Positions 1 to 64,000 of a stretch of 64,000 nucleotides of DNA are shown one piece after another. The position numbers and the translations under genes are program-made. The DNA comes from a bacterium BMS3Abin11 (lineage in GTDB: Bacteria > Pseudomonadota > Gammaproteobacteria > BMS3Bbin11). The stretch is from the NCBI GenBank assembly GCA_002897635.1, contig BDTD01000003.1, positions 1 through 64,000 on the forward strand. Direction: 5' to 3'. Under the pieces are notes generated by a model. The model was given only the letters and a program-made list of their open reading frames with translations. It made no database searches and had not been told where the DNA came from. Positions within the stretch are counted from its first letter, which is position 1. Every line of letters starts with the position of its first letter.

Positions 1-173
1 TTACCGGAGCCGTTGATCTGCCTGAAGGGATTGAGATGGTGATGCCGGGTGACAATGTAAAATTCATTGTCAGCCTGATTGCGCCAATCGCAATGGATGA
101 AGGACTGCGTTTTGCAGTACGTGAAGGCGGCCGTACTGTCGGCGCCGGTGTTGTATCTAAGATTATTGAGTGA
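1..173 (+). CDS. tuf: Elongation factor Tu, C-terminal end (partial)
   Basis: The frame open at the left edge (first full codon at base 3) encodes the last 56 residues of EF-Tu, the GTPase that delivers aminoacyl-tRNA to the ribosome. The end contains the family's hallmark [16 protein letters not shown] strand of domain 3 and closes with SKIIE. The stop TGA lies three bases before the rpsJ start. This tuf-rpsJ linkage is the usual end of the str operon in many proteobacteria. The rest of the gene lies outside the window. Confidence 0.97.
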
Positions 174-175
174 TC

Positions 176-487
176 ATGGAAAACCAGAAAATCAGAATCA
201 AGCTAAAGGCCTTCGATCATCGAATGATCGATCGTTCCGCATCTGAAATTGTTGAGACGGCAAAACGTACCGGTGCCATAGTAAAGGGTCCGATACCTTT
301 GCCTACCCGAATTGAGCGCTTCACGCTGCTGAGTTCACCTCATGTCAATAAGACGGCTCGGGATCAGTACGAAATCCGTACACACAAACGTATTATGGAT
401 ATCGTAGACCCGACCGAAAAAACTGTCGACGCATTGATGAAGCTGGATCTTGCAGCAGGTGTTGATGTCGAAATCAAGCTCAGTTGA
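176..487 (+). CDS. rpsJ: 30S ribosomal protein S10
   Basis: First gene of the S10 operon; S10 binds the 3' domain of 16S rRNA in the small-subunit head and, with NusB, acts in transcription antitermination. The 103-residue product has the family's usual length and keeps LKAFDHR near the N terminus, GPIPLPTR in the middle and [15 protein letters not shown] near the end. An in-frame GTG at 170 would overlap the tuf stop. ATG at 176 is chosen because it gives the canonical length and N terminus ([15 protein letters not shown]). No separate promoter is evident between tuf and rpsJ, so cotranscription with tuf is likely. Confidence 0.97.
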
Positions 488-517
488 GTTTGAAGCAGGC
501 AAATTGGAGTTAATGAA

Positions 518-1156
518 ATGGCAATTGGACTAGTAGGGCGTAAAGTAGGCATGACCCGTGTATTTGATGACGGCGGTGAATCAACACCGGTAACTGTCGT
601 CGAAGTAACGCCGAATCGTGTCGCCCAGGTCAGGAATATGGACACAGATGGCTACACTGCTGTGCAAATGACAGTTGGTAATCGCCGTCCGGGCCGGGTC
701 ACTAAGGCAATGGCAGGGCACTTTGCCAAAGTAGGTGTTGAGCCGGGTCGTAGCGTGGCCGAATTTACAGCCACCGATGAGCAGATTGGCGAATTGGCCA
801 GCGGTTCTGAAGTAGGTGTAGCAATCTTTAATGAAGTTAAGTTTGTTGATGTAACGGCTACCAGCAAGGGTAAGGGTTTTGCCGGTGCGATGAAGCGTCA
901 TGGTTTTAAGGGCGGTCGAGCGACTCATGGTTGTTCTATCTCTCACCGTGCACACGGCTCTACCGGGCAAAACCAGTCACCTGGTAAAGTATTTAAAGGT
1001 AAGAAAATGGCCGGGCATATGGGTAGTGTGACGAAAACCCAGCAGAACCTGGAAGTTGTCCGGGTGGATGAAGAACGTAATATGATCCTGATAAAGGGTT
1101 CTGTGCCGGGTTCTAAAGGCACTGACGTAATTATTCGTCCAGCTGTAAAGAAATGA
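518..1156 (+). CDS. rplC: 50S ribosomal protein L3
   Basis: L3 is a primary 23S rRNA binder near the peptidyl transferase centre and one of the first assembly proteins. The 212-residue protein begins [16 protein letters not shown] and has the long central loop with [18 protein letters not shown] around residue 150. The glutamine there is the residue methylated by PrmB in Escherichia coli; methylation here is inferred only. A GGAG sequence precedes the ATG. It is the second gene of the S10 operon. Confidence 0.97.
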
Positions 1157-1190
1157 TTTTAAGTAAAACCAGGATTTTGAGGAAATAACG

Positions 1191-1811
1191 GTGCAAGTTT
1201 CAGTATTGAAAAGCGACGGTGCAGATAGCGGTAAAAAGCTGGATCTGGCAGATGCCACATTCGACACCGGCTATAATGAAGCGTTGGTTCATCAGGTGGT
1301 GACCGCCTACATGGCAGGGGCCCGTAGTGGCACCCGTGCACAGAAGAATCGTTCTGCGGTAGCCGGTGGTGGTGCCAAGCCCTTTCGTCAGAAAGGTACT
1401 GGCCGTGCGCGTGCAGGCACCATACGCAGCCCTATCTGGCGTGGTGGCGGAAAAATATTTCCTGCCTGCAATGCAGACTTCTCGCAGAAATTAAATAAGA
1501 AAATGTACAAAGCAGGCATGCGCTCTATCGTATCTGAGTTGCTACGCAACGGCCGCATGACAATAGTTGATTCAATGGATGTTTCTGAGATCAAGACTAA
1601 AGCCGTCGCCGCACAGTTGCAGGCTATGGGTAAGACTGATGTATTGATCGTCAGTGAAACGCCCTCTGAAGCACTGATATTGAGTGCGCGCAACATCCGA
1701 AATGTTGAAGTCGTAGATCTGACTGGTTTGAACCCGTACATCCTGCTGCAGCATTCAGATATCATTATGACTGCTGATGCAGCAAGTAAACTTGAGGAAG
1801 CGCTGGTATGA
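1191..1811 (+). CDS. rplD: 50S ribosomal protein L4
   Basis: L4 binds 23S rRNA domain I and lines the exit tunnel; in E. coli it also represses the S10 operon. The 206-residue protein starts with GTG, preceded by a GAGG sequence. It carries the extended loop motif GARSGTRAQKNRSAVAGGG followed by KPFRQKGTGRARAGT, typical of L4. The last four bases overlap the rplW start (ATGA), so the two are probably translationally coupled. The autoregulatory leader would lie upstream of rpsJ, where only coding sequence of tuf is seen. Confidence 0.97.
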   Translation: MQVSVLKSDGADSGKKLDLADATFDTGYNEALVHQVVTAYMAGARSGTRAQKNRSAVAGGGAKPFRQKGTGRARAGTIRSPIWRGGGKIFPACNADFSQKLNKKMYKAGMRSIVSELLRNGRMTIVDSMDVSEIKTKAVAAQLQAMGKTDVLIVSETPSEALILSARNIRNVEVVDLTGLNPYILLQHSDIIMTADAASKLEEALV

Positions 1812-2107
1812 GCGATTCCGCACTGTATAACGTGATTCTGGCACCCCATGTGTCCGAAAAGAGTACCCAGCTGGCAGAAGGTGCCAGACAGATTGTCTTT
1901 AAAGTATCTATTGATGCCTCCAAACCACAGATTCGTCGAGCAATAGAAAAGCTGTTTTCTGTTGAAGTGGAGTCAGTCAAGGTCGTGCGTCAGAAAGGGA
2001 AGAAGAAAAATTTTGGTCGCATTCCCGGTAAACGTAAGGACTGGAAAAAGGCCTATATCAGATTGAAAGAAGGCCAGGACATAGACTTTCTGGCGGATGC
2101 TGGATAA
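1808..2107 (+). CDS. rplW: 50S ribosomal protein L23
   Basis: L23 sits at the tunnel exit and is the docking site for trigger factor and SRP. The 99-residue product matches the family length (about 100). It begins with the conserved segment LAPHVSEKST and has the KKKNFGRIPGKRKDWKKA loop that reaches into the tunnel. The ATG overlaps the rplD stop by four bases. The gene is followed by a short 23-base gap to rplB. Confidence 0.96.
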   Translation: MSDSALYNVILAPHVSEKSTQLAEGARQIVFKVSIDASKPQIRRAIEKLFSVEVESVKVVRQKGKKKNFGRIPGKRKDWKKAYIRLKEGQDIDFLADAG

Positions 2108-2130
2108 GCCCGGCTTAGGAAAATATAGTA

Positions 2131-2955
2131 ATGGCACTCATTAAATCAAAACCAACGTCACCTGGACGCCGTGGGCAGGTCAGAGTAAAAACTGAAGGAC
2201 TGCACAAGGGCAAACCATTTGCCGGACTGGTAGAAAAGAAAAATTCGATCAATGGTCGTAATAATGCTGGCCGTATCACCGTTAGACATCGTGGTGGCGG
2301 ACATAAACGTCATTATCGTGTGATTGATTTCAAGCGTAACAAGGACGGCATACCCGCCAAAATTGAACGTATTGAGTATGACCCAAATAGAAGTTCGCAT
2401 ATTGCACTGGCGTTATATGCTGATGGTGAGCATCGCTACATAATTGCACCGAAAGGTCTTAAAGCCGGGGACAGCATACTATCCGGTGCCGAAGCACCGA
2501 TAGCAGTCGGTAATGCACTTGCATTGCGTAATATTCCGGTAGGTACCAATATACATTGTGTTGAGCTGAAGCCCTTGAAAGGTGCTCAGATTGGCCGTGC
2601 CGCAGGCAGTGTCATTCAGTTTGTAGGACGTGATGGTGATTACGCACAGCTTCGACTGCGTTCAGGCGAGATGCGTAAGGTGCATCTTGATTGTCGCGCA
2701 ACTATTGGTGAAGTCGGTAACTCAGAGCATTCATTGCGTAAGTTGGGCAAAGCTGGTGCAAAACGCTGGCGTGGTATTCGTCCAACGGTTCGTGGTGTAG
2801 CGATGAACCCGGTAGATCATCCGCACGGTGGTGGTGAAGGGCGTACCTCCGGTGGTCGCCATCCTGTATCACCCTGGGGTGTACCAACCAAGGGTTACCG
2901 CACACGTAACAATAAACGTACGGATAATATGATTATCCGTCGTCGTAAGAAGTAA
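2131..2955 (+). CDS. rplB: 50S ribosomal protein L2
   Basis: L2 is needed for subunit association and for peptidyl transferase activity. The 274-residue protein has an N-terminal OB-like domain ([19 protein letters not shown] near residue 50) and a C-terminal SH3-like domain. Near residue 230 it carries [18 protein letters not shown], which contains the histidine known to be functionally critical in bacterial L2. Length and order in the operon are canonical. No anomalies were seen. Confidence 0.97.
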
Positions 2956-2969
2956 GCAGGAGTTAGTTT

Positions 2970-3245
2970 ATGCCGCGTTCAATTAAAAAAGGTCCATTCG
3001 TTGATCATCACCTGATGGCCAAGGCCGAAAAGGCGAACAGCGAAAATAACCGCAAACCGATCAAGACCTGGTCCAGGCGTTCAATGATCATGCCTGAGTT
3101 TGTTGGTCTGACAATTGCTGTACATAACGGTCGTCAACATGTGCCTGTCCTTGTTTCAGAAAACATGGTAGGTCATAAACTGGGTGAGTTTGCGGTAACG
3201 CGCACCTATCGCGGCCATATGGCAGACAAGAAAGTTAAACGATGA
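2970..3245 (+). CDS. rpsS: 30S ribosomal protein S19
   Basis: S19 is a small-subunit head protein that contacts S13 and the A-site tRNA region. The 91-residue protein begins [15 protein letters not shown] and keeps the core [21 protein letters not shown] and the C-terminal [17 protein letters not shown] purine-rich GCAGGAG lies just upstream of the ATG. It sits in the standard place between rplB and rplV. Confidence 0.97.
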
Positions 3246-3273
3246 AAGCTAAACGAAAGACGGTGTCTTAGTA

Positions 3274-3618
3274 ATGGAAACGCAAGCTGTATTGAAACAT
3301 GTAAGAACCTCACCTCAGAAACTGCGCCTGATCGCTGATCAGATTCGTGGCCTGCAGGTTGAGCGTGCGCTGGAAATTCTTGAGTACAGTACCAAATCAG
3401 GTGCTGGCACACTCAAGAAGGTTCTCAATTCTGCCATAGCCAATGCAGAGCATAATGATGGTGCCGATATTGATGAGTTGTTTGTCACGACTGCTTTTAT
3501 TGACGGCGGGCCAGTATTGAAGCGTATACGTGCACGTGCCAAAGGCCGTGCCGCGAGAATTCTCAAACGAACCAGTCACATCACCATTAAGGTGGGCGAA
3601 AAGCAGGGGAGCGAGTAA
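3274..3618 (+). CDS. rplV: 50S ribosomal protein L22
   Basis: L22 contacts all 23S rRNA domains and its beta-hairpin forms part of the exit-tunnel constriction. The 114-residue protein (110 in E. coli) carries [17 protein letters not shown] at the N terminus, and the hairpin segment [19 protein letters not shown] near residue 80. The stop and the rpsC start share one base (TAATG), indicating translational coupling. Confidence 0.96.
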
Positions 3619-4289
3619 TGGGCCAGAAAGTCCAACCAATTGGTTTCAGACTTGGCATAGTCAAGGACTGGACAGCGAAGTGGTACGGCAACAAACGCCA
3701 GTACGCGGAATATCTAACGATGGATATGAAAGTTCGCGCATACCTTGAAAAACGTTTGTCCAATGCTGCAATCAGTAAGGTAATCATTGAACGTCCTTCA
3801 CAGAATATGAATATCACCCTGCATACAGCACGTCCAGGTATTGTCATTGGTAAAAAAGGTGAAGATATCGATCGCCTGCGAAAGGAACTGGGCAAGATGA
3901 CTGGTATGCCGGTGCAGATCGCTGTAGAAGAAATTCGCAAGCCTGAAATGGATGCAAAACTGGTAGCCGAAAATATTGCCCAGCAACTGGAAAAACGCGT
4001 TATGTTTAGACGCGCAATGAAGCGCTCAATGCAGAACACCATGCGCCTTGGTGCTGAAGGCGTCAAGATCATGATTGCAGGTCGTTTGAATGGCGCAGAG
4101 ATTGCGCGTACTGAATGGGTCAGAGACGGCAGAGTTCCATTACACACACTGCGAGCAGATATTGATTATGGAACAGCTGAAGCGTTGACGACATATGGAA
4201 TTATCGGCATCAAGGTGTGGATCTTTAAGGGTGAAGTCCGTGATACTGATGAAGGTGACAGCAATGTCAAGGCTGCAACTGGGGCTTGA
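3618..4289 (+). CDS. rpsC: 30S ribosomal protein S3
   Basis: S3 lines the mRNA entry channel and has helicase-like activity together with S4 and S5. The 223-residue protein begins [14 protein letters not shown]. It has a KH type 2 domain with [16 protein letters not shown] near residue 75, and a C-terminal domain with [20 protein letters not shown]. The tail is short and acidic, as in other proteobacteria. The start overlaps the rplV stop by one base. Confidence 0.97.
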
Positions 4290-4303
4290 TGGAGATATAA
4301 ACA

Positions 4304-4717
4304 ATGCTGCAACCCAAGAGAACAAAATTTCGCAAGATGCACAAGGGTCGTAACCGTGGCCTGGCATCTCGTGGTAACAAGGTAAGTTTTGGTGAATTTG
4401 GACTGAAAACGACTGAACGTGGTCGGGTAACTGCAAGGCAGATTGAAGCAGCTCGACGTGCCATGACCCGACACATCAAGCGCGGTGGTCGAATCTGGAT
4501 CCGAGTTTTTCCCGACAAGCCAATATCGAAAAAGCCGTTGGAAGTCAGAATGGGTAAGGGTAAAGGAAATCCGGAATACTGGGTTTCACTTGTTAAACCT
4601 GGTCATGTCCTGTACGAAATGGAAGGTGTAAGTGAAGAGATAGCACGTGAAGCATTTCGCCTGGCAGGTGCCAAGTTGCCAGTAAAAACTGTATTTGTTT
4701 CAAGGCAGGTGGGTTAG
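4304..4717 (+). CDS. rplP: 50S ribosomal protein L16
   Basis: L16 organises the A-site region of the large subunit. The 137-residue protein begins [19 protein letters not shown] and has the loop [14 protein letters not shown] near residue 80, whose arginine is hydroxylated in E. coli by the YcfD oxygenase (modification not inferable here). The C terminus [10 protein letters not shown] is close to normal length, but the stop codon TAG is formed by the TA flank plus the first base of the MITE that follows. The element therefore inserted exactly at the end of the gene. The native bases beyond this point cannot be told. Confidence 0.96.
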
Positions 4718-4980
4718 TGTAGTGTCCTATATTATGTGGCAATTAAGAGCTCCACAAAAGATTCAAGTCAAGGCGCAGCCTGCGATTAATGGTTGTTCCC
4801 TTAATAATGGCTGGAACGCAGGATTGGGTCTTTTGTGGGGCTCCCTACGGGCGAGACGAGAAGGCATCATCCACTGCGTTCCGTCTCTTGTAAAGGGCAC
4901 GTCATTCCCTGCGAGACGCGCCTTGTGGCTAATACCTTCTCGACTCGCTTAATCGTCACATAATATAGGACACTACACTA
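4715..4980. mobile_element. Palindromic MITE (262 bp plus flanking TA) inserted in the S10 operon
   Basis: Bases 4717-4978 are bounded by near-identical inverted repeats. The arms 4715-4747 and 4948-4980 (33 nt including the TA flank, starting TAGTGTAGTGTCCTATATTA) differ at only two positions. A TA dinucleotide flanks each end, which is the target duplication expected for IS630/Tc1-mariner-type transposition (inference). Internal arms also pair: AGCTCCACAAAAGA near 4749 with its complement near 4830, and CGAGACGAGAAGGCAT near 4850 with its complement near 4935. No protein of its own is credible, so this looks like a non-autonomous element. An AGGA at 4967-4970 in the right arm lies 11 bases before rpmC and may serve as its ribosome binding site. 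Confidence 0.88.
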
Positions 4981-4981
4981 G

Positions 4982-5191
4982 ATGAAAGTAAAAGATATGA
5001 GAGCACTTGATAGTAAAGGGCTGCAGTCAAAGCTCGACGAGTTACTCGAGCAGAAGTTTACATTGCGTATGCAGATTGCGACGGGTCAGCAGGGTAACCA
5101 TGCTGCACTGCGCGATGCAAAGCGTACCATTGCACGTGTAAAAACGATTATGAATGAAAAAGTGAACGAGAAAGTAAGAGGCGAGGCATGA
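4982..5191 (+). CDS. rpmC: 50S ribosomal protein L29
   Basis: L29 is a small helical protein near the tunnel exit, next to L23. The 69-residue product (63 in E. coli) begins [20 protein letters not shown] and keeps [16 protein letters not shown] and the [13 protein letters not shown] helix. It starts one base after the MITE. The only Shine-Dalgarno-like sequence (AGGA, 4967-4970) belongs to the MITE right arm, so expression probably depends on read-through across the element. The end overlaps rpsQ by four bases. Confidence 0.95.
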
Positions 5192-5448
5192 GCGAACAGG
5201 AAAAAGTTGCACGTTCAATCAGCGGTGTAGTCATCAGCAACAAGATGGATAAAACCGTTACGGTACTTGTAGAGCGCCTGGAAAAACATGCCCTGTACAA
5301 AAAATACATTCGCAAATCTACCAGGCTGCATGCACACGATGAGTCAAACGAGTGTAATGAAGGGGATACGGTACAAATCGAAGAATGCCGCCCACTGTCT
5401 AAAAGCAAGAGCTGGCGTGTTATAGAGGTGGTTAGTCGGGCAGGTTAA
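5188..5448 (+). CDS. rpsQ: 30S ribosomal protein S17
   Basis: S17 is an OB-fold primary 16S rRNA binder of the 5' domain. The 86-residue product has [20 protein letters not shown] at the N terminus, and the C-terminal strand segment [20 protein letters not shown]. The start overlaps the rpmC stop (ATGA), giving translational coupling. It is the last gene of the S10 operon in the E. coli arrangement and is followed by a 70-base gap that may hold the spc promoter. Confidence 0.96.
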
Positions 5449-5471
5449 GCTGACTAAACGAGTTTATGTCT

Positions 5472-5500
5472 GAAATATACGGAATGAAACGGAATATAAT
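5472..5500 (+). promoter_or_regulatory. Candidate spc-operon promoter
   Basis: The 70-base gap between rpsQ and rplN is where the spc promoter lies in E. coli. It contains a perfect TATAAT at 5495-5500. The hexamer 17 bases upstream (GAAATA, 5472-5477) is a poor -35, so the call rests mainly on the -10 and on position. A GGAG ribosome binding site for rplN follows. Confidence 0.35.
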
Positions 5501-5518
5501 TACCAGGAGTTCAGGGCA

Positions 5519-5887
5519 ATGATCCAGATGCAAAGTGTACTTGATGTCGCTGATAACAGCGGTGCAAGGAAGGTCATGTGCATCAAGGTGCTTGGCGGAT
5601 CCAGGCGTCGTTACGCCGGCATTGGTGATGTCATAAAGATCAGCATCAAGGAAGCAATTCCAAATGGCCGTGTGAAAAAAGGCGATGTTTATAATGCTGT
5701 CATCGTTCGTACCAAAAAAGGCGTACGCAGACAGGACGGTTCATCGATCCGTTTTGATGGCAATGCGGCCGTTTTATTGAATACTCAGCTGCAGCCGGTT
5801 GGTACACGTATCTTTGGCCCGGTGACTCGTGAATTGCGCAACGCGCAGTTCATGAAGATTATTTCACTGGCACCCGAAGTTCTTTGA
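5519..5887 (+). CDS. rplN: 50S ribosomal protein L14
   Basis: L14 lies at the subunit interface and is the binding site for the silencing factor RsfS. The 122-residue protein has exactly the usual length. It starts [20 protein letters not shown] and keeps [15 protein letters not shown] and the C-terminal FGPVTRELR...[17 protein letters not shown] sequence precedes the ATG. This is the first gene of the spc block. Confidence 0.97.
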
Positions 5888-5899
5888 GGGTTACGGCAA

Positions 5900-6217
5900 A
5901 TGAATAAAATCAAAAAGGGTGACGATGTCATCGTTATCACAGGTAAGGACAAAGGCAAGCGTGGCAATGTGATGCGTGTGCTGGATAATGGCCGCATCAT
6001 GGTAGATGGTATTAACATCGTAAAGAAGCATGTGCGCCCGAATCCACAGGCCGGTGAAACTGGTGGCATACTAGAACAGGAAGCAGCACTGGATATTTCT
6101 AATGTCTCATTGTACGACGCTGCATCAGGCAAGGCCTCTCGCGTTGGTGTCAAGGTTCTTGAAGATGGAAAGAAAGTCAGAGTTTATAAAACATCTGGCG
6201 AAGTGATTGACGTATAA
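5900..6217 (+). CDS. rplX: 50S ribosomal protein L24
   Basis: L24 is an assembly initiator protein with a KOW (SH3-like) domain. The 105-residue product opens with [20 protein letters not shown] (the KOW motif, residues 3-22) and continues with [17 protein letters not shown]. It lies twelve bases after rplN. Length and order are standard. Confidence 0.96.
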
Positions 6218-6234
6218 TATAGCAGGATACCGAC

Positions 6235-6792
6235 ATGGTACGTTTGGAAAAATACTATAAAGAAACAATTGCTCCGGCATTAAAGGAAGAGCTTGCTCTT
6301 GATAATGTCATGCAGATTCCGAGGATCACTAAGATCACACTTAATATGGGTGTTGGTGAAGCGGTAGCAAACAAGAAAGTAATGGAATTTGCTGTCAAGG
6401 ATATGGAACTGATCAGCGGCCAGAAACCGGTTGTGACATATGCACGTATGTCTATCGCCGGATTCAAGATACGTGATGGCTGGCCGATAGGCTGTAAAGT
6501 TACTCTGCGCAGAGAGCGCATGTATGAGTTTCTGGACAGGCTGGTAAGTATCGCAATTCCCCGTGTTCGTGATTTTCGTGGCCTGCCTGCAAAATCATTT
6601 GACGGACGCGGTAATTACTCAATGGGTCTGAAAGAACAAATTGTATTTCCGGAAATTGACTATGAAAAAGTCGATACCCTTCGTGGACTGGATATTACGA
6701 TTACTACCAGTGCGGCCAGTGATGAACAGGCACGCGCTTTGTTGAAGGGATTTAATTTCCCGATTAAGGCTAAAACACAGGTTAAAAGTTAA
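6235..6792 (+). CDS. rplE: 50S ribosomal protein L5
   Basis: L5 binds 5S rRNA and contacts P-site tRNA. The 185-residue protein (179 in E. coli) has [16 protein letters not shown] near the N terminus, [20 protein letters not shown] and [17 protein letters not shown] in the middle, and [19 protein letters not shown] near the end. The C-terminal tail KAKTQVKS is a few residues longer than in E. coli. It is separated by two bases from rpsN. Confidence 0.96.
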
Positions 6793-6794
6793 TT

Positions 6795-7100
6795 ATGGCA
6801 AAGAAATCAATGATTGCTCGCGAGAAACGTCGCACTGATGCTGTAAACAGACTGCATGCAAAACGTACAGCGTTAAAGGCGATAATTATCGACCCGGAAG
6901 TTTCTGCAGAAGAAGCAATGGCTGCGATGTATGCCTTGCAGAAATTACCACGTGATTCAAGCAAATCACGCCAGCGTAATCGTTGCAGCATAACTGGCAG
7001 ACCACATGGTTTCTATCGAAAATTCGGACTTTCACGCAATAAGCTGCGTGAAGTTGTAAACCGTGGCGAAGCCCCTGGTGTAGTCAGAGCCAGTTGGTGA
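6795..7100 (+). CDS. rpsN: 30S ribosomal protein S14 (zinc-independent long form)
   Basis: S14 is a small-subunit head protein. The 101-residue product is the long form without the CxxC zinc ribbon. It starts [13 protein letters not shown] and ends with [20 protein letters not shown] and [11 protein letters not shown]. Position between rplE and rpsH is canonical. A 58-base spacer to rpsH shows no clear signal. Confidence 0.96.
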
Positions 7101-7158
7101 GTAAGTGCTCTTTAACACGAGATATTTCAGAAACAAACGACACTGAGAAGATACGAAC

Positions 7159-7557
7159 ATGAGTATGAGTGACCCAATTGCCGATATGTTGACACGCATT
7201 CGCAATGCCCATCATGCAGAGATGACGACAGTTTCTATGCCGGCATCTGGAACAAAAAAGGCCATTGCAGAAGTGCTAAAGGCTGAAGGCTATATCAAGT
7301 CAATTTCTGAAGGGAAGGATGATAATGGTTTCACGTCATTAAAGCTGACACTGAAATATTATCAGGGCAGTCCTGTCATAGAAATGATTAAACGCGTCAG
7401 TAAACCGGGCTGCCGTGTATATACCGGTAGAGATGATATTCCGACTGTCAAGAAAGGTCTGGGTATCACCATCGTATCAACATCGAAAGGTATCATGACC
7501 GATCGCAGCGCCCGTAAAGCAGGCGTTGGTGGCGAAGTGATCTGTTACGTCGCTTAA
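7159..7557 (+). CDS. rpsH: 30S ribosomal protein S8
   Basis: S8 is a primary binder of the 16S central domain and, in E. coli, the repressor of the spc operon at the rplE region. The 132-residue product begins [17 protein letters not shown] and ends with [24 protein letters not shown], both hallmarks of the family. A second ATG two codons later is possible; the first is kept because E. coli S8 also begins with MSM. Whether the feedback site is conserved here was not determined. Confidence 0.96.
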
Positions 7558-7571
7558 ATAATAGGTGCATC

Positions 7572-8105
7572 ATGTCACGAGTAGCTAAAAATCCCGTTTC
7601 ATTGCCAGATGGTACTGAAGTAACAATCAGCGACACAACGATTGTTGCAAAAGGTCCAAATGGTGAGTTGTCCATGAATAAACATCCTCTGGTATCAGTA
7701 AACCAGGAAGATGGTATATTGAAAGTAGCCGCAAATGATGATTCCACTACAGCAGTAGCCATGTCAGGAACTACACGTGCACTACTATCGAATCTGGTGG
7801 CTGGAGTCTGCAAGGATTTTGAAAAGAAATTAACCATCATTGGTGTTGGTTATCGAGCTCAGGTGCAGGGAAAAAATCTGAACCTGAACCTGGGTTTTTC
7901 ACATCCTGTTGTGTATGCCATACCCGAAGGAATTACTATTGAAGCACCTAGCCAGACAGAACTCATTGTAAAGGGTGCTGATAAACAGAAGGTAGGTCAG
8001 GCAGCAGCAGAAATTCGTCACTTTCGTCCACCAGAGCCTTACAAAGGCAAAGGGGTCCGTTACAGCGATGAGCATGTCGCTCGTAAACAGGCCAAAAAGA
8101 AATAA
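7572..8105 (+). CDS. rplF: 50S ribosomal protein L6
   Basis: L6 lies near the factor-binding site and the sarcin-ricin loop. The 177-residue protein has the two repeated L6 domains. It opens with [20 protein letters not shown] and ends with [20 protein letters not shown], the conserved C-terminal loop, plus a lysine tail. It is spaced 14 bases from rpsH and 16 bases from rplR. Confidence 0.97.
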
Positions 8106-8121
8106 TTGGTAGGTCAAGATT

Positions 8122-8475
8122 ATGAGTAAAAAATCAGCACGTATGCGTCGAGCCACAAAAACCCGGTCAAAGATTGTTCAACTGGGTTCAGACAGATTGA
8201 GCGTTCACCGTACTTCACAACATATCTACGCACAGGTAGTACAGGCGGAGACAGGCAAGATACTTGCCAGTGCCTCTACTGTTGAGGCTGAAATGCGTAA
8301 AGAGCTTGGAAATGGTGGGAATATAGAAGCGGCATCAGCTGTCGGCAAGCGTATCGCTGAAAAAGCTGTTGAAGCAGGGATCAAGAGCGTATCATTTGAT
8401 CGTTCTGGTTTCAGATACCACGGACGCGTAAAGGCCCTTGCCGACGCTGCTCGTGAAAACGGACTGGAATTTTAG
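8122..8475 (+). CDS. rplR: 50S ribosomal protein L18
   Basis: L18 binds 5S rRNA with L5. The 117-residue product has the basic N-terminal tail ([15 protein letters not shown]), the core [15 protein letters not shown], and the end [19 protein letters not shown], all typical of bacterial L18. It is separated from rpsE by nine bases containing TAGGAG. Confidence 0.96.
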
Positions 8476-8484
8476 GAGTCGATT

Positions 8485-8994
8485 ATGGCTGCACGCCGTA
8501 TGCAAAACGATAAGCGCGATAATTTCATAGAGAAGCTGGTAAGTGTTCGTCGCGTAGCAAAAGTAGTAAAAGGTGGTCGTATTTTCGGTTTCTCTGCACT
8601 GGTAGTTGTAGGTGATGGAAATGGAAAAGTAGGTATGGGACGCGGCAAAGCTCGCGAAGTGCCTGTTGCTGTCCAGAAAGCTCTGGAAGAGGCACGCAAG
8701 TCTATGGTTAATATTGCCCTGGATGACGGTACTTTGTTCTATAAAGTTGAATCCATACATAGTTCTTCCAAGGTCGTTATGCGTCCGGGCTCAGAAGGTA
8801 CAGGCATTATTGCCGGTGGCAGTATGCGCGCGGTATTTGAAGCAGCTGGCGTAAGAAACGTGCTGGCTAAATGCATCGGATCAACTAACCCGGTAAATGT
8901 TGTAAGAGCTACCATGAAAGGACTGCAGAATATCAGCAGCCCGGCACAGGTTGCTGCCAAGCGTGGCCTGAAAGTTGAAGAACTGCGCGACTGA
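8485..8994 (+). CDS. rpsE: 30S ribosomal protein S5
   Basis: S5 shapes the decoding region and mRNA entry tunnel and influences fidelity. The 169-residue protein has the double-stranded-RNA-binding-like N-terminal domain ([20 protein letters not shown], near residues 27-46), the [17 protein letters not shown] segment and the C-terminal [17 protein letters not shown]. Start and length are standard. Confidence 0.97.
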
Positions 8995-9026
8995 TTGACG
9001 CGACGGATTGATTAGGGAGCATCATT

Positions 9027-9215
9027 ATGGCTGACAAAAAAATGCTGAAAGTTAAGCTCGTCAAGAGCATGTACGGTCGTGGTAAGAAACACATGGCCTG
9101 TGTAAAAGGACTTGGTCTGCGTCGTATGCATCACAGTGTTGAGGTAGAAGATACCCCGGCTGTTCGCGGTATGATCAATAAGGTCAATTATCTGCTTGAA
9201 TGGGAACAGGTGTAA
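9027..9215 (+). CDS. rpmD: 50S ribosomal protein L30
   Basis: L30 is a small large-subunit protein of 62 residues (59 in E. coli). It keeps [36 protein letters not shown]-type sequence across the N-terminal half, with the diagnostic [12 protein letters not shown]. Its end is two bases before the preferred rplO start, so the two are tightly coupled. Confidence 0.95.
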
Positions 9216-9217
9216 TC

Positions 9218-9649
9218 ATGTATTTGAATACAATCAAGCCGGCAGCCGGTTCAAATAAGGCGCCGAAACGTGTAGGGCGCGGCATTGGTTCCGGATGGGG
9301 CAAAACATCTGCTCGCGGACATAAAGGTCAGAAGGCAAGATCCGGCGGCTATCATAAGGTTGGCTTTGAAGGTGGTCAGATGCCATTGCAACGTCGTCTA
9401 CCAAAGCGTGGTTTTCGTTCTGCACTGCAACTAACCACAGCTGAAATCCGTACCCATGAGCTGGCCAAAGTTAGCGAAGATATTATTGATCTCGCCGCAT
9501 TACGTAATGCAGGTTTGATACATAGCCGTATATTGCGTGCCAAAGTTATGCTTTCAGGTTCCATTGAAAAAGCGGTAACGCTAAAAGGCATTGCTGTAAG
9601 CAAAGGTGCAAAAGAAGCGATAGAGAAAGTCGGTGGTAAAGTAGAGTAA
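9218..9649 (+). CDS. rplO: 50S ribosomal protein L15
   Basis: L15 is a late-assembly large-subunit protein. ATG at 9218 gives 143 residues, matching the E. coli length of 144 and the N terminus [20 protein letters not shown]. An upstream in-frame ATG at 9200 would lie inside rpmD and add six foreign residues, so it is rejected. Motifs include [20 protein letters not shown] and [15 protein letters not shown]. The stop overlaps the secY start by one base (TAATG). Confidence 0.95.
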
Positions 9650-10992
9650 TGGCAAAACGCGGTACATCAATAGGTGCCAAAAAAGGTGGGCTGACCGAGC
9701 TTAGACAGCGCATATTCTTTGTCATTGGTGCGCTGATAATATTTCGCATGGGTGCTCATATTCCAGTTCCTGGTATTAATGCCGAAGCACTGGCGACGTT
9801 GTTTGCTCAAACAAAGGGCTCAATTGTTGATGTGTTCAACATGTTTTCAGGTGGTGCCTTGAGCCGCCTGTCACTGTTTGCACTTGGCGTGATGCCTTAC
9901 ATCTCATCATCAATCATTATGCAGATGATGACGTCAGTCGTGCCGACGCTGGAACAGTTAAAGAAAGAAGGTGAAAGTGGTCGTCGTAAGATAACGCAAT
10001 ACACCCGATATGGCACAGTAGTACTGGCTTTATTCCAGGCCCTGGGTATTGCTGTAGCACTGGAAAGCCAGACGGCGGGTGGCATGAATGTAGTTATCGC
10101 TGCGGGACTGGGTTTCAAGATAACGACAGTTATTACACTGGTCGCCGGAACTATGTTTCTGGTATGGCTGGGTGAACAGATGACTGAAAGAGGGATAGGT
10201 AATGGTATCTCTTTAATAATATTTGCGGGAATTGTTGCAGGGCTGCCATCGGCGTTAGGTGGAACCCTGGAATTGGCACGGACAGGAACATTTTCACCCA
10301 TTGGCGTGTTGGTACTGCTGATTGGCGCATTAGCAATTACTGGCTTTGTTGTCTTTATGGAGCGTGGCCAGAGAAGGATTACGGTTAATTACGCACAACG
10401 TCAGCGTGGCCGAAAAATGTATGCCGGGCAAAGCAGTCATTTGCCGTTGAAAGTAAATATGGCAGGTGTAATACCACCCATTTTTGCTTCAAGTATCATA
10501 CTTTTCCCAGCCAGTCTTGGCAGCTGGTTCGGGCAGGCTGAAGGAATGCGTTGGTTAAAAGACCTGTCGACAACACTGTCACCGGGTCAACCTTTATACG
10601 TAATGCTTTATGCAGCGTTGATTGTATTTTTCTGCTTTTTCTATACGGCGATGATTTTTAACCCGAAGGAAACAGCAGAGAACCTGAAGAAATCAGGTGC
10701 ATTTGTACCCGGGATTCGTCCTGGCGACCAAACAGCAAATTATATTGATGGTGTTGTCTCCAGATTGACACTGGTCGGCGCCGCCTATATTACATTTGTC
10801 AGTCTGGTGCCTGAATTTCTGATTGTTAAATGGAATGTGCCATTTTACTTTGGCGGTACATCATTACTGATTATCGTCGTTGTATTAATGGATTTTATTT
10901 CACAGATTCAGTCTCATCTGATGTCACGTCAGTATGAAAGTCTGCTGAAAAAGACAAACCTGTCTGGCGGTGGATTAGGTTTTGGAAGTTGA
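9649..10992 (+). CDS. secY: Protein translocase subunit SecY
   Basis: SecY is the channel of the Sec translocon in the inner membrane, working with SecE, SecG and SecA. The 447-residue protein has ten hydrophobic segments. Conserved parts are [10 protein letters not shown] after the first helix, the TM2 plug region [20 protein letters not shown], the cytosolic loop [15 protein letters not shown], and the late loop [20 protein letters not shown]. It lies in the standard place at the end of the spc operon and overlaps rplO by one base. Confidence 0.97.
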
Positions 10993-11003
10993 GGTAAAGG
11001 AAA

Positions 11004-11117
11004 ATGAAAGTACAGGCATCAGTCAAGAAGCTCTGCAGGGATTGTAAAATCGTTATTCGTAAAAGAGTTGTGCGTGTGATCTGTAAAGATCCTCGTCATA
11101 AACAGCGACAGGGTTAA
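11004..11117 (+). CDS. rpmJ: 50S ribosomal protein L36
   Basis: This 37-residue protein is too short for many gene finders but is clear. It begins [17 protein letters not shown] and ends [10 protein letters not shown]. The zinc ligands Cys11, Cys14, Cys27 and His32 are all present, so it is the zinc-binding form. AAAGG lies just before the ATG. It closes the spc operon, 11 bases after secY. Confidence 0.95.
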
Positions 11118-11132
11118 AACCATTTGTAAATA

Positions 11133-11174
11133 GGCCTGGCTAACGCTATCACCTTAACAGGTAATGGTGCCAGG
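11133..11174 (+). terminator. Imperfect hairpin at the spc-alpha junction
   Basis: CCTGGC near 11135 pairs with GCCAGG near 11169, and CACCT with AGGTAATGG inside. No uridine run follows, so this may be a weak terminator, a processing site or an attenuator rather than a factor-independent terminator. It is the only secondary structure seen in the 155-base gap after rpmJ. Confidence 0.35.
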
Positions 11175-11197
11175 GTGTTTGTATAGTAAACAATCGA

Positions 11198-11226
11198 TTG
11201 ATTTTGTGTGTAAAGGGCAGTATCCT
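11198..11226 (+). promoter_or_regulatory. Candidate alpha-operon promoter
   Basis: TTGATT (11198-11203) and TATCCT (11221-11226) are separated by exactly 17 bases, a fair sigma-70 match (4 of 6 at each box). It lies in the gap before rpsM, where the alpha operon promoter is found in E. coli. The call is based on pattern and position only. Confidence 0.45.
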
Positions 11227-11272
11227 TACGCGTTTTTCAATTTTGCACTAATTCTATAGCGGAGAGCCTTAG

Positions 11273-11629
11273 ATGGCACGTATAGCAGGTATAAATCTAC
11301 CGAATTACAAGCATGTTGTGATTGGATTGACTTCCATTTACGGCATAGGTAACGCACGTTCTCGCAATATTTGTGAGTCGGCAGGTGTGAAGCCAGACAC
11401 AAAATGCAGTGAATTAAGTGATGCTGATGCAGAACAACTGCGTATAGAGGTCGCAAAATTCGATGTGGAAGGCGATCTCCGCCGTGAGACGACTATGAAT
11501 ATCAAGCGTCTTATGGATATGGGTTCATACCGTGGCATCCGTCACCGTCGCGGACTGCCTGTCCGTGGTCAGCGTACCAAAACTAATGCGCGCACACGTA
11601 AAGGCCCCACCAGGCCAATTCGTAAGTAA
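11273..11629 (+). CDS. rpsM: 30S ribosomal protein S13
   Basis: S13 is a small-subunit head protein bridging to the large subunit. The 118-residue product starts [20 protein letters not shown] and ends with CYRG-type sequence [20 protein letters not shown] followed by [18 protein letters not shown] sequence precedes the ATG. It is the first gene of the alpha operon. Confidence 0.97.
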
Positions 11630-11664
11630 GAACATCGTAATAACGCAGCACACAGAGTTAAATT

Positions 11665-12060
11665 ATGGCTAATCCAGCATCAGGTTCAAAAGGCAGAAAG
11701 CGTGTAAAAAAGAATGTCTCAGAAGGCATCGCTCACATACATGCAACCTTTAACAACACAATAATCACCATTACAGACAGGCAGGGTAATACCCTGTGCT
11801 GGAAAACTGCAGGTGGTTCAGGCTTTAGAGGCTCAAGAAAGAGTACTCCTTTTGCTGCACAGGTTGCAGCAGAGCATGCTGGAAAAGAAGCCAGGGACAT
11901 GGGTGTCAGGCACCTTGAAGTCCGTGTCAAAGGTCCTGGACCTGGTCGTGACTCAGCTATACGAGCACTCAATTCTGTAGGATTCGAGATCAGTAATATT
12001 TCGGATGTTACGCCTATCCCACATAATGGTTGCCGTCCGTCAAAACGGCGCCGCGTCTAA
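11665..12060 (+). CDS. rpsK: 30S ribosomal protein S11
   Basis: S11 forms part of the platform and contacts mRNA at the E site. The 131-residue product has the core [20 protein letters not shown] (near residue 22), [20 protein letters not shown], and the C terminus [18 protein letters not shown]. Asn-Gly in PHNG is the site that forms isoaspartate in E. coli S11, and a pcm repair enzyme is present elsewhere in this window at 23198. Any link between the two is inference. Confidence 0.97.
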
Positions 12061-12078
12061 TCATCCGGAGATTTAACA

Positions 12079-12705
12079 GTGGCAAGATATATAGGATCAG
12101 TCTGTCGTTTGTGCCGTCGCGAAGGTGGCAAACTTTATCTGAAAGGCGAGCGCTGCTTTACAGACAAGTGTTCAGTTGAAAAGCGTGCATACCCACCCGG
12201 ACAGCATGGACAGCGTCGTACACGAGTCTCGGATTATGGTCTTCAGTTAAGGGAAAAGCAGAAGTTGCGTCGCATCTATGGTGTGATGGAAAATCAGTTT
12301 CTTGATTATTATAAAGAAGCCGATCGTATAAAAGGTTCAACAGGTGATAATCTTCTGAAGCTGTTGGAAGGTCGCCTTGATAACGTTGTTTATCGCATGG
12401 GCTTCGGTACTTCAAGGGCTGAGTCACGCCAACTGTTGCGGCATAACTGCATACTTGTAAATGGTAAACGTCTTAATATCCCTTCTTACCAGGTTCACCC
12501 GAGCGACGAAATTACTGTCACGGAATCAGCTAAACAACAGATTCGTGTCACAGCAGCACTTGAAGCAGCAGAACAGCGCGGCGTTGCCGACTGGCTTGAT
12601 GTTGATTTTAAGGCAATGAAAGGCGTTTATCGTGTTACCCCGGATCGCAGTGACCTGCCAGGTGAGATCGACGAGTCACTTGTTATCGCACTGTATTCTA
12701 AGTAA
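12079..12705 (+). CDS. rpsD: 30S ribosomal protein S4, four-cysteine (zinc) type
   Basis: S4 is a primary 16S binder and, in E. coli, the repressor of the alpha operon. The 208-residue protein starts with GTG after CCGGAG. The core ([32 protein letters not shown], the S4 RNA-binding domain near residues 97-160) is standard. Unlike E. coli S4, the N terminus has Cys9, Cys12, Cys26 and Cys31 (VCRLCRREG...GERCFTDKC). These are the same four positions that bind zinc in Thermus S4. The zinc form is inferred from these residues. The rest of the gene sits in normal operon order. Confidence 0.96.
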
Positions 12706-12737
12706 TTAAAGTCTCAGCCCACAGAAGAGGGATCGGA

Positions 12738-13775
12738 ATGTCAGATTCAGTAATAGATTTCCTGAAGCCACGTTTTGTTGATGTCACCAAAATTGATGAC
12801 AATCACGCACGCGTAACTATCGAGCCGCTGGAACGCGGGTTTGGATTTACCCTGGGTACAGCCCTGCGTCGTATCCTGCTGTCATCCATCTCCGGTTATG
12901 CAATCTCAGAAGTAAAAATCACCGGTGTTGATCATGAATATGACAATATCGAAGGTGTACAGGAAGATGTACTGGAGATTCTGATGAATCTTAAGAGCGT
13001 TGCTCTTTCTCTTGAAGGTAGAGAGAGTGCAAAACTCCATATAAAGAAAAAAGGCCCTGGTGAATTAACCGCAGGTGATCTTGCTGCAGAGCATGATGTA
13101 ATGATTGCCAATCCTGATCTTGTTATCGCCCATATCAACAAAAAAGTTGAACTGGAGATGGAACTTGATGTTACCCAGGGCAGAGGCTATCACACAGCAG
13201 TTTCACGCAAAAAGGATGAAGAAACAAGCAGTATTGGTGTGATCATGCTTGATGCATCATACAGCCCGGTTCGTCAGGTATCATACGATGTAGATTCAGC
13301 CCGCGTAGAGCAGCGTACAGATCTCGACAAACTAATTTTCACACTTGAAACAGACGGTACGGTTGATCCGGAACAGTCGATTCGTATGGCAGCCACTATT
13401 CTCTATGACCAGATTTCAGTGTTTGTTGATCTAAAAGTCAAAGAGCCAGAGCCGGAAGAACCTGAAGAACCACCGATAGATCCGATTTTACTGCGTCCAG
13501 TCGATGATCTTGAGCTAACGGTCCGGTCTGCTAATTGCCTGAAGGCCGAAAATATATTTTACATTGGTGATCTGGTTCAGCGTGATGAAAGCGAGCTACT
13601 GAAGACACCAAATTTAGGTAAGAAATCATTAACAGAGATAAAGGACGTTCTGGCACAGAATGGACTTTCTCTTGGCACCAAACTCGAAGTATGGCCACCT
13701 GCATCACTGATTCAAAGCCGTGATGAAGAAGCGGCTACAGGGTTTGTAGAGGTAAAATATAATGCGACACCGTAA
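12738..13775 (+). CDS. rpoA: DNA-directed RNA polymerase subunit alpha
   Basis: Alpha dimerises to nucleate RNA polymerase and its C-terminal domain contacts UP elements and activators. The 345-residue protein has an N-terminal domain ([20 protein letters not shown] near residue 33), an acidic proline-rich linker ([11 protein letters not shown] near 237) and a C-terminal domain with [14 protein letters not shown], including the DNA-contacting arginine. After the conserved WPPAS it runs on for about 17 more residues (329 residues in E. coli). Its final 14 bases overlap rplQ, as if an original stop had been lost. Confidence 0.97.
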
Positions 13776-14142
13776 AAGTGGCAGAAAGCTGAATATGACC
13801 AGCGCTCATCGCAAGGCCATGTTCAAAAACATGACAGTATCTCTTCTTCGCCATGAAGAAATCCGCACAACCCTGCCGAAGGCTAAGGAACTGCGCCGTC
13901 ACGCAGAGCCGTTGATTACTCTCGGTAAGACATCAACAGTCGCCAACCGCAGACTGGCATTTTCACGTCTGCGTGATCGTGAGATGGTAAGCAAGTTGTT
14001 CGATGATCTTGGCGTACATTTTAAAGACCGTCCAGGTGGCTATTTACGCATCCTGAAATGCGGTTATCGTCCGGGTGACAAAGCACCTATGGCTATTGTA
14101 CAGATGGTCTCGCGTGAAAAAGTTGATGCAGAGGGGGGGTGA
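13762..14142 (+). CDS. rplQ: 50S ribosomal protein L17
   Basis: L17 lies near the tunnel exit. The 126-residue protein begins [20 protein letters not shown] and has [25 protein letters not shown], typical of the family. The start lies 14 bases inside rpoA in another frame. It is the last gene of the alpha operon and is followed by a strong terminator. Confidence 0.97.
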
Positions 14143-14183
14143 CGCATCGGCGGATTGACAACAGTTTACAGTAATCCTTAAAA

Positions 14184-14214
14184 GGGCCATGCATAATGCA
14201 TGGTCTTTTTTTTT
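14184..14214 (+). terminator. Factor-independent terminator after rplQ
   Basis: GGCCATGCA and TGCATGGTC pair around a TAA loop (14185-14205) and are followed by nine thymines (14206-14214). This is a textbook terminator and ends the whole ribosomal block. Confidence 0.9.
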
Positions 14215-14316
14215 CTAAATATATTCATTCTAAAAACTATCGAGATATTAACGTCTGGTTGACAGTAGATCTGTATATGAATATTCTAGTGGATGCTTTG
14301 CTATTTAAAAAATCCA

Positions 14317-14399
14317 TCATTGCGAGCAAAGCGTAGCAATCTCTTTGTTAAGAATCAGTTGGTTAGAGATTTCTTCGTCACTACATTCTTCGCAATGAC
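14317..14399. repeat. Palindromic CATTGCGAG...CTCGCAATG repeat, copy 1
   Basis: TCATTGCGAGCAAAGCGTAG at the left end and its imperfect complement at the right end (CTTCGTCACTACATTCTTCG, CAATGA) form a long hairpin of about 83 bases. A second copy with the same ends is at 28235-28320. Repeats of this CGTCATTGCGAG type are common in environmental bacterial genomes as small palindromic elements. No gene lies in 14215-14478 apart from this repeat. Confidence 0.75.
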
Positions 14400-14478
14400 G
14401 ACACACCAGAGGCTTTCTAAATAAATGTACTATTGATGGTTACAACTCACTGCTACTTATTTTCTGGGCTCAATACTT

Positions 14479-15201
14479 TTGATTGCTCTGTTTACTGATT
14501 TTGGTCACGATGGACTGTATGTAGGACAGTTACATGCAGTTATTAGTACTGCCTTACCTGAAATAAGTATTGTCGACCTGTGCCACACTATACCGCCACA
14601 CGATATTCGTGCAGCCGCTTATCTCCTTCCTGCCTATACGCGCTATTTATCTCCAGCCAGTGTCATAGTCTGCGTTGTCGATCCCGGTGTCGGCAGCGAA
14701 CGACCGCACGCTGTCTGCAAAGCTGATGGTCGTTGGTACATAGGGCCGGATGACGGTCTTTTTGATGTACTGGGACAACATGTGCATAGCTTCAGGAAAT
14801 ATCATTTTCAGTGGCCCGGTGAGGTAAGTGATAGTTTTCATGCCCGTGATATCTACACTCCTGCTGCCTGTCTGCTTGCAGAATCAGGTGGTTCGGATGT
14901 TTTACAGGGTCAGCCTGTTGAAACGGATAAGCAGAGATTTTCTGCTGATCTTAATGAAGTCATCTATTTTGATTATTTTGGCAATGCGATAACCGGCCTA
15001 CGCGGGACTACGATCAAAACTGAAGGAAAAATTACAATAAATAGCGTAACAATAAATCATGCCAGAGTCTTTTCAGATGTACCGGCAGGTGACTGTTTCT
15101 GGTATGAAAATGCCAATGGCCTGGTAGAAATTGCAACTAATCAGAGTGGAGCCAGGGATAGTCTTGGGCTTCAGTTGGGCGATTCGTTCAGTGTAGACTG
15201 A
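14479..15201 (+). CDS. SAM hydroxide adenosyltransferase (DUF62 family)
   Basis: The 240-residue protein belongs to the DUF62/SAM hydrolase family, which uses hydroxide to split S-adenosylmethionine into adenosine and methionine. It is related to the fluorinase and chlorinase. Evidence is the N-terminal IALFTDFGHDGLYVGQL, VVDPGVGSERP near residue 73, and YIGPDDGLF near residue 94 (usually PDNG), plus the C-terminal domain with DYFGNAITGL. No ATG lies nearby in frame; TTG at 14479 places the conserved LFTDFG where the family has it. Its stop codon lies in the direct repeat flanking the next MITE. Physiological role is unknown. Confidence 0.85.
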   Translation: MIALFTDFGHDGLYVGQLHAVISTALPEISIVDLCHTIPPHDIRAAAYLLPAYTRYLSPASVIVCVVDPGVGSERPHAVCKADGRWYIGPDDGLFDVLGQHVHSFRKYHFQWPGEVSDSFHARDIYTPAACLLAESGGSDVLQGQPVETDKQRFSADLNEVIYFDYFGNAITGLRGTTIKTEGKITINSVTINHARVFSDVPAGDCFWYENANGLVEIATNQSGARDSLGLQLGDSFSVD

Positions 15202-15203
15202 AG

Positions 15204-15360
15204 GGCACCTCTATTTATTCATGAATAATCATCTTGAATCCAAAATCAGCCATCTCTGCGTTAAGAATCTTCGCAATAGCTCGCTATTACGTGCGTTTCT
15301 TGCCTTGATCTGGCAGATTTTGAATCCAATCTGTATTATCCATGAATAAATAGAGGTGTC
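15204..15360. mobile_element. MITE family A, copy 1
   Basis: A 157-bp element with inverted ends (GGCACCTCTATTTATTCATG and its near-complement at 15341-15360; similarity extends about 50 bp inwards). It is flanked by the direct repeat CTGAAG (15198-15203 and 15361-15366). The middle has a hairpin core TCTTCGCAATAGCT/GCTATTACGTGCG at about 15268-15295 that is shared with the copies at 33689 and 51488. It has no coding capacity. It lies between the convergent DUF62 gene and uvrA. Confidence 0.82.
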
Positions 15361-15368
15361 CTGAAGTT

Positions 15369-18212
<2,844 letters not shown>

Positions 18213-18382
18213 GGTTGGTAGATGATTTATGTGAAATTCAGTTGGTCTGAAATTGTCTGCATGAGGTGACATTACTCCAGTTGACTATATGCTTCTTATT
18301 TTATCTGATTTCGTGATGAATATGCGTTGACATCAGAGTAAAATCTATCTGTTTGAATAGCCTGATTCGGTTGCAGAATTTT

Positions 18383-18460
18383 GTGCGAATGAATTCGCAC
18401 CTACAGGCCATAAAATAGCTTAAGCAAAGAAAATATTGTAGGTCCGAATTCATTCGGACA
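18383..18460. repeat. REP-like inverted pair (GTGCGAATGAATTCGCAC family)
   Basis: Two oppositely oriented copies, 18383-18405 and 18437-18460, each a short palindrome carrying CCTACA or TGTAGG on one side. The same motif occurs as a pair at 20744-20796 and singly at 46255-46278. The pair lies in the divergent gap between uvrA and the MFS gene, so it could form a cruciform or affect transcript ends. No gene lies in this gap. Confidence 0.75.
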
Positions 18461-18507
18461 CTAACAACAGAGTTTTTTGGCATTTAAACCGTGAATCACA
18501 GGCAGGC

Positions 18508-19899
18508 ATGAAAAAAAGACGTAGTACGGGCGCCCCGATGACATCGCTGGAACGACGCTCGGTCAGTGCGCTGGCGGGTGTCTTCGGCCTGCGCATGCTG
18601 GGACTGTTTCTTATCCTGCCCGTATTTGCACTCTATGCCGTGGATCTGGAGGGAAATACGGCCTTTCTTACCGGGGTGGCGATAGGGGCCTACGGTCTGA
18701 CACAGGCCATTTTCCAGATTCCCTTTGGTCTGATGTCAGATAAATTCGGTCGCAAACGGGTTATTGCTGCCGGACTGCTGATATTTGCCATTGGCAGTGT
18801 AGTGGCTGCCATGGCAGACAGTATCAACGGTGTCATTATCGGTCGTGCCCTGCAGGGTACCGGTGCTATTGCAGCAGCGGTTATCGCACTGGCTTCAGAC
18901 CTGACACGTGAAGAACAGCGCACCAAGGCAATGGCTATTATCGGTATGACTATTGGCCTGGCTTTCTTTGTCGCGTTAATGCTGGGACCGGTACTGGACC
19001 GAAGTATCGGTGTACCGGGAATATTCTGGCTGACCGCAGTACTTGCTATCGCTGCCATCGTTGTTGTTTACAAATCCGTGCCCACACCGGTTGCCAGTCA
19101 TGTTCCTGTGGGCGGCGAGACAAGTCTGAAAAAACAATTTTCAATCATCCTTAAAGATATTCATCTTCTACGTCTTGATTTAGGGATATTCTGTTTACAC
19201 CTGGTGCTGACGGCTTTTTTTGTTGCCGTTCCCTTTACACTGGTTGAATCGCTTGATATTCAACGTGAATCACAATGGAGTGTTTATCTGCCAGTAGTAT
19301 TGTTGTCCGTTATTGCGATGGTACCGCTGGTACTGATGACCACCCGCAAAAAACGCATCCCGAATATTTTTCTGGCTGGAATCGTCCTGTTGCTGGTGGG
19401 CGAGTTGATATTTACTTTCGGCGCTCAGTCGACAATCTGGTTTCTACCAGGAATGGTGGTCTGGTTCACCGGCTTTAATACCCTGGAATCACTGATGCCT
19501 TCGTTAGTTTCACGTCTTGCCCCAGTGCAGAATAAGGGTGCGGCAATTGGTATTTATAACAGTTCAGAATTCTTTGGTGCCTTTCTCGGCGGCGTGCTGG
19601 GGGGGCTGGTGCTGGGACTCTATGGTACGCGGGGGGTATATCTGATGTCTGCAGCGGTGATCGTCATCTGGTTATTGATCATGCTACCGGCAAAACCACC
19701 AAAACTGCTCGATACCCGTGTGCTGCGCTTCGTAGATCTTGATTCACAGAGCAATAGCCTGGCGGCCGAGTTATCGGCTATAGACGGTGTGACAGAAGTA
19801 ATCGTCATGGCTCCGCAGGGTGTGGTCTATCTCAAGGTTGATTCGGAGTTGTTGCTGCCTGAGGCACTGGAGAAGTATGAGACAGTCGCTGATAATTGA
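18508..19899 (+). CDS. MFS transporter with C-terminal ferredoxin-like domain (YajR-like)
   Basis: A 463-residue inner-membrane carrier of the major facilitator superfamily with 12 hydrophobic helices. The loop between helices 2 and 3 carries GLMSDKFGRKRVI (motif A). The segment GRALQGTGAIAAAVIALASD in helix 4 is typical of drug:H+ antiporter-like members. After helix 12 there is a soluble domain of about 65 residues (from DTRVLRFVD to the end) that resembles the YAM domain of E. coli YajR in place and size. Substrate is unknown. It reads away from uvrA and is followed directly by ssb. Confidence 0.85.
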   Translation: MKKRRSTGAPMTSLERRSVSALAGVFGLRMLGLFLILPVFALYAVDLEGNTAFLTGVAIGAYGLTQAIFQIPFGLMSDKFGRKRVIAAGLLIFAIGSVVAAMADSINGVIIGRALQGTGAIAAAVIALASDLTREEQRTKAMAIIGMTIGLAFFVALMLGPVLDRSIGVPGIFWLTAVLAIAAIVVVYKSVPTPVASHVPVGGETSLKKQFSIILKDIHLLRLDLGIFCLHLVLTAFFVAVPFTLVESLDIQRESQWSVYLPVVLLSVIAMVPLVLMTTRKKRIPNIFLAGIVLLLVGELIFTFGAQSTIWFLPGMVVWFTGFNTLESLMPSLVSRLAPVQNKGAAIGIYNSSEFFGAFLGGVLGGLVLGLYGTRGVYLMSAAVIVIWLLIMLPAKPPKLLDTRVLRFVDLDSQSNSLAAELSAIDGVTEVIVMAPQGVVYLKVDSELLLPEALEKYETVADN

Positions 19900-19978
19900 G
19901 ATATTATTATTCGACTGATTATTGGACACTGGTTTCATGGACAGGAAACCACAACGCAACACAAAGGAGACGCAAGCA

Positions 19979-20437
19979 ATGGCACGAGGAGTGAATAAAG
20001 TAATTCTGGTTGGTAATCTGGGCAAGGACCCGGAAGTTCGTTTTGCACCCAGTGGCAGCGCGATGGCTAATATTACCGTCGCCACCACCGAATCATGGAA
20101 GGACAAGCAGACCGGTGAGAAACAGGAAAAAACAGAATGGCACAGGGTTGTTTTCTTTAACAGGCTGGCTGAAATCGTCGGTGAATATCTGAAAAAGGGC
20201 AGCCAGGTCTATATCGAAGGCCGCATACAAACTCGCAAATGGCAGGGCCAGGACGGTCAGGATCGCTATACAACCGAAATCGTTGCCAATGAGATGCAAA
20301 TGCTGGGTAGCCGATCAGGTGGTGGCGACACAGCCTGGAATGCACCGCAAGATTCAGCACCGGCGCAACAACAGGCGGATGCGCCTCAGGCCAGTACAAC
20401 GCCGAGTGATGATTTTGATGATGATGTACCGTTTTAG
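19979..20437 (+). CDS. ssb: Single-stranded DNA-binding protein
   Basis: SSB coats single-stranded DNA in replication, recombination and repair. The 152-residue protein has the OB fold from [21 protein letters not shown] to about residue 110, a Gln/Pro/Ala-rich linker and the acidic tip DDFDDDVPF that binds partner proteins. ATG at 19979 is chosen because AAGGAG lies 9-14 bases upstream and the N terminus matches the family. A TTG at 19922 would add 19 unrelated residues. A weak LexA-like sequence upstream is discussed among the rejected items. Confidence 0.96.
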
Positions 20438-20465
20438 GGCGCCTTCGCGGCTGGCGTTTTTTTCT
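20438..20465 (+). terminator. Probable terminator after ssb
   Basis: CGCC (20440-20443) and GGCG (20453-20456) form a short GC stem that is followed immediately by seven thymines (20457-20463). The stem is short, so efficiency is uncertain. Confidence 0.6.
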
Positions 20466-20490
20466 CACTTTTTTTATTATTGTATTTGAA

Positions 20491-20715
20491 TTGAGCCGTG
20501 TTTTTCGCCCACCAGGGCGAGTTACTTTTCTTTACTTGTCTAAAGAAAAGATAACCAAAAGAAACGACACCCGACATACTTGCCCATAATAAAAACCATT
20601 ATGGGTTCCCTGCGATGCTCGGATGAGCTGGCGGGGTGTGAACTCGGGCTATGCCCTCAGACAGGCACACCCCGAAATCCCCAGCTCATCCTGCGCGTCT
20701 CGGCAAGCCTGAACG
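20491..20715. repeat. Complex dispersed repeat (GTTACTTTTCTTT...AAAGAAAAG type)
   Basis: This stretch has no credible gene. It contains TTACTTTTCTTT facing AAAGAAAAG around 20521-20555. Downstream, GATGAGCTGGCGGGGTGTG faces its complement CACACCCCG...CCAGCTCATC across 20620-20690. The leader GCCGTGTTTTTCG recurs in altered form at 51376-51413. Such sequences are familiar dispersed repeats in gammaproteobacterial genomes (general knowledge). Function is unknown. Confidence 0.6.
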
Positions 20716-20743
20716 GGATTTGTAGATCAAAATCAAAAGCACT

Positions 20744-20796
20744 TTGTAGGTGCGAATTTATTCGCACAATTTTGTCCGAATAAATTCGAACCTACA
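20744..20796. repeat. REP-like inverted pair, second location
   Basis: TGTAGGTGCGAATTTATTCG (20744 on) and its mirror ending GAACCTACA (to 20796) form a pair of the same family as 18383-18460. They lie 72 bases before the peptidase gene. The two halves can pair with each other into one long hairpin. Confidence 0.75.
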
Positions 20797-20868
20797 GTAA
20801 AATATTACTGCTGATTCTGAGCCGAGTTCTAAAATCAGTGACAAAGACCCAAGACCAAGGCGTTCCTA

Positions 20869-23115
20869 ATGACCAGAACTAAATCTCACAGCAAGTTAAT
20901 TCATCGATTTCCAGCATTGATGGCAGGCTTATTCCTGATCTCTTTATTGTCCGCCTGTGGTCAGGGTGATGGGACGGATGATCAGCAGTCTAAAGTAGAA
21001 GCTGAAGCAGCGAAGCAGGCCACACAACCGGTAGGCAAACTAAAGGTAAATAAAGCAGAAGACTCTGTTGAAAAATTATTAGCGCTATCATCTTTTCAGC
21101 CTGCGGCAAAGAAAGCGAAGGTATTGTTTGAATTGCCGGTTTGGGAGAAGACTCCTGCTGAAATCGATGCATCGGCTACTGCTGCAATGGCAGCAGGGGA
21201 TAAACAGCTGGATGCCATTGCTGCGCTGTCGGTGGAGGCAAGTAATTTCACTAATACCATCGCTGCACTGGACGATGCATCCTACCCAGTTCTGAATGTC
21301 AGTGATCGTATTGATGTCATTCGAGAAACCTCCCAGGACAAGGCGATGCGGGATAAGGCTCTGGAAGCGAGCAAGAAGATACAGGCCTGGTATGTGGCGG
21401 CGGGTTTCAGGGAGGATGTCTATAAAACAGTGTCTGCTTATGCGGAAACTAAACCTGAGTTGCAAGGTGAAGATGCCTTGCTGTTAAAAGATACTCTGCG
21501 CGATTATCGTCGCAATGGCATGGCTCTGCCAAAAGAAAAACGCCAGCAATTAAAAGAGCTGAAAACTGAGCTGAATAATATGAGTCTGGAATTCGCTACC
21601 AATATTACTGAGGCAAAAGTAGCCGTTGAATTTACAGCGGATGAATTAGCGGGTATGCCGGAGGATTTTCTCAGTAACAAGGAATTGAAAACGGATAAAG
21701 GGACTTACAAAGTAAAAGCCAATGTTACCTGGCAGTACCTCGCCGTAATGCAGAACGCCAGCAATGAAGAGACGCGTAAAAAGCTGTTAACCGTGCGTTT
21801 AAATCGGGCGAAGGGAAAAAATATCCCCCTGTTCACCAAAATGTTGAAAACCCGGGCGCATATAGCCAAGCTGCTTGGTTATGACAACTGGGCCGATTAT
21901 CGTATTGAAATAAAAATGGCGAAGACCGCGAAATCGGCCTTTGATTTTGAGCAGCGTCTGGTGGTGGGGTTGCAGCCCAAGTTTGATAAAGAAATCGCCT
22001 TGTTGCAGAAGCTGAAGGCGAATGAGACGGGTAACCTCGATACAAAAATAATGTTTTGGGACGTGAGTTATTACAAAAATATACTGAAGAAGACCAAATA
22101 CCAGATAGATACCAGTAAGTTAAAAGTTTTTTTTGAAATGAACCGTGTTTTAAAGGGTATGTTCGGTATTTTTGAAGATATTTTTGGTCTTAAAATTGAA
22201 GCCGTTGAGCCGGGTTATAAATGGGTTGATGACCTGCGTCTGTATGCCGTTACTGATGCCGTTTCCGGTGATCCGCTGGGTCTGATCTACATGGATCTGT
22301 TCCCACGAGAAAATAAATATGGACATTTTGCCCAGTTTGGTGTGACCACAGGCAAGCTACTCAAGGATGGTGTTTACCAGCGCCCCGTGGTGGCCTTGAT
22401 TGTTAATTTTCCACCGGCAACAGAAGATAAACCTTCACTATTGAAGCACAACGATGTGGAGACACTATTTCATGAATTCGGTCACGCTCTACATTCCGTG
22501 CTAACCCAGGCAAAGTATGCTTCATTCTCAGGCACCTCTGTACCTCGGGATTTTGTTGAGGCCCCGTCACAAATGCTGGAAAACTGGGTATGGGACAAAT
22601 CAGTACTTGATCGTTTCGCCGTTGATTACCGTGACCCCAGCAAGAAAATACCGGAAGACACACTGGACAGGATGGAACAGGCCCGACTTGCAACCATCGG
22701 CACCTGGTACAGGCGCCAGCTATCCTTTGGCATGCTGGATCTGAAACTGCATATGAGTACGGATGAAAAGGTTTTTGAGAATTTTGTTGAAATCAGTAAC
22801 AGGATTATAACTGAAGTCTATCTGGCACCACCAAAAGGCACAGCCTTTGTTGCCTCCTTCGGTCATCTCGGCGGGGGTTATGATGCCGGTTACTATGGCT
22901 ATGCCTGGGCAGAAGCCATCTCGGCAGATCTGGTCTCAGTGTTCAAAAAAAGCCCGGGAGGTTTGATGGACAAAGCCGTCGGTAAACGATTACGTGATGA
23001 GATCTATGCCAAAGGCGGTTCACGGGAGATCGATAAGTCAATACGCGCCTTCCTCGGCCGTGAGCGTTCACTGGATCCCTTCTTTGAATATATTGGTCTG
23101 GGTGATACAAAGTAG
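20869..23115 (+). CDS. M3 family oligopeptidase, lipoprotein
   Basis: The 748-residue protein has a lipoprotein signal peptide (basic start, hydrophobic stretch, lipobox LLSAC with the cysteine near residue 30), so it should be membrane-anchored and periplasm-facing. The zinc site is HEFGH at residues 535-539, in LFHEFGHALHSVL, the M3 (thimet oligopeptidase/Dcp) motif; a downstream glutamate is in DFVEAPSQMLENW. Members cleave short peptides. Cytoplasmic PrlC and Dcp lack a lipobox, so this is a distinct exported M3 group. Its substrates cannot be told from sequence. Confidence 0.88.
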   Translation: MTRTKSHSKLIHRFPALMAGLFLISLLSACGQGDGTDDQQSKVEAEAAKQATQPVGKLKVNKAEDSVEKLLALSSFQPAAKKAKVLFELPVWEKTPAEIDASATAAMAAGDKQLDAIAALSVEASNFTNTIAALDDASYPVLNVSDRIDVIRETSQDKAMRDKALEASKKIQAWYVAAGFREDVYKTVSAYAETKPELQGEDALLLKDTLRDYRRNGMALPKEKRQQLKELKTELNNMSLEFATNITEAKVAVEFTADELAGMPEDFLSNKELKTDKGTYKVKANVTWQYLAVMQNASNEETRKKLLTVRLNRAKGKNIPLFTKMLKTRAHIAKLLGYDNWADYRIEIKMAKTAKSAFDFEQRLVVGLQPKFDKEIALLQKLKANETGNLDTKIMFWDVSYYKNILKKTKYQIDTSKLKVFFEMNRVLKGMFGIFEDIFGLKIEAVEPGYKWVDDLRLYAVTDAVSGDPLGLIYMDLFPRENKYGHFAQFGVTTGKLLKDGVYQRPVVALIVNFPPATEDKPSLLKHNDVETLFHEFGHALHSVLTQAKYASFSGTSVPRDFVEAPSQMLENWVWDKSVLDRFAVDYRDPSKKIPEDTLDRMEQARLATIGTWYRRQLSFGMLDLKLHMSTDEKVFENFVEISNRIITEVYLAPPKGTAFVASFGHLGGGYDAGYYGYAWAEAISADLVSVFKKSPGGLMDKAVGKRLRDEIYAKGGSREIDKSIRAFLGRERSLDPFFEYIGLGDTK

Positions 23116-23197
23116 TCTATGTGCACGAAAATAAAATCAGCGCAATGATTCCAGATTCCGGGGACAGTATACCGATGATACAACAGAGTATGCACGC

Positions 23198-23839
23198 ATG
23201 GAATTGATCAAAATCATTGAACAAGAAGTCAGGCAAACCAGTCGTGAACTGGACAAGACCGAGCTCGATCCCCGTGTGATGAAGGCGATCGCGACTGTGC
23301 CGCGCCACGAGTTTGTGCCACCGGAAGAAGAGTCCGATGCCTATCAGAATCGTCCGTTGCCAATTGGCTATGGGCAAACCATTTCACAGCCATATATTGT
23401 CGCAATAATGACAGACATGCTGAATCTAAAACCGGATAGCAAGGTGCTGGAATTAGGTACGGGCTCCGGCTACCAGGCAGCCATACTAAGTGAACTGGCG
23501 GGTGAGGTTTATACGATCGAAATCGTCGAACCGCTCGGGCTGCTGGCGAAGGAGCGCCTGCAGCGCCTGGGATATGATAATGTCACCACAAAGGTGGGTG
23601 ATGGTTATTACGGCTGGGAGGAGCATGCCCCGTTTGATGCCATTATCGTGACAGCTGCAGCAAGTCATATTCCGCCGCCATTGATCAAGCAGTTGAAGAC
23701 CGGCGGCCGCATGATCGTACCGGTCGGAAGCCATTTCATGACACAGCAGCTGCTGGTGGTTGATAAGCTTGCAGATCAGAAGGTGGTCAGCAGACAGGTC
23801 CTGCCGGTGGTGTTCGTACCGGTCACTGGCAAACATTAG
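23198..23839 (+). CDS. pcm: Protein-L-isoaspartate O-methyltransferase
   Basis: Pcm methylates isoaspartyl residues in damaged proteins with SAM so that they can revert to aspartate. The 213-residue protein has the substrate-binding segment PRHEFVPPEE near residue 44, QTISQPYIVA near 67, and the SAM-binding motif VLELGTGSGYQAAILSEL near residue 87. In many gammaproteobacteria pcm is linked to surE and rpoS; here it is alone. The start ATG is the first in frame; the ribosome binding site is weak. Confidence 0.93.
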   Translation: MELIKIIEQEVRQTSRELDKTELDPRVMKAIATVPRHEFVPPEEESDAYQNRPLPIGYGQTISQPYIVAIMTDMLNLKPDSKVLELGTGSGYQAAILSELAGEVYTIEIVEPLGLLAKERLQRLGYDNVTTKVGDGYYGWEEHAPFDAIIVTAAASHIPPPLIKQLKTGGRMIVPVGSHFMTQQLLVVDKLADQKVVSRQVLPVVFVPVTGKH

Positions 23840-24026
23840 CTTGCCGACACCAAAAATATGTTCATGATGCTGTGTCCACCGTATCCCTCCGTCGCGCTGA
23901 TCTCCGGTCCTTTTGGGTTAATCAGTATCGACGACTATCTATGGGACATATATGATAAAAAATAAAAGAATACAATTACGATTTTATTGATCCTTACCCT
24001 TTTTTCCTGAACCCTGAATCTTCTTT

Positions 24027-24542
24027 TCAGCGAATCTCTTCAACACTGTATTTCTTAGACAATATGGTCGGCTGCATCAATACATAACCCTGCTGCTGCC
24101 AGTATACAAGCTCATTAATGGCTGATGGGACAACTTCAACAAAATCCTGAAAATCTTCCAGTGCATAGCCGTAATCTTTTGCCGCCAGGCCACAGACCTT
24201 GAACTTGACCCCTAGCATAGAGAAATATCGCATTCGATCTACCGCTGCCTTATAACGCTGATAGTTTTTCTTTGCCACCGTGACGATTTCCATACCGCGT
24301 ATCACAATCACCAGATCCATCATTTCCGGCGCCATATTATAAGGCTCGTCCATCAGGGTATTCATGTATGTCCGCACCCAGTACAGGGCGGAGTTAATAT
24401 CCTCCGGTTCATTAAAATAAAAATCGAATACTACACGGGGTTCTTTGTAGGGTGTCTCGGTGTAAGTCGCACCCTCGGCGAAAAGAGAAGTAGGGAATAT
24501 AAGCAGTAAGACAGGAATAATCTTTTTTAGAATGCCGGTCAA
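24027..24542 (-). CDS. Exported DsrE/DsrF-family protein
   Basis: The product (171 residues) has a signal peptide (LKKIIPVLLLIFPTSLFAEG) and a DsrE-like Rossmann fold domain. Support for the fold is VVFDFYFNEPEDINSALYWV, the hydrophobic strand MMDLVIVIRGMEIVTVAKK, and FKVCGLAAKDYGY, with a cysteine in the position used for sulfur relay in some relatives. The start is taken as TTG at 24542 because a perfect GGAGG lies seven bases upstream. The ATG further out (24602) lacks this and would lengthen the leader. Periplasmic DsrE-like proteins are widespread in sulfur-metabolising bacteria; the role here is unproved. Confidence 0.75.
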   Translation of the reverse strand: MTGILKKIIPVLLLIFPTSLFAEGATYTETPYKEPRVVFDFYFNEPEDINSALYWVRTYMNTLMDEPYNMAPEMMDLVIVIRGMEIVTVAKKNYQRYKAAVDRMRYFSMLGVKFKVCGLAAKDYGYALEDFQDFVEVVPSAINELVYWQQQGYVLMQPTILSKKYSVEEIR

Positions 24543-24716
24543 GCTATGTCCTCCCGATGTCCTGAGTCCTGGAACTTGAAACTTCAAGTCCATTATACCC
24601 ACAAACCAGATAATTTAGATGGAACGGTTTTTCTAGCATGACAGGCATTAATACTTTATCGTTGTTATGGTGAGGTTTTTTATAAGAAAGTCAGTGCTCT
24701 GGAGACCATACTAGAA

Positions 24717-25460
24717 ATGGATCGATTTTTCAGAATTCTTGAGTTAAATAAAATATTCAACGCTCGCCGGACACCGGTATCCCGCCGCGATCTTGAAGAA
24801 TTACTGGAATCAAACCGATCTACGATTAAGCGTACGATTGAGGAAATGCGCTTATATCTGGATGCACCAATCAAATATGATCGTAAACAGAACGGCTATT
24901 ATTACGATTTGAAAGAGGGTGAACATCCTTTCGAAATACCGGGTTTATGGTTTAACTCCAACGAACTGTTCGCATTAATGGTCACACATCGGCTATTGAG
25001 CAAGATACAACCCGGTTTGCTGGACGCCAGCATTTCTCCATTTCGTCGGCGCATTGAAGAATTACTCAAAGGCAAGGAGGCAGGCAGGGGCGAGATTGCC
25101 CACAGGGTGCGTATACTGCAAGCAGCGGTTAGACCAACAAGAGTAGATGATTTCCGCAAAGTAACGACAGCATTAGTTAATCGTTACCAGCTCAGATTGT
25201 TTTACCACAGTCGTTCAGGTGATGAAACGACTGATCGCATAGTCTCACCACAGCGACTGGTTTACTACCGTGATAACTGGTATCTGGATGCATACTGTCA
25301 TCTTAGAAATGAATTGCGTACTTTTTCACTGGATCGCCTGAAACCGATTCGTACTAATGAACGACCGGCAAAAGAAATCGATGACCAGAATCTCGATGAT
25401 CATTTCACTAAGACTTGTAAAGGAATGTTCCCCACGGCTGTGGGGATGAACCGTGCCTAA
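24717..25460 (+). CDS. WYL-domain transcriptional regulator, C-terminally truncated
   Basis: The 247-residue product has an N-terminal HTH (MDRFFRILELNKIFNARRTP, residues 1-60) and a WYL domain (VNRYQLRLFYHSRSGDETTD to DNWYLDAYCHLRNELRTFSLDRL, about residues 155-215). Full-length relatives are about 320-340 residues, with a further C-terminal domain. Here the frame runs from LDDHFTKT straight into a 29-nt CRISPR-like repeat and stops 7 bases after it. The last 13 residues are thus repeat-encoded. WYL proteins are often regulators next to CRISPR-Cas loci and other defence genes. It may be non-functional. Confidence 0.8.
   Translation: MDRFFRILELNKIFNARRTPVSRRDLEELLESNRSTIKRTIEEMRLYLDAPIKYDRKQNGYYYDLKEGEHPFEIPGLWFNSNELFALMVTHRLLSKIQPGLLDASISPFRRRIEELLKGKEAGRGEIAHRVRILQAAVRPTRVDDFRKVTTALVNRYQLRLFYHSRSGDETTDRIVSPQRLVYYRDNWYLDAYCHLRNELRTFSLDRLKPIRTNERPAKEIDDQNLDDHFTKTCKGMFPTAVGMNRA
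25425..25453 (+). CRISPR. Solitary type I-E-like CRISPR repeat
   Basis: A 29-nt sequence starting ATGTTCCCCACGG and ending GTGGGGATGAACCG has the length, the CCCCAC/GTGGGG stem and the GATGAACCG 3' end of type I-E repeats. No second copy was found within the following kilobase and no cas gene is in the window, so this is a relic rather than an array. It forms the end of the truncated WYL gene. Confidence 0.65.
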
Positions 25461-25491
25461 ATCGTGCAAAGAAAGGAAAGAAGAAAGGAAA

Positions 25492-26522
25492 GGGGTCAAA
25501 CCTATTTGACTATGTATAGAAGTTGAATTATCCTTTCAGCCATGCCCAGACCTCAGCGAATTGAATATGAAGGAGCGTTTCATCATGTCATGAACCGTGG
25601 TCGAGGTCGCAGGGTCATCTTTCATAATGATGAGTACTTCAACGCTTTTCTTGAAACCCTGCAGGAAGCCAGTCAACGTTTTGATGCAGTCATTCATGCT
25701 TACTGCCTGATGACAAATCATTACCACTTACTGATAGAAACCCCCAAAGCAAACCTGAGCCGTATCATGAGGCATATAAATGGGGTCTATACGCAACGAC
25801 ATAACCGTATACGTGGGACGGATGGCCCACTTTTCAGAGGACGGTTCAAGTCAGTTCTGGTTGATGAGGATGCCTACCTGCTGCAACTCTCACGATACAT
25901 TCACCGTAATCCTGTAGAAACAAAGAAACCCCTGGTCAGCCAGCTGGTTGATTACCCTTGGTCGAGTTACCCGGCCTATATCAATAAATCGAAATGCCCT
26001 GAATGGCTATATCGGGATAAAACTTATGAGATGCTGGGACTGAGAAGAAAGTACCAGGGATACCAGGAATATGTTACACAAGGAGTAGACGAGGATATTC
26101 TTCGGTTCTATAGCAAAGGGAATATTTTGTCAGTATTGGGTGATCGGGAATTTAGGAAAGCAGTTCGTGAAGAATGCGAAGAAACCGACCTGGCAAAACT
26201 TAGAGTAGCCCTGCAAGACAGACCTTCGGGAAAGGAGATAGTAGTACAGGTAGCTAAAATCTTTAATGTGTCAACAGGCTCAATTACAAAAAAGTTGAAA
26301 TACCGACGTACAGCAAATCCTGCCAGAGCTTTCGCTATGTATGTTTGCCAGGAATATGGCAATATGAGTTTGAGAGATATCAAGCAGTTGTTTGGCCTCG
26401 GTCACACTGGCAGTGCATCATTTTCGATAGATAAGATCAGACAAGAGTTAGAGAGAGGCGAGTGGAAAAAGGAAGTAAAAAAATTAGAAAAATTCTTTTA
26501 CATGGTCAAATAGGCTTGACCC
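25492..26522 (+). mobile_element. RAYT transposase unit with terminal inverted repeats
   Basis: GGGGTCAAACCTATTTGAC (25492-25510) and GGTCAAATAGGCTTGACCC (26504-26522) are inverted copies bracketing the transposase gene at 25542. The transposase stop codon TAG lies inside the right repeat. This is the layout of REP-associated tyrosine transposase (IS200-like) units. Confidence 0.7.
25542..26513 (+). CDS. REP-associated tyrosine transposase (Y1_Tnp, RAYT)
   Basis: The 323-residue protein starts MPRPQRIEYEGAFHHVMNRG, the typical RAYT N terminus. The HUH motif is in MTNHYHLLIETP (near residue 62), and PLFRGRFKSVLVDEDAYLLQLSRYIHRNPV contains the usual sequence before the catalytic tyrosine region. 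The C-terminal 100 residues form a DnaA domain IV-like HTH (NPARAFAMYVCQEYGNMSL, IKQLFGLGHTGSASF) that is common in this subgroup. Proteins of this type nick and move REP palindromes. It lies directly downstream of the CRISPR-repeat scar. Confidence 0.88.
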   Translation: MPRPQRIEYEGAFHHVMNRGRGRRVIFHNDEYFNAFLETLQEASQRFDAVIHAYCLMTNHYHLLIETPKANLSRIMRHINGVYTQRHNRIRGTDGPLFRGRFKSVLVDEDAYLLQLSRYIHRNPVETKKPLVSQLVDYPWSSYPAYINKSKCPEWLYRDKTYEMLGLRRKYQGYQEYVTQGVDEDILRFYSKGNILSVLGDREFRKAVREECEETDLAKLRVALQDRPSGKEIVVQVAKIFNVSTGSITKKLKYRRTANPARAFAMYVCQEYGNMSLRDIKQLFGLGHTGSASFSIDKIRQELERGEWKKEVKKLEKFFYMVK

Positions 26523-26558
26523 GTTATAGTTTAAATAGGCTTGACCCGTTATAGTTTA
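26509..26558. repeat. Perfect 25-bp tandem direct repeat after the RAYT gene
   Basis: A 25-base unit beginning AATAGGCTTGACCCG and ending TAGTTTA occurs twice head to tail (26509-26533, 26534-26558) with no mismatch. The first copy overlaps the right inverted repeat and the stop codon of the RAYT gene. It may be the mark of a slipped or repeated insertion of the element end. Confidence 0.9.
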
Positions 26559-26615
26559 GAAAGATAGGCCTACATCCTTTATCTTTACAGGCACACAGGC
26601 AAATCGAGAAAAACA

Positions 26616-26978
26616 ATGGTTAATAAGGGCGTTACCGGCATCAGACGAATTATCAACGCAGCGGGTTATTCGTATGCTGGCTTAGTAGCTACGCTTAAGA
26701 ATGAAGCGGCATTCCGTCAGGAACTGGCGCTCGTAGCCATTCTTGTACCGGTGGCGTTCTGGTTTGGTGAAGGTAGTGTAGAAAAGGCTTTGCTTGTTTC
26801 TTCCCTGTTGCTGATATTAATTGTAGAACTGATCAATTCAGCTATTGAAAGCGTTATAGATCGTATCGGCAGTGAGCAGCACGAACTCTCTGGTCGGGCT
26901 AAAGATATTGGCTCGGCGGCAGTCTTTCTTGCCCTGCTTAATGCTGCAGTTATCTGGGCTTTTTTACTGCTGATTTAG
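26616..26978 (+). CDS. dgkA: Diacylglycerol kinase
   Basis: DgkA is a small inner-membrane kinase that recycles diacylglycerol to phosphatidic acid. The 120-residue protein has an N-terminal amphipathic part (GIRRIINAAGYSYAGLVATL), three hydrophobic helices and the catalytic signature ELINSAIESVIDRIG near residue 72. Length is the same as in E. coli (about 122). Its stop is immediately followed by the argE ATG, so the two are probably cotranscribed. Confidence 0.94.
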   Translation: MVNKGVTGIRRIINAAGYSYAGLVATLKNEAAFRQELALVAILVPVAFWFGEGSVEKALLVSSLLLILIVELINSAIESVIDRIGSEQHELSGRAKDIGSAAVFLALLNAAVIWAFLLLI

Positions 26979-28145
26979 ATGCCTATACCGTCATTCTATC
27001 CCTTGCCCGACACCCTGACCATGATGCGTGAACTAATTTCCTGCCCATCAGTCAGCAGTATTAGTCCTGATATCGATATGAGTAATCTCGCAGTAATTGA
27101 GAAACTGGCGGGCTGGCTGGAGGATATGGATTTTTCAGTAGAGGTTCTACCGCTGAAGGACTCCCCCACAAAAGCAAATTTGGTCGCTATACTGGGTCAG
27201 GGGCAGGGTGGTCTGGTGTTGGCGGGCCATACTGATACGGTATCGTTCGATGAACAGCTGTGGAAATCTAATCCTCTGGCGCTGACCGAAGCAGATAATC
27301 GTTTATATGGCATGGGCACGTCAGATATGAAGTCTTTCTTTGCTCTGGTTATAACGGCTGCACGGAGATTTTCGGTTAGTGATCTGAAACACCCCCTTGT
27401 CATCGCCGCTACAGCTGATGAAGAATCGACCATGAGCGGTGCCCGTCAGCTGGCAGCCAGTGGGCGGTTGCAGAGCGGGCGAGTGGTAATCGGTGAACCG
27501 ACCGGACTGCGGCCAGTACATATGCACAAGGGCATGATAATGGAATCGGTGCATGTACACGGCCGTTCCGGTCATTCAAGTGACCCCGCACTGGGTGCCA
27601 ATGCGATGGAGGGCATGCACGAAGTTATCAGTGAGATAAGAAAATGGCGAGCTGAGTTACAACAGCGTTTTCAGAATCCTCAATTCAACGTGCCGGTACC
27701 GACCTTGAATCTGGGGCGGATATTTGGCGGCGACAACCCGAATCGCATTTGTGGCGACTGTGAACTGCATTTCGATCTGCGTCCTCTGCCCGGTATGCTG
27801 GTGGATGAATTGCTGGCAGAGTTACAGCCGCGCCTGAATGCCGCTGTCAGTGAAGCAGCTCTCGATATAACATTAAAGCCGCTAATGAAACCTGTACCAC
27901 CTTTTGCAGCGAAAGAAGACTCAGAAATTGTTGCAGCTGCAGAACAGTTGACCGGTGTCCTGGCTGAATCAGCCGCCTATTCGACAGAAGCACCTTTTTT
28001 TCAGGGGGCTGGTCTTGATGTCGTCATACTCGGGCCTGGTAATATCGCCCAGGCTCATCAACCGGATGAATATCTGGCCCTGGACAGGGTGCAACCGATG
28101 ATTGATGTACTGGAAGGTCTGATTCGACGATTTTGTGTTGCTTAA
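26979..28145 (+). CDS. argE: Acetylornithine deacetylase
   Basis: ArgE removes the acetyl group from N-acetylornithine in arginine synthesis. The 388-residue M20 metallopeptidase-type protein has the metal ligands in LAGHTDTVSFD (near residue 87) and MGTSDMKSFFALV, the catalytic glutamate in ATADEESTMSGARQL, and the dimerisation domain with GRSGHSSDPALGANAMEGMH. It starts on the base following the dgkA stop. argA lies downstream, so first and fifth arginine steps sit together. Succinyl-diaminopimelate desuccinylase (DapE) is a related alternative but fits less well. Confidence 0.9.
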   Translation: MPIPSFYPLPDTLTMMRELISCPSVSSISPDIDMSNLAVIEKLAGWLEDMDFSVEVLPLKDSPTKANLVAILGQGQGGLVLAGHTDTVSFDEQLWKSNPLALTEADNRLYGMGTSDMKSFFALVITAARRFSVSDLKHPLVIAATADEESTMSGARQLAASGRLQSGRVVIGEPTGLRPVHMHKGMIMESVHVHGRSGHSSDPALGANAMEGMHEVISEIRKWRAELQQRFQNPQFNVPVPTLNLGRIFGGDNPNRICGDCELHFDLRPLPGMLVDELLAELQPRLNAAVSEAALDITLKPLMKPVPPFAAKEDSEIVAAAEQLTGVLAESAAYSTEAPFFQGAGLDVVILGPGNIAQAHQPDEYLALDRVQPMIDVLEGLIRRFCVA

Positions 28146-28180
28146 ATGTTTCATAAATAAGAACATAACAAAAAATTAAA

Positions 28181-28361
28181 CACAGAGGACACAAAGGTAC
28201 AGAGAGGAAAGGTTTTTATGCTTTGAAAAAATAACGTCATTGTGAGCACAGCGTGGCAATCTCATAATTCAGGATCAATTGTATAGAGATTGCTTCGTCA
28301 CTATGTTCCTCGCAATGACGGATTATTAAAAACTCTTTGTGACCTTCGTGTCCTTGTGGTG
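28181..28361. repeat. Nested palindromic repeats upstream of argA
   Basis: An outer inverted repeat (CACAGAGGACACAAAGG at 28181 and its near-complement CCTTCGTGTCCTTGTGGTG ending at 28361) encloses a second copy (28235-28320) of the CATTGCGAG palindrome seen at 14317. The inner element has ends CGTCATTGTGAGCACAGCG and its complement. The gap between argE and argA holds nothing else. Confidence 0.75.
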
Positions 28362-28384
28362 AAAAATATTTTGATTTGAATGAG

Positions 28385-29719
28385 ATGAAAAAGAAGAAAC
28401 AAAATCAGCCGCACAACTTTGTAGCGGCATTCCGTCAGTCGGCGCCGTATATTCATGCGCACCGGGGGAAGACCTTTGTGCTGGCTTTTAGTGGTAATGC
28501 AGTAGAGGATGAGCACTTTCCTTTGCTTATTCAGGATTTGGCGTTGCTCAACAGCCTGGGTGTACGTCTGGTTATTGTGCCTGGTGCTCGTCCGCAGATT
28601 GAACAATGCCTGAAGCAACGTAAGGCCAAAAGTAAGTATGTAAACGGCTTGCGGGTAACGGATGCGATTGCTATGGAGTGTACGCGGGATGCAGTGGGCA
28701 GTATTCGTGTGCAGATCGAGGCACTATTTTCAGCCGGTATAGCGAATTCACCGATGGCCGGTGCCGGTATTCATGTGGTATCGGGTAATTTTATTTCTGC
28801 GCGCCCTTATGGTATTCATGATGGTGTTGATTTTGGCTATACCGGTAAGGTCAGGAAGCTGGATAATGAGGCTATATTGCGGAATCTTGATGCCCGTTCT
28901 ATCGTCATGCTGTCACCTCTGGCCTATTCTGTTACCGGCGAGGTGTTTAATGTCAATTCTGAACAGGTCGCCACCTATGCCGCTTCAGCCATAAATGCCG
29001 ATAAATTGATTTTCCTGCTTGACGGTAAGGGCCTGCGTGATTCACGGCGGAAAATTATTCGTCAGTTGACGGGGCAGCAGGCGGAAAAGCTTCTAAGCTC
29101 CCGGCGCAAACTGGATATTGAGGCAGAGGTACATTTAAGGAGTGCGATTGAAGCCAGTCAACAGGGTGTTGAAAGAATACATCTGATCACGGAATGGAGC
29201 AAAGGGGCCTTACTTCAGGAACTGTACACCCGTGACGGGGCCGGGACGCTGGTAACGGCCAGTGAATATGAAGTCACTCGTCAAGCCTGCATTGAAGATA
29301 TCGGCGGCATCATTGAACTAATCCAGCCGCTGGAACAGCAGGGTCTGCTGGCAAGGCGTTCACGTGAGCAGCTGGAGATGTCTATTGGGCAATTCTATGT
29401 GATGGAGCGGGATGGGCTGATAACAGCCTGTGCAGCGGTGATCCCGTACCCTGAAAATGGTATGGCTGAGCTTGCCTGTCTGGCAGTGCATACGGATTAC
29501 CGCAAGGCCGGCCGCGGCGATGCGATGCTTAAATTTGCTGAAAATCAGGCAGAAGCATCGGCTATGAAGGGCCTGTTTGTTCTGACTACACAGGCCTCCC
29601 ACTGGTTCCGCGAAAGAGGCTTCGAGACCTTGAAACTGGTAGATTTACCGGTGAAAAGGCGATCTTTATACAATTATCAGCGCAAGTCCCGTGTTTATTA
29701 CAGGTCGCTGGAAACTTAA
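28385..29719 (+). CDS. argA: Amino-acid N-acetyltransferase (N-acetylglutamate synthase)
   Basis: ArgA acetylates glutamate as the first committed step of arginine synthesis and is normally feedback-inhibited by arginine. The 444-residue protein has an amino acid kinase-like domain (residues about 25-280, with FVLAFSGNAVEDEHFPLLIQ and VIVPGARPQIEQCL) and a C-terminal GNAT acetyltransferase domain (AACAAVIPYPENGMAELACL, HTDYRKAGRGDAML). ATG at 28385 gives the E. coli length (443). A TTG three codons upstream is possible. Confidence 0.94.
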   Translation: MKKKKQNQPHNFVAAFRQSAPYIHAHRGKTFVLAFSGNAVEDEHFPLLIQDLALLNSLGVRLVIVPGARPQIEQCLKQRKAKSKYVNGLRVTDAIAMECTRDAVGSIRVQIEALFSAGIANSPMAGAGIHVVSGNFISARPYGIHDGVDFGYTGKVRKLDNEAILRNLDARSIVMLSPLAYSVTGEVFNVNSEQVATYAASAINADKLIFLLDGKGLRDSRRKIIRQLTGQQAEKLLSSRRKLDIEAEVHLRSAIEASQQGVERIHLITEWSKGALLQELYTRDGAGTLVTASEYEVTRQACIEDIGGIIELIQPLEQQGLLARRSREQLEMSIGQFYVMERDGLITACAAVIPYPENGMAELACLAVHTDYRKAGRGDAMLKFAENQAEASAMKGLFVLTTQASHWFRERGFETLKLVDLPVKRRSLYNYQRKSRVYYRSLET

Positions 29720-29728
29720 GGATAAATA

Positions 29729-29875
29729 GCGTCGCTCGGCGCGATGCTCTAGACAAAGGATCCGGGACTAAGGACGAAAGAATTGGAAGTTGATGTTTTC
29801 TTAATCTTTCATCCTTAGTCCCGAGTCTTTTATCTTTCACCAGTAAACAATCGCGCCGGGACGACACTCCTACAG
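29729..29875. repeat. Nested inverted repeats between argA and oadG
   Basis: GTCGCTCGGCGCGAT (29731 on) and its partner ATCGCGCCGGGACGAC (29849-29865) bracket a second perfect-looking pair, GGGACTAAGGACGAAAGA (29764-29781) with its near-complement at 29805-29822. The outer motif belongs to the CGGCGCGATT REP-like family that is also seen at 34986 and 40725. There is no gene in 29720-30008. Confidence 0.7.
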
Positions 29876-30008
29876 CATATCATCGTGCATCCGGACGATT
29901 TTTGTATTCATCGGATGCTCCCTAAGTTATTGATTTTATATAGATTGGTATGCAAGCCCCCTCTGGGCTAAAATAGCGCGCTCTTTCGTATTGTCTGGGG
30001 GTTTGAGT

Positions 30009-30251
30009 TTGAGTGGAGCAGTGCTGTTTGAACAAGGTATAGATCTGATGCTGTTTGGCATGGGAACCGTCTTTGTTTTTCTTACTGTACTTGTCATTGT
30101 TACTGTCTCGATGTCGGCGATTATTCGACGCTGGCTACCCGATGAGGAAATGGATATTTCAACCTCCACGAAACATCACACAGATGTAGATGACCACATT
30201 GTATCTATCATACAGGTTGCGCTCGCCAAACACCGTAGCCGTCGGCAATAA
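30009..30251 (+). CDS. oadG: Oxaloacetate decarboxylase gamma chain (Na+ pump)
   Basis: OadG is the small membrane subunit that assembles the Na+-translocating oxaloacetate decarboxylase. The 80-residue protein has a single N-terminal helix (LMLFGMGTVFVFLTVLVIVT) and a charged, His-containing tail (STKHHTDVDDH), consistent with a Zn-binding role known for the family. TTG at 30009 is chosen because GGGGG lies seven bases upstream and the distance to the GMG motif then matches Salmonella OadG. Other TTG codons lie at 29991 and 30003. Confidence 0.85.
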   Translation: MSGAVLFEQGIDLMLFGMGTVFVFLTVLVIVTVSMSAIIRRWLPDEEMDISTSTKHHTDVDDHIVSIIQVALAKHRSRRQ

Positions 30252-30278
30252 CAGGGCGCTCCAGGATATTCTCTTTTG

Positions 30279-32075
30279 ATGATTGAAAACAAGAGTCCTT
30301 TGGGTATAACGGATGTAGTGCTGCGCGATGCACATCAGTCCCTGTTCGCTACCCGCATGCGCCTTGATGATATGTTACCGATTGCGGAGAAACTTGACCA
30401 GGTCGGCTACTGGTCACTGGAATCCTGGGGCGGAGCTACCTTTGATTCATGTATACGTTTTCTTGGTGAGGATCCATGGGTACGAATTCGTGAACTGAAG
30501 GCAGCGATGCCGAATACTCCGCAACAGATGTTGTTCCGTGGTCAGAATATCCTTGGCTACCGGCACTATGCGGACGATGTAGTCTGCAAATTTGTAGAAC
30601 GTGCTGCAGTGAATGGTGTGGATGTGTTTCGTGTGTTTGATGCGATGAATGATCCACGTAATCTTACCACCGCTATTAAGGCAGTTCGCAATGTCGGTAA
30701 ACATGCCCAGGGCGCACTCTCTTATACTGTAAGCCCGGTGCATAATATCGATACCTGGCTTGACCTGGCACGTGAGCTTGAGGACATGGGCTCACATTCC
30801 ATCTGTATTAAAGATATGGCAGGACTGCTGACGCCGTATGCCGGCTACGAGCTGGTTACACGTCTTAAACAGACAGTGGATGTCCCGATACATATGCAGT
30901 CTCATGCAACGACTGGGATGTCTACCGCTACCGCATTGAAATGTATCGAAGCTGGCATAGATAATGTAGATACCTCGATCTCATCAATGAGCATGACTTA
31001 TGGTCATTCACCGACAGAAACGCTGGTTGAGATTCTGAGGGGGCAGGATAGAGATACTGGCCTCGATCTAAATCTGCTGGAAGAAATCGCTGCCTATTTC
31101 CGCGAGGTAAGAAAAAAATACGCCCGTTTCGAAGGTTCACTAAAGGGCATCGATTCGCGTATTCTGGTTGCCCAGGTGCCCGGTGGTATGCTGACAAATA
31201 TGGAGAACCAGCTTCGTGAGCAGGGCGCCGCTGACCGTTTTGATGAAGTGCTGGAAGAAATTCCGCGGGTACGCAAGGATCTTGGATATATTGCACTGGT
31301 GACACCGACGTCGCAGATTGTTGGCACCCAGGCGGTACTCAATGTATTGACCGGAGAACGTTACAAGAGTATTTCACTGGAAACGGCGTCCGTTCTTAAA
31401 GGTGAGTATGGCTCGACACCAGCACCGGTCAATAAAGACTTACAGAAACGGGTTCTGGACGGAAACAGTCCAGTGACCTGTCGCCCGGCGGATCTGATTG
31501 ATGATGAACTTGAGAAACTGACAGCAGAACTGGAACAGACTGCTGGTGAAAAGGGCATACAGCTGGCCGATGGAGAGAATGAAATTGACGACGTACTGAC
31601 CTACGCCCTGTTTCACCAGGTTGGCCTGAAGTTTCTTGAGAACCGTGACAATCCAGATGAATTTGAGCCGGTACCTACAGGCATAGAACATGAAGTTGTT
31701 ACCAATGAAGCGGGAGAAGAGGTCTACACTGTCACAGTCGAAGGGCAGAGCTATGTCGTTGGTGTGCGCAATGGTGGTGAAATCGCCTCTATCCAGCCCG
31801 CTGTTCCAGGCTCTGAAACAGCGCCTTCCGCGGCATCTATGCCTGTAACGGGCGGCGGATCTGGTACACCAATCAAGGCACCTCTGGCCGGCACCATATT
31901 CAAGCTCCACGTGATTCCTGGCCATTCTGTCGCTAAAGGCGATGTTGTACTCATTCTGGAGGCGATGAAAATGGAAACTGAGATACGTAGTTCACAGCCG
32001 GGCGTGGTGTCCGAAATTCTTGTACGCGAAGGTGATTCTGTCACTGTAGGCGACAATCTGCTGCTGATTAAATGA
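30279..32075 (+). CDS. oadA: Oxaloacetate decarboxylase alpha chain
   Basis: OadA carries the carboxyltransferase site and the biotin that accepts CO2 from oxaloacetate. The 598-residue protein has a TIM-barrel carboxyltransferase domain ([20 protein letters not shown] at the N terminus; metal ligands in [11 protein letters not shown]), a central conserved carboxylase domain, a short linker and a C-terminal biotinyl domain with EAMKME, biotin lysine near residue 564. It lies between oadG and oadB. Related alternatives (pyruvate carboxylase subunit B) are excluded by the neighbours. Confidence 0.95.
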
Positions 32076-32086
32076 TGGAGCACTAG

Positions 32087-33250
32087 ATGGAGAAACTAAT
32101 CGGTTTATGGCAGAGCACTGGGCTGTTTCAGATGGAGTTCGGGCAGCCCATCATGATGGCCATAGGTTTTTTTCTATTGTATCTGGCAATACGCAAAGGC
32201 TTTGAACCACTGCTGCTACTACCGATAGGATTTGGTGCCATACTGGTCAATATTCCAGGTGCCGGATTGATGGATGCCCCGCTGATTGAGGCGGGGAATA
32301 CCCTCTCTCCCGGTGGTTTTCTTTATTATATCTATCAAGTTGGTATCACTACCGGTGCCTTTCCCCTGATAGTTTTCATGGGTGTCGGGGCTATGACTGA
32401 CTTTGGCCCTCTGTTGGCCAACCCGAAAACACTTTTTCTTGGTGCGGCGGCCCAGTTCGGTATCTTTGCTACGGTATTCGGAGCGGTCGCTGTTAGTGCC
32501 ATGGGCTGGATTGATTTTAGCATTTCGGATGCAGCGTCAATCGGTATCATAGGCGGCGCGGACGGGCCTACAGCCATTTTCGTCTCCAGTAAACTCGCCC
32601 CCGATCTACTCGGGGCAATTGCCGTTGCGGCCTATTCCTATATGGCACTGGTGCCTATAATTCAACCGCCGATAATCCGCTTGCTGACAACACATGAAGA
32701 GCGTTGTATCGAAATGGTACAGTTACGACACGTTTCCCGAACGGAGAAAATCGTGTTTCCATTGCTTATACTGGCACTGGTCGCTTTTCTGTTGCCAACT
32801 GCGGCACCTTTACTGGGTTTGTTTGCGCTCGGCAATCTGATGCGTGAAAGTGGTGTAGTAGATCGTCTCAGTGATACAGCACAAAACTCTCTGATTAATA
32901 TCATCACGATATTTCTGGGCATAGCTGTCGGCTCTAAAATGAGTGCAGAACATTTTCTTAACGTCAAGACACTGGGTATCCTTGCGCTGGGAATAATTGC
33001 ATTCAGCATTGGTACTGCTTCAGGTATCCTGATGGCAAAATTGATGAACATATTTTCAAAACACAAAGTTAATCCGCTTATTGGCTCTGCCGGTGTTTCG
33101 GCTGTGCCGATGGCTGCTCGAGTCTCCAACCGTATGGGGCTGGAAGCCAATCCGCAAAACTTCCTGCTAATGCATGCAATGGGACCAAATGTGGCCGGCG
33201 TCATTGGCTCCGCGGTTGCGGCTGGCGTTATGATTGCCTTACTGGGTTGA
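32087..33250 (+). CDS. oadB: Oxaloacetate decarboxylase beta chain (Na+-translocating)
   Basis: OadB decarboxylates carboxybiotin and couples this to Na+ export. The 387-residue membrane protein has about nine helices. [15 protein letters not shown] places the essential aspartate at residue 159, and the late segment [18 protein letters not shown] and [19 protein letters not shown] are family signatures. It starts 11 bases after oadA, so oadGAB form one operon. The pump would give the cell a sodium gradient, which fits a saline habitat (inference). Confidence 0.95.
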
Positions 33251-33295
33251 TCCCATGGCCTTTCCATATCGCCGTTCTATAATGGAGTTAAAAAG

Positions 33296-33682
33296 GTGAA
33301 AAAATTAGTTACGGTATTTTTTCTTCTTTCATCCCCGGCTGTATTTTCGCAGCAGGGAATGGATACAGAGATTATGCAGCAACTTCAGGAAATGGTGGCA
33401 TGTGTGGCGACAATAGATCAGAATGAGATAAAATCGCTGGAAAAAGAGTCTAAAAAAATTGAAGCGGAAGTGAAAGGCTTATGTAAGAGCGGTAACCGTG
33501 ACAAAGCCCAGGAACTGGCGATGGAATTCAGCAGGAAAGTAGTAAATAACCCAGCATTTGTAACCGTGCGCAAGTGTACAGAGAATACTTCTGGCGCCAT
33601 GGAAGGGATGCTACCCGACATGCCGTCAACTGAAAAAATGGAGAAAGATTATAGTGATAAACATGTTTGTGATGAGATCTAG
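33296..33682 (+). CDS. Small secreted four-cysteine protein, copy 1
   Basis: I do not recognise this family. The 128-residue product starts with GTG and has a signal peptide (VKKLVTVFFLLSSPAVFSQQ). The mature part is helical and charged, with four cysteines (EMVACVAT, GLCKSG, RKCTEN, HVCDEI) that probably make two disulfides. It is a close paralogue of the gene at 33893; both end in DKHVCDEI or NKHVCDEI. The spacing of cysteines is the same in both. DsbA at 36583 could form such bonds (inference). Confidence 0.7.
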   Translation: MKKLVTVFFLLSSPAVFSQQGMDTEIMQQLQEMVACVATIDQNEIKSLEKESKKIEAEVKGLCKSGNRDKAQELAMEFSRKVVNNPAFVTVRKCTENTSGAMEGMLPDMPSTEKMEKDYSDKHVCDEI

Positions 33683-33688
33683 TCTATA

Positions 33689-33868
33689 GGGTGCTTCTCT
33701 ATTCATGAATTATTATATTGAATCCAAAGCCTGCCATCTCTGCGTTTCACTACGGACATTTCCTGCGGTCACAAATCTTCGAAATAGCTAACTATTACGT
33801 GCGATTCTAGCCCTGATATGACAATATTTGAATCTCAACCCGGCTTATCGGAATTATTCGAAGTACCT
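33689..33868. mobile_element. MITE family A, copy 2 (degenerate)
   Basis: An approximately 180-bp element with imperfect inverted ends (GGGTGCTTC...GAAGTACCT) flanked by TATA (33685-33688 and 33869-33872). It shares TTGAATCCAAA, GCCATCTCTGCGTTTC and the core hairpin TCTTCGAAATAGCTAACTAT (near 33776) with copy 1. It separates two paralogous genes. Confidence 0.72.
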
Positions 33869-33892
33869 TATAGTTAAAAATGGAGTTATAAA

Positions 33893-34276
33893 ATGAGAAA
33901 ATTAATCATGGTAATTTTTCTGTTTTCACCCATGGCAGTTCTTGCACAACAGGGAATCAATCCGGAGATAATGCAGCAACTTCAGGAAATGGCGACATGT
34001 GTGGCGACAATAGATCAGAATGAGATGAAAGCGCTGGAAAAAGAGTCTAATAAATTTGAAGCTGAGGTGAAAGGCTTATGTAAAAGCGGTAAACGTGACA
34101 AAGCTCAGAAGCGGGCGCTGGAATTCAGCAAGAAAATAATAAATTCCCCGGCATTAATAACCATGCGCAAATGTACAGAGAATGTGTCTGCTTCCCTGAA
34201 AGGGATGGTGCCCGACATGTCAACTGAAAAAATGGTGAAAGATTATAGTAATAAGCATGTTTGTGATGAGATCTAG
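33893..34276 (+). CDS. Small secreted four-cysteine protein, copy 2
   Basis: This 127-residue protein is a tandem duplicate of the gene at 33296. Identity is high through the middle (EIMQQLQEMATCVATIDQNE, EAEVKGLCKSGKRDKAQ). It has a signal peptide (MRKLIMVIFLFSPMAVLAQQ) and the same four cysteines. Start is ATG rather than GTG. Substitutions are spread over the whole length, so the duplication is not very recent. Function is unknown; the pattern suggests a periplasmic or secreted helical protein. Confidence 0.7.
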   Translation: MRKLIMVIFLFSPMAVLAQQGINPEIMQQLQEMATCVATIDQNEMKALEKESNKFEAEVKGLCKSGKRDKAQKRALEFSKKIINSPALITMRKCTENVSASLKGMVPDMSTEKMVKDYSNKHVCDEI

Positions 34277-34330
34277 TCCTGAGTAACCCTATTTCTAAGC
34301 AGCACAACGAGAATTTTGATTTTTAAAATA

Positions 34331-34361
34331 AGGGTACCTCTATTATTTCATGAATTCATAG
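34331..34361. repeat. Solo end of a family A MITE
   Basis: AGGGTACCTCTATTATTTC followed by ATGAATTCATA resembles the left end of MITE A copy 1 (AGGGCACCTCTATTTATTC). No matching right end lies nearby, so it is probably a decayed or deleted element. Confidence 0.45.
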
Positions 34362-34396
34362 GGTTGCCCAAAACACACTTACTGGAGTTTTTTATT

Positions 34397-34963
34397 ATGA
34401 GAATGTCGGTAGCTCGTCAACACATTACAGGAATCACTCTTCTACTGTTTCTTGTGCCTTTTTTATTTTCCGGCAATGCCATGGCTGCCACAGCGCAAGA
34501 GATTGATGCCAAGGTCGATGCAACATTGAAAATTTTTCGTGCCCAGGTACCTGGAGCAGCGCAATATCTAAGTATAGCCAAGGGTGTACTGGTATTCCCC
34601 AGTGTTTTTAGAGCAGGAGTAGGAATTGGTGGTGAATACGGGGAAGGAGCTTTACGGATAAACGGGAAAACGGTCGAGTACTGGGGCACTGCATCGGCTT
34701 CAATCGGGTTTACCTTCGGCGCTCAAAGTAAATCGCTGGTCATGATTTTTCTTGATGAAGCAGCGCTGAACAGATTTCGTTACAGCGAAGGATGGAGTGC
34801 TGGTATAGATGGTTCAGTGGCCTTTGTTGAATGGGGTAAGTCAGAGAATATTGATACTATTAATTCCAAGGATCAAATTCTTGGTTTTGCATTTGGCAAC
34901 AAGGGCTTGATGGCGAATATATCACTTGAAGGATCGAAGTTTATACTGCTTAATAAAGATTAA
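34397..34963 (+). CDS. Ysc84/SYLF-domain exported protein
   Basis: The 188-residue protein has a signal peptide (after MRMSVARQHITGITLLLFLV) and a Ysc84 (SYLF, lipid-binding) domain: KGVLVFPSVFRAGVGIGGEY near residue 65, LVMIFLDEAALNRFR, and the end ...GLMANISLEGSKF. Bacterial members are secreted or periplasmic and their role is poorly known. ATG at 34397 has GGAG nine bases upstream; a far upstream ATG at 34316 would run through the MITE-like sequence and is rejected. Confidence 0.8.
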   Translation: MRMSVARQHITGITLLLFLVPFLFSGNAMAATAQEIDAKVDATLKIFRAQVPGAAQYLSIAKGVLVFPSVFRAGVGIGGEYGEGALRINGKTVEYWGTASASIGFTFGAQSKSLVMIFLDEAALNRFRYSEGWSAGIDGSVAFVEWGKSENIDTINSKDQILGFAFGNKGLMANISLEGSKFILLNKD

Positions 34964-34985
34964 TAAGAAGCCTTTTAAGTAACCC

Positions 34986-35066
34986 GTAGGGGTGCTGCTC
35001 GGCGCGATTATTTTGAGGATATCAAAAACCTTATGAGACAGAATCGCGCCTGGCGAAGTTGCTACA
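34986..35066. repeat. REP-like hairpin (CGGCGCGATT family)
   Basis: GTAGGGGTGCTGCTCGGCGC followed by GATTA faces AATCGCGCCTGGCGAAGTTG followed by CTACA at the right. The halves pair imperfectly across a 30-base loop. It lies between the convergent Ysc84 and lytic transglycosylase genes, where it may mark transcript ends. Confidence 0.65.
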
Positions 35067-35105
35067 GAAAACCTTTTGTCGCTGTATTGTCCTGAAGTCA
35101 GTACT

Positions 35106-36593
35106 TCATTTCACTTTTTCCTCGGCCTTCCTTTTTGCCCCTGCTGCTTCGATAACTGATTTGAAGGCGAGGTAGTACTTCATGATATTGGCTACGTATT
35201 CTACGGGTTCACTGCTGGCGTAACGCCGTGTTACATTTTCCACATTGAAAAACCATTTATTTGGGTTTTTTCCCAGTTTTTTAGCCTTATTTCGCATCTT
35301 GCTTATTTTTGCCGGGCCTGCATTGTAGGCGGCCAGTGTAAAGGCTAATTGCTCAATGGGTTCTATTTTAGGGTCAGAGAAATATCTGGATCGTAGAAAC
35401 GCCAGGTACTTGGTTGCTGCGTGAATATTCTTATCATAGGAATCACTTACACCAGTAATTCTAATATTCTTGTCTGCCGCGGTAGAGGGCTTTATCTGCA
35501 TGACGCCTACAGCTCCACGATTACTTTTCTTATTTTGGTTTAGCTTGGATTCCTGGTAACCCAGTGCAGCCAGCATGACCCAGTCGATATTGTATTTCTT
35601 GCCATATTTAATGAAGGACTTCTGGTATTCATGGAGTCGCTTTAATGGGCCTTTTTTGACCGGGTTTTCGATCCATTTCGTATTTTTGTAGTAACGGTTG
35701 AATAAAATATTGCCGTACTTTGTGCCTTGTTTATAGTTTCTGAGAAATAGATTCAATTTATAGAGTAAATCTTTGTTGCTCTTTCTAACTGCCCAGGCGA
35801 TTTGACCGCCGGTGCTGATTGCGACGCCAGTCTCGGGGACGATGTTTTTAAGTATGCGTGACCATAGATTAGCGATGTGACTGTCAACTATTGTGTATTG
35901 ATAGACCCCTGCATTCACCATTTGCAGTAAATCTTCGCTGGCAAGGTTTTCATCAGTTTCTATGATGTTGATGGCAGGCTTTCCCTCTTTCTGTAACTCA
36001 TCGCTCAGATGTTTTAGATGGGTGAAATAGCTGCTGCCTTTAACAACATAGACGGTTTTTCCTGCTAGTTGCGCGGCAGTAAGGAGTTTCTCTGCATTTT
36101 TGTTGCGAACCAGTACTTCTGAGATATTCGTTCTGTAAGGGTTACTAAAATTTACTTTTTTACGGCGTTCTGCAGTTATCGTCATGCCGGCGGCGATGAT
36201 ATCGCCCTTACCAGCCACTAAAGCGGGGATTAGCTGGTCAAAGGGCAATGCAATGAAGATGAGGTGATGTTTTTTTTCTGCTGTAAGACCTTTGTTGAGA
36301 TAAGTCTCAAAAGATCTCATCATCTCATATTCAAGTCCAGCCTGTTTGCCTTCAATGATAAAATAATTGGTCGCATTATAATTCACCAATACCCTTATGG
36401 CGCGCTTTCCTGCTCTTATCGGATCGACTGTACGTTTTTGCAGTATGACTTCACTTTCTTTACCCATCAGGGTTTTTTCTTCAGTTGAATTTTGAGCAGA
36501 AAAACTCGGTTGGAATGATGTTGGAAGAAAAAGTATTGCAATAAGTGAGAAATTTTTAAACCAGTTAAGTTCTGCCATTAGATTATTTGTCAT
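35106..36593 (-). CDS. MltF-like membrane-bound lytic transglycosylase (SBP3 plus SLT domains)
   Basis: The 495-residue exported protein has a signal sequence (residues about 10-33), a bacterial solute-binding domain family 3 (about residues 65-300, with IRVLVNYNATNYFI and GDIIAAGMTITAERRKKVNF) and a C-terminal SLT lysozyme-like domain. The domain has ALGYQESKLNQ with the catalytic glutamate, GAVGVMQIKPSTA and AAYNAGPAKISKMR. This order is that of E. coli MltF, which cleaves peptidoglycan to 1,6-anhydro-muropeptides. The start overlaps the dsbA end by 11 bases; ATG at 36578 is an alternative. MltF proper is usually about 518 residues, so subfamily is uncertain. Confidence 0.85.
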   Translation of the reverse strand: MTNNLMAELNWFKNFSLIAILFLPTSFQPSFSAQNSTEEKTLMGKESEVILQKRTVDPIRAGKRAIRVLVNYNATNYFIIEGKQAGLEYEMMRSFETYLNKGLTAEKKHHLIFIALPFDQLIPALVAGKGDIIAAGMTITAERRKKVNFSNPYRTNISEVLVRNKNAEKLLTAAQLAGKTVYVVKGSSYFTHLKHLSDELQKEGKPAINIIETDENLASEDLLQMVNAGVYQYTIVDSHIANLWSRILKNIVPETGVAISTGGQIAWAVRKSNKDLLYKLNLFLRNYKQGTKYGNILFNRYYKNTKWIENPVKKGPLKRLHEYQKSFIKYGKKYNIDWVMLAALGYQESKLNQNKKSNRGAVGVMQIKPSTAADKNIRITGVSDSYDKNIHAATKYLAFLRSRYFSDPKIEPIEQLAFTLAAYNAGPAKISKMRNKAKKLGKNPNKWFFNVENVTRRYASSEPVEYVANIMKYYLAFKSVIEAAGAKRKAEEKVK

Positions 36594-37248
36594 CTATATT
36601 TGTAACTTTGACCTTCTCATTCTGCCGGGCTTCAGTGGCTTGTTGCACAAGATAATTCACCACTTTAAATAGCTCTTCTTTGCCGCCTGCCGTGGTCGTA
36701 GTCACAAGATAACGTCCATCTACGACAATAGAAGGCACACCCGTTATTTTATATTTGCCTGTCATAATTTTTGCCTGACGGCTAAGGGCGTCTACGCTGA
36801 ATGAATTATAGGCATCTATAAATTCCTTGCGATCTATGCCCTGTGTTGAGACAAAATCAGCAATCTGATCTTCTGTAGCCAGTCGTTGTTTTTTTACATG
36901 TATGACATCCATTAGTGCGTGATGCAGTTTTTCTGTTTGACCAAGTGATTCGAAGGCATAATATGCCCTTGCATGTACTAACCAGTTATCACGGAATATG
37001 CCTGGCATACGAATAAATTTGGCATTCGCGGGAATGCCTTCCTTGAGCCATTTATTTAGAGGCGCTTCAAGGTTAAAACAATGCGGGCAGCCGTACCAGA
37101 AGATTTCTTTGACTTCTATTTTGTCACCTGTGCTGACAGGGAAAGGTTTTTCATACTGTGTGTATTCAATCCCTTCAGAATATTCTTCTGCCATCAAAAT
37201 GGTCGGTGACAGGGTGAGAGTTAAAAGGAGAAACAGGATTTTTTTCAT
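36583..37248 (-). CDS. dsbA: Thiol:disulfide interchange protein DsbA
   Basis: DsbA makes disulfide bonds in exported proteins in the periplasm. The 221-residue protein has a signal peptide (MKKILFLLLTLTLSPTILMA) and a thioredoxin fold with the active site WYGCPHCF near residue 53 and the cis-proline in ITGVPSIVVDGRYL near residue 173. The gene is followed, with 11 bases overlap, by the lytic transglycosylase gene on the same strand. Confidence 0.92.
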   Translation of the reverse strand: MKKILFLLLTLTLSPTILMAEEYSEGIEYTQYEKPFPVSTGDKIEVKEIFWYGCPHCFNLEAPLNKWLKEGIPANAKFIRMPGIFRDNWLVHARAYYAFESLGQTEKLHHALMDVIHVKKQRLATEDQIADFVSTQGIDRKEFIDAYNSFSVDALSRQAKIMTGKYKITGVPSIVVDGRYLVTTTTAGGKEELFKVVNYLVQQATEARQNEKVKVTNIDDK

Positions 37249-37343
37249 CTTTATTCCAATATTTTATAGGTTAGTTTTCTAATGAAACTCTTATTTATTC
37301 GTCTTTGCAATGACGGGTTTCTTTTGACTTAATCGGAGACATC

Positions 37344-38714
37344 TTATGTATATCTGTGGCGCAAAGCCAGTAATAATTTCTCATGTATTCCCGCAAAGCC
37401 GCCATTGCTCATGACCAGGATGTTGTCACCGGGTCGACACATGGCAACTACTTCATCGACTAGCATATCAATGTCGGTATGAATGGCAAGCTTCAGTGAG
37501 TTGCTATTTTTCTGTTTGGCTATGCTCCATTCGATATCTACAGGCTGATAGATAAAAACACTATCAGCAATTTGTAAAGAGTTAATTAGCGTATCTTTGT
37601 GTACCCCCATCTTCATTGTATTGGAGCGTGGCTCGAGAATGGCGATTATCCTTTCATCTGCACAATGCTTTCGCAGGCCTTGCAGAGTGCTGGCGATGGC
37701 CGTCGGGTGGTGGGCAAAGTCATCATATACCGTGATATTTTTGACAGTACCGCGGATTTCCATTCTCCGTTTAACATTCTTAAACCTTCTCAAAGCTTCA
37801 ATTGCTTTACCGGGTGCTATCTCCACATGCGCAGCGGCAGCAATAGCTGACAGGCCGTTAGCTGCGTTATGAGCACCCATTAGCGCCCAGTTTAGTGAGC
37901 CCTGCGATAGTCCATTGTGCAAAATATCAAAGTTCGAATAATCTTCTGCAGCTTTACCAGTCTGCCAGTCACAATCATCCCTGTTTGCCAGGCTGAAATA
38001 CGTTTTCTCCGACCAGCAGCCTTTGTTGATTACATCCGGCAGAGATGGGTCGTCGGCATTGATGACCAGTTGTCCTGAACCCGGCACTGTGCGTATCAGA
38101 AAATGGAACTGCTGCTTAATTGCGTCGAGATCGCTAAAAATATCTGCATGATCAAATTCAAGGTTATTCAGTATCAGGGTTTTCGGGTGATAATGAATAA
38201 ATTTTGAGCGTTTATCGAAGAAGGCCGTATCGTATTCATCCGCTTCGATAACAAAATATTTACCACCTCCTGCGCGTGCAGAGATGCCAAAATTCTGCGG
38301 TATTCCACCAATCAGAAAACCCGGTTCCAGTCCTGCATCTTCAAGTATCCAGGCCAGCATGCTGCTGGTCGTAGTCTTGCCATGGGTGCCGGCAACGGCC
38401 AGAACATGGCGACCTCGCAAGAAATGCTCAGCCAGCCACTGCGGGCCAGAGATATAATTCATATCACGTTCAAGTACGGCCTCAACTTCCGGGTTACCGC
38501 GTGATAGAGCGTTGCCGATCACGATGATATCCGGCTGCGGATTAAGGTTTTCCGCATCATAACGGCTAACCCGGATACCGAGCTCCTCCAGCTGCGTGCT
38601 CATCGGTGGGTAGGGGGCGCTGTCAGAGCCAGTAACCGTCGCCCCCATCTCTCTAGCAAGTACGGCTATGCCGCCCATGAAGGTGCCGCAGATGCCGAGG
38701 ATGTGAATATGCAT
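37344..38714 (-). CDS. mpl: UDP-N-acetylmuramate:L-Ala-gamma-D-Glu-meso-DAP ligase
   Basis: Mpl reattaches recycled murein tripeptide to UDP-MurNAc. The 456-residue protein starts MHIHILGICGTFMGGIAVLA, and has the Mur ligase ATP site AGTHGKTTTSSMLAWIL near residue 110, the central EADEYDTAFFDKRSKF, and the C-terminal domain YDDFAHHPTAI near residue 334. A MITE ends two bases upstream of the start codon, and its terminal repeat supplies GGAGG six bases before ATG. Together with two lytic transglycosylases in the window this fits murein recycling. Confidence 0.94.
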   Translation of the reverse strand: MHIHILGICGTFMGGIAVLAREMGATVTGSDSAPYPPMSTQLEELGIRVSRYDAENLNPQPDIIVIGNALSRGNPEVEAVLERDMNYISGPQWLAEHFLRGRHVLAVAGTHGKTTTSSMLAWILEDAGLEPGFLIGGIPQNFGISARAGGGKYFVIEADEYDTAFFDKRSKFIHYHPKTLILNNLEFDHADIFSDLDAIKQQFHFLIRTVPGSGQLVINADDPSLPDVINKGCWSEKTYFSLANRDDCDWQTGKAAEDYSNFDILHNGLSQGSLNWALMGAHNAANGLSAIAAAAHVEIAPGKAIEALRRFKNVKRRMEIRGTVKNITVYDDFAHHPTAIASTLQGLRKHCADERIIAILEPRSNTMKMGVHKDTLINSLQIADSVFIYQPVDIEWSIAKQKNSNSLKLAIHTDIDMLVDEVVAMCRPGDNILVMSNGGFAGIHEKLLLALRHRYT

Positions 38715-38716
38715 AT

Positions 38717-38978
38717 GGAACCTCCGATCAATTATGCCATGTCTCTGCGAGACCTGAAGCGTGCAGCTACAAAGCGTGCTTCGCAGCGAATGGCCCGGTC
38801 CTTTGCAAGAAGCACAATGCCGTAGATGTGCGCTTCAGGCCTCGCCCTGCGGGGCTTACAGGCTGATTCACACTCTGCGTTGCACCTTTTCACCAGGCCC
38901 AGGCATGCTTTCAAAGCTGCGCCTCGATTGTGAATCAGCCTGTAAGCCAGAGATATGGCATAATTGATCGGAGGTTCC
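38717..38978. mobile_element. MITE family B, copy 1
   Basis: A 262-bp element with about 31-bp inverted ends (GGAACCTCCGATCAATTATG at the left; exact complement ending at 38978). Inside is an inverted pair of GGCTTACAGGCTGATTCACA. A second copy lies in the opposite orientation at 42671-42933. It has short open frames shared by both copies, but these are repeat shadows. No clear target duplication was seen. It touches the mpl start and provides the GGAGG for it. Confidence 0.85.
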
Positions 38979-38985
38979 ACAATGA

Positions 38986-39522
38986 TTACTTTACCATTTC
39001 CATCTGTAGCTCACTGGCAAACAGGGTCAGCATGACCATACCAATAATCAGCTGTGTGAGAATGCTCATGAGTATGGCCTTGCCTCTGCTGCAGTCCAGC
39101 GCATTGCGGTAGATGTAAACCATCACCACAAATGACCAGATAGCAAGCACCACTACAGCAAATAGTGGAATTGTGGCACGTTGCTGGGCTTCTTCGGACA
39201 TCGACTGTAACCAGCTGCGAAAAGGCCAGACGACAAGTTGTATCAGCACACTGGTGCCGTAGAAGGCGGTCAATGTCTGCACCGTCCGTTCTGATTTCTT
39301 GTTTAATGCCAGAACGATCCACACGATGGCTGTCAGGATGACAACCTGGGTCAGGGCAAAAATCAGTTTGCCGGTGAAGTCCTTGTTCATGTGATCGCCA
39401 AGCATGGCCGCCACGATGAGTAAAAAACCGGTAATAATTAGTAGGTTTTGTGAAGCAGGTAAATCCTGGGGACCACGGCGTAGTCGTATCAGATCAACAA
39501 AGAGAAAAAGTAGTGAAGTCAC
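38986..39522 (-). CDS. Uncharacterised integral membrane protein
   Basis: I cannot name the family with confidence. The 178-residue product begins at GTG and has about five hydrophobic segments: LLIITGFLLIVAAMLGDHM, FALTQVVILTAIVWIVLAL, LTAFYGTSVLIQLVVW, FAVVVLAIWSFVVMVYIYR and ILTQLIIGMVMLTLFA. A Yip1-like fold is possible from this layout, but this is only a guess. It precedes mpl on the same strand, with the MITE inserted between them. Confidence 0.65.
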   Translation of the reverse strand: MTSLLFLFVDLIRLRRGPQDLPASQNLLIITGFLLIVAAMLGDHMNKDFTGKLIFALTQVVILTAIVWIVLALNKKSERTVQTLTAFYGTSVLIQLVVWPFRSWLQSMSEEAQQRATIPLFAVVVLAIWSFVVMVYIYRNALDCSRGKAILMSILTQLIIGMVMLTLFASELQMEMVK

Positions 39523-39600
39523 TGGGCTTGTTTATTGTCAGTTGGGTTGAGCATGGTGGTCATGAGATAATAAGCATATAAAGAACTAGTCAGGAACACT

Positions 39601-40719
39601 ATGAATAATAACGTAACATTTTATATCGAGAGTACTACTGAATTAAAGAGATTTTGCGCTGAATTACAAAATGGCAGCTGGGTAGGTGTGGATACGGAAT
39701 TCATGCGCGAGCGAACCTATTATCCCGAACCTTGCCTGATCCAGTTATCCGGTGATGCCGGTATAGCCTGTGTGGATATTGTCTCGATAAAGGACCTTGC
39801 ACCGTTAAAAGAGGTGCTGCTGCACAAAGATATTGTAAAACTAATGCATTCCTGTAGCCAGGATCTGGAAATATTTCATTTACTATTTGATGAAATACCA
39901 CCCAATATCTTCGACACACAGGTGGCAGCAGCCTTTATCGGCAAAGGGGATCAGCTTTCCTATGCTGCGCTGGTAGAAGATATTTGTAACGTAAGGCTCA
40001 GCAAAGCGCATACCCGGGCACGATGGTGTAAACGCCCATTATCAGAGGAAGAAATTCAATATGCAGAGGATGATGTCCGCTATCTGCCTGCCATGTATGA
40101 TTCCCTGTCAGCCGAGCTTGAGAAATTGGGTCGCAGGGAGTGGTTTGATGCAGAAATGCAGGGAGTCACGAACTGCTCTGTATTTGCCATAAATGAAAGC
40201 AATGCCTGGCAGCGTATGAATGCACTGCGGCGAATGTCCGGCCGGCAGCTCGCCGCTGCCAAAGCATTAGCCGGCTGGCGTGAGGGACTTGCGCAGGCCA
40301 GAGACAAACCGAGAAACTGGATTCTGGCTGATAAGGTGCTGCTTCGAATAGCTAATACACTGCCTGAAACAAAAGACGAATTAGCATCGATCGAAGGTGT
40401 CACTGATGGCCTGGTGAAGCATCGAGGTGATCGACTCCTGACGATTATTAGACAATCTGTGGAACATGATGAGCTGGATCAACCCACAGGCCCCGGTCGC
40501 CCGGATACCAGAGAAAAGGCTTTGAAGAAAGAACTGGCAAAGCTTCTCGATGCAGCAGCAGAAAAAATGGCGATACCGGCTTCCTTGCTTGCTACACGCA
40601 AAGATCTCACTGCAATGATCCAGGGGAACCGGGAGCTTGCTGTTTTTCAGGGCTGGCGTGCCGAGGCAGTAGGACAGGTATTGCTGGATTATTTGCAAAG
40701 CGATACATCACGTCAATGA
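39601..40719 (+). CDS. rnd: Ribonuclease D
   Basis: RNase D is a 3'-5' exonuclease that trims tRNA precursors. The 372-residue protein has a DEDDy exonuclease domain: VGVDTEFMRERTYYPEPCL (Exo I), KLMHSCSQDLEIFHLLF (Exo II) and YAEDDVRYLPAMYDSL (Exo III). Two HRDC domains follow (AWQRMNALRRMSGRQLAAA, and the end). It is divergent from the membrane protein gene, and its end faces the GGDEF-EAL gene across a 13-bp perfect hairpin. It could process the split tRNA-Arg transcript described at 55496, but that is speculation. Confidence 0.93.
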   Translation: MNNNVTFYIESTTELKRFCAELQNGSWVGVDTEFMRERTYYPEPCLIQLSGDAGIACVDIVSIKDLAPLKEVLLHKDIVKLMHSCSQDLEIFHLLFDEIPPNIFDTQVAAAFIGKGDQLSYAALVEDICNVRLSKAHTRARWCKRPLSEEEIQYAEDDVRYLPAMYDSLSAELEKLGRREWFDAEMQGVTNCSVFAINESNAWQRMNALRRMSGRQLAAAKALAGWREGLAQARDKPRNWILADKVLLRIANTLPETKDELASIEGVTDGLVKHRGDRLLTIIRQSVEHDELDQPTGPGRPDTREKALKKELAKLLDAAAEKMAIPASLLATRKDLTAMIQGNRELAVFQGWRAEAVGQVLLDYLQSDTSRQ

Positions 40720-40724
40720 CATAT

Positions 40725-40753
40725 TGTAGGAGCGCCGTCCCGGCGCTCCTACA
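40725..40753. terminator. Perfect 13-bp hairpin between convergent genes (REP-type)
   Basis: TGTAGGAGCGCCG, loop TCC, CGGCGCTCCTACA: a perfect inverted repeat lying five bases after rnd and three before the end of the facing gene. It has the sequence of a GTAGGAGCG REP element and could act as a two-way transcription end, although no T run is present. Confidence 0.7.
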
Positions 40754-40756
40754 GGT

Positions 40757-42655
40757 TCATCGTGGTTCTCTGATAAACGCATTAAATTCTTTTACGGGTA
40801 AAGGCTTACTAATTAAAAAACCCTGTATTATATCGCAGCCTAATTTCTTCAATAGATTCAGGGCATCTTCAGTTTCCACACCTTCAGCGACTACTTTTAG
40901 ACCGAGATTGTGGGCCAGTTCAATTATGGAATGAACAATCACTTTATCGTCCTTGTTATGGGCGACATCTTCAATAAAGGATCTATCGATTTTTAATTCA
41001 CTTACTTTAAGACGGCGCAATAAATTTAATGAGGAATAACCTGTGCCGTAGTCATCTATCGACAATTCAACCCCGAGTGAATGAATGTATTCTAGAACAT
41101 CGGAAACGCGATCAAACTCGGATAAAAATAGATTCTCAGTGATCTCGAAAGTTAACAGGGCGCCATCTGATTCATCTTTTATAAGTTGATCAATTCTTTG
41201 TTTAAAATCAGGATGCATGAGTGTGTGAGGAGACAGGTTGACCGCGATGCGTATCGGTCTGAAAGCGGCTTGCCATTCCTTTGCCTGTGCCAGTGCTGTT
41301 TTTATTGCCCAGTAGGTGTATTCATCAAGTAGATTGCTTTCTGCCAGTATATCGATAAAGATTTCCGGTGAGACCTCACCAAGTGTATGACTATGCCAGC
41401 GTCCGAGTACTTCTGCAGCGATTATTTGGCCATCACTGGCATTCACCTTCGCCTGGTAATATAGCTTAAAATGCTTCTCTTCCAGTGCCTTACGAACTTC
41501 ACTGACTAATGTTAAATGACCTTTCACCAGTCGATCATTCTCGGGGTCGTAGACGTTGAAAGACAAATTGCTATTTTTTGCAGCATACATAGCTACGTCG
41601 GCATGTTTTAATAAATGACTGTATGCATTTCCATGCTCAGGGTAAATGGCTATACCAATGCTTGCATTGACAACGATATTATTTCCCTTTATGACAAAGG
41701 CTTCCTGCAGGCTATTAATAAACTGTTCGGCGCGTTTTATTGTTTGATGTTTGTTATGCTCCGGTAACACGATAATAAATTCATCCCCGCCTAATCGAGC
41801 CAGTGTTTCATGGTTTCTTATTCTTTGCTCAAATCGCCGTGCAATTTTATTCAGTAAATGGTCTCCCTGTTCGTGACCATAGGTGTCATTGATGTCCTTA
41901 AAGCGATCTATGTCGATGAGCAGGATACCTATATTGGATTTTCCAAATTCTGCATCTTTAATATCCTGAGTTAAGCGGTAATGGGACAGTGATCGGTTAG
42001 GCAATGCAGTGACCGGGTCATATAAGGACAGATATTCCAGTTGTTTGTTGTTATCAGAGAGTTGGTTATTTAATAGTTTCAGTTCAGTGCGAAATTCTTC
42101 ATTATTTTTAACGACCATCGCATTTTCTATTGCAACGGATACGATGCCGGCAAAAATCTGTAATAAATTTAAGTCTCTTCTATCGAAGCCTTTTCCACCT
42201 ACTTTATTTAAACCGGAAATTCCACCAAGGAAACGTTTTTTCCCCTGTAGCGGTACAAGAAGTATATTTCCCACTTTTTTTTCCCAGCGATTTTTCTCGT
42301 CATCACTGAGTTCGTCCAGCATCCCCCGCCACCAGGGTTTTTTATGCTTCAACACCCATCCGCATACGCCAAAATTTAACGGTAGTGATTCACCGACAAT
42401 TTCTTCAGCATTTTTACCTGACGCGCCGCGGTAGGTGTAGGTTTGACTGTCATAATTAAGTATTGGAATTAATATTGTTTCTGCATCAATCAGTGTACGG
42501 GCACGTTCTGAAACGATCTGAAAAACGCGGCTCAGGTTGAGTTCGCTACCAATCTCAGTGAATGTCTTCTGCAGTAACTCGATTTCGGTCTCTTTCTGCC
42601 GCAGGATACGGCTGAGATCGATAACATTGGATGGCACTTTTTTTTTCGTATTCAT
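40757..42655 (-). CDS. GAF-GGDEF-EAL cyclic-di-GMP signalling protein
   Basis: The 632-residue soluble protein has an N-terminal GAF domain (about 35-185, LSRVFQIVSERARTLIDAET), a GGDEF domain (about 215-370; GGDEF at 289-293, intact) and an EAL domain (about 385-632). The EAL signature reads EVL at 415-417 (AAEVLGRW), and other catalytic groups are kept: VNLSPHTL, EITENLF, DDYGTGYSS, EGVET. No RxxD inhibitory site is seen before GGDEF. It may both make and break c-di-GMP, controlled by a ligand of GAF. MITE B copy 2 lies just upstream. Confidence 0.9.
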   Translation of the reverse strand: MNTKKKVPSNVIDLSRILRQKETEIELLQKTFTEIGSELNLSRVFQIVSERARTLIDAETILIPILNYDSQTYTYRGASGKNAEEIVGESLPLNFGVCGWVLKHKKPWWRGMLDELSDDEKNRWEKKVGNILLVPLQGKKRFLGGISGLNKVGGKGFDRRDLNLLQIFAGIVSVAIENAMVVKNNEEFRTELKLLNNQLSDNNKQLEYLSLYDPVTALPNRSLSHYRLTQDIKDAEFGKSNIGILLIDIDRFKDINDTYGHEQGDHLLNKIARRFEQRIRNHETLARLGGDEFIIVLPEHNKHQTIKRAEQFINSLQEAFVIKGNNIVVNASIGIAIYPEHGNAYSHLLKHADVAMYAAKNSNLSFNVYDPENDRLVKGHLTLVSEVRKALEEKHFKLYYQAKVNASDGQIIAAEVLGRWHSHTLGEVSPEIFIDILAESNLLDEYTYWAIKTALAQAKEWQAAFRPIRIAVNLSPHTLMHPDFKQRIDQLIKDESDGALLTFEITENLFLSEFDRVSDVLEYIHSLGVELSIDDYGTGYSSLNLLRRLKVSELKIDRSFIEDVAHNKDDKVIVHSIIELAHNLGLKVVAEGVETEDALNLLKKLGCDIIQGFLISKPLPVKEFNAFIREPR

Positions 42656-42670
42656 TTGGTTTTTTACTTA

Positions 42671-42933
42671 GGGAGCCTCTGGTCAATTATGCCATATCTC
42701 TGGCTTACAGGCTGATTCACAATTAAGGCGCTGCTTTGAAAGCATGCCTGGGCCTGGTGAAAAGCTGCAACGCTGAGTGTGAATCAGCCTGTAAGCCCCG
42801 GAGGGCGAGGCCTGAAGCGCACATCTACGGCATTGTGCTTCTTGCAAAGGACCGGGCCATTCACTGCGAAGCACGCTTTGTAGCTGCACGCTTCATGTCT
42901 CGCAGAGGCATGGCATAATTGATCAGAGGCTCC
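42671..42933. mobile_element. MITE family B, copy 2 (inverted relative to copy 1)
   Basis: A 263-bp copy of the element at 38717, in the opposite orientation. Its ends are GGGAGCCTCTGGTCAATTAT and the complement of GGAGCCTCTGATCAATTATG, flanked by TTA on both sides (42668-42670, 42934-42936). This direct repeat suits an IS5-like TNA target duplication (inference). It lies between the GGDEF-EAL gene and the small secreted protein gene. Confidence 0.85.
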
Positions 42934-42972
42934 TTAGCTATAAACTACCTGTAATATTTATTTCCCGGGCCG

Positions 42973-43308
42973 TTAGCCAGAGCATGATATTATTGCATTG
43001 TTAAGCTCACTGCCAAAGGAATTAGTCTTGTTGAGGGTTTTGATAAAACCCGCCTCACGCTTGCTAGCTTCAGCTTTCACTGCAGCATCCCAGGCATCCT
43101 CCATACTCATGCCTTTGGATTTGTTAGCGATGTATGAGGCACCAATCGCCTCGTAGAGAATGTAATCTTCATCACCTATTTCCGACTTCAGTTTGCTGGC
43201 CGCACAGGTACAAACTTTGTCGGGGCCTAAGCACATATCCTTAACCGAATCCGCCAGTGCACTGCTGATACTGAATACTGCAATTACTATAAAAAGTCTC
43301 TTCTGCAT
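42973..43308 (-). CDS. Small secreted cysteine-containing protein
   Basis: Not recognised as a named family. The product (111 residues from ATG at 43308) has a signal peptide (MQKRLFIVIAVFSISSALA) and cysteines in DMCLGPDKVCTCAASKL and in the C-terminal IISCSG. The middle is helical and charged (KGMSMEDAWDAAVKAEASKRE). The start at 43308 has AAGGGA upstream; an ATG three codons further out overlaps that site. It could be a small periplasmic protein dependent on DsbA. Confidence 0.65.
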   Translation of the reverse strand: MQKRLFIVIAVFSISSALADSVKDMCLGPDKVCTCAASKLKSEIGDEDYILYEAIGASYIANKSKGMSMEDAWDAAVKAEASKREAGFIKTLNKTNSFGSELNNAIISCSG

Positions 43309-43442
43309 TGTGGTCATCCCTTATTTTGGTATTTGCCCGGTATGCACAGGATGTAATATTGGACTAATTGCTATTAAAATGACAGCTTCATGACTGAATT
43401 GTAAGGGAAAACTCTGATGCGACGCTTTTTGTTGCATCATCA

Positions 43443-46166
43443 GTGTCAATAGAGCAGGCTAACCGGGATATGCGCTACGATATAGATTATCCACACACTA
43501 AAAGTGACCAGGAAATTATTACAGCACTGGGTTCATCACAGCATGGTTTATCTCAGAGCAATGCAGATGCACGCTTGCAGGAATGCGGCAATAACACACT
43601 CCCACAGAGAAAACCGGCGGGTATCGTCGATGTTTTCGTGCGGCAATTTGCCAGCCCTCTAATCTATATACTAGTAGTTGCTGCGCTTTTTTCCATTCTT
43701 ATTGAGGAATGGACCGATGCGATTTTCATTTCAGCTGTACTTCTAATCAATGCAATTATCGGCACCGCGCAGGAGTTTTCTGCGCAACGATCAGCAACAG
43801 CTTTGCAGAAGCTGGTAACAACTATTTGTAAAGTCTTGCGAGAGGGAGAGACCTATGAAATTGATGCTATACAACTCGTTCCTGGAGATATAGTTCTACT
43901 TGTTTCAGGAGATCGAATTCCGGCGGATGTCCGTCTGCTTAGCAGCAATGACTTTGAAATAGATGAATCATTACTGACCGGTGAATCCGATGCTGTACTG
44001 AAACAATATGACGTACTTTGCGAAAAAGACACGGCACTAAGTGATCGTAAAAATATGGCGTTTGCCGGTTCGCTGGTCGTACGAGGGCGGGCAAGGAGCA
44101 TTGTAGTTGGTACGGCTCTGAATACGGAACTGGGGAAAATTGCTGAAGCGGTGCTCGATAAGCCTTCAGCAAAACCTCCATTGGTATTGCGCATGGAGCA
44201 GTTCACTCGCCGTGTATCAATTCTTGTCGTTATTGCCGCGATAATATTAGCCGGTATTGCGCTGTACCAGGGAACACCGATCAATGAAATTTTCCTGTTA
44301 ACCGTCGCCCTCGCTGTGTCGGCCATTCCGGAAGGTCTACCGGTAGCGCTGACAGTTGCCCTGGCCATTGGTATGCGTCGAATGGCATCGCGGCATGTGA
44401 TTATTCGTCGTCTGATAGCGGTAGAAGCGCTGGGTTCCTGCACATTTATTGCTACTGATAAAACCGGTACGCTCACAATAAATCAACTAACAGCCTGTTA
44501 TGTGGCCTTTCCCGGACGGGAAGCCTGGGAAATAACAGGTGATGGGCTGAAACCGAATGGCAGCATCCTGACGCTACAGGGCGCTCCAACAATTGACCAG
44601 AAAGCAATGCTGGAACAATTATGTCGTACTGCTGTTTTAGCGAATGACGGATTTATCGGGCACGGTGAAGACGAGTGGGTATATCGCGGTAGTGCCGTTG
44701 ATGTCGCCTTGCTGATAATGGCGCATAAAAACAGCATTCTCAAAGATGACTGTACGATTAGCTACCCTGAACTCAGTAATATTCCGTTTGAATCAGACCG
44801 ATTATTTTCTGCCTCACTGAACAGCAACGGCCATCTACAAACAGCATATGTAAAAGGTGCAATCGAAAAGTTACTGCCCATGTGCGATGACATGCTGACC
44901 GAATCAGGCAATGCTGAAATTAACAAAACACTTTTGATGAAGCAGGCACACGCTCTGGCTGAACAGGGTTACCGCATTATTGCGCTTGCTTCGGGAAACA
45001 TCAGCCTCACTGAAAAGGAAGTCTTCTCTGAAGAACATTTAAACGGTCTGACGTTTATTGGCCTGGTGGCGATGATTGATCCACTGCGGCCTGAAGCAAG
45101 GCAGGCGATAGCACAGTGCTTTAGCGCGGGCATTGATGTGGCGATGGTAACCGGTGACCATCCATCGACTGCGCTGGCCATCGCCCGCAGTCTGAAGCTG
45201 ACAGATTCTAAGGAACATGTCGTTACTGGGACAGAACTTCGTCAAACAAGAAACGACGCGGAATTTGATGAGCTGACAAGACAGGCGCGTGTATTTGCAC
45301 GGGTTGAACCACAGCAAAAACTCGACATCGTTCTGTCTTTACAACGCAACGGTCATTTTGTTGCCGTTAGCGGTGATGGCGCCAACGATGCGCCAGCCTT
45401 GCGCGCTGCGCAGGTTGGCGTGGCAATGGGAAAAAGCGGGACAGATGTGGCGCGGGAAACTGCAGATATAATTCTTACAGATGATAATTTCTCCTCCATT
45501 GTGGCAGGCGTAGAAGAGGGGCGTGTTGCATATGCCAATGTCCGTAAAGTTATTTTTCTATTAATCTCCACTGGTGCCGCAGAGATTGTCCTGTTTATTC
45601 TCGCGTTGTTAACACAGCAGCCATTGCCATTACTTGCAGTTCAGCTGCTATGGCTCAACCTCGTTACCAATGGCATCCAGGATGTTGCGTTGGCTTTTGA
45701 GCCCGCTGAAGGAGATGAACTCACAAAGCCGCCACGAGCACCCAAAGAACCCATCTTTAATCGGCTTATGATTCAGCGTGTAGTTATTAGTGCTTTAACC
45801 ATGGGGATAATGGCCTATTTTGTATTTACTTATATGCTCAGTACAGGCATGAGTGTTGATGAAGCCAGAAATAGTACTTTACTGCTAATGGTGTTGCTGG
45901 AAAATGTGAATGTCTTTAACAGTCGCTCAGAAACCCGTTCGGCCTTTCGACATAACCCCATGCGCAACAGGTTGCTGCTGTTCGGCACACTGGCAGCTCA
46001 ACTTATTCATATCGGCGCGATGTACACCCCTGGCCTGAATGATATTCTGCGCATACAGCCGGTTTCATTTGAGCACTGGGCAAACCTGCTTTTTCTTGCC
46101 CTGATGCTGTTGCTGATCATGGAAGTGGATAAAATTATTCGGAATAGAATGGGAAAACCAGGTTAA
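43443..46166 (+). CDS. Cation-transporting P-type ATPase (P2 type)
   Basis: The 907-residue membrane pump has an N-terminal cation-ATPase domain, the actuator motif DESLLTGES near residue 180, VSAIPEGLPVALTVALAIG in helix 4, the phosphorylation site DKTGTLT with the aspartate at 339, and GDGANDAPALRAAQVGVAMG in the P domain. Helix 6 reads LWLNLVTNGIQDVALAFEP, close to Ca2+ pumps but not typical of them. The PEGLP motif suggests Ca2+, Na+ or another non-heavy-metal cation. Start is GTG at 43443; an ATG nine codons later is an alternative. Exact substrate is uncertain. Confidence 0.9.
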   Translation: MSIEQANRDMRYDIDYPHTKSDQEIITALGSSQHGLSQSNADARLQECGNNTLPQRKPAGIVDVFVRQFASPLIYILVVAALFSILIEEWTDAIFISAVLLINAIIGTAQEFSAQRSATALQKLVTTICKVLREGETYEIDAIQLVPGDIVLLVSGDRIPADVRLLSSNDFEIDESLLTGESDAVLKQYDVLCEKDTALSDRKNMAFAGSLVVRGRARSIVVGTALNTELGKIAEAVLDKPSAKPPLVLRMEQFTRRVSILVVIAAIILAGIALYQGTPINEIFLLTVALAVSAIPEGLPVALTVALAIGMRRMASRHVIIRRLIAVEALGSCTFIATDKTGTLTINQLTACYVAFPGREAWEITGDGLKPNGSILTLQGAPTIDQKAMLEQLCRTAVLANDGFIGHGEDEWVYRGSAVDVALLIMAHKNSILKDDCTISYPELSNIPFESDRLFSASLNSNGHLQTAYVKGAIEKLLPMCDDMLTESGNAEINKTLLMKQAHALAEQGYRIIALASGNISLTEKEVFSEEHLNGLTFIGLVAMIDPLRPEARQAIAQCFSAGIDVAMVTGDHPSTALAIARSLKLTDSKEHVVTGTELRQTRNDAEFDELTRQARVFARVEPQQKLDIVLSLQRNGHFVAVSGDGANDAPALRAAQVGVAMGKSGTDVARETADIILTDDNFSSIVAGVEEGRVAYANVRKVIFLLISTGAAEIVLFILALLTQQPLPLLAVQLLWLNLVTNGIQDVALAFEPAEGDELTKPPRAPKEPIFNRLMIQRVVISALTMGIMAYFVFTYMLSTGMSVDEARNSTLLLMVLLENVNVFNSRSETRSAFRHNPMRNRLLLFGTLAAQLIHIGAMYTPGLNDILRIQPVSFEHWANLLFLALMLLLIMEVDKIIRNRMGKPG

Positions 46167-46254
46167 AGGGGAAAGGAAATTCAAAATCGCGGGGTGCCTC
46201 ATTGGTAAAAAGCATCCAGGACAAAACCATGAAAAATCATTCAGACAGGCCAAT

Positions 46255-46278
46255 TGTGCGAATGAATTCGCCCCTACA
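46255..46278. repeat. Single REP-like element (GTGCGAATGAATTCGC family)
   Basis: TGTGCGAATGAATTCGCCCC and TACA form one copy of the family found as pairs at 18383 and 20744. It lies between the convergent ATPase and mltA genes. Confidence 0.65.
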
Positions 46279-46344
46279 AAAGATGCGCGCTAGAAGTTTA
46301 TGATTTTGAATTACCTTTCCCCCTTTTTCCTGTGTTTAGAGGCC

Positions 46345-47466
46345 TTATTTATCCTGAGGCACCAACACATACAGCTCTGCCTCCTGCTTCATCTTCCCGG
46401 CCAGTTTTTCAGCCATTTCACCATTGCCCCAGAACATGTCCGCGCGTGCATAACCCTTGATAGCGCCTCCTGTATCCTGTGCGAAAGTGAGGCGCTGTAA
46501 GCTGCCGTCAGGTTCCCCGGGATAGCTGGTGTGCAGCCATACAGGGCTACCCAGAGGAATATTGATCGGGTCGACCGCAATACTGCGGGAAGGTGTCAGT
46601 GGAATGTTCAGGGAACCGCGGGGGTTTTCATCGGTGTTTTCACGCGACTGGAAAAAAATATAACTGCGATTTTTTTCCAGTAACGCCTGCGCCTGTTGCG
46701 GGTGATCTTTCAACCATTGACGAATGGTAAACAGGCTGATGTCTTCACGTGGTATCTCACCACGCTCAATAAGTATCTTCCCTATCGATGTATAGGGTTG
46801 ACCGTTCTGGTCGGCATAGCCAACCGCCATTATGCTGCCGTCGTCCATCTGGATGCGCCCCGAGCCCTGAATATGCAGGAAAAACACGGCGACAGGATCA
46901 TCAATCCAGACCAGCTCCTTTCCCCATAGCGGTGAGTCTTCACCATCAATAGTTGCTCGATCAGGATAGGCAACCACCTTTTTGCCTACTACTCGCCCGC
47001 GCAGACTCATTTTTGATAACTCAGGATAAAGTCCGGCGAGATCTATGCGTAACAGATCATCAGGAACAGCATAAAGCGGGTATCGGTATTGTTCACTGCG
47101 AGACAAACTACCATTGAGTAACGGTTCGTAATAACCAGTCACCAGTCCCGTGCCCGGACTGCCATCTTCTTTATTCGACGGAATAACAGGGTGGGGAGTA
47201 AAGCGGCTCTCGAAAAAAGTACGGGCGATATCATCATCAACATCGCCAAGCGCAATTGCAGCATGGCAAATATCTTCCCATTGCGGTTTCTTTTTAGCCA
47301 TTACCCTGCATTGCTGAAGTAGCGCAGGCCAGGCCTCAGCCTGACGATCACTATTCCAGCCAGGTAATTCATCCCAGCCAATAGCTTCGCCTATACCGGG
47401 TTCCGGTGGCCGCGGTGCACAGCTGGACAGGAAGATGGCAAGAATTATAAAAAAGAGAAGTTTCAA
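46345..47466 (-). CDS. mltA: Membrane-bound lytic murein transglycosylase A
   Basis: MltA is an outer-membrane lipoprotein that cleaves the glycan strand of peptidoglycan. The 373-residue protein has a lipobox (FLSSC near residue 16), the MltA domain with GLVTGYYEPLLNGS and LHIQGSGRIQMDDGS, and the C-terminal 3D domain with LTFAQDTGGAIKGYARADMF, which carries the catalytic aspartates. It follows oppF by a few bases on the same strand, so it may be cotranscribed with the opp genes. Confidence 0.92.
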   Translation of the reverse strand: MKLLFFIILAIFLSSCAPRPPEPGIGEAIGWDELPGWNSDRQAEAWPALLQQCRVMAKKKPQWEDICHAAIALGDVDDDIARTFFESRFTPHPVIPSNKEDGSPGTGLVTGYYEPLLNGSLSRSEQYRYPLYAVPDDLLRIDLAGLYPELSKMSLRGRVVGKKVVAYPDRATIDGEDSPLWGKELVWIDDPVAVFFLHIQGSGRIQMDDGSIMAVGYADQNGQPYTSIGKILIERGEIPREDISLFTIRQWLKDHPQQAQALLEKNRSYIFFQSRENTDENPRGSLNIPLTPSRSIAVDPINIPLGSPVWLHTSYPGEPDGSLQRLTFAQDTGGAIKGYARADMFWGNGEMAEKLAGKMKQEAELYVLVPQDK

Positions 47467-47469
47467 GTT

Positions 47470-48459
47470 TCAAATAACAGGAAAATGACAGGCCACCCAG
47501 TGACCGGGGGCCTTTTCAGTCCATTCGGGTGTTTCGGCCGCACAGATATCCTGTGCCCGTGGGCAGCGGGTGCGGAAGTTACAGCCGCTCGGTGGATCCA
47601 TTGGTGAGGGCAGGTCGCCAGTCAGGGGTGCGCCGCGTTTGGCACGTTCGATGGTGGGGTCCGGGATTGGTATGGATTCCATCAGTGCTTTTGTATATGG
47701 ATGGCGTGGATGGTGGAAGAGATCATCCCGTGATGCCATTTCCACTACTTTACCCATGTACATCACCATTACACGGTGTGAGATATGTTTGACTACGCTT
47801 AAGTCATGGGCGATGAAGATTATGGACAGGCCCATTTCCTGTTGCAGATCCATTAGCAGATTGATGATCTGTGCCTGGATGGAGACATCCAGCGCACTGA
47901 CCGGTTCATCGCAGACCAGCAATTTGGGTTTGAGGATCAGGGCACGGGCAATACCGATACGCTGTGCCTGACCGCCGGAAAATTCATGCGGATAGCGATT
48001 GATCTGGTTGGGCAGCAGACCTACGCGTTGCATAATCTGCTGCACCTTCCGCTTGCGTTCTTTTTTCGAAAGTTCTGGCTGAAAAACTATTAGTGGCTCG
48101 GAGATAATTTCGCTGACGGTCATGCGTGGGTCGAGCGAGGCCAGCGGATCCTGGAAGATAATCTGCATGTCTCGTCTTTTGCTGCGCATGTTCTTTTTAT
48201 CCAGCGTGGTGAGTTCTTCACCGTATAGTTTGACACTGCCGTCGGTGACGGTTTCCAGTCCCAGTATGCCGCGCACCAGGGTGGACTTGCCACAGCCGGA
48301 TTCACCGACGACACCCAGAGTTTCACCTTCCCCCAGCTGAAAGCTGACATCATTTACCGCCTTCAGTATTTGTTTCTTTCGCAGCCACACACCCGGTCCG
48401 GGAATATCGAACCAGACTCGGTTGTTACTGACTTCTAGAAATGGTTTGTGACTATCCAT
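47470..48459 (-). CDS. oppF: Oligopeptide ABC transporter ATP-binding protein OppF
   Basis: ATPase subunit of an oligopeptide importer, cytoplasmic side. The 329-residue protein has Walker A GESGCGKSTLVRG near residue 54, LSGGQ-type signature FSGGQAQRIGIARAL near 165, Walker B LLVCDEPVSALD, and the C-terminal oligopeptide extension with CNFRTRCPRAQDIC. It is directly next to oppD. The order oppBCDF is standard, and oppA precedes it. Confidence 0.92.
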   Translation of the reverse strand: MDSHKPFLEVSNNRVWFDIPGPGVWLRKKQILKAVNDVSFQLGEGETLGVVGESGCGKSTLVRGILGLETVTDGSVKLYGEELTTLDKKNMRSKRRDMQIIFQDPLASLDPRMTVSEIISEPLIVFQPELSKKERKRKVQQIMQRVGLLPNQINRYPHEFSGGQAQRIGIARALILKPKLLVCDEPVSALDVSIQAQIINLLMDLQQEMGLSIIFIAHDLSVVKHISHRVMVMYMGKVVEMASRDDLFHHPRHPYTKALMESIPIPDPTIERAKRGAPLTGDLPSPMDPPSGCNFRTRCPRAQDICAAETPEWTEKAPGHWVACHFPVI

Positions 48460-49422
48460 TTATAAGGCCTCCAGGTGACAGGCCATTTGCCGCTGATCAT
48501 TGATACGCTTCAAGGGAGGTTGCTCCGTGATACAGATCTCACGCCTGAACTCACATCGCTCATGAAAAGCACAGCCGGTGGGCAAATGCTGCATATTCGG
48601 CGGGTTGCCGGGGATGGCGTGCAATGCACGGCTAGTGTCGCCGTCCAGCCGCGGTACGGAATGTAGCAGGCCACGCGTATAAGGATGCTGCGGATCCCTG
48701 AAGATGTCATCGACCGGGGCGTATTCACAAATACGACCGGCATACATGACCAGTACATTATCCGAAATGCCAGCGATAACACCGAGGTCGTGGGTGATCA
48801 TGATGATACTCATGCCCATGTTGGATTGCAGTTCGTTCATGACATCAATGATCTGAGCCTGCACCGTCACATCGAGTGCTGTGGTCGGCTCATCGGCAAT
48901 CAACAGATCCGGCTCGCATAATAATGACATGGCGATCATCACACGCTGACGCATGCCACCGGAAAATTCATGCGGGTAGCGGCCAATACGATTTCTGGCA
49001 TCCGGGATATGTACCGCATCGAGCATCTCGATAGAGCGTTGCCGCGCATCGGCCATACTCATGCCTTTGTGCAGTATCAGCACCTCCGTCATCTGCCGGG
49101 CGATGGTTAAATAACCGTTCAAACAGGTCATCGGATCCTGAAAGATCATTGCCATGCGGTTGCCACGAATCTTGTTGATTTCTTTTGCCGGCAGACCAAT
49201 CAGTTCCTGTCCCTGAAAGCGTGCGCTGCCATCGACCCGGCCATTTGTGGCCAGCAGTCCCATGATGGAAAGCACCAGTTGTGATTTACCCGAACCGGAT
49301 TCACCGACGATGCCCAGAGTTTCGCCTTTCTCTATGGTAAATGAGATGTCATTGACGGCTGACACTTCCCCGTCCATGGTTTTAAAGCGGGTGTTAAGCT
49401 TGTTGACGGTGAGTAGGGACAT
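48460..49422 (-). CDS. oppD: Oligopeptide ABC transporter ATP-binding protein OppD
   Basis: Second ATPase subunit of the importer. The 320-residue protein has Walker A GIVGESGSGKSQLVLSIMG near residue 35, signature FSGGMRQRVMIAMSLL, Walker B LLIADEPTTALD, and the C-terminal cysteine pattern TGCAFHERCEFRREIC. It ends exactly where oppF begins. Confidence 0.92.
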   Translation of the reverse strand: MSLLTVNKLNTRFKTMDGEVSAVNDISFTIEKGETLGIVGESGSGKSQLVLSIMGLLATNGRVDGSARFQGQELIGLPAKEINKIRGNRMAMIFQDPMTCLNGYLTIARQMTEVLILHKGMSMADARQRSIEMLDAVHIPDARNRIGRYPHEFSGGMRQRVMIAMSLLCEPDLLIADEPTTALDVTVQAQIIDVMNELQSNMGMSIIMITHDLGVIAGISDNVLVMYAGRICEYAPVDDIFRDPQHPYTRGLLHSVPRLDGDTSRALHAIPGNPPNMQHLPTGCAFHERCEFRREICITEQPPLKRINDQRQMACHLEAL

Positions 49423-49449
49423 GTCCGGTTTAGCGATTTTTTTCGATTA

Positions 49450-50352
49450 TTATCGGTCTTTCGGATCCAGCGCATCGCGCAGGCCATCACCGATAAAGTT
49501 GAAACAGAACAGCGTGGTGGCAAGAAAGACGGCGGGGAACAGCAGCGCCCACGGTGCGATTTCCATATCCTGCGCACCTTCATTAACCAGTGCCCCCCAG
49601 CTGGTAGCTGGTTCCTGCACGCCCAGCCCGAGGAAGCTTAAAAAAGACTCAACCAGTATTACCTGTGGAATGGTTAATGTGACATATACAACAACGATAC
49701 CGAGCAGGTTGGGCACGATATGCCGCAGAATAATGCGTGGTGTACTGACACCGCAGGCCACCGCTGCCTCGACGAATTCCTTGCGCTTAAGACTCAGGGT
49801 CTGACCGCGCACAATACGTGCCATATCAAGCCAGTTGATGGCACCGATGGCAATAAAAATTAAATAGATGTTGCGGCCAAAAAAGACCATCAAAAGAATC
49901 ACAAAAAACATAAACGGCATGGCGTAGAGGATGTCGACGATGCGCATCATGATGGCATCGGTTTTACCGCCGAGATAACCTGCCGTGGCGCCATAGCTAA
50001 CACCGATGATCAGGCTGACCAGGGTGGCAATGACACCAATCATCAACGACATGCGGCCGCCGTATAGTGTGCGGACAAACAGGTCGCGACCGATAGCATC
50101 CGTACCGAAAATATGGCCATTCGTCCAGCTCGGTGGTGTCGAGATCAGGTCCCAGTCAATCTCATCAAACGTAAATGGACTGAATACTGGGGCAACGATA
50201 ACCATAATAGTAATAATGCCAAGGATTATCAGGCTGGTGATCGCCGCCTTGTTCATCATCAGCCGCTGCATGGCATCACTCCACAGGCTGCGGCCTTTTA
50301 TTTCTACCTTGTCTTCCAGTGACGGCAGGACATTGATGTCCTGGGCAGTCAT
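49450..50352 (-). CDS. oppC: Oligopeptide ABC transporter permease OppC
   Basis: Inner-membrane permease subunit of 300 residues with six helices. It has an N-terminal OppC_N region (WSDAMQRLMMNKAAITSLII) and the EAA loop EFVEAAVACGVSTPRIILRH near residue 190 that docks on the ATPases. It lies between oppB and oppD on the same strand. Confidence 0.92.
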   Translation of the reverse strand: MTAQDINVLPSLEDKVEIKGRSLWSDAMQRLMMNKAAITSLIILGIITIMVIVAPVFSPFTFDEIDWDLISTPPSWTNGHIFGTDAIGRDLFVRTLYGGRMSLMIGVIATLVSLIIGVSYGATAGYLGGKTDAIMMRIVDILYAMPFMFFVILLMVFFGRNIYLIFIAIGAINWLDMARIVRGQTLSLKRKEFVEAAVACGVSTPRIILRHIVPNLLGIVVVYVTLTIPQVILVESFLSFLGLGVQEPATSWGALVNEGAQDMEIAPWALLFPAVFLATTLFCFNFIGDGLRDALDPKDR

Positions 50353-50370
50353 TTCAGTAGCGAACCCATA

Positions 50371-51300
50371 TCAGTAACGTACCTTCGGGTCGAGCAGGGC
50401 ATAAACGACATCGACGATGATGTTGAAGAAGATTATCAATATGCCATAGAACACCACAACGCCCATCACCAGGGTGTAATCACGGTTCAGCGCGCCCTGC
50501 ACAAAATAGCGCCCGAGCCCGGGAATGCCAAAGATCTGTTCGATGACTACGGAACCGGTGAGGATGCCGGCAGTTGCCGGGCCAAGAAAAGAAACCACCG
50601 GTAGAAGAGCAGGCTTCATGGCATGGCGCAGGATGACAATATGTTCAGGCAGGCCTTTTGCTCGTGCAGTTCGAATGGGATTGCTGCGCAGAACCTCGAT
50701 CATGCTGCTGCGCATCAGGCGCGAGATATAGGCCACATAGGGCAGAGTAAGGGCGATGATGGGAAGTATCATGTTAGCGAATGCACCATCATTCCAGCCA
50801 CCAGCAGGCAGCCATTGTAGATTGACGGCAAACACCAGAATCATCAAGGGCGCAAGCACAAAATTCGGTATTGAAATGCCGGTCATCGCGGTGGCCATAA
50901 CAGCATAATCTACCGCCGTGTTTTGTCGTAATGCCGCAATCGTCCCGAACAGGCCGCCAATAAAAAATGCCAGTATGATCGCCGTGCCACCCAGTCGCAA
51001 TGAGACCGGAAAACCTGCCGCAATCAGTTCATTGACGGTGTAATCCTTGTATTGAAAAGAGGGACCAAAATCACCCCGAGCCAGATCAAAAAGATAGCGT
51101 CCATATTGCTCTATCAGCGGTTCGTCGAGATGGTATTTTTTATCCAGATTAGCCTGAATTTCCGGTGCCAGTGTTTTTTCCGTATCGAATGGACCACCCG
51201 GTGCGGCACGCATCAGAAAAAAAGCCAGCGTCAGCAGAATCAGTAACGTGGGCCAGGCACCAAGGAATCGTCTCAGGGTATAACGAAGCAATGAATACAC
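50371..51300 (-). CDS. oppB: Oligopeptide ABC transporter permease OppB
   Basis: Inner-membrane permease subunit of 309 residues. The N-terminal part (MYSLLRYTLRRFLGAWPTLL) and the EAA-type loop EVLRSNPIRTARAKGLPEH near residue 215 are typical. It is 18 bases upstream of oppC. The 345-base gap between oppB and oppA holds a MITE and another repeat, so transcription from oppA must read through these if they are cotranscribed. Confidence 0.92.
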   Translation of the reverse strand: MYSLLRYTLRRFLGAWPTLLILLTLAFFLMRAAPGGPFDTEKTLAPEIQANLDKKYHLDEPLIEQYGRYLFDLARGDFGPSFQYKDYTVNELIAAGFPVSLRLGGTAIILAFFIGGLFGTIAALRQNTAVDYAVMATAMTGISIPNFVLAPLMILVFAVNLQWLPAGGWNDGAFANMILPIIALTLPYVAYISRLMRSSMIEVLRSNPIRTARAKGLPEHIVILRHAMKPALLPVVSFLGPATAGILTGSVVIEQIFGIPGLGRYFVQGALNRDYTLVMGVVVFYGILIIFFNIIVDVVYALLDPKVRY

Positions 51301-51375
51301 TCATGGTTGAAAATGCGTGGATCGCAGTATAGCAATTTGTGTGTTGATCGGTTGCGTTCTTTTTTATTATTTTTC

Positions 51376-51413
51376 TTGAATTATTCCGTGTTTTTCGTCC
51401 ATGAAGGACGAAA
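51376..51413. repeat. Partial copy of the GCCGTGTTTTTCG repeat
   Basis: TTGAATTATTCCGTGTTTTT followed by CGTCCATGAAGGACGAAAA matches the leader of the repeat at 20491 (TTGAATTGAGCCGTGTTTTT, CGCCCACCAGGGCG). The hairpin CGTCC/GGACG is conserved in form with changed bases in both arms, which suggests a selected structure or an ordinary REP-like family. Confidence 0.55.
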
Positions 51414-51487
51414 AATCAATATCAATTCAGGAAATCGAATAAAAAAAGAATGAAAAAATCAGCCGCACGCCAGCACAAAAAGACTAA

Positions 51488-51645
51488 GGAACCTCTGATT
51501 AATTCGTGAACTCGTATCTCACGCCTAAAATATCCAGTTTTTTCGTTGCAAACCTTCGCAATAGCTAGCTATTACGTGCGATTTGCGCCTTAAACCTGAA
51601 TATTTTAGTCGCAATCTACTTCGTCCAGAATTAATCAGAGGTTCC
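51488..51645. mobile_element. MITE family A, copy 3
   Basis: A 158-bp element with perfect 18-bp ends (GGAACCTCTGATTAATTC and complement) flanked by CTAA on both sides (51484-51487, 51646-51649). The core CCTTCGCAATAGCTAGCTAT (near 51552) is that of copies 1 and 2. The stop codon of oppA lies in the right CTAA. It is the best preserved copy. Confidence 0.85.
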
Positions 51646-53244
51646 CTAATGCTTAACAATCCACAAATTCTTGGTATAAGTATGATCAAGAATATTAGGC
51701 TCATACCCCTTCACATAAGGCTTAATCAAATGCTTCGAAACATAAAAATACAACGGCATAATCGCATGATCTTTCAGCAGCATCCGTTCAGCGGCCTCCA
51801 GGATGCTGCGGCGTTTTTTCATATCACTTTCCGTTGCCGCCTGTTCCAGTAGTTTGTCATATTCCGGGTTGTTGTAGCCGGAATCGTTAATGCCATGATT
51901 GCTTTGCATCAGCTCGGCGAAGGTGAAGGCATCGTTATAATCACCGATCCAGCCACCGCGGAAGACCTGTGTCAGTTTTTTCTGTTTGCGGTTTTGGAGG
52001 AAGACCTTCCATTCTTCGTTGATCAGTTTTGTTTTGACGCCGAGGTTCATTTTCCACATGGCCGAGATAGCAATGGCAACTTTTTTGTGGCCCTCGGAGG
52101 TGTTGTAGCGAATCTCGACAGTTAGTGGGTTGCCTTTACTGTAGCCCGCTTCCCTGTATAGCTGTTTCGCTTTTTTGATGCGCTCAGCCCCGGACAACTC
52201 CGCATAATCGAGTTGCTGGCTTGTGTAGTTGTTAACACCCGGTGGTACCCAGCCATAGGCAGGGATTTCACCTGCTTTGGTAATCTTCTCGGTCAGGATC
52301 TCGCGGTCTACGGCCATAGACAGAGCCTTGCGCAGTTTTAGATTGTCCTTGAAGGGTGGCCGGGTCAGGTTGAATCCATAGTAGTAGGTACCAAGTGTTG
52401 GAGCGATATGAAGCTCACCGGGCAGGTTCTTCTTTATCCAGTTGTACTGGCTGGTGGGTATGCTACCGGTGATATCCACTTCACCTGCACGATAGCGTTT
52501 CAGCTCGGCTGAAGACTCTTCGATGGGTAGATAGATGACCTTCTCGATAATCGTATTGTCATTGTCCCAGTACATGGGGTTGCGCTCCAGTACGACATGG
52601 GATTGCACTACCCATTCCTTGAGGACATAGGCACCGTTACCCACGAGCTTGCCAGGGCGAGAGAACTTGTCGCCATTTTTTTCCACACTTCCCTTATGAA
52701 CAGGGTAGGTGGTTGAGTGGTTGAGTAGCCCCAGCAGGTAGGGTGTGGCGGCTTTCAGTGTAATCTTCAGCGTGCTGTCATCAATGGCTTCAACACCGAG
52801 GCTGTCAACGGGCTTTTTTCCTGCGATGATGGCTTCTGCATTTAAAATGGGTGCCAGTATCTGAGAGTACTGCGAGCCAGTAGCCGGGTCGACCGAGCGC
52901 CGTAGCCCATATACAAAATCACCTGCCGTGACCGGGTCGCCATTCGACCACCTGGCATTCTTACGCATTTTAAAGGTATAGACCTTCCCATCATCACTGA
53001 TCTCCCACGATTCCGCCGCACCGGGTATAACAGTCCCGTCCGGTTTTTCTATCGTCAGCCCCTCATAAAGATCACGCAGGATATTTGATGCCGGGACACC
53101 TTCAGCCTTATGGGGATCGAGAGTCTGTACCTCGGAGCCGTTGCCGCGACGCAATACTTGCTCCGCAGCAAGATTATCGGGTTTGGCAAAAGTGGCCTGG
53201 CTGACAGCCAGCAGGCAGAGAGAAAGGAAAAGTCTTTTGAGCAT
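51646..53244 (-). CDS. oppA: Oligopeptide-binding protein OppA
   Basis: Periplasmic binding protein of the peptide importer. The 532-residue protein has a signal peptide (MLKRLFLSLCLLAVSQATFA) and the SBP family 5 fold: SEVQTLDPHKAEGVPASNIL near residue 36, AESWEISDDGKVYTFKMRKN near 80, WSNGDPVTAGDFVYGLRRS near 100. Its stop TAG is formed by the duplicated target bases of the adjacent MITE, which inserted exactly at the gene end. The C terminus looks normal. Confidence 0.93.
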   Translation of the reverse strand: MLKRLFLSLCLLAVSQATFAKPDNLAAEQVLRRGNGSEVQTLDPHKAEGVPASNILRDLYEGLTIEKPDGTVIPGAAESWEISDDGKVYTFKMRKNARWSNGDPVTAGDFVYGLRRSVDPATGSQYSQILAPILNAEAIIAGKKPVDSLGVEAIDDSTLKITLKAATPYLLGLLNHSTTYPVHKGSVEKNGDKFSRPGKLVGNGAYVLKEWVVQSHVVLERNPMYWDNDNTIIEKVIYLPIEESSAELKRYRAGEVDITGSIPTSQYNWIKKNLPGELHIAPTLGTYYYGFNLTRPPFKDNLKLRKALSMAVDREILTEKITKAGEIPAYGWVPPGVNNYTSQQLDYAELSGAERIKKAKQLYREAGYSKGNPLTVEIRYNTSEGHKKVAIAISAMWKMNLGVKTKLINEEWKVFLQNRKQKKLTQVFRGGWIGDYNDAFTFAELMQSNHGINDSGYNNPEYDKLLEQAATESDMKKRRSILEAAERMLLKDHAIMPLYFYVSKHLIKPYVKGYEPNILDHTYTKNLWIVKH

Positions 53245-53266
53245 GGTTCAAACCAGAAAGGAAATG

Positions 53267-53305
53267 AAGTTTTACGTTTTACGGTTTATGATTTACGTAA
53301 AACTT
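53267..53305. terminator. Hairpin at the end of htpG
   Basis: AAGTTTTACGT (53267-53277) and ACGTAAAACTT (53295-53305) are perfect complements around a 17-base loop. The stem overlaps the htpG stop codon. It is AT-rich and lacks a T run, so termination is possible but unproved. Confidence 0.45.
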
Positions 53306-55172
53306 AGCTTGCTAACTTACTTGTTAGCAGCTTGTTTATCCGCCTAACATAATCCGCCGGAGCCTCCAGCTTGCCCCCTTCACTCAACAATGCCTGATCG
53401 TAGAGCACCTGGGACCAGTCTTCCAGCTCGTCTTGATGCTCATCCATATAGCTGATCAGGTCATGTTCCGGGTTGATTTCCATGATCGGTGCGCTGCCTG
53501 GAATCTCCTGTCCCATAGACTTCATGAGACGCTCCATATTGGCGCCGATATCATTTTCATCCGCCACAAGGCAGGAAGGAGAGTCCGTCAAGCGGGTGCT
53601 GATACGTACTTCCTTGACCCGGTCACCGAGGGCCGTCGCGATACCCTCGATCAGCTTCTTGAGTTTTTTCTCAGTTGCCTTCTTTTCTTTTTTTGTTTCA
53701 CTGTCATCAAGTTCCAGACCGCCTTTTGCGACTGATTTCAGTGACTTTTTCTTGTATTCGATCAGATGGTTAACCACCCATTCATCTATCGGATCACTCA
53801 GAAGCAGTACTTCGATACCTTTCTTACGGAAGATCTCCAGATGAGGAGAAGTAGCTGCCGCCTTCCAGGTGTCGGCGGTGACATAGTAGATCTCTTTTTG
53901 ATCATCTTGCATACGCGAGATGTAGTCATCCAGCGAGACGTTCTGTGTGTCCTCATCGTAATGCGTGCTGGCAAAGCGCAGCAACTCGGCAACCTTTTCC
54001 TTATTTTCGTGGTCATCCACGACGCCTTCTTTGATTATCTTGCCAAATTCCTTCCAGAAGTTGGCATATTTTTCAGGTTTTTTGTCTGCGGTCTTTTTCA
54101 GTTCACCAAGAACCTTCTTTACCAGTGCTGAACGTATGGTATCAATGGCACGGTTCTTCTGCAGGAATTCGCGCGAGACATTCAGTGGCAGGTCGGCAGA
54201 ATCCACCAGTCCTTTAACAAAGCGCAGATAAGGCGGCATCAGGTGTTCGGCATCATCCATAATGAAGATGCGACGCACATACAATTTCAGCCCCTTGCGG
54301 TGTTCACGATCCCAGATGTCATACGGGGCTTTAGACGGGATATAAAGCAGGGAGGTATATTCGAGTTTGCCCTCTACATGGTTATGCAGCACCGACATAG
54401 GGGGTTCCGGGTCATAGGACAGCGTGGTGTAGAAGTTATTATATTCTTCTTCAGAAATATCACTTTTAGCCCGTGCCCATAGTGCCGCACCTTTGTTGAT
54501 TTGTTCCAGCTCATCCTTTTCCTCATCCATTTTCATACGGATGGGCAGGGTGATGTGATCGGAATATTTTTCTATGATGCTACGCAGACGGAAGGTTTCC
54601 AGGAACTCGTTTTCGTCTTCACGCAAATGCAGGGTGATGCTGGTGCCACGATTATCACGCTTGGTCGACTCAAGCTGATATTCACCTTCGCCGTTAGAGG
54701 TCCAGATGATAGCTGAATCTGCAGGCTCACCGGCCCGACGGGATTCAACAGTCACCTTGTCTGCCACCATAAACACGGAATAGAAACCGACACCAAACTG
54801 GCCGATCATAGTGGCATCTTTGGCTTCATCGCCGCTTAGAGACTCTACAAACTGTTGGGTGCCAGAACTGGCGATCATACCCAGATTATCGATCACCTCA
54901 TCGTGGTTCATGCCGATACCATTATCCACAATGGTCAGGGTATGGGCATCTTTGTCGACAGTTATGGTGATGGCGAGTTCTTCACCATCTTCCATTAAAG
55001 AGGCATCTTGTACAGACGAAAAACGCAGCCTGTCGCAGGCATCCGATGAGTTAGCGATCAGTTCACGCAGGAAGATTTCCTTGTGTGAATAAAGAGAGTG
55101 GATCATAAGGTGCAGCAGCTGCTGCACTTCGGTTTGAAAACTGTGGGTTTCTGCTTTGGCTTTCTTGGCCAT
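53304..55172 (-). CDS. htpG: Chaperone protein HtpG (Hsp90)
   Basis: HtpG is the bacterial Hsp90, an ATP-dependent dimeric chaperone. The 622-residue protein has the GHKL ATP site: EIFLRELIANSSDACDRLRF, DNGIGM and GQFGVGFYSVFMVAD in the first 140 residues. The middle domain has DLPLNVSREFLQ and there is a C-terminal dimerisation domain. ATG at 55172 is chosen because GAGGA lies seven bases upstream and the product then starts MAKKAKAETHSF. An ATG at 55196 would add eight residues. Confidence 0.95.
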   Translation of the reverse strand: MAKKAKAETHSFQTEVQQLLHLMIHSLYSHKEIFLRELIANSSDACDRLRFSSVQDASLMEDGEELAITITVDKDAHTLTIVDNGIGMNHDEVIDNLGMIASSGTQQFVESLSGDEAKDATMIGQFGVGFYSVFMVADKVTVESRRAGEPADSAIIWTSNGEGEYQLESTKRDNRGTSITLHLREDENEFLETFRLRSIIEKYSDHITLPIRMKMDEEKDELEQINKGAALWARAKSDISEEEYNNFYTTLSYDPEPPMSVLHNHVEGKLEYTSLLYIPSKAPYDIWDREHRKGLKLYVRRIFIMDDAEHLMPPYLRFVKGLVDSADLPLNVSREFLQKNRAIDTIRSALVKKVLGELKKTADKKPEKYANFWKEFGKIIKEGVVDDHENKEKVAELLRFASTHYDEDTQNVSLDDYISRMQDDQKEIYYVTADTWKAAATSPHLEIFRKKGIEVLLLSDPIDEWVVNHLIEYKKKSLKSVAKGGLELDDSETKKEKKATEKKLKKLIEGIATALGDRVKEVRISTRLTDSPSCLVADENDIGANMERLMKSMGQEIPGSAPIMEINPEHDLISYMDEHQDELEDWSQVLYDQALLSEGGKLEAPADYVRRINKLLTSKLAS

Positions 55173-55344
55173 GTATCTATCCTCGGGTGACATCAAATTA
55201 GCTGGATAAGGTGATATATAGCGTCAATGATGGCAAATTCAAGGAAGTTTTGGGTCATTTTTCGCATTGACCTGAGACAGCACAAAAAGTATAGTCTCGC
55301 TCCGTCCTTCCGGCTGCCATTTGGCTGGCCAGATGGGTAGAAAA

Positions 55345-55421
55345 CGGGGTATAGCGCAGTCTGGTAGCGCGCCTGCTTTGGGAGCAGGATGTCGGGAGTT
55401 CGAATCTCTCTACCCCGACCA
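55345..55421 (+). tRNA. tRNA-Pro (UGG)
   Basis: 77-nt cloverleaf with acceptor CGGGGTA/TACCCCG, D arm with GCGC/GCGC, anticodon loop TTTGGGA (anticodon TGG), T loop GTTCGAATC and encoded CCA. All stems pair. Confidence 0.96.
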
Positions 55422-55495
55422 GATTTATCAGAGCTGTCGGGCTAACAGGTGACTGAAAACGCGGCAGTCTAAATATGATAATGTAGTGCCGCAAG

Positions 55496-55892
55496 GCGCC
55501 CGTAGCTCAACCGGATAGAGCAACGGCCTTCAGCTGACACCTGATTGATCTTTGATTCATCGTTGATTGATTGGGTTTGTTGCTTAGGAGCCTTCGCCTG
55601 GAAACAGAACGGGCGAAGTGGAGGATACTGTATCGGTGAAACCTTACGTGCAAACGTTGGCAATACCGAGGAAACCGGTGGCCAGATGGTAATACCTGAC
55701 AGCCATACCTGATCGAATGAGCGCAAGCTGGTAGAACAGGGAAAGGAAACGCCGGGATCCGTAGAGACTATACGTGTCCCACCTGAGATGGTGAAGATAT
55801 AGTCCAGACCACAAACACCTGCGGGTGGCAGTGAAAACTGTAGTGGTAAGCTAAGCCGTAGGTTAGAGGTTCGAGTCCTCTCGGGCGCACCA
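55496..55892 (+). tRNA. tRNA-Arg (UCU), interrupted by a group I intron
   Basis: Exon 1 (55496-55530, 35 nt) and exon 2 (55851-55892, 42 nt) join to a 77-nt tRNA with acceptor GCGCCCG/CGGGCGC, D arm GCTC/GAGC, anticodon stem ACGGC/GCCGT, anticodon loop CTTCTAA (anticodon TCT), T loop GTTCGAGTC and encoded ACCA. This matches E. coli argU in layout. The intron splits the anticodon between positions 34 and 35. Without splicing no functional tRNA is formed. Confidence 0.93.
55531..55850 (+). ncRNA. Group I intron (subgroup IC3-like) in tRNA-Arg
   Basis: 320-nt intron with the exon 1 end U and intron end G required by group I chemistry. The guide is GAG (55588-55590), pairing with the exon end CUU as U.G, U-A, C-G. 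Just 5' of it, GCTTAG (55582-55587) is perfectly complementary to the exon 2 start CTAAGC (P10). P2 is CCTTCGCC/GGGCGAAG (55591 and 55611). The core has CGGTGAAACCTTACG, GGCAATACCGAG, the R segment GTAGAGACTATACG (55761 on) and the S segment GTGAAGATATAGTCC (55791 on), which form P7. All parts follow the Azoarcus tRNA-Ile intron in order. No protein is encoded, so splicing is probably autocatalytic (inference). Confidence 0.92.
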
Positions 55893-55917
55893 TTTTTTTG
55901 GTGCCAGAAAAGTTTAT

Positions 55918-55994
55918 GGTGAGCGTAGCTCAGTTGGTAGAGCCCCGGATTGTGATTCCGGCCGTCGTGGGTTCGAGTCCCATCGTTCACCCCA
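55918..55994 (+). tRNA. tRNA-His (GUG)
   Basis: 77 nt counting the extra 5' G (position -1) opposite C73. Acceptor GTGAGCG/CGTTCAC (one G-T pair), anticodon loop TTGTGAT (anticodon GTG), T loop GTTCGAGTC, encoded CCA. Confidence 0.96.
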
Positions 55995-56021
55995 TTTTAT
56001 TTTGTGATATAGAAGTAACAC

Positions 56022-56097
<76 letters not shown>

Positions 56098-56106
56098 TAT
56101 AAAACA

Positions 56107-56140
56107 AAGGGTTGCAGTGCTTCACTGTAACCCTTATTTA
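56107..56140 (+). terminator. Terminator of the tRNA cluster
   Basis: AAGGGTTGCAGTG (56107-56119) pairs with CACTGTAACCCTT (56123-56135), with one mismatch, around a CTT loop and is followed by ATTTA. The stem is strong. This is the probable end of the tRNA operon transcript. The remaining bases to 56477 hold no gene. Confidence 0.75.
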
Positions 56141-56477
56141 TGCCAGACAGCACATAGACAGCACGCCGATTTCCGGCCTTATCCATCACCGAGAACTCAG
56201 TGCGAAAACAAAACGCTCTGTTTGCGTGAACTGATTCCCCAAAACTAGCTGATCTCTGGCAAGTTCTTGTAAGTGATTCTCATCTTGAGTGATCTGCTTA
56301 CAGTTTTGCACTCAGATCTTCCTGAGTTCCAAACACTCCCCCCGTCAATCCAAAAGAGGGGGAGGATGAAAGTGTGGCCTCAGGGTAAATTACGTCAGTC
56401 ATCACCCCCATTGCCGTTGTTTGATCACGCTGATACCGGTATTCTTGTAAGGGTAATAAGTAGGAGTGCCTTACATT

Positions 56478-57509
56478 ATGTATAAAAGCCTGTTCTTTAT
56501 CCTTGTTCTTCAAGTTTTGTTATATGGAAGTGCATTGGGTGCAGATAATGAGGGGGTATATATACCGAAAGGTATTGGCCTAAAAGGTTGTAATGAATTC
56601 CTGCATGAATACGGATCTGCAGGTATTGAGAAGACAAATACAGGTTTTCGGTACAATATCGATTTTGGGAATTATATTGGGTGGTTTCAGGGGTATTTGA
56701 CTCGTGTGAATTTAAGTATCTCTGGGAAAAATGATTATTTTTCCGATGTCAGCATTCTTGATGTTCTTGGCTGGGTAGGGTCATGGTGCAGAGAGAACCC
56801 TAATAAAAATGTTGCAAAAGCGATGTATATTTACACTGGGTATAAAGTTAAAGAGAAATCCAAACTGGATATTAGTGACTTAGAAAAACTTTTATTATCA
56901 ATGCCACCTGCAACTAAACTTAGCTATAAAGATAAATTGGATGAGTGTGAGGCACACCTGAAGGCCAATCGTTTAACAACGGGTCAGAGTGGAAATGCAT
57001 ATGACTGCTACAATCAAATACGCACTCTTTACGTCGAAAATCAAGATGCAGCTATAGCTGCCAGTGATGGAATTAGGCGTATTTCAAATAAATATATTAC
57101 CAGGACTAAAGAAGCGATAGATGAAAGAGATTTTAGAAAAGCGAAAATCAACCTCAAAAAATTAGAAAGTGTTGATCCATTTAATTCAAGCATAAATGGA
57201 CTAACGGAACAGCTTAGTCAAAGAGAAACAGACCAGAAAATAAAGTTAGAAGATGACAGGAAAAAGAAGATTGAAATAGAGGCTGCTCGTATCAAGAGAG
57301 AAGTTGAGCGGGTAACTGCAATGACACATCTTAGTTCTGCAGAACAAGTTAGACAGTTGCCGATAGATGTGCTGAGGTCTTTAGTAACCTGTATGGTTGG
57401 GCCAACTAATAATCCACGCGCATTTAACGATACTTTACGTTTTGCGCAAACTTCTGATGGTGTTAGTAGAGAAGCCTTAAGTATTTGGTCTATGGCGCCT
57501 TGTGATTAA
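56478..57509 (+). CDS. Exported protein with Rap1a/Tai-like N-terminal part and coiled coil
   Basis: The 343-residue product has a signal peptide (YKSLFFILVLQVLLYGSALG). Residues about 30-120 (KGCNEFLHEYG, NYIGWFQGYLTRV, DVLGWVGSWCRENP) recall the Rap1a/Tai immunity-protein domain by cysteine and Gly-Tyr spacing; this likeness is weak. A helical repeat part follows (ARDFRKAKINLKKLES-like sequence), then a coiled coil (DQKIKLEDDRKKKIEIEAAR) and a C-terminal part with two cysteines. ATG at 56478 has TAGGAG upstream; a GTG at 56466 overlaps that site. Lower GC than the core suggests acquired DNA. Confidence 0.6.
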   Translation: MYKSLFFILVLQVLLYGSALGADNEGVYIPKGIGLKGCNEFLHEYGSAGIEKTNTGFRYNIDFGNYIGWFQGYLTRVNLSISGKNDYFSDVSILDVLGWVGSWCRENPNKNVAKAMYIYTGYKVKEKSKLDISDLEKLLLSMPPATKLSYKDKLDECEAHLKANRLTTGQSGNAYDCYNQIRTLYVENQDAAIAASDGIRRISNKYITRTKEAIDERDFRKAKINLKKLESVDPFNSSINGLTEQLSQRETDQKIKLEDDRKKKIEIEAARIKREVERVTAMTHLSSAEQVRQLPIDVLRSLVTCMVGPTNNPRAFNDTLRFAQTSDGVSREALSIWSMAPCD

Positions 57510-57670
57510 TTGTTATGGCTGTGTATTTTCTGAAAAGGCCCAAGGTCCATATATTTTGTACTATGCAATATTAAGAAAGCTCACATTTACAACCACAATT
57601 TAGAAGAACATTAGAATGAGAAATGTGTATGCCCGCACTCGATTAGATAGGAAAAAAGACAGTTGTAAAA

Positions 57671-57770
57671 GGACGTAAGGGGACGGAGTTAAGCGTAAGG
57701 GGACGAAGCGTAAGGGTACGGAGTTAAAATAATAAAATAAATGACCTGTCCCCTATGTACCCATTATTGG
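57671..57770. repeat. RAYT-type GTAAGGGGACGGAGTTAA repeats
   Basis: ACGTAAGGGGACGGAGTTAA, GCGTAAGGGGACGAAGCG and TAAGGGTACGGAGTTAAA occur in tandem, followed by the reverse form ACCTGTCCCCTATGTACCC. Such motifs are typical borders of REP-associated transposase units. No transposase gene lies here. The stretch 57510-57808 holds no other feature. Confidence 0.55.
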
Positions 57771-57808
57771 TTAGGTTATACCACATACGATATTTCCGAT
57801 ATTAGATA

Positions 57809-58456
57809 ATGATACCTTCAAGAAGCCAATATAATAAATGGTCAACTCCAAGTAAATGGACCTTTTGGGCTGGTATAATCGGGATTCCTGTTGGTGTAAT
57901 ATCACTAATTTTTTCAATTATCAACATACTTCCAAACGAAGAATATAGGAATTTAGTTTTACAGGCTGCCCAGGAATTACGCTATAACAAGGAGTGGTTA
58001 TCAGACATATCTATAGCTGTTGATAATAAGTCATCTATAATTCCAGTTGGTAAAATGAAAACTGACGCTCTCGTCAAATTAACTAATTTAGAGTATCTCA
58101 ATATAGTTGCTGAATCATATGGTGAAGAAAAATATATATACCAAGAGATTCTCAAGTTACATGACTTAGCAAACACTCTTGGAAGCCCTGGCAGCATCAA
58201 AGATGTCGATATATTCAATGAAAGATCTAAATATAAATTACATGACGTAGCTTTTTTAAATAGTTTTTTAAATTGGTATTTACGCCCCTTGATTGAGGAA
58301 AATTTAGACGACAAGCAATTATATTCCTTAGGGTGGAACCCTTTCCCTGTAAAATATTTTTCAATCGAGGGAATAAGTGAACTTGATATGAATTATTTTA
58401 TATATGAGGGAAAACCAATTACAGAATATCTGCACTATCTTGCTTTGATAGATTGA
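57809..58456 (+). CDS. Uncharacterised membrane-anchored protein
   Basis: I do not recognise this 215-residue protein. It has one N-terminal transmembrane helix (TFWAGIIGIPVGVISLIFSI, near residues 18-38) with a short cytoplasmic start and a mostly helical, AT-rich C-terminal domain (LRYNKEWLSDISIAVDNK, LVKLTNLEYLNIVAESYGEE). Codon use is poorer in GC than the core genes, which suggests transfer. No strong ribosome binding site is seen. Its place before an IS21 element and a restriction system makes an accessory role plausible, but no function can be given. Confidence 0.55.
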   Translation: MIPSRSQYNKWSTPSKWTFWAGIIGIPVGVISLIFSIINILPNEEYRNLVLQAAQELRYNKEWLSDISIAVDNKSSIIPVGKMKTDALVKLTNLEYLNIVAESYGEEKYIYQEILKLHDLANTLGSPGSIKDVDIFNERSKYKLHDVAFLNSFLNWYLRPLIEENLDDKQLYSLGWNPFPVKYFSIEGISELDMNYFIYEGKPITEYLHYLALID

Positions 58457-58755
58457 TTAGGAAATGATAATTGAAAAAATAATTCCTGCTTTAATACCAC
58501 AGTTAATGTCCACCGTGACAGTATAAAATTACTATTCCAGAAATTGATGCATATTCTGGCCCAATCTGATCACTGATTCTGGTTTTAACCGATCACCCAT
58601 TCTGGAACATTCCGATCACTGATTCTGGTTTTATCCGATCACTTTTTCTGGTTTTCCAGAATCGGTGATCAGATATTTCCAGAATGCTTTCCAACGCATT
58701 GATTTAACTTAATAACTGCTACTCTTCTGGCCTTTTTTAGTCGGGAGAAACGGCA

Positions 58756-60306
58756 GTGGCAAAAAAGAGGTTATCAATGCGTAAAATCAGAGAAATACTA
58801 CGGCTTCGCTATGAAGCAAAATTGGGCTATCGAGGCATAGCTCAAGCCCTCAATATTGGCTATGGCACGGTCGTCGATTATCTAAAACGAGCAACGACAG
58901 CAGGGCTTGGCTGGCCTGTTCCTGACGACTTGGACGAACGTGATTTAGCGCGTTTGTTGTTTCCGACTCAATCGCGAACAGGACAGCGTCGATTTGTCGA
59001 GCCGGACTTCGTGGCGGCGCAACAGGCACTTAAATCCAAAGGCGTCACCAAGCTCTTGCTGTGGCAGGAATACCGCCAGCAGACACCGGATGACGGCTAC
59101 AGTTACGCGCAATACTGCCATCGGTTTAAGTGCTGGCAAGGCCAGCAACAACGCAGCATGCGACAAGTTCACCGTGTTGGTGAAAAAATGTTTGTGGATT
59201 ACTGCGGCCCGACCATGGCGGTGGTTAATCCTGATACCGGCGAACTTCGCCAGGCACAGATTTTTGTTGCAGTACTCGGTGCCTCGAATTATACCTTTGC
59301 CTGTGCAAGCTGGAGTCAGAACAAAGCCGACTGGTTACAGGCACACGTCAAAGCCTTCGAGTTCTTTGGCGGTGTGCCTGAACTGGTGGTGCCTGATAAT
59401 CTAAAAAGTGCGGTCAGTAAAACCCACCGTTATGAACCGGATATCAATCCCAGCTATCAACAGCTGGCTGCCCACTATCAGGTGGCGATTGTTCCTGCCC
59501 GGCCTTACAAGCCTAAAGATAAAGCCAAGGCGGAAGTGGCCGTACAAATTGTTGAACGCTGGATCATGGCACGCTTAAGGCATCAATCCTTCTTTACTCT
59601 GGCCTCACTCAATCAAGCTATCAGTGTCTTGTTAGAAGACCTGAACCAGCGGCCTTTTAAGAAGTTGCCGGGGTCGCGTAAAAGTCAGTTCGAACAGCTG
59701 GATAAACCGGCGTTACGTCGCTTGCCTGCAAACCCTTACCAGTACGCTGAGATCAAACAGGCACGCGTGCATATTGACTACCACGTTGAGTATGACAAAC
59801 ATTATTACTCTGTTCCACACCACCTGGTCAAACAGGTGGTAGAGGTACAGGCCAGTGATAATACTGTGGCGATCTACCATCATGGCAAACGGATGGCTAG
59901 CCACCCTCGCAGTTATCGCCAGGGACACCATACAACCTGTACTGAGCACATGCCGCGATCACACCGTGCAATGCAGGAATGGTCACCAGAGCGCTTCCTG
60001 CGTTGGGCGGCAGACATCGGTGTGGAAACACGTGAAGTGGTTCAGCATCTGTTGCAGGAGAAGCGTCACACCGAACAAAGCTACCGTCGCATACTGGCGT
60101 TACTCAGTAACGCAAAAAAGTATGGGCGAGAACGGCTGAACAATGCCTGTGGTCGTGCCCTGTTGATCAACTCCCCGACCCGCACCAGTGTGGAGTCCAT
60201 CCTTAAACAGGGACTGGATCAGGTGGCAGTTGAATTACCACCGGTTCAAGAGGAACTGGCGCTGGATAACCACGAGAATGTTCGCGGTGAAGACTACTAC
60301 CATTAA
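58756..60306 (+). CDS. istA: IS21-family transposase IstA
   Basis: The 516-residue transposase starts at GTG 58756. It has an N-terminal HTH (YRGIAQALNIGYGTVVDYLK), a DDE/RVE integrase core with EKMFVDYCGPTMAV (first Asp), VPELVVPDNLKSAV (second Asp) and KDKAKAEVAVQIVERWIMAR (Glu), and the C-terminal Mu-like domain (YSVPHHLVKQVVEV). IstA and IstB act together. Full length, with no frame disruption, so the element could still be active. Confidence 0.93.
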   Translation: MAKKRLSMRKIREILRLRYEAKLGYRGIAQALNIGYGTVVDYLKRATTAGLGWPVPDDLDERDLARLLFPTQSRTGQRRFVEPDFVAAQQALKSKGVTKLLLWQEYRQQTPDDGYSYAQYCHRFKCWQGQQQRSMRQVHRVGEKMFVDYCGPTMAVVNPDTGELRQAQIFVAVLGASNYTFACASWSQNKADWLQAHVKAFEFFGGVPELVVPDNLKSAVSKTHRYEPDINPSYQQLAAHYQVAIVPARPYKPKDKAKAEVAVQIVERWIMARLRHQSFFTLASLNQAISVLLEDLNQRPFKKLPGSRKSQFEQLDKPALRRLPANPYQYAEIKQARVHIDYHVEYDKHYYSVPHHLVKQVVEVQASDNTVAIYHHGKRMASHPRSYRQGHHTTCTEHMPRSHRAMQEWSPERFLRWAADIGVETREVVQHLLQEKRHTEQSYRRILALLSNAKKYGRERLNNACGRALLINSPTRTSVESILKQGLDQVAVELPPVQEELALDNHENVRGEDYYH

Positions 60307-60343
60307 ATTAATGCAAATCAAACAAACACAAAAAGGAAAAACC

Positions 60344-61102
60344 ATGTTAAATAACCAAACCCTGCAATCCTTACGCAACCTGAAACTGACCGGCATGGCC
60401 GATGGCCTTGAGCAACAATTAGCGCAGCCTTCTACCCATGACGAACTGGGCTTTGAAGAGCGACTGGCCTTACTGGTTGATCGGGAAAGCACGCATCGTC
60501 ATAACAACAAAATCACTCGTCTAATGAAAGCCGCCAAACTCAAACTACAGGCGTATCCTGAAGACATTGATTACCACCATCCACGCGGCTTGCAGAAAAG
60601 CCAGTTTGCTGACTTACTCAGCAGCCACTGGATCCAACAGCATCACAATGTGCTGATCACAGGCCCCACAGGCTGTGGTAAAACTTACCTGGGTTGCGTG
60701 CTCGCCACGCAGGCTTGCCGACATGGACTATCGGTGCGTTACTTCCGCACTTCACGCTTGCTTGAAGCCCTTAGCATTGCCCATGGTGATGGCCGTTTTA
60801 CTCGGTTGATACGGCAACTGGCCAAGACCGATTTACTGGTACTCGATGACTGGGGCTTAGAGAAAATGACACTCAGTCATCGCAATGACATTCTGGAAAT
60901 AATGGAAGACAGGCATGGACTGAAATCCACTTTAATTACCAGCCAACTGCCGGTCAATCAATGGCACAAAACCATCGGTGATGCGACCCTTGCCGATGCC
61001 ATTCTTGATCGATTATTACACAACAGCCACAAGCTGAAACTGAAAGGAGAATCGATGAGAAAAATCATGAGTGAATTTACTGATTCCGATCACTTAGGGT
61101 AA
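60344..61102 (+). CDS. istB: IS21-family helper ATPase IstB
   Basis: IstB is a DnaA/DnaC-like AAA+ ATPase that selects targets for IstA. The 252-residue protein has Walker A ITGPTGCGKTYLGCVLATQA near residue 105 and Walker B DLLVLDDWGLEKM near 165. ATG at 60344 with AAGGA just upstream is chosen. An open frame reaching back to 60188 overlaps istA and is not conserved. Confidence 0.93.
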   Translation: MLNNQTLQSLRNLKLTGMADGLEQQLAQPSTHDELGFEERLALLVDRESTHRHNNKITRLMKAAKLKLQAYPEDIDYHHPRGLQKSQFADLLSSHWIQQHHNVLITGPTGCGKTYLGCVLATQACRHGLSVRYFRTSRLLEALSIAHGDGRFTRLIRQLAKTDLLVLDDWGLEKMTLSHRNDILEIMEDRHGLKSTLITSQLPVNQWHKTIGDATLADAILDRLLHNSHKLKLKGESMRKIMSEFTDSDHLG

Positions 61103-61188
61103 GATCAACACATCACTGCGTTGGAAAGATCAGGTGATCGAATAAAACCAGAATCGGTGATCAGATTCGCCAGAATACGCAATATGTT

Positions 61189-61503
61189 TTATTTGAATAT
61201 GATTCTACCTTTCTCATTAATTACATCAGCTCTTATGGCAATAAGCCTTTCGATAGTAAATTCGTTATTTTCATAATCTGGGTGTTCAGTAACAATACCA
61301 GAAAGGCAGTAGTAGGATATATAGTTTTCACTTTCAAAAAAGCTTATCAATGGGCCGCCGCTAATTCCACCGAGATTATATTCTGGTGGTGGAGGATCAA
61401 TTTTAGAATTATCAAGTTGATGCTCAGGTTCCAATAACCATGTAATTTGAGTGTCTGTGACGGTTCTAGAAATCACTATTGCTGTAAAGAGCCCAAAATT
61501 CAA
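61189..61503 (-). pseudogene. C-terminal fragment of a trypsin-like serine protease
   Basis: The 104-codon fragment has GGISGGPLI, the GxSGGP active-site signature of chymotrypsin-like (S1) proteases, preceded by a proline-rich loop and followed by an IVTEHPDYENNEF strand. The N-terminal part with the His and Asp of the triad is missing, and the reading frame is not continued upstream. The IS21 right end is eight bases from the stop codon. It is a remnant. Confidence 0.6.
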
Positions 61504-61545
61504 GAAATGTTACTAGTTCAGGAATATTAGATAAAATTAACTTAT

Positions 61546-61712
61546 ATTTTAGGCCCGAATTAGATTCACCTACATATCCGAAGAATATTATTAGATATGT
61601 TGATGGCAGGCACCGTACTGAGTTTTTCAGAGCGAATGGCGTTAAATATATGCCTTTTGAAACGAGAAAACGTAATGCTGATGAACTATTGAAAGCATGC
61701 GGAAAAATCTGA
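61546..61712 (+). pseudogene. ORF remnant without a start
   Basis: An open frame ends at TGA 61710-61712 and encodes a basic stretch including YVDGRHRTEFFRANGVKY and ETRKRNADELLKACGKI. There is no good start codon; the upstream part may have been removed together with the protease gene. No homologue is recognised. This fills the gap between the protease fragment and the nuclease gene. Confidence 0.3.
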
Positions 61713-61720
61713 GATAAAGC

Positions 61721-63151
61721 TTACTGCTCTCGCAACCATTCTTCAAGTTGTCGAGTTGCGAAAACATCATCGCGGTTATAGCTGAGGATATTATTTTTTA
61801 GGTGTACCTTGATTTGAGTATTAGGCTCGGAAAGGAATCTTTTAAACTGTACTATAGACCATTGAGAGCCAGAATCATCGTCTTCCCACTGAAAATTGAC
61901 CAGATCTTTGTGTTTGCAGATATCCTTCAGTCCGTAACCTTGGAGTGGAAGAACTAGGCTGTTTAATACGGGCTTCTGCAAATCAAATAAAGGGCTGTCA
62001 TCGCCTAGTAGATAAAGTACCGTGGCATTACCTTCCATGTTATATCGTTTTGCATAGGATTTGATTGTTGAGTGTTCATGACTAGAGTAATGTGCAAGAA
62101 TTAATGAGGGGTATTTTTTTCGGTACTCTTCGATCCTGGTCAAAAATTGCAGCCAGCCTTTTTTATCTTCTGTTTCATCATCAGTCCAGACATATTCAAA
62201 ATTATTATTTTTATAGTCAGGAACAAGAAAGCCCCAAAGGTACACATGCTTTTTACCTGTACCTGTTAGCGGGTTATCCTCAATATCAAAATGTACCCAT
62301 TGACCTTCAGGCAGTGAGACCGGATTAAGCTTGAAAACTTCTCCAGTGAGATAGGACTTTGCTTGTAAAACCGCACGTTGTTTTTTCTCGAACCCTTTAA
62401 GGTATGGGATATCAGAAATAATGGATGGGTCAGTTTTAGAGAGCTCAGTTATCGTATCAATTCCTTCGACCTCAAGCCCTTCAGCTGCACGACCCTGTAT
62501 ACCATAGAGTAGAGATAGCTCTTCCTTTGCCTCGAATTTTGGTTTGCAATGCATGTAGTAGGGGCAAGCGTGACACTTACTGTGACTATACCGAACTATT
62601 GGTTCATTTTCACTTGATAGCAACTCGCGCATCTCAACAATAAATTTCTCTGTTATGGCATTAGCCTCGTCACCAATTAAGGCTTCATTTCCGTCACCTA
62701 GAAAAACAGTGGCTGGTAAGGAGTTAGCTAACATACGGCGGTAAAACCCTAGTTGAATTTGTATTTCTTTTTTTTCTTCGTTGAGTGATAACTTGGCATC
62801 AGCAGGCTGGTATTCACCATTCTCATTGAGAATCAAAAAATCGGGGTAGCCAGTTAACCTGTTAGCTTCATCCAATAGCTGTGCTTGATAGATAACTTGT
62901 ACCTTGTCAGCCATAAGTTGGCTGGTGTTTTCCACTGAGGTTGCGGTTTGTACTTCGAATGTCTCGGAAAGGCGCTGGTGCACAGCATTTTCATGTTCAA
63001 GACCGAGTTGGATGACTAATTGTTCAAACTCATCTTCAGTAGGGGGTAAATTAAGCTGCGCCTTGTTATCGATCCATACTCGACGGGTACACAGGCTCCA
63101 TGATTTAGCATCACTTGGCTTTATTAGTGGTTTGTACACCTTTTTCGACAT
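61721..63151 (-). CDS. TM0106-type RecB-like nuclease with RNase H-like domain
   Basis: The 476-residue protein has an N-terminal PD-(D/E)XK RecB/Cas4-like domain (about residues 1-240): LTGYPDFLIL and YQPADAKLS give the D...D-x-K signature, and a C-terminal cysteine cluster SKCHACPYYMHCKPK resembles the Fe-S knuckle of Cas4. The C-terminal half is RNase H-like (RNase_H_2): WVHFDIEDNP with Asp and Glu, and SYNRDDVFATRQLEEW near the end. This fits the TM0106 family of putative nucleases. ATG at 63151 is taken as start. It lies beside a type I restriction system, so a defence role is plausible but unproved. Confidence 0.82.
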   Translation of the reverse strand: MSKKVYKPLIKPSDAKSWSLCTRRVWIDNKAQLNLPPTEDEFEQLVIQLGLEHENAVHQRLSETFEVQTATSVENTSQLMADKVQVIYQAQLLDEANRLTGYPDFLILNENGEYQPADAKLSLNEEKKEIQIQLGFYRRMLANSLPATVFLGDGNEALIGDEANAITEKFIVEMRELLSSENEPIVRYSHSKCHACPYYMHCKPKFEAKEELSLLYGIQGRAAEGLEVEGIDTITELSKTDPSIISDIPYLKGFEKKQRAVLQAKSYLTGEVFKLNPVSLPEGQWVHFDIEDNPLTGTGKKHVYLWGFLVPDYKNNNFEYVWTDDETEDKKGWLQFLTRIEEYRKKYPSLILAHYSSHEHSTIKSYAKRYNMEGNATVLYLLGDDSPLFDLQKPVLNSLVLPLQGYGLKDICKHKDLVNFQWEDDDSGSQWSIVQFKRFLSEPNTQIKVHLKNNILSYNRDDVFATRQLEEWLREQ

Positions 63152-63261
63152 TAATATCAATTTACCTGATAAATACTTGGTACCAAAGAGGTTTGTTTGT
63201 TAGTTGTTGATTGCCTAATTTTCCCTTATTCTCTCATAATGTACCCTTAGTGAGTATAACA

Positions 63262-63450
63262 ATGACTGACGAAATCTTAACCCTCAAAGATGTCGCAAAA
63301 TACTTAAAATTGGCAGAAAAAACCGCCTATCGCCTTACTGCGGAGGGAAAATTACCAGGTTTTAAGGTCGGCGGCAGTTGGCGGTTTAAGCGTGCTGATA
63401 TCGAGCAATGGATTCACGAACAGAAAACAAGCAATAAGGATAAGGGGTAG
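63262..63450 (+). CDS. Excisionase-like helix-turn-helix protein
   Basis: This 62-residue protein begins MTDEILTLKDVAKYLKLAEK at 63262 and matches the HTH_17/excisionase (MerR-like) domain, with AYRLTAEGKLPGFKVGGSWR and FKRADIEQWI. Such short proteins often precede hsdM in type I restriction loci and probably bind DNA to control them. A longer open frame starting at 63211 lacks conservation. Stop is 5 bases before hsdM. Confidence 0.82.
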   Translation: MTDEILTLKDVAKYLKLAEKTAYRLTAEGKLPGFKVGGSWRFKRADIEQWIHEQKTSNKDKG

Positions 63451-63455
63451 TTTTG

Positions 63456-64000
63456 ATGGCACTGTTGGAAAATATTGAAGCAATTGAAAGGCGTCTGTGG
63501 GGCGGTGCCGATAATTTACGCGCCAATAGTAATTACGCTAGCAACGAATATTTTCTCCCTGTCATGGGTTTGATATTTTTGCGTCATGCCTATAGCCGTT
63601 TTCTTGCAATCAAGCCGGGCATTGAAGCATCACTTCCCAGTCGCGGTGGTAAGACACGTCCCCTGACAAAGGAAGATTTCTCTAGTAAGAGCGCAATATT
63701 TCTTCGACCTGAGGCGCAATTCGATCACCTTGTAAACCTTAAAGACAGTGACGACCGTGCCCAGGCGATTATTGATGCCATGGATGCCATTGAAGCAGAC
63801 TATGAAACTTTGCAGGGCGTTTTGCCAAAAAGCGAATATCAGGAACTTGATAATGATGTTATCGGGAATCTATTACGCACGTTTAATGATCCGGCGCTCA
63901 AGTCGGCCACGGGCGATGTCTTTGGGCGTATTTATGAATACTTCCTGACCAAATTCGCTGATCAGAAAGCCCATGATGGTGGTGAATTCTTCACGCCGGT
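63456..64000 (+). CDS. hsdM: Type I restriction-modification DNA methylase HsdM (partial)
   Basis: The visible 181 residues contain the HsdM N-terminal domain (LLENIEAIERRLWGGADNLR, ASNEYFLPVMGLIFLRHAY, DNDVIGNLLRTFNDPALKSA) and the beginning of the N6-adenine methylase domain (TGDVFGRIYEYFLTKFAD, DGGEFFTPV). The gene continues beyond the right edge, where hsdS and hsdR are expected. It lies 5 bases after the excisionase-like gene, so both probably form an operon. Confidence 0.92.
   Translation, partial: MALLENIEAIERRLWGGADNLRANSNYASNEYFLPVMGLIFLRHAYSRFLAIKPGIEASLPSRGGKTRPLTKEDFSSKSAIFLRPEAQFDHLVNLKDSDDRAQAIIDAMDAIEADYETLQGVLPKSEYQELDNDVIGNLLRTFNDPALKSATGDVFGRIYEYFLTKFADQKAHDGGEFFTP

Follow-up and report, generated by a model that had tools for sequence, protein, structure and literature searches.

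We found that the tRNA-Arg(UCU) gene in a 64,000-nucleotide stretch of DNA from a marine gammaproteobacterium (bacterium BMS3Abin11, contig BDTD01000003.1; hereafter the window) is, to judge from its sequence, interrupted by a group I intron. The intron measures 320 nt (55531-55850 on the forward strand, CAGCUG...GGUAAG) and has no open reading frame (ORF) of its own. Very probably, it is functional, lies in the only tRNA-Arg(UCU) gene of this genome and descends from a mobile family, of which some members encode a homing endonuclease. The assignment draws on ARAGORN with introns allowed, on Rfam, on a covariance model of our own (R1) and on covariation; the ORF list offers only an antisense frame that spans the tRNAs.

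When introns were allowed, ARAGORN called 55496-55892 as tRNA-Arg(tct), containing an intron of 320 nt with the boundary GCCTT|CAGC...GTAAG|CTAAG. Without introns, no tRNA was called at 55496-55892, and the program returned the neighbors on the same strand, namely tRNA-Pro(UGG) upstream in the same cluster (55345-55421), and tRNA-His(GUG) (55919-55994) and tRNA-Lys(CUU) (56022-56097) downstream. The 5' exon (55496-55530) covers positions 1-34 and ends ...GGCCUU, with the anticodon nucleotide U34 last, and the 3' exon (55851-55892) begins CUAAGCCG, which supplies C35 and U36. Joining of the exons yields a complete tRNA of 77 nt, as expected for an intron in a bacterial tRNA anticodon loop; it folds as a normal tRNA-Arg(tct), and only 7 of its 77 positions differ from those of an uninterrupted gammaproteobacterial gene. 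Because the 3' exon CUAAGCC follows directly after ...GGUAAG, only CUU|CUAA or CUUC|UAA rebuilds the anticodon loop. We chose CUU|CUAA, since it leaves U before the intron and G at its end, and this places the insertion between anticodon positions 34 and 35, after U34. A split inside the anticodon with exactly these outer coordinates had been proposed in an earlier note on this DNA, and both the intron-aware ARAGORN call and the exact joining of the exons confirm it. On the opposite strand, a 173-aa ORF (55469-55990) was rejected as a gene, as it crosses tRNA genes; it holds a PERTRTSN-type peptide that is also present in antisense tRNA frames at other loci. Farther downstream, about 2.7 kb from the tRNA cluster, an IstA/IstB-type insertion sequence was identified by eye (58756-61102), with a 516-aa integrase-like ORF and a 304-aa ATP-binding ORF.

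The window genome is 99.92% complete in 38 contigs, and no second tRNA-Arg(UCU) gene was found among its approximately 42 tRNA genes. The tRNA-Arg genes with the anticodons CCU, ACG and CCG are intact, as is tRNA-Leu(UAA). A second, uninterrupted UCU gene, together with no spliced product from the interrupted one, is what the earlier note had named as speaking against its reading, and the absence of such a gene here favors that reading. AGA codons occur at about 6 per 1000 in the long ORFs of the window. A tRNA-Ile(GAU) gene was likewise not found in this genome, which is probably due to the lack of rRNA operons in the assembly.

We then examined the insert with covariance models. The Rfam model RF00028 (Intron_gpI) matched it at 55537-55825 with 29.7 bits (E 1e-4 in a 5.5-kb search), where the curated cut-off is 50 bits. 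As the score lay under this cut-off, we built the model R1 from 23 introns, all taken from outside the genus and family of the window. R1 scored the window intron at 155 bits with the next hit at 8 bits (E 3.5e-50; the model was calibrated quickly, which makes E-values rough and leaves the bit score unaffected), and the window intron was its sole hit in the whole genome. The check by group I covariance models suggested in the earlier note was therefore positive with an independent model and fell short with Rfam alone. A second weak Rfam match in the same genome (contig C9, E 3.7) was rejected.

Covariation was assessed in an alignment of 55 introns, at 37 proposed pairs in P2, P3, P4, P5, P6, P7 and P8. 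Standard pairs were present in 98.1% of the 2029 cells, and when partners were slid by 1-3 columns the paired cells fell to 31-43%. Our analysis revealed 295 double changes versus 83 in shuffles, and none of 500 shuffles reached the observed values. These changes affect 23 of the 37 core pairs and lie mostly in P2, P3 and P8, while P7 is near-invariant, its two double changes falling at the same pair. The insert thus contains the P3-P8 core with the P3/P7 pseudoknot by which group I introns are recognized, and the elements P2, P4-P6 and P7, previously picked out by inspection, are borne out by a P2-P8 core that covaries among the 55 introns.

All parts of the intron could be placed on the forward strand. 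The P1 target CUU (55528-55530) lies in the 5' exon, where U34 forms a U.G pair at the splice site, and is followed by a variable hairpin in the P1 loop (55531-55581), which by genus comparison and folding is longest in the window species and its nearest sisters. The P10 strand GCUUAG (55582-55587), complementary to CUAAGC of the 3' exon (55851-55856), directly precedes the internal guide GAG (55588-55590), identified from the sequence and by family comparison as the 3' strand of P1. The P2 hairpin (55592-55618, arms 55592-55600/55610-55618) has double changes at eight of nine pairs, P3 (5' strand 55623-55628, 3' strand 55774-55779) at five of six and the P8 hairpin (55780-55793, arms 55780-55783/55790-55793) at three of four. 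P4 (55633-55637/55665-55669) and P5 (55642-55643/55659-55660) occupy 55633-55669 and were placed with the covariation alignment, as was P6 with its extension (55670-55760, arms 55670-55678/55752-55760), whose loop is also the one that holds the endonuclease ORFs of relatives. P7, the guanosine-binding helix, pairs GACUA (55766-55770) with UAGUC (55800-55804); 99.6% of its cells are paired, a U-A to C-G double change occurs in two sequences, and an inverted-repeat search finds the same pair. Sequence inspection places the P9 domain at 55808-55847, closed by ACCAC (55808-55812) and GUGGU (55843-55847) and followed by AAG, whose G (55850) is the last nucleotide of the intron.

The window intron has CTT before the 5' splice site, a terminal G and a guide GAG that pairs with CUU, so that the U at the exon end, the G at the intron end and the 3-nt guide reported earlier could all be read in the sequence. 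Among 121 related tRNA-Arg(UCU) introns at 34/35, which were selected by CTT and terminal G and for which the guide is the only independent feature, 119 carry GAG in its P2 context, followed by CC or TGCC. The 6-nt P10 (GCTTAG with CTAAGC) claimed in the note is indeed present in the window, with 6 bp, but it is not a property of the family, where P10 mostly has 2-4 bp; a perfect 6-bp P10 was found only in the window intron and in one sister genome. In 118 of 119 introns, C35 is paired by the P10 strand. The dinucleotide directly before the guide is AG in 106 of 119 Arg(UCU) introns, where the 3' exon has CU, and UU in 10 of 11 tRNA-Leu(UAA) introns, where it has AA; in introns inserted at 36/37 (see below), whose 3' exon also has AA, a U adjoins the guide GGA in all 19 cases. 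As the P10 letters change with the host exon, we regard this as evidence for the use of P10. At some related loci ARAGORN gave the anticodons Ser(gct), SeC, Leu or Phe; these calls were rejected as mis-set splice boundaries, since the exon ends there are CTT and CTAAG.

Four of six congeners, and also another genus of the family, have the intron at the same place. No match was obtained in the remaining two congeners, which are metagenome-assembled genomes (MAGs) of 60% and 75% completeness in which the tRNA cluster itself was not found. The uninterrupted gene, in the same Pro-Arg-His-Lys cluster, is common in Gammaproteobacteria; orthologues with and without the insert, for which the earlier note recommended a search, therefore both exist. 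Of 369 genomes of the class that were scanned for the motif, 29 contained it, and in the subset with a readable host gene the intron lay in tRNA-Arg(UCU) at 34/35 in 13 genomes (9 outside the genus) and in tRNA-Leu(UAA), likewise at the 34/35 site, in 10. The motif matches L062 and L090 were dropped, as no tRNA surrounds them. When named GTDB genomes were scanned for the Arg(UCU) form, at least 119 stretches were obtained, and the 34/35 Arg(UCU) intron proved to be present in more than 100 species of Gammaproteobacteria (including Thiodiazotropha, Wenzhouxiangella, Woeseiaceae, symbionts of tubeworms and Solemya, and Shewanella), Bacillota (including Bacillus, Alkalicoccobacillus and Melghirimyces) and Desulfobacterota. 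Plasmid matches were all distant; they covered roughly one quarter of the query and fell at the 3' end of the intron and in the 3' exon.

Trees were computed from about 210 columns and contain several long branches, so their deep order is uncertain. The main gammaproteobacterial and Bacillota introns form one clade (100/100), and the genus and family of the window are supported at 100/99. The introns of Desulfobacterota, Shewanella sp. SR44-3 and Halothiobacillus (L118, L164, L203, L184, L130) fall outside the main clade, and a single origin of all 34/35 Arg introns was rejected (p 0.014). These data suggest that the 34/35 Arg(UCU) site was colonized repeatedly, by separate lineages. In the order that includes genome G039, R1 found introns in 31 of 43 genomes, and all 19 extracted tRNA-Arg(UCU) introns (L214-L235) lie at 36/37 (UCU|AA, after U36) and have the guide GGA, whereas the window intron combines CUU|CUAA with GAG. 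The 36/37 introns form one clade (100/100), joined at 100/99.9 to the main 34/35 clade, with positions inside and beside the latter not distinguished (AU p 0.71). The simplest reading would be a move by two nucleotides within one anticodon, with the guide and P10 rewritten.

In L075 and some other relatives, the P6 loop contains a 139-aa ORF of the family PDDEXK_5 (PF11645, E 5e-40). The same superfamily includes I-Ssp6803I, the PD-(D/E)XK endonuclease of the group I intron in Synechocystis tRNA-fMet (PMC1995217); the window intron differs from the latter in its host tRNA and in having no ORF, and hence no encoded endonuclease. As it is without an ORF and present through the genus, it is probably inherited vertically now.

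Several other loci deserve mention in their own right. In L069, a tRNA-Leu(UAA) intron, an HNH endonuclease ORF lies on the strand opposite the tRNA; L069, L072, L080 and L088 all lie in tRNA-Leu(UAA) and measure about 600-700 nt, and the last three resemble L069. L089 (G364) is an Arg(UCU) intron with an endonuclease ORF and a 3' exon without the CTAAGCCG... stretch; the tRNA copy is apparently either broken or wrongly assembled. A MAG labelled Rhodobacter (L181) has, on a single contig, a Pro-Arg-His cluster on each strand, and the Arg(UCU) introns of the two differ; this probably reflects either mis-binning of a gammaproteobacterial contig or a genuine duplication. The tRNA-Ile(CAU) genes L012 (G039) and L082 (G053) each carry a group I intron inserted between U33 and C34, a further site in the anticodon loop. 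In the rRNA operon L263 (G394:C7), the 23S gene holds at least two group I introns of Rfam grade, and the 16S gene is in pieces.

Small group I introns with a 3-bp P1, inserted in the anticodon, are present in the bacterial tRNA-Ile(CAU) of Azoarcus and tRNA-Arg(CCU) of Agrobacterium, in both after position 36. The window intron resembles these, as they are commonly described, in its small size, 3-bp P1 and anticodon site, and differs in its host tRNA and in its exact position within the anticodon. Among the introns found here, the nearest non-Arg ones, in the trees and with R1, were bacterial tRNA-Leu(UAA) introns; the designation of the window intron as Azoarcus-like, of subgroup IC3, is plausible. 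The tRNA-Leu(UAA) introns share with it the 34/35 site, the exon CUU, the guide GAG and a related core (R1 up to 64 bits), but form a separate clade and have UU (for AA) as P10 letters where the Arg(UCU) introns have AG (for CU). Both tRNA-Leu introns tested pass the Rfam cut-off (L010, L085), and none of the seven Arg(UCU) introns tested does so (L007, L070, L099, L103, L132, L147, L169).

A survey in 2007 referred to four interrupted bacterial tRNA genes (PMC1995217). An interrupted tRNA-Arg-TCT with a putative group I intron was later described in Candidatus Thiomargarita nelsonii Bud S10 (PMC4853749), and that paper cites a putative group I intron in tRNA-Arg-TCT of Beggiatoa sp. 'Orange Guaymas' (BOGUAY; MacGregor 2013a, via PMC4853749). 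The host gene is therefore not new, and the suggestion of the earlier note that it may be uncommon or new is not supported, all the more as the same-site intron occurs in more than 100 species of three phyla. The Beggiatoa and T. nelsonii introns share with the window the host tRNA, the group I type and the lack of an annotated intact copy; their insertion site is not stated in PMC4853749. At 324 nt, the T. nelsonii gene as reported equals L007 (G039) in length, which suggests that the reported introns are of the 36/37 type, the order of G039 being, as we infer, Beggiatoaceae. The 22-49-nt 'group I introns' claimed in 2017 for cyanobacterial tRNAs (PMC5733544) were rejected as a precedent, being too small for a group I core. 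In the open literature, with most subscription journals outside the search, the Thiomargarita paper was the only one found on tRNA-Arg(UCU) introns, and no description of the 34/35 Arg(UCU) clade was found. The size of the clade, the rate at which Rfam misses it, the 36/37 sister clade and the P10 letters that track the host exon seem to be undescribed.

In the proposed pathway, the transcript of the tRNA cluster would fold, the guide GAG would pair with the exon CUU, with U34.G at the splice site, and an exogenous guanosine held in P7 would attack after U34. The freed U34 would then attack after the terminal G 55850, while P10 would keep CUAAGC adjacent, and the joined exons would give the tRNA-Arg(UCU) required for reading AGA. 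We expect that the window intron almost certainly self-splices in this way. That splicing or folding in the cell needs a host protein is a minor but appreciable prospect: group I introns generally are frequently so dependent, and the minimum-energy fold of the lone precursor competes with the native group I fold and does not form P3 and P7 together (the program cannot draw pseudoknots). However, compact bacterial tRNA introns of such kind generally self-splice, and the locus bears no sign of a dedicated factor. It is very improbable that the intron is dead or decaying, no longer splices, and leaves AGA to be read in another way. The support for splicing is sequence-based, and the relative L089 does have a copy with a truncated 3' exon, yet all 37 core pairs are standard in the window copy, the core, guide and splice-site letters are kept within the genus while the loops vary, and AGA codons are in use although the genome has no other UCU tRNA.

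As to its origin, a recent jump of a tRNA-Leu(UAA) intron into tRNA-Arg(UCU) would agree with the site, CUU target and GAG guide that 11 Leu introns share, but appears improbable, because the Arg(UCU) introns constitute an old clade of their own, firmly joined with the 36/37 group, and tRNA-Leu(UAA) is intact in the window genome; an ancient jump between the two genes, in either direction, is possible. An assembly chimera or chance inverted repeats might be considered for a genome in 38 contigs whose named relatives are uncultured MAGs. Independent congeneric genomes, at 80-94% identity, have the insertion at the identical nucleotide, which already refutes this reading and makes its probability negligible. 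Our reading thus remains that the sole tRNA-Arg(UCU) gene holds a functional group I intron.

Collectively, the window locus is real and rather ordinary, as its intron family is present in more than 100 bacterial species and poorly annotated; the wider clade and the site shift are more interesting. On balance, though with clear reserve, we favor the view that the window intron is part of an extensive, largely unrecognized Arg(UCU) clade of Gammaproteobacteria and Bacillota, with separate lineages at the same site (Desulfobacterota, Shewanella, Halothiobacillus) and an allied clade shifted by two nucleotides, in which guide and P10 were rewritten together, and that standard annotation misses the extensive clade. 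Since ARAGORN without introns misses the window gene and the Rfam cut-off misses all tested Arg(UCU) introns, genomes can seem to lack an essential tRNA; if this view of the clade is true, many carrier genomes would seem to be without an AGA tRNA. The family would also provide a natural series on how group I introns choose and change their target site: within one host gene it occupies two sites that lie two nucleotides from each other, the guide and P10 change together, and an endonuclease is present in some copies and absent from others.
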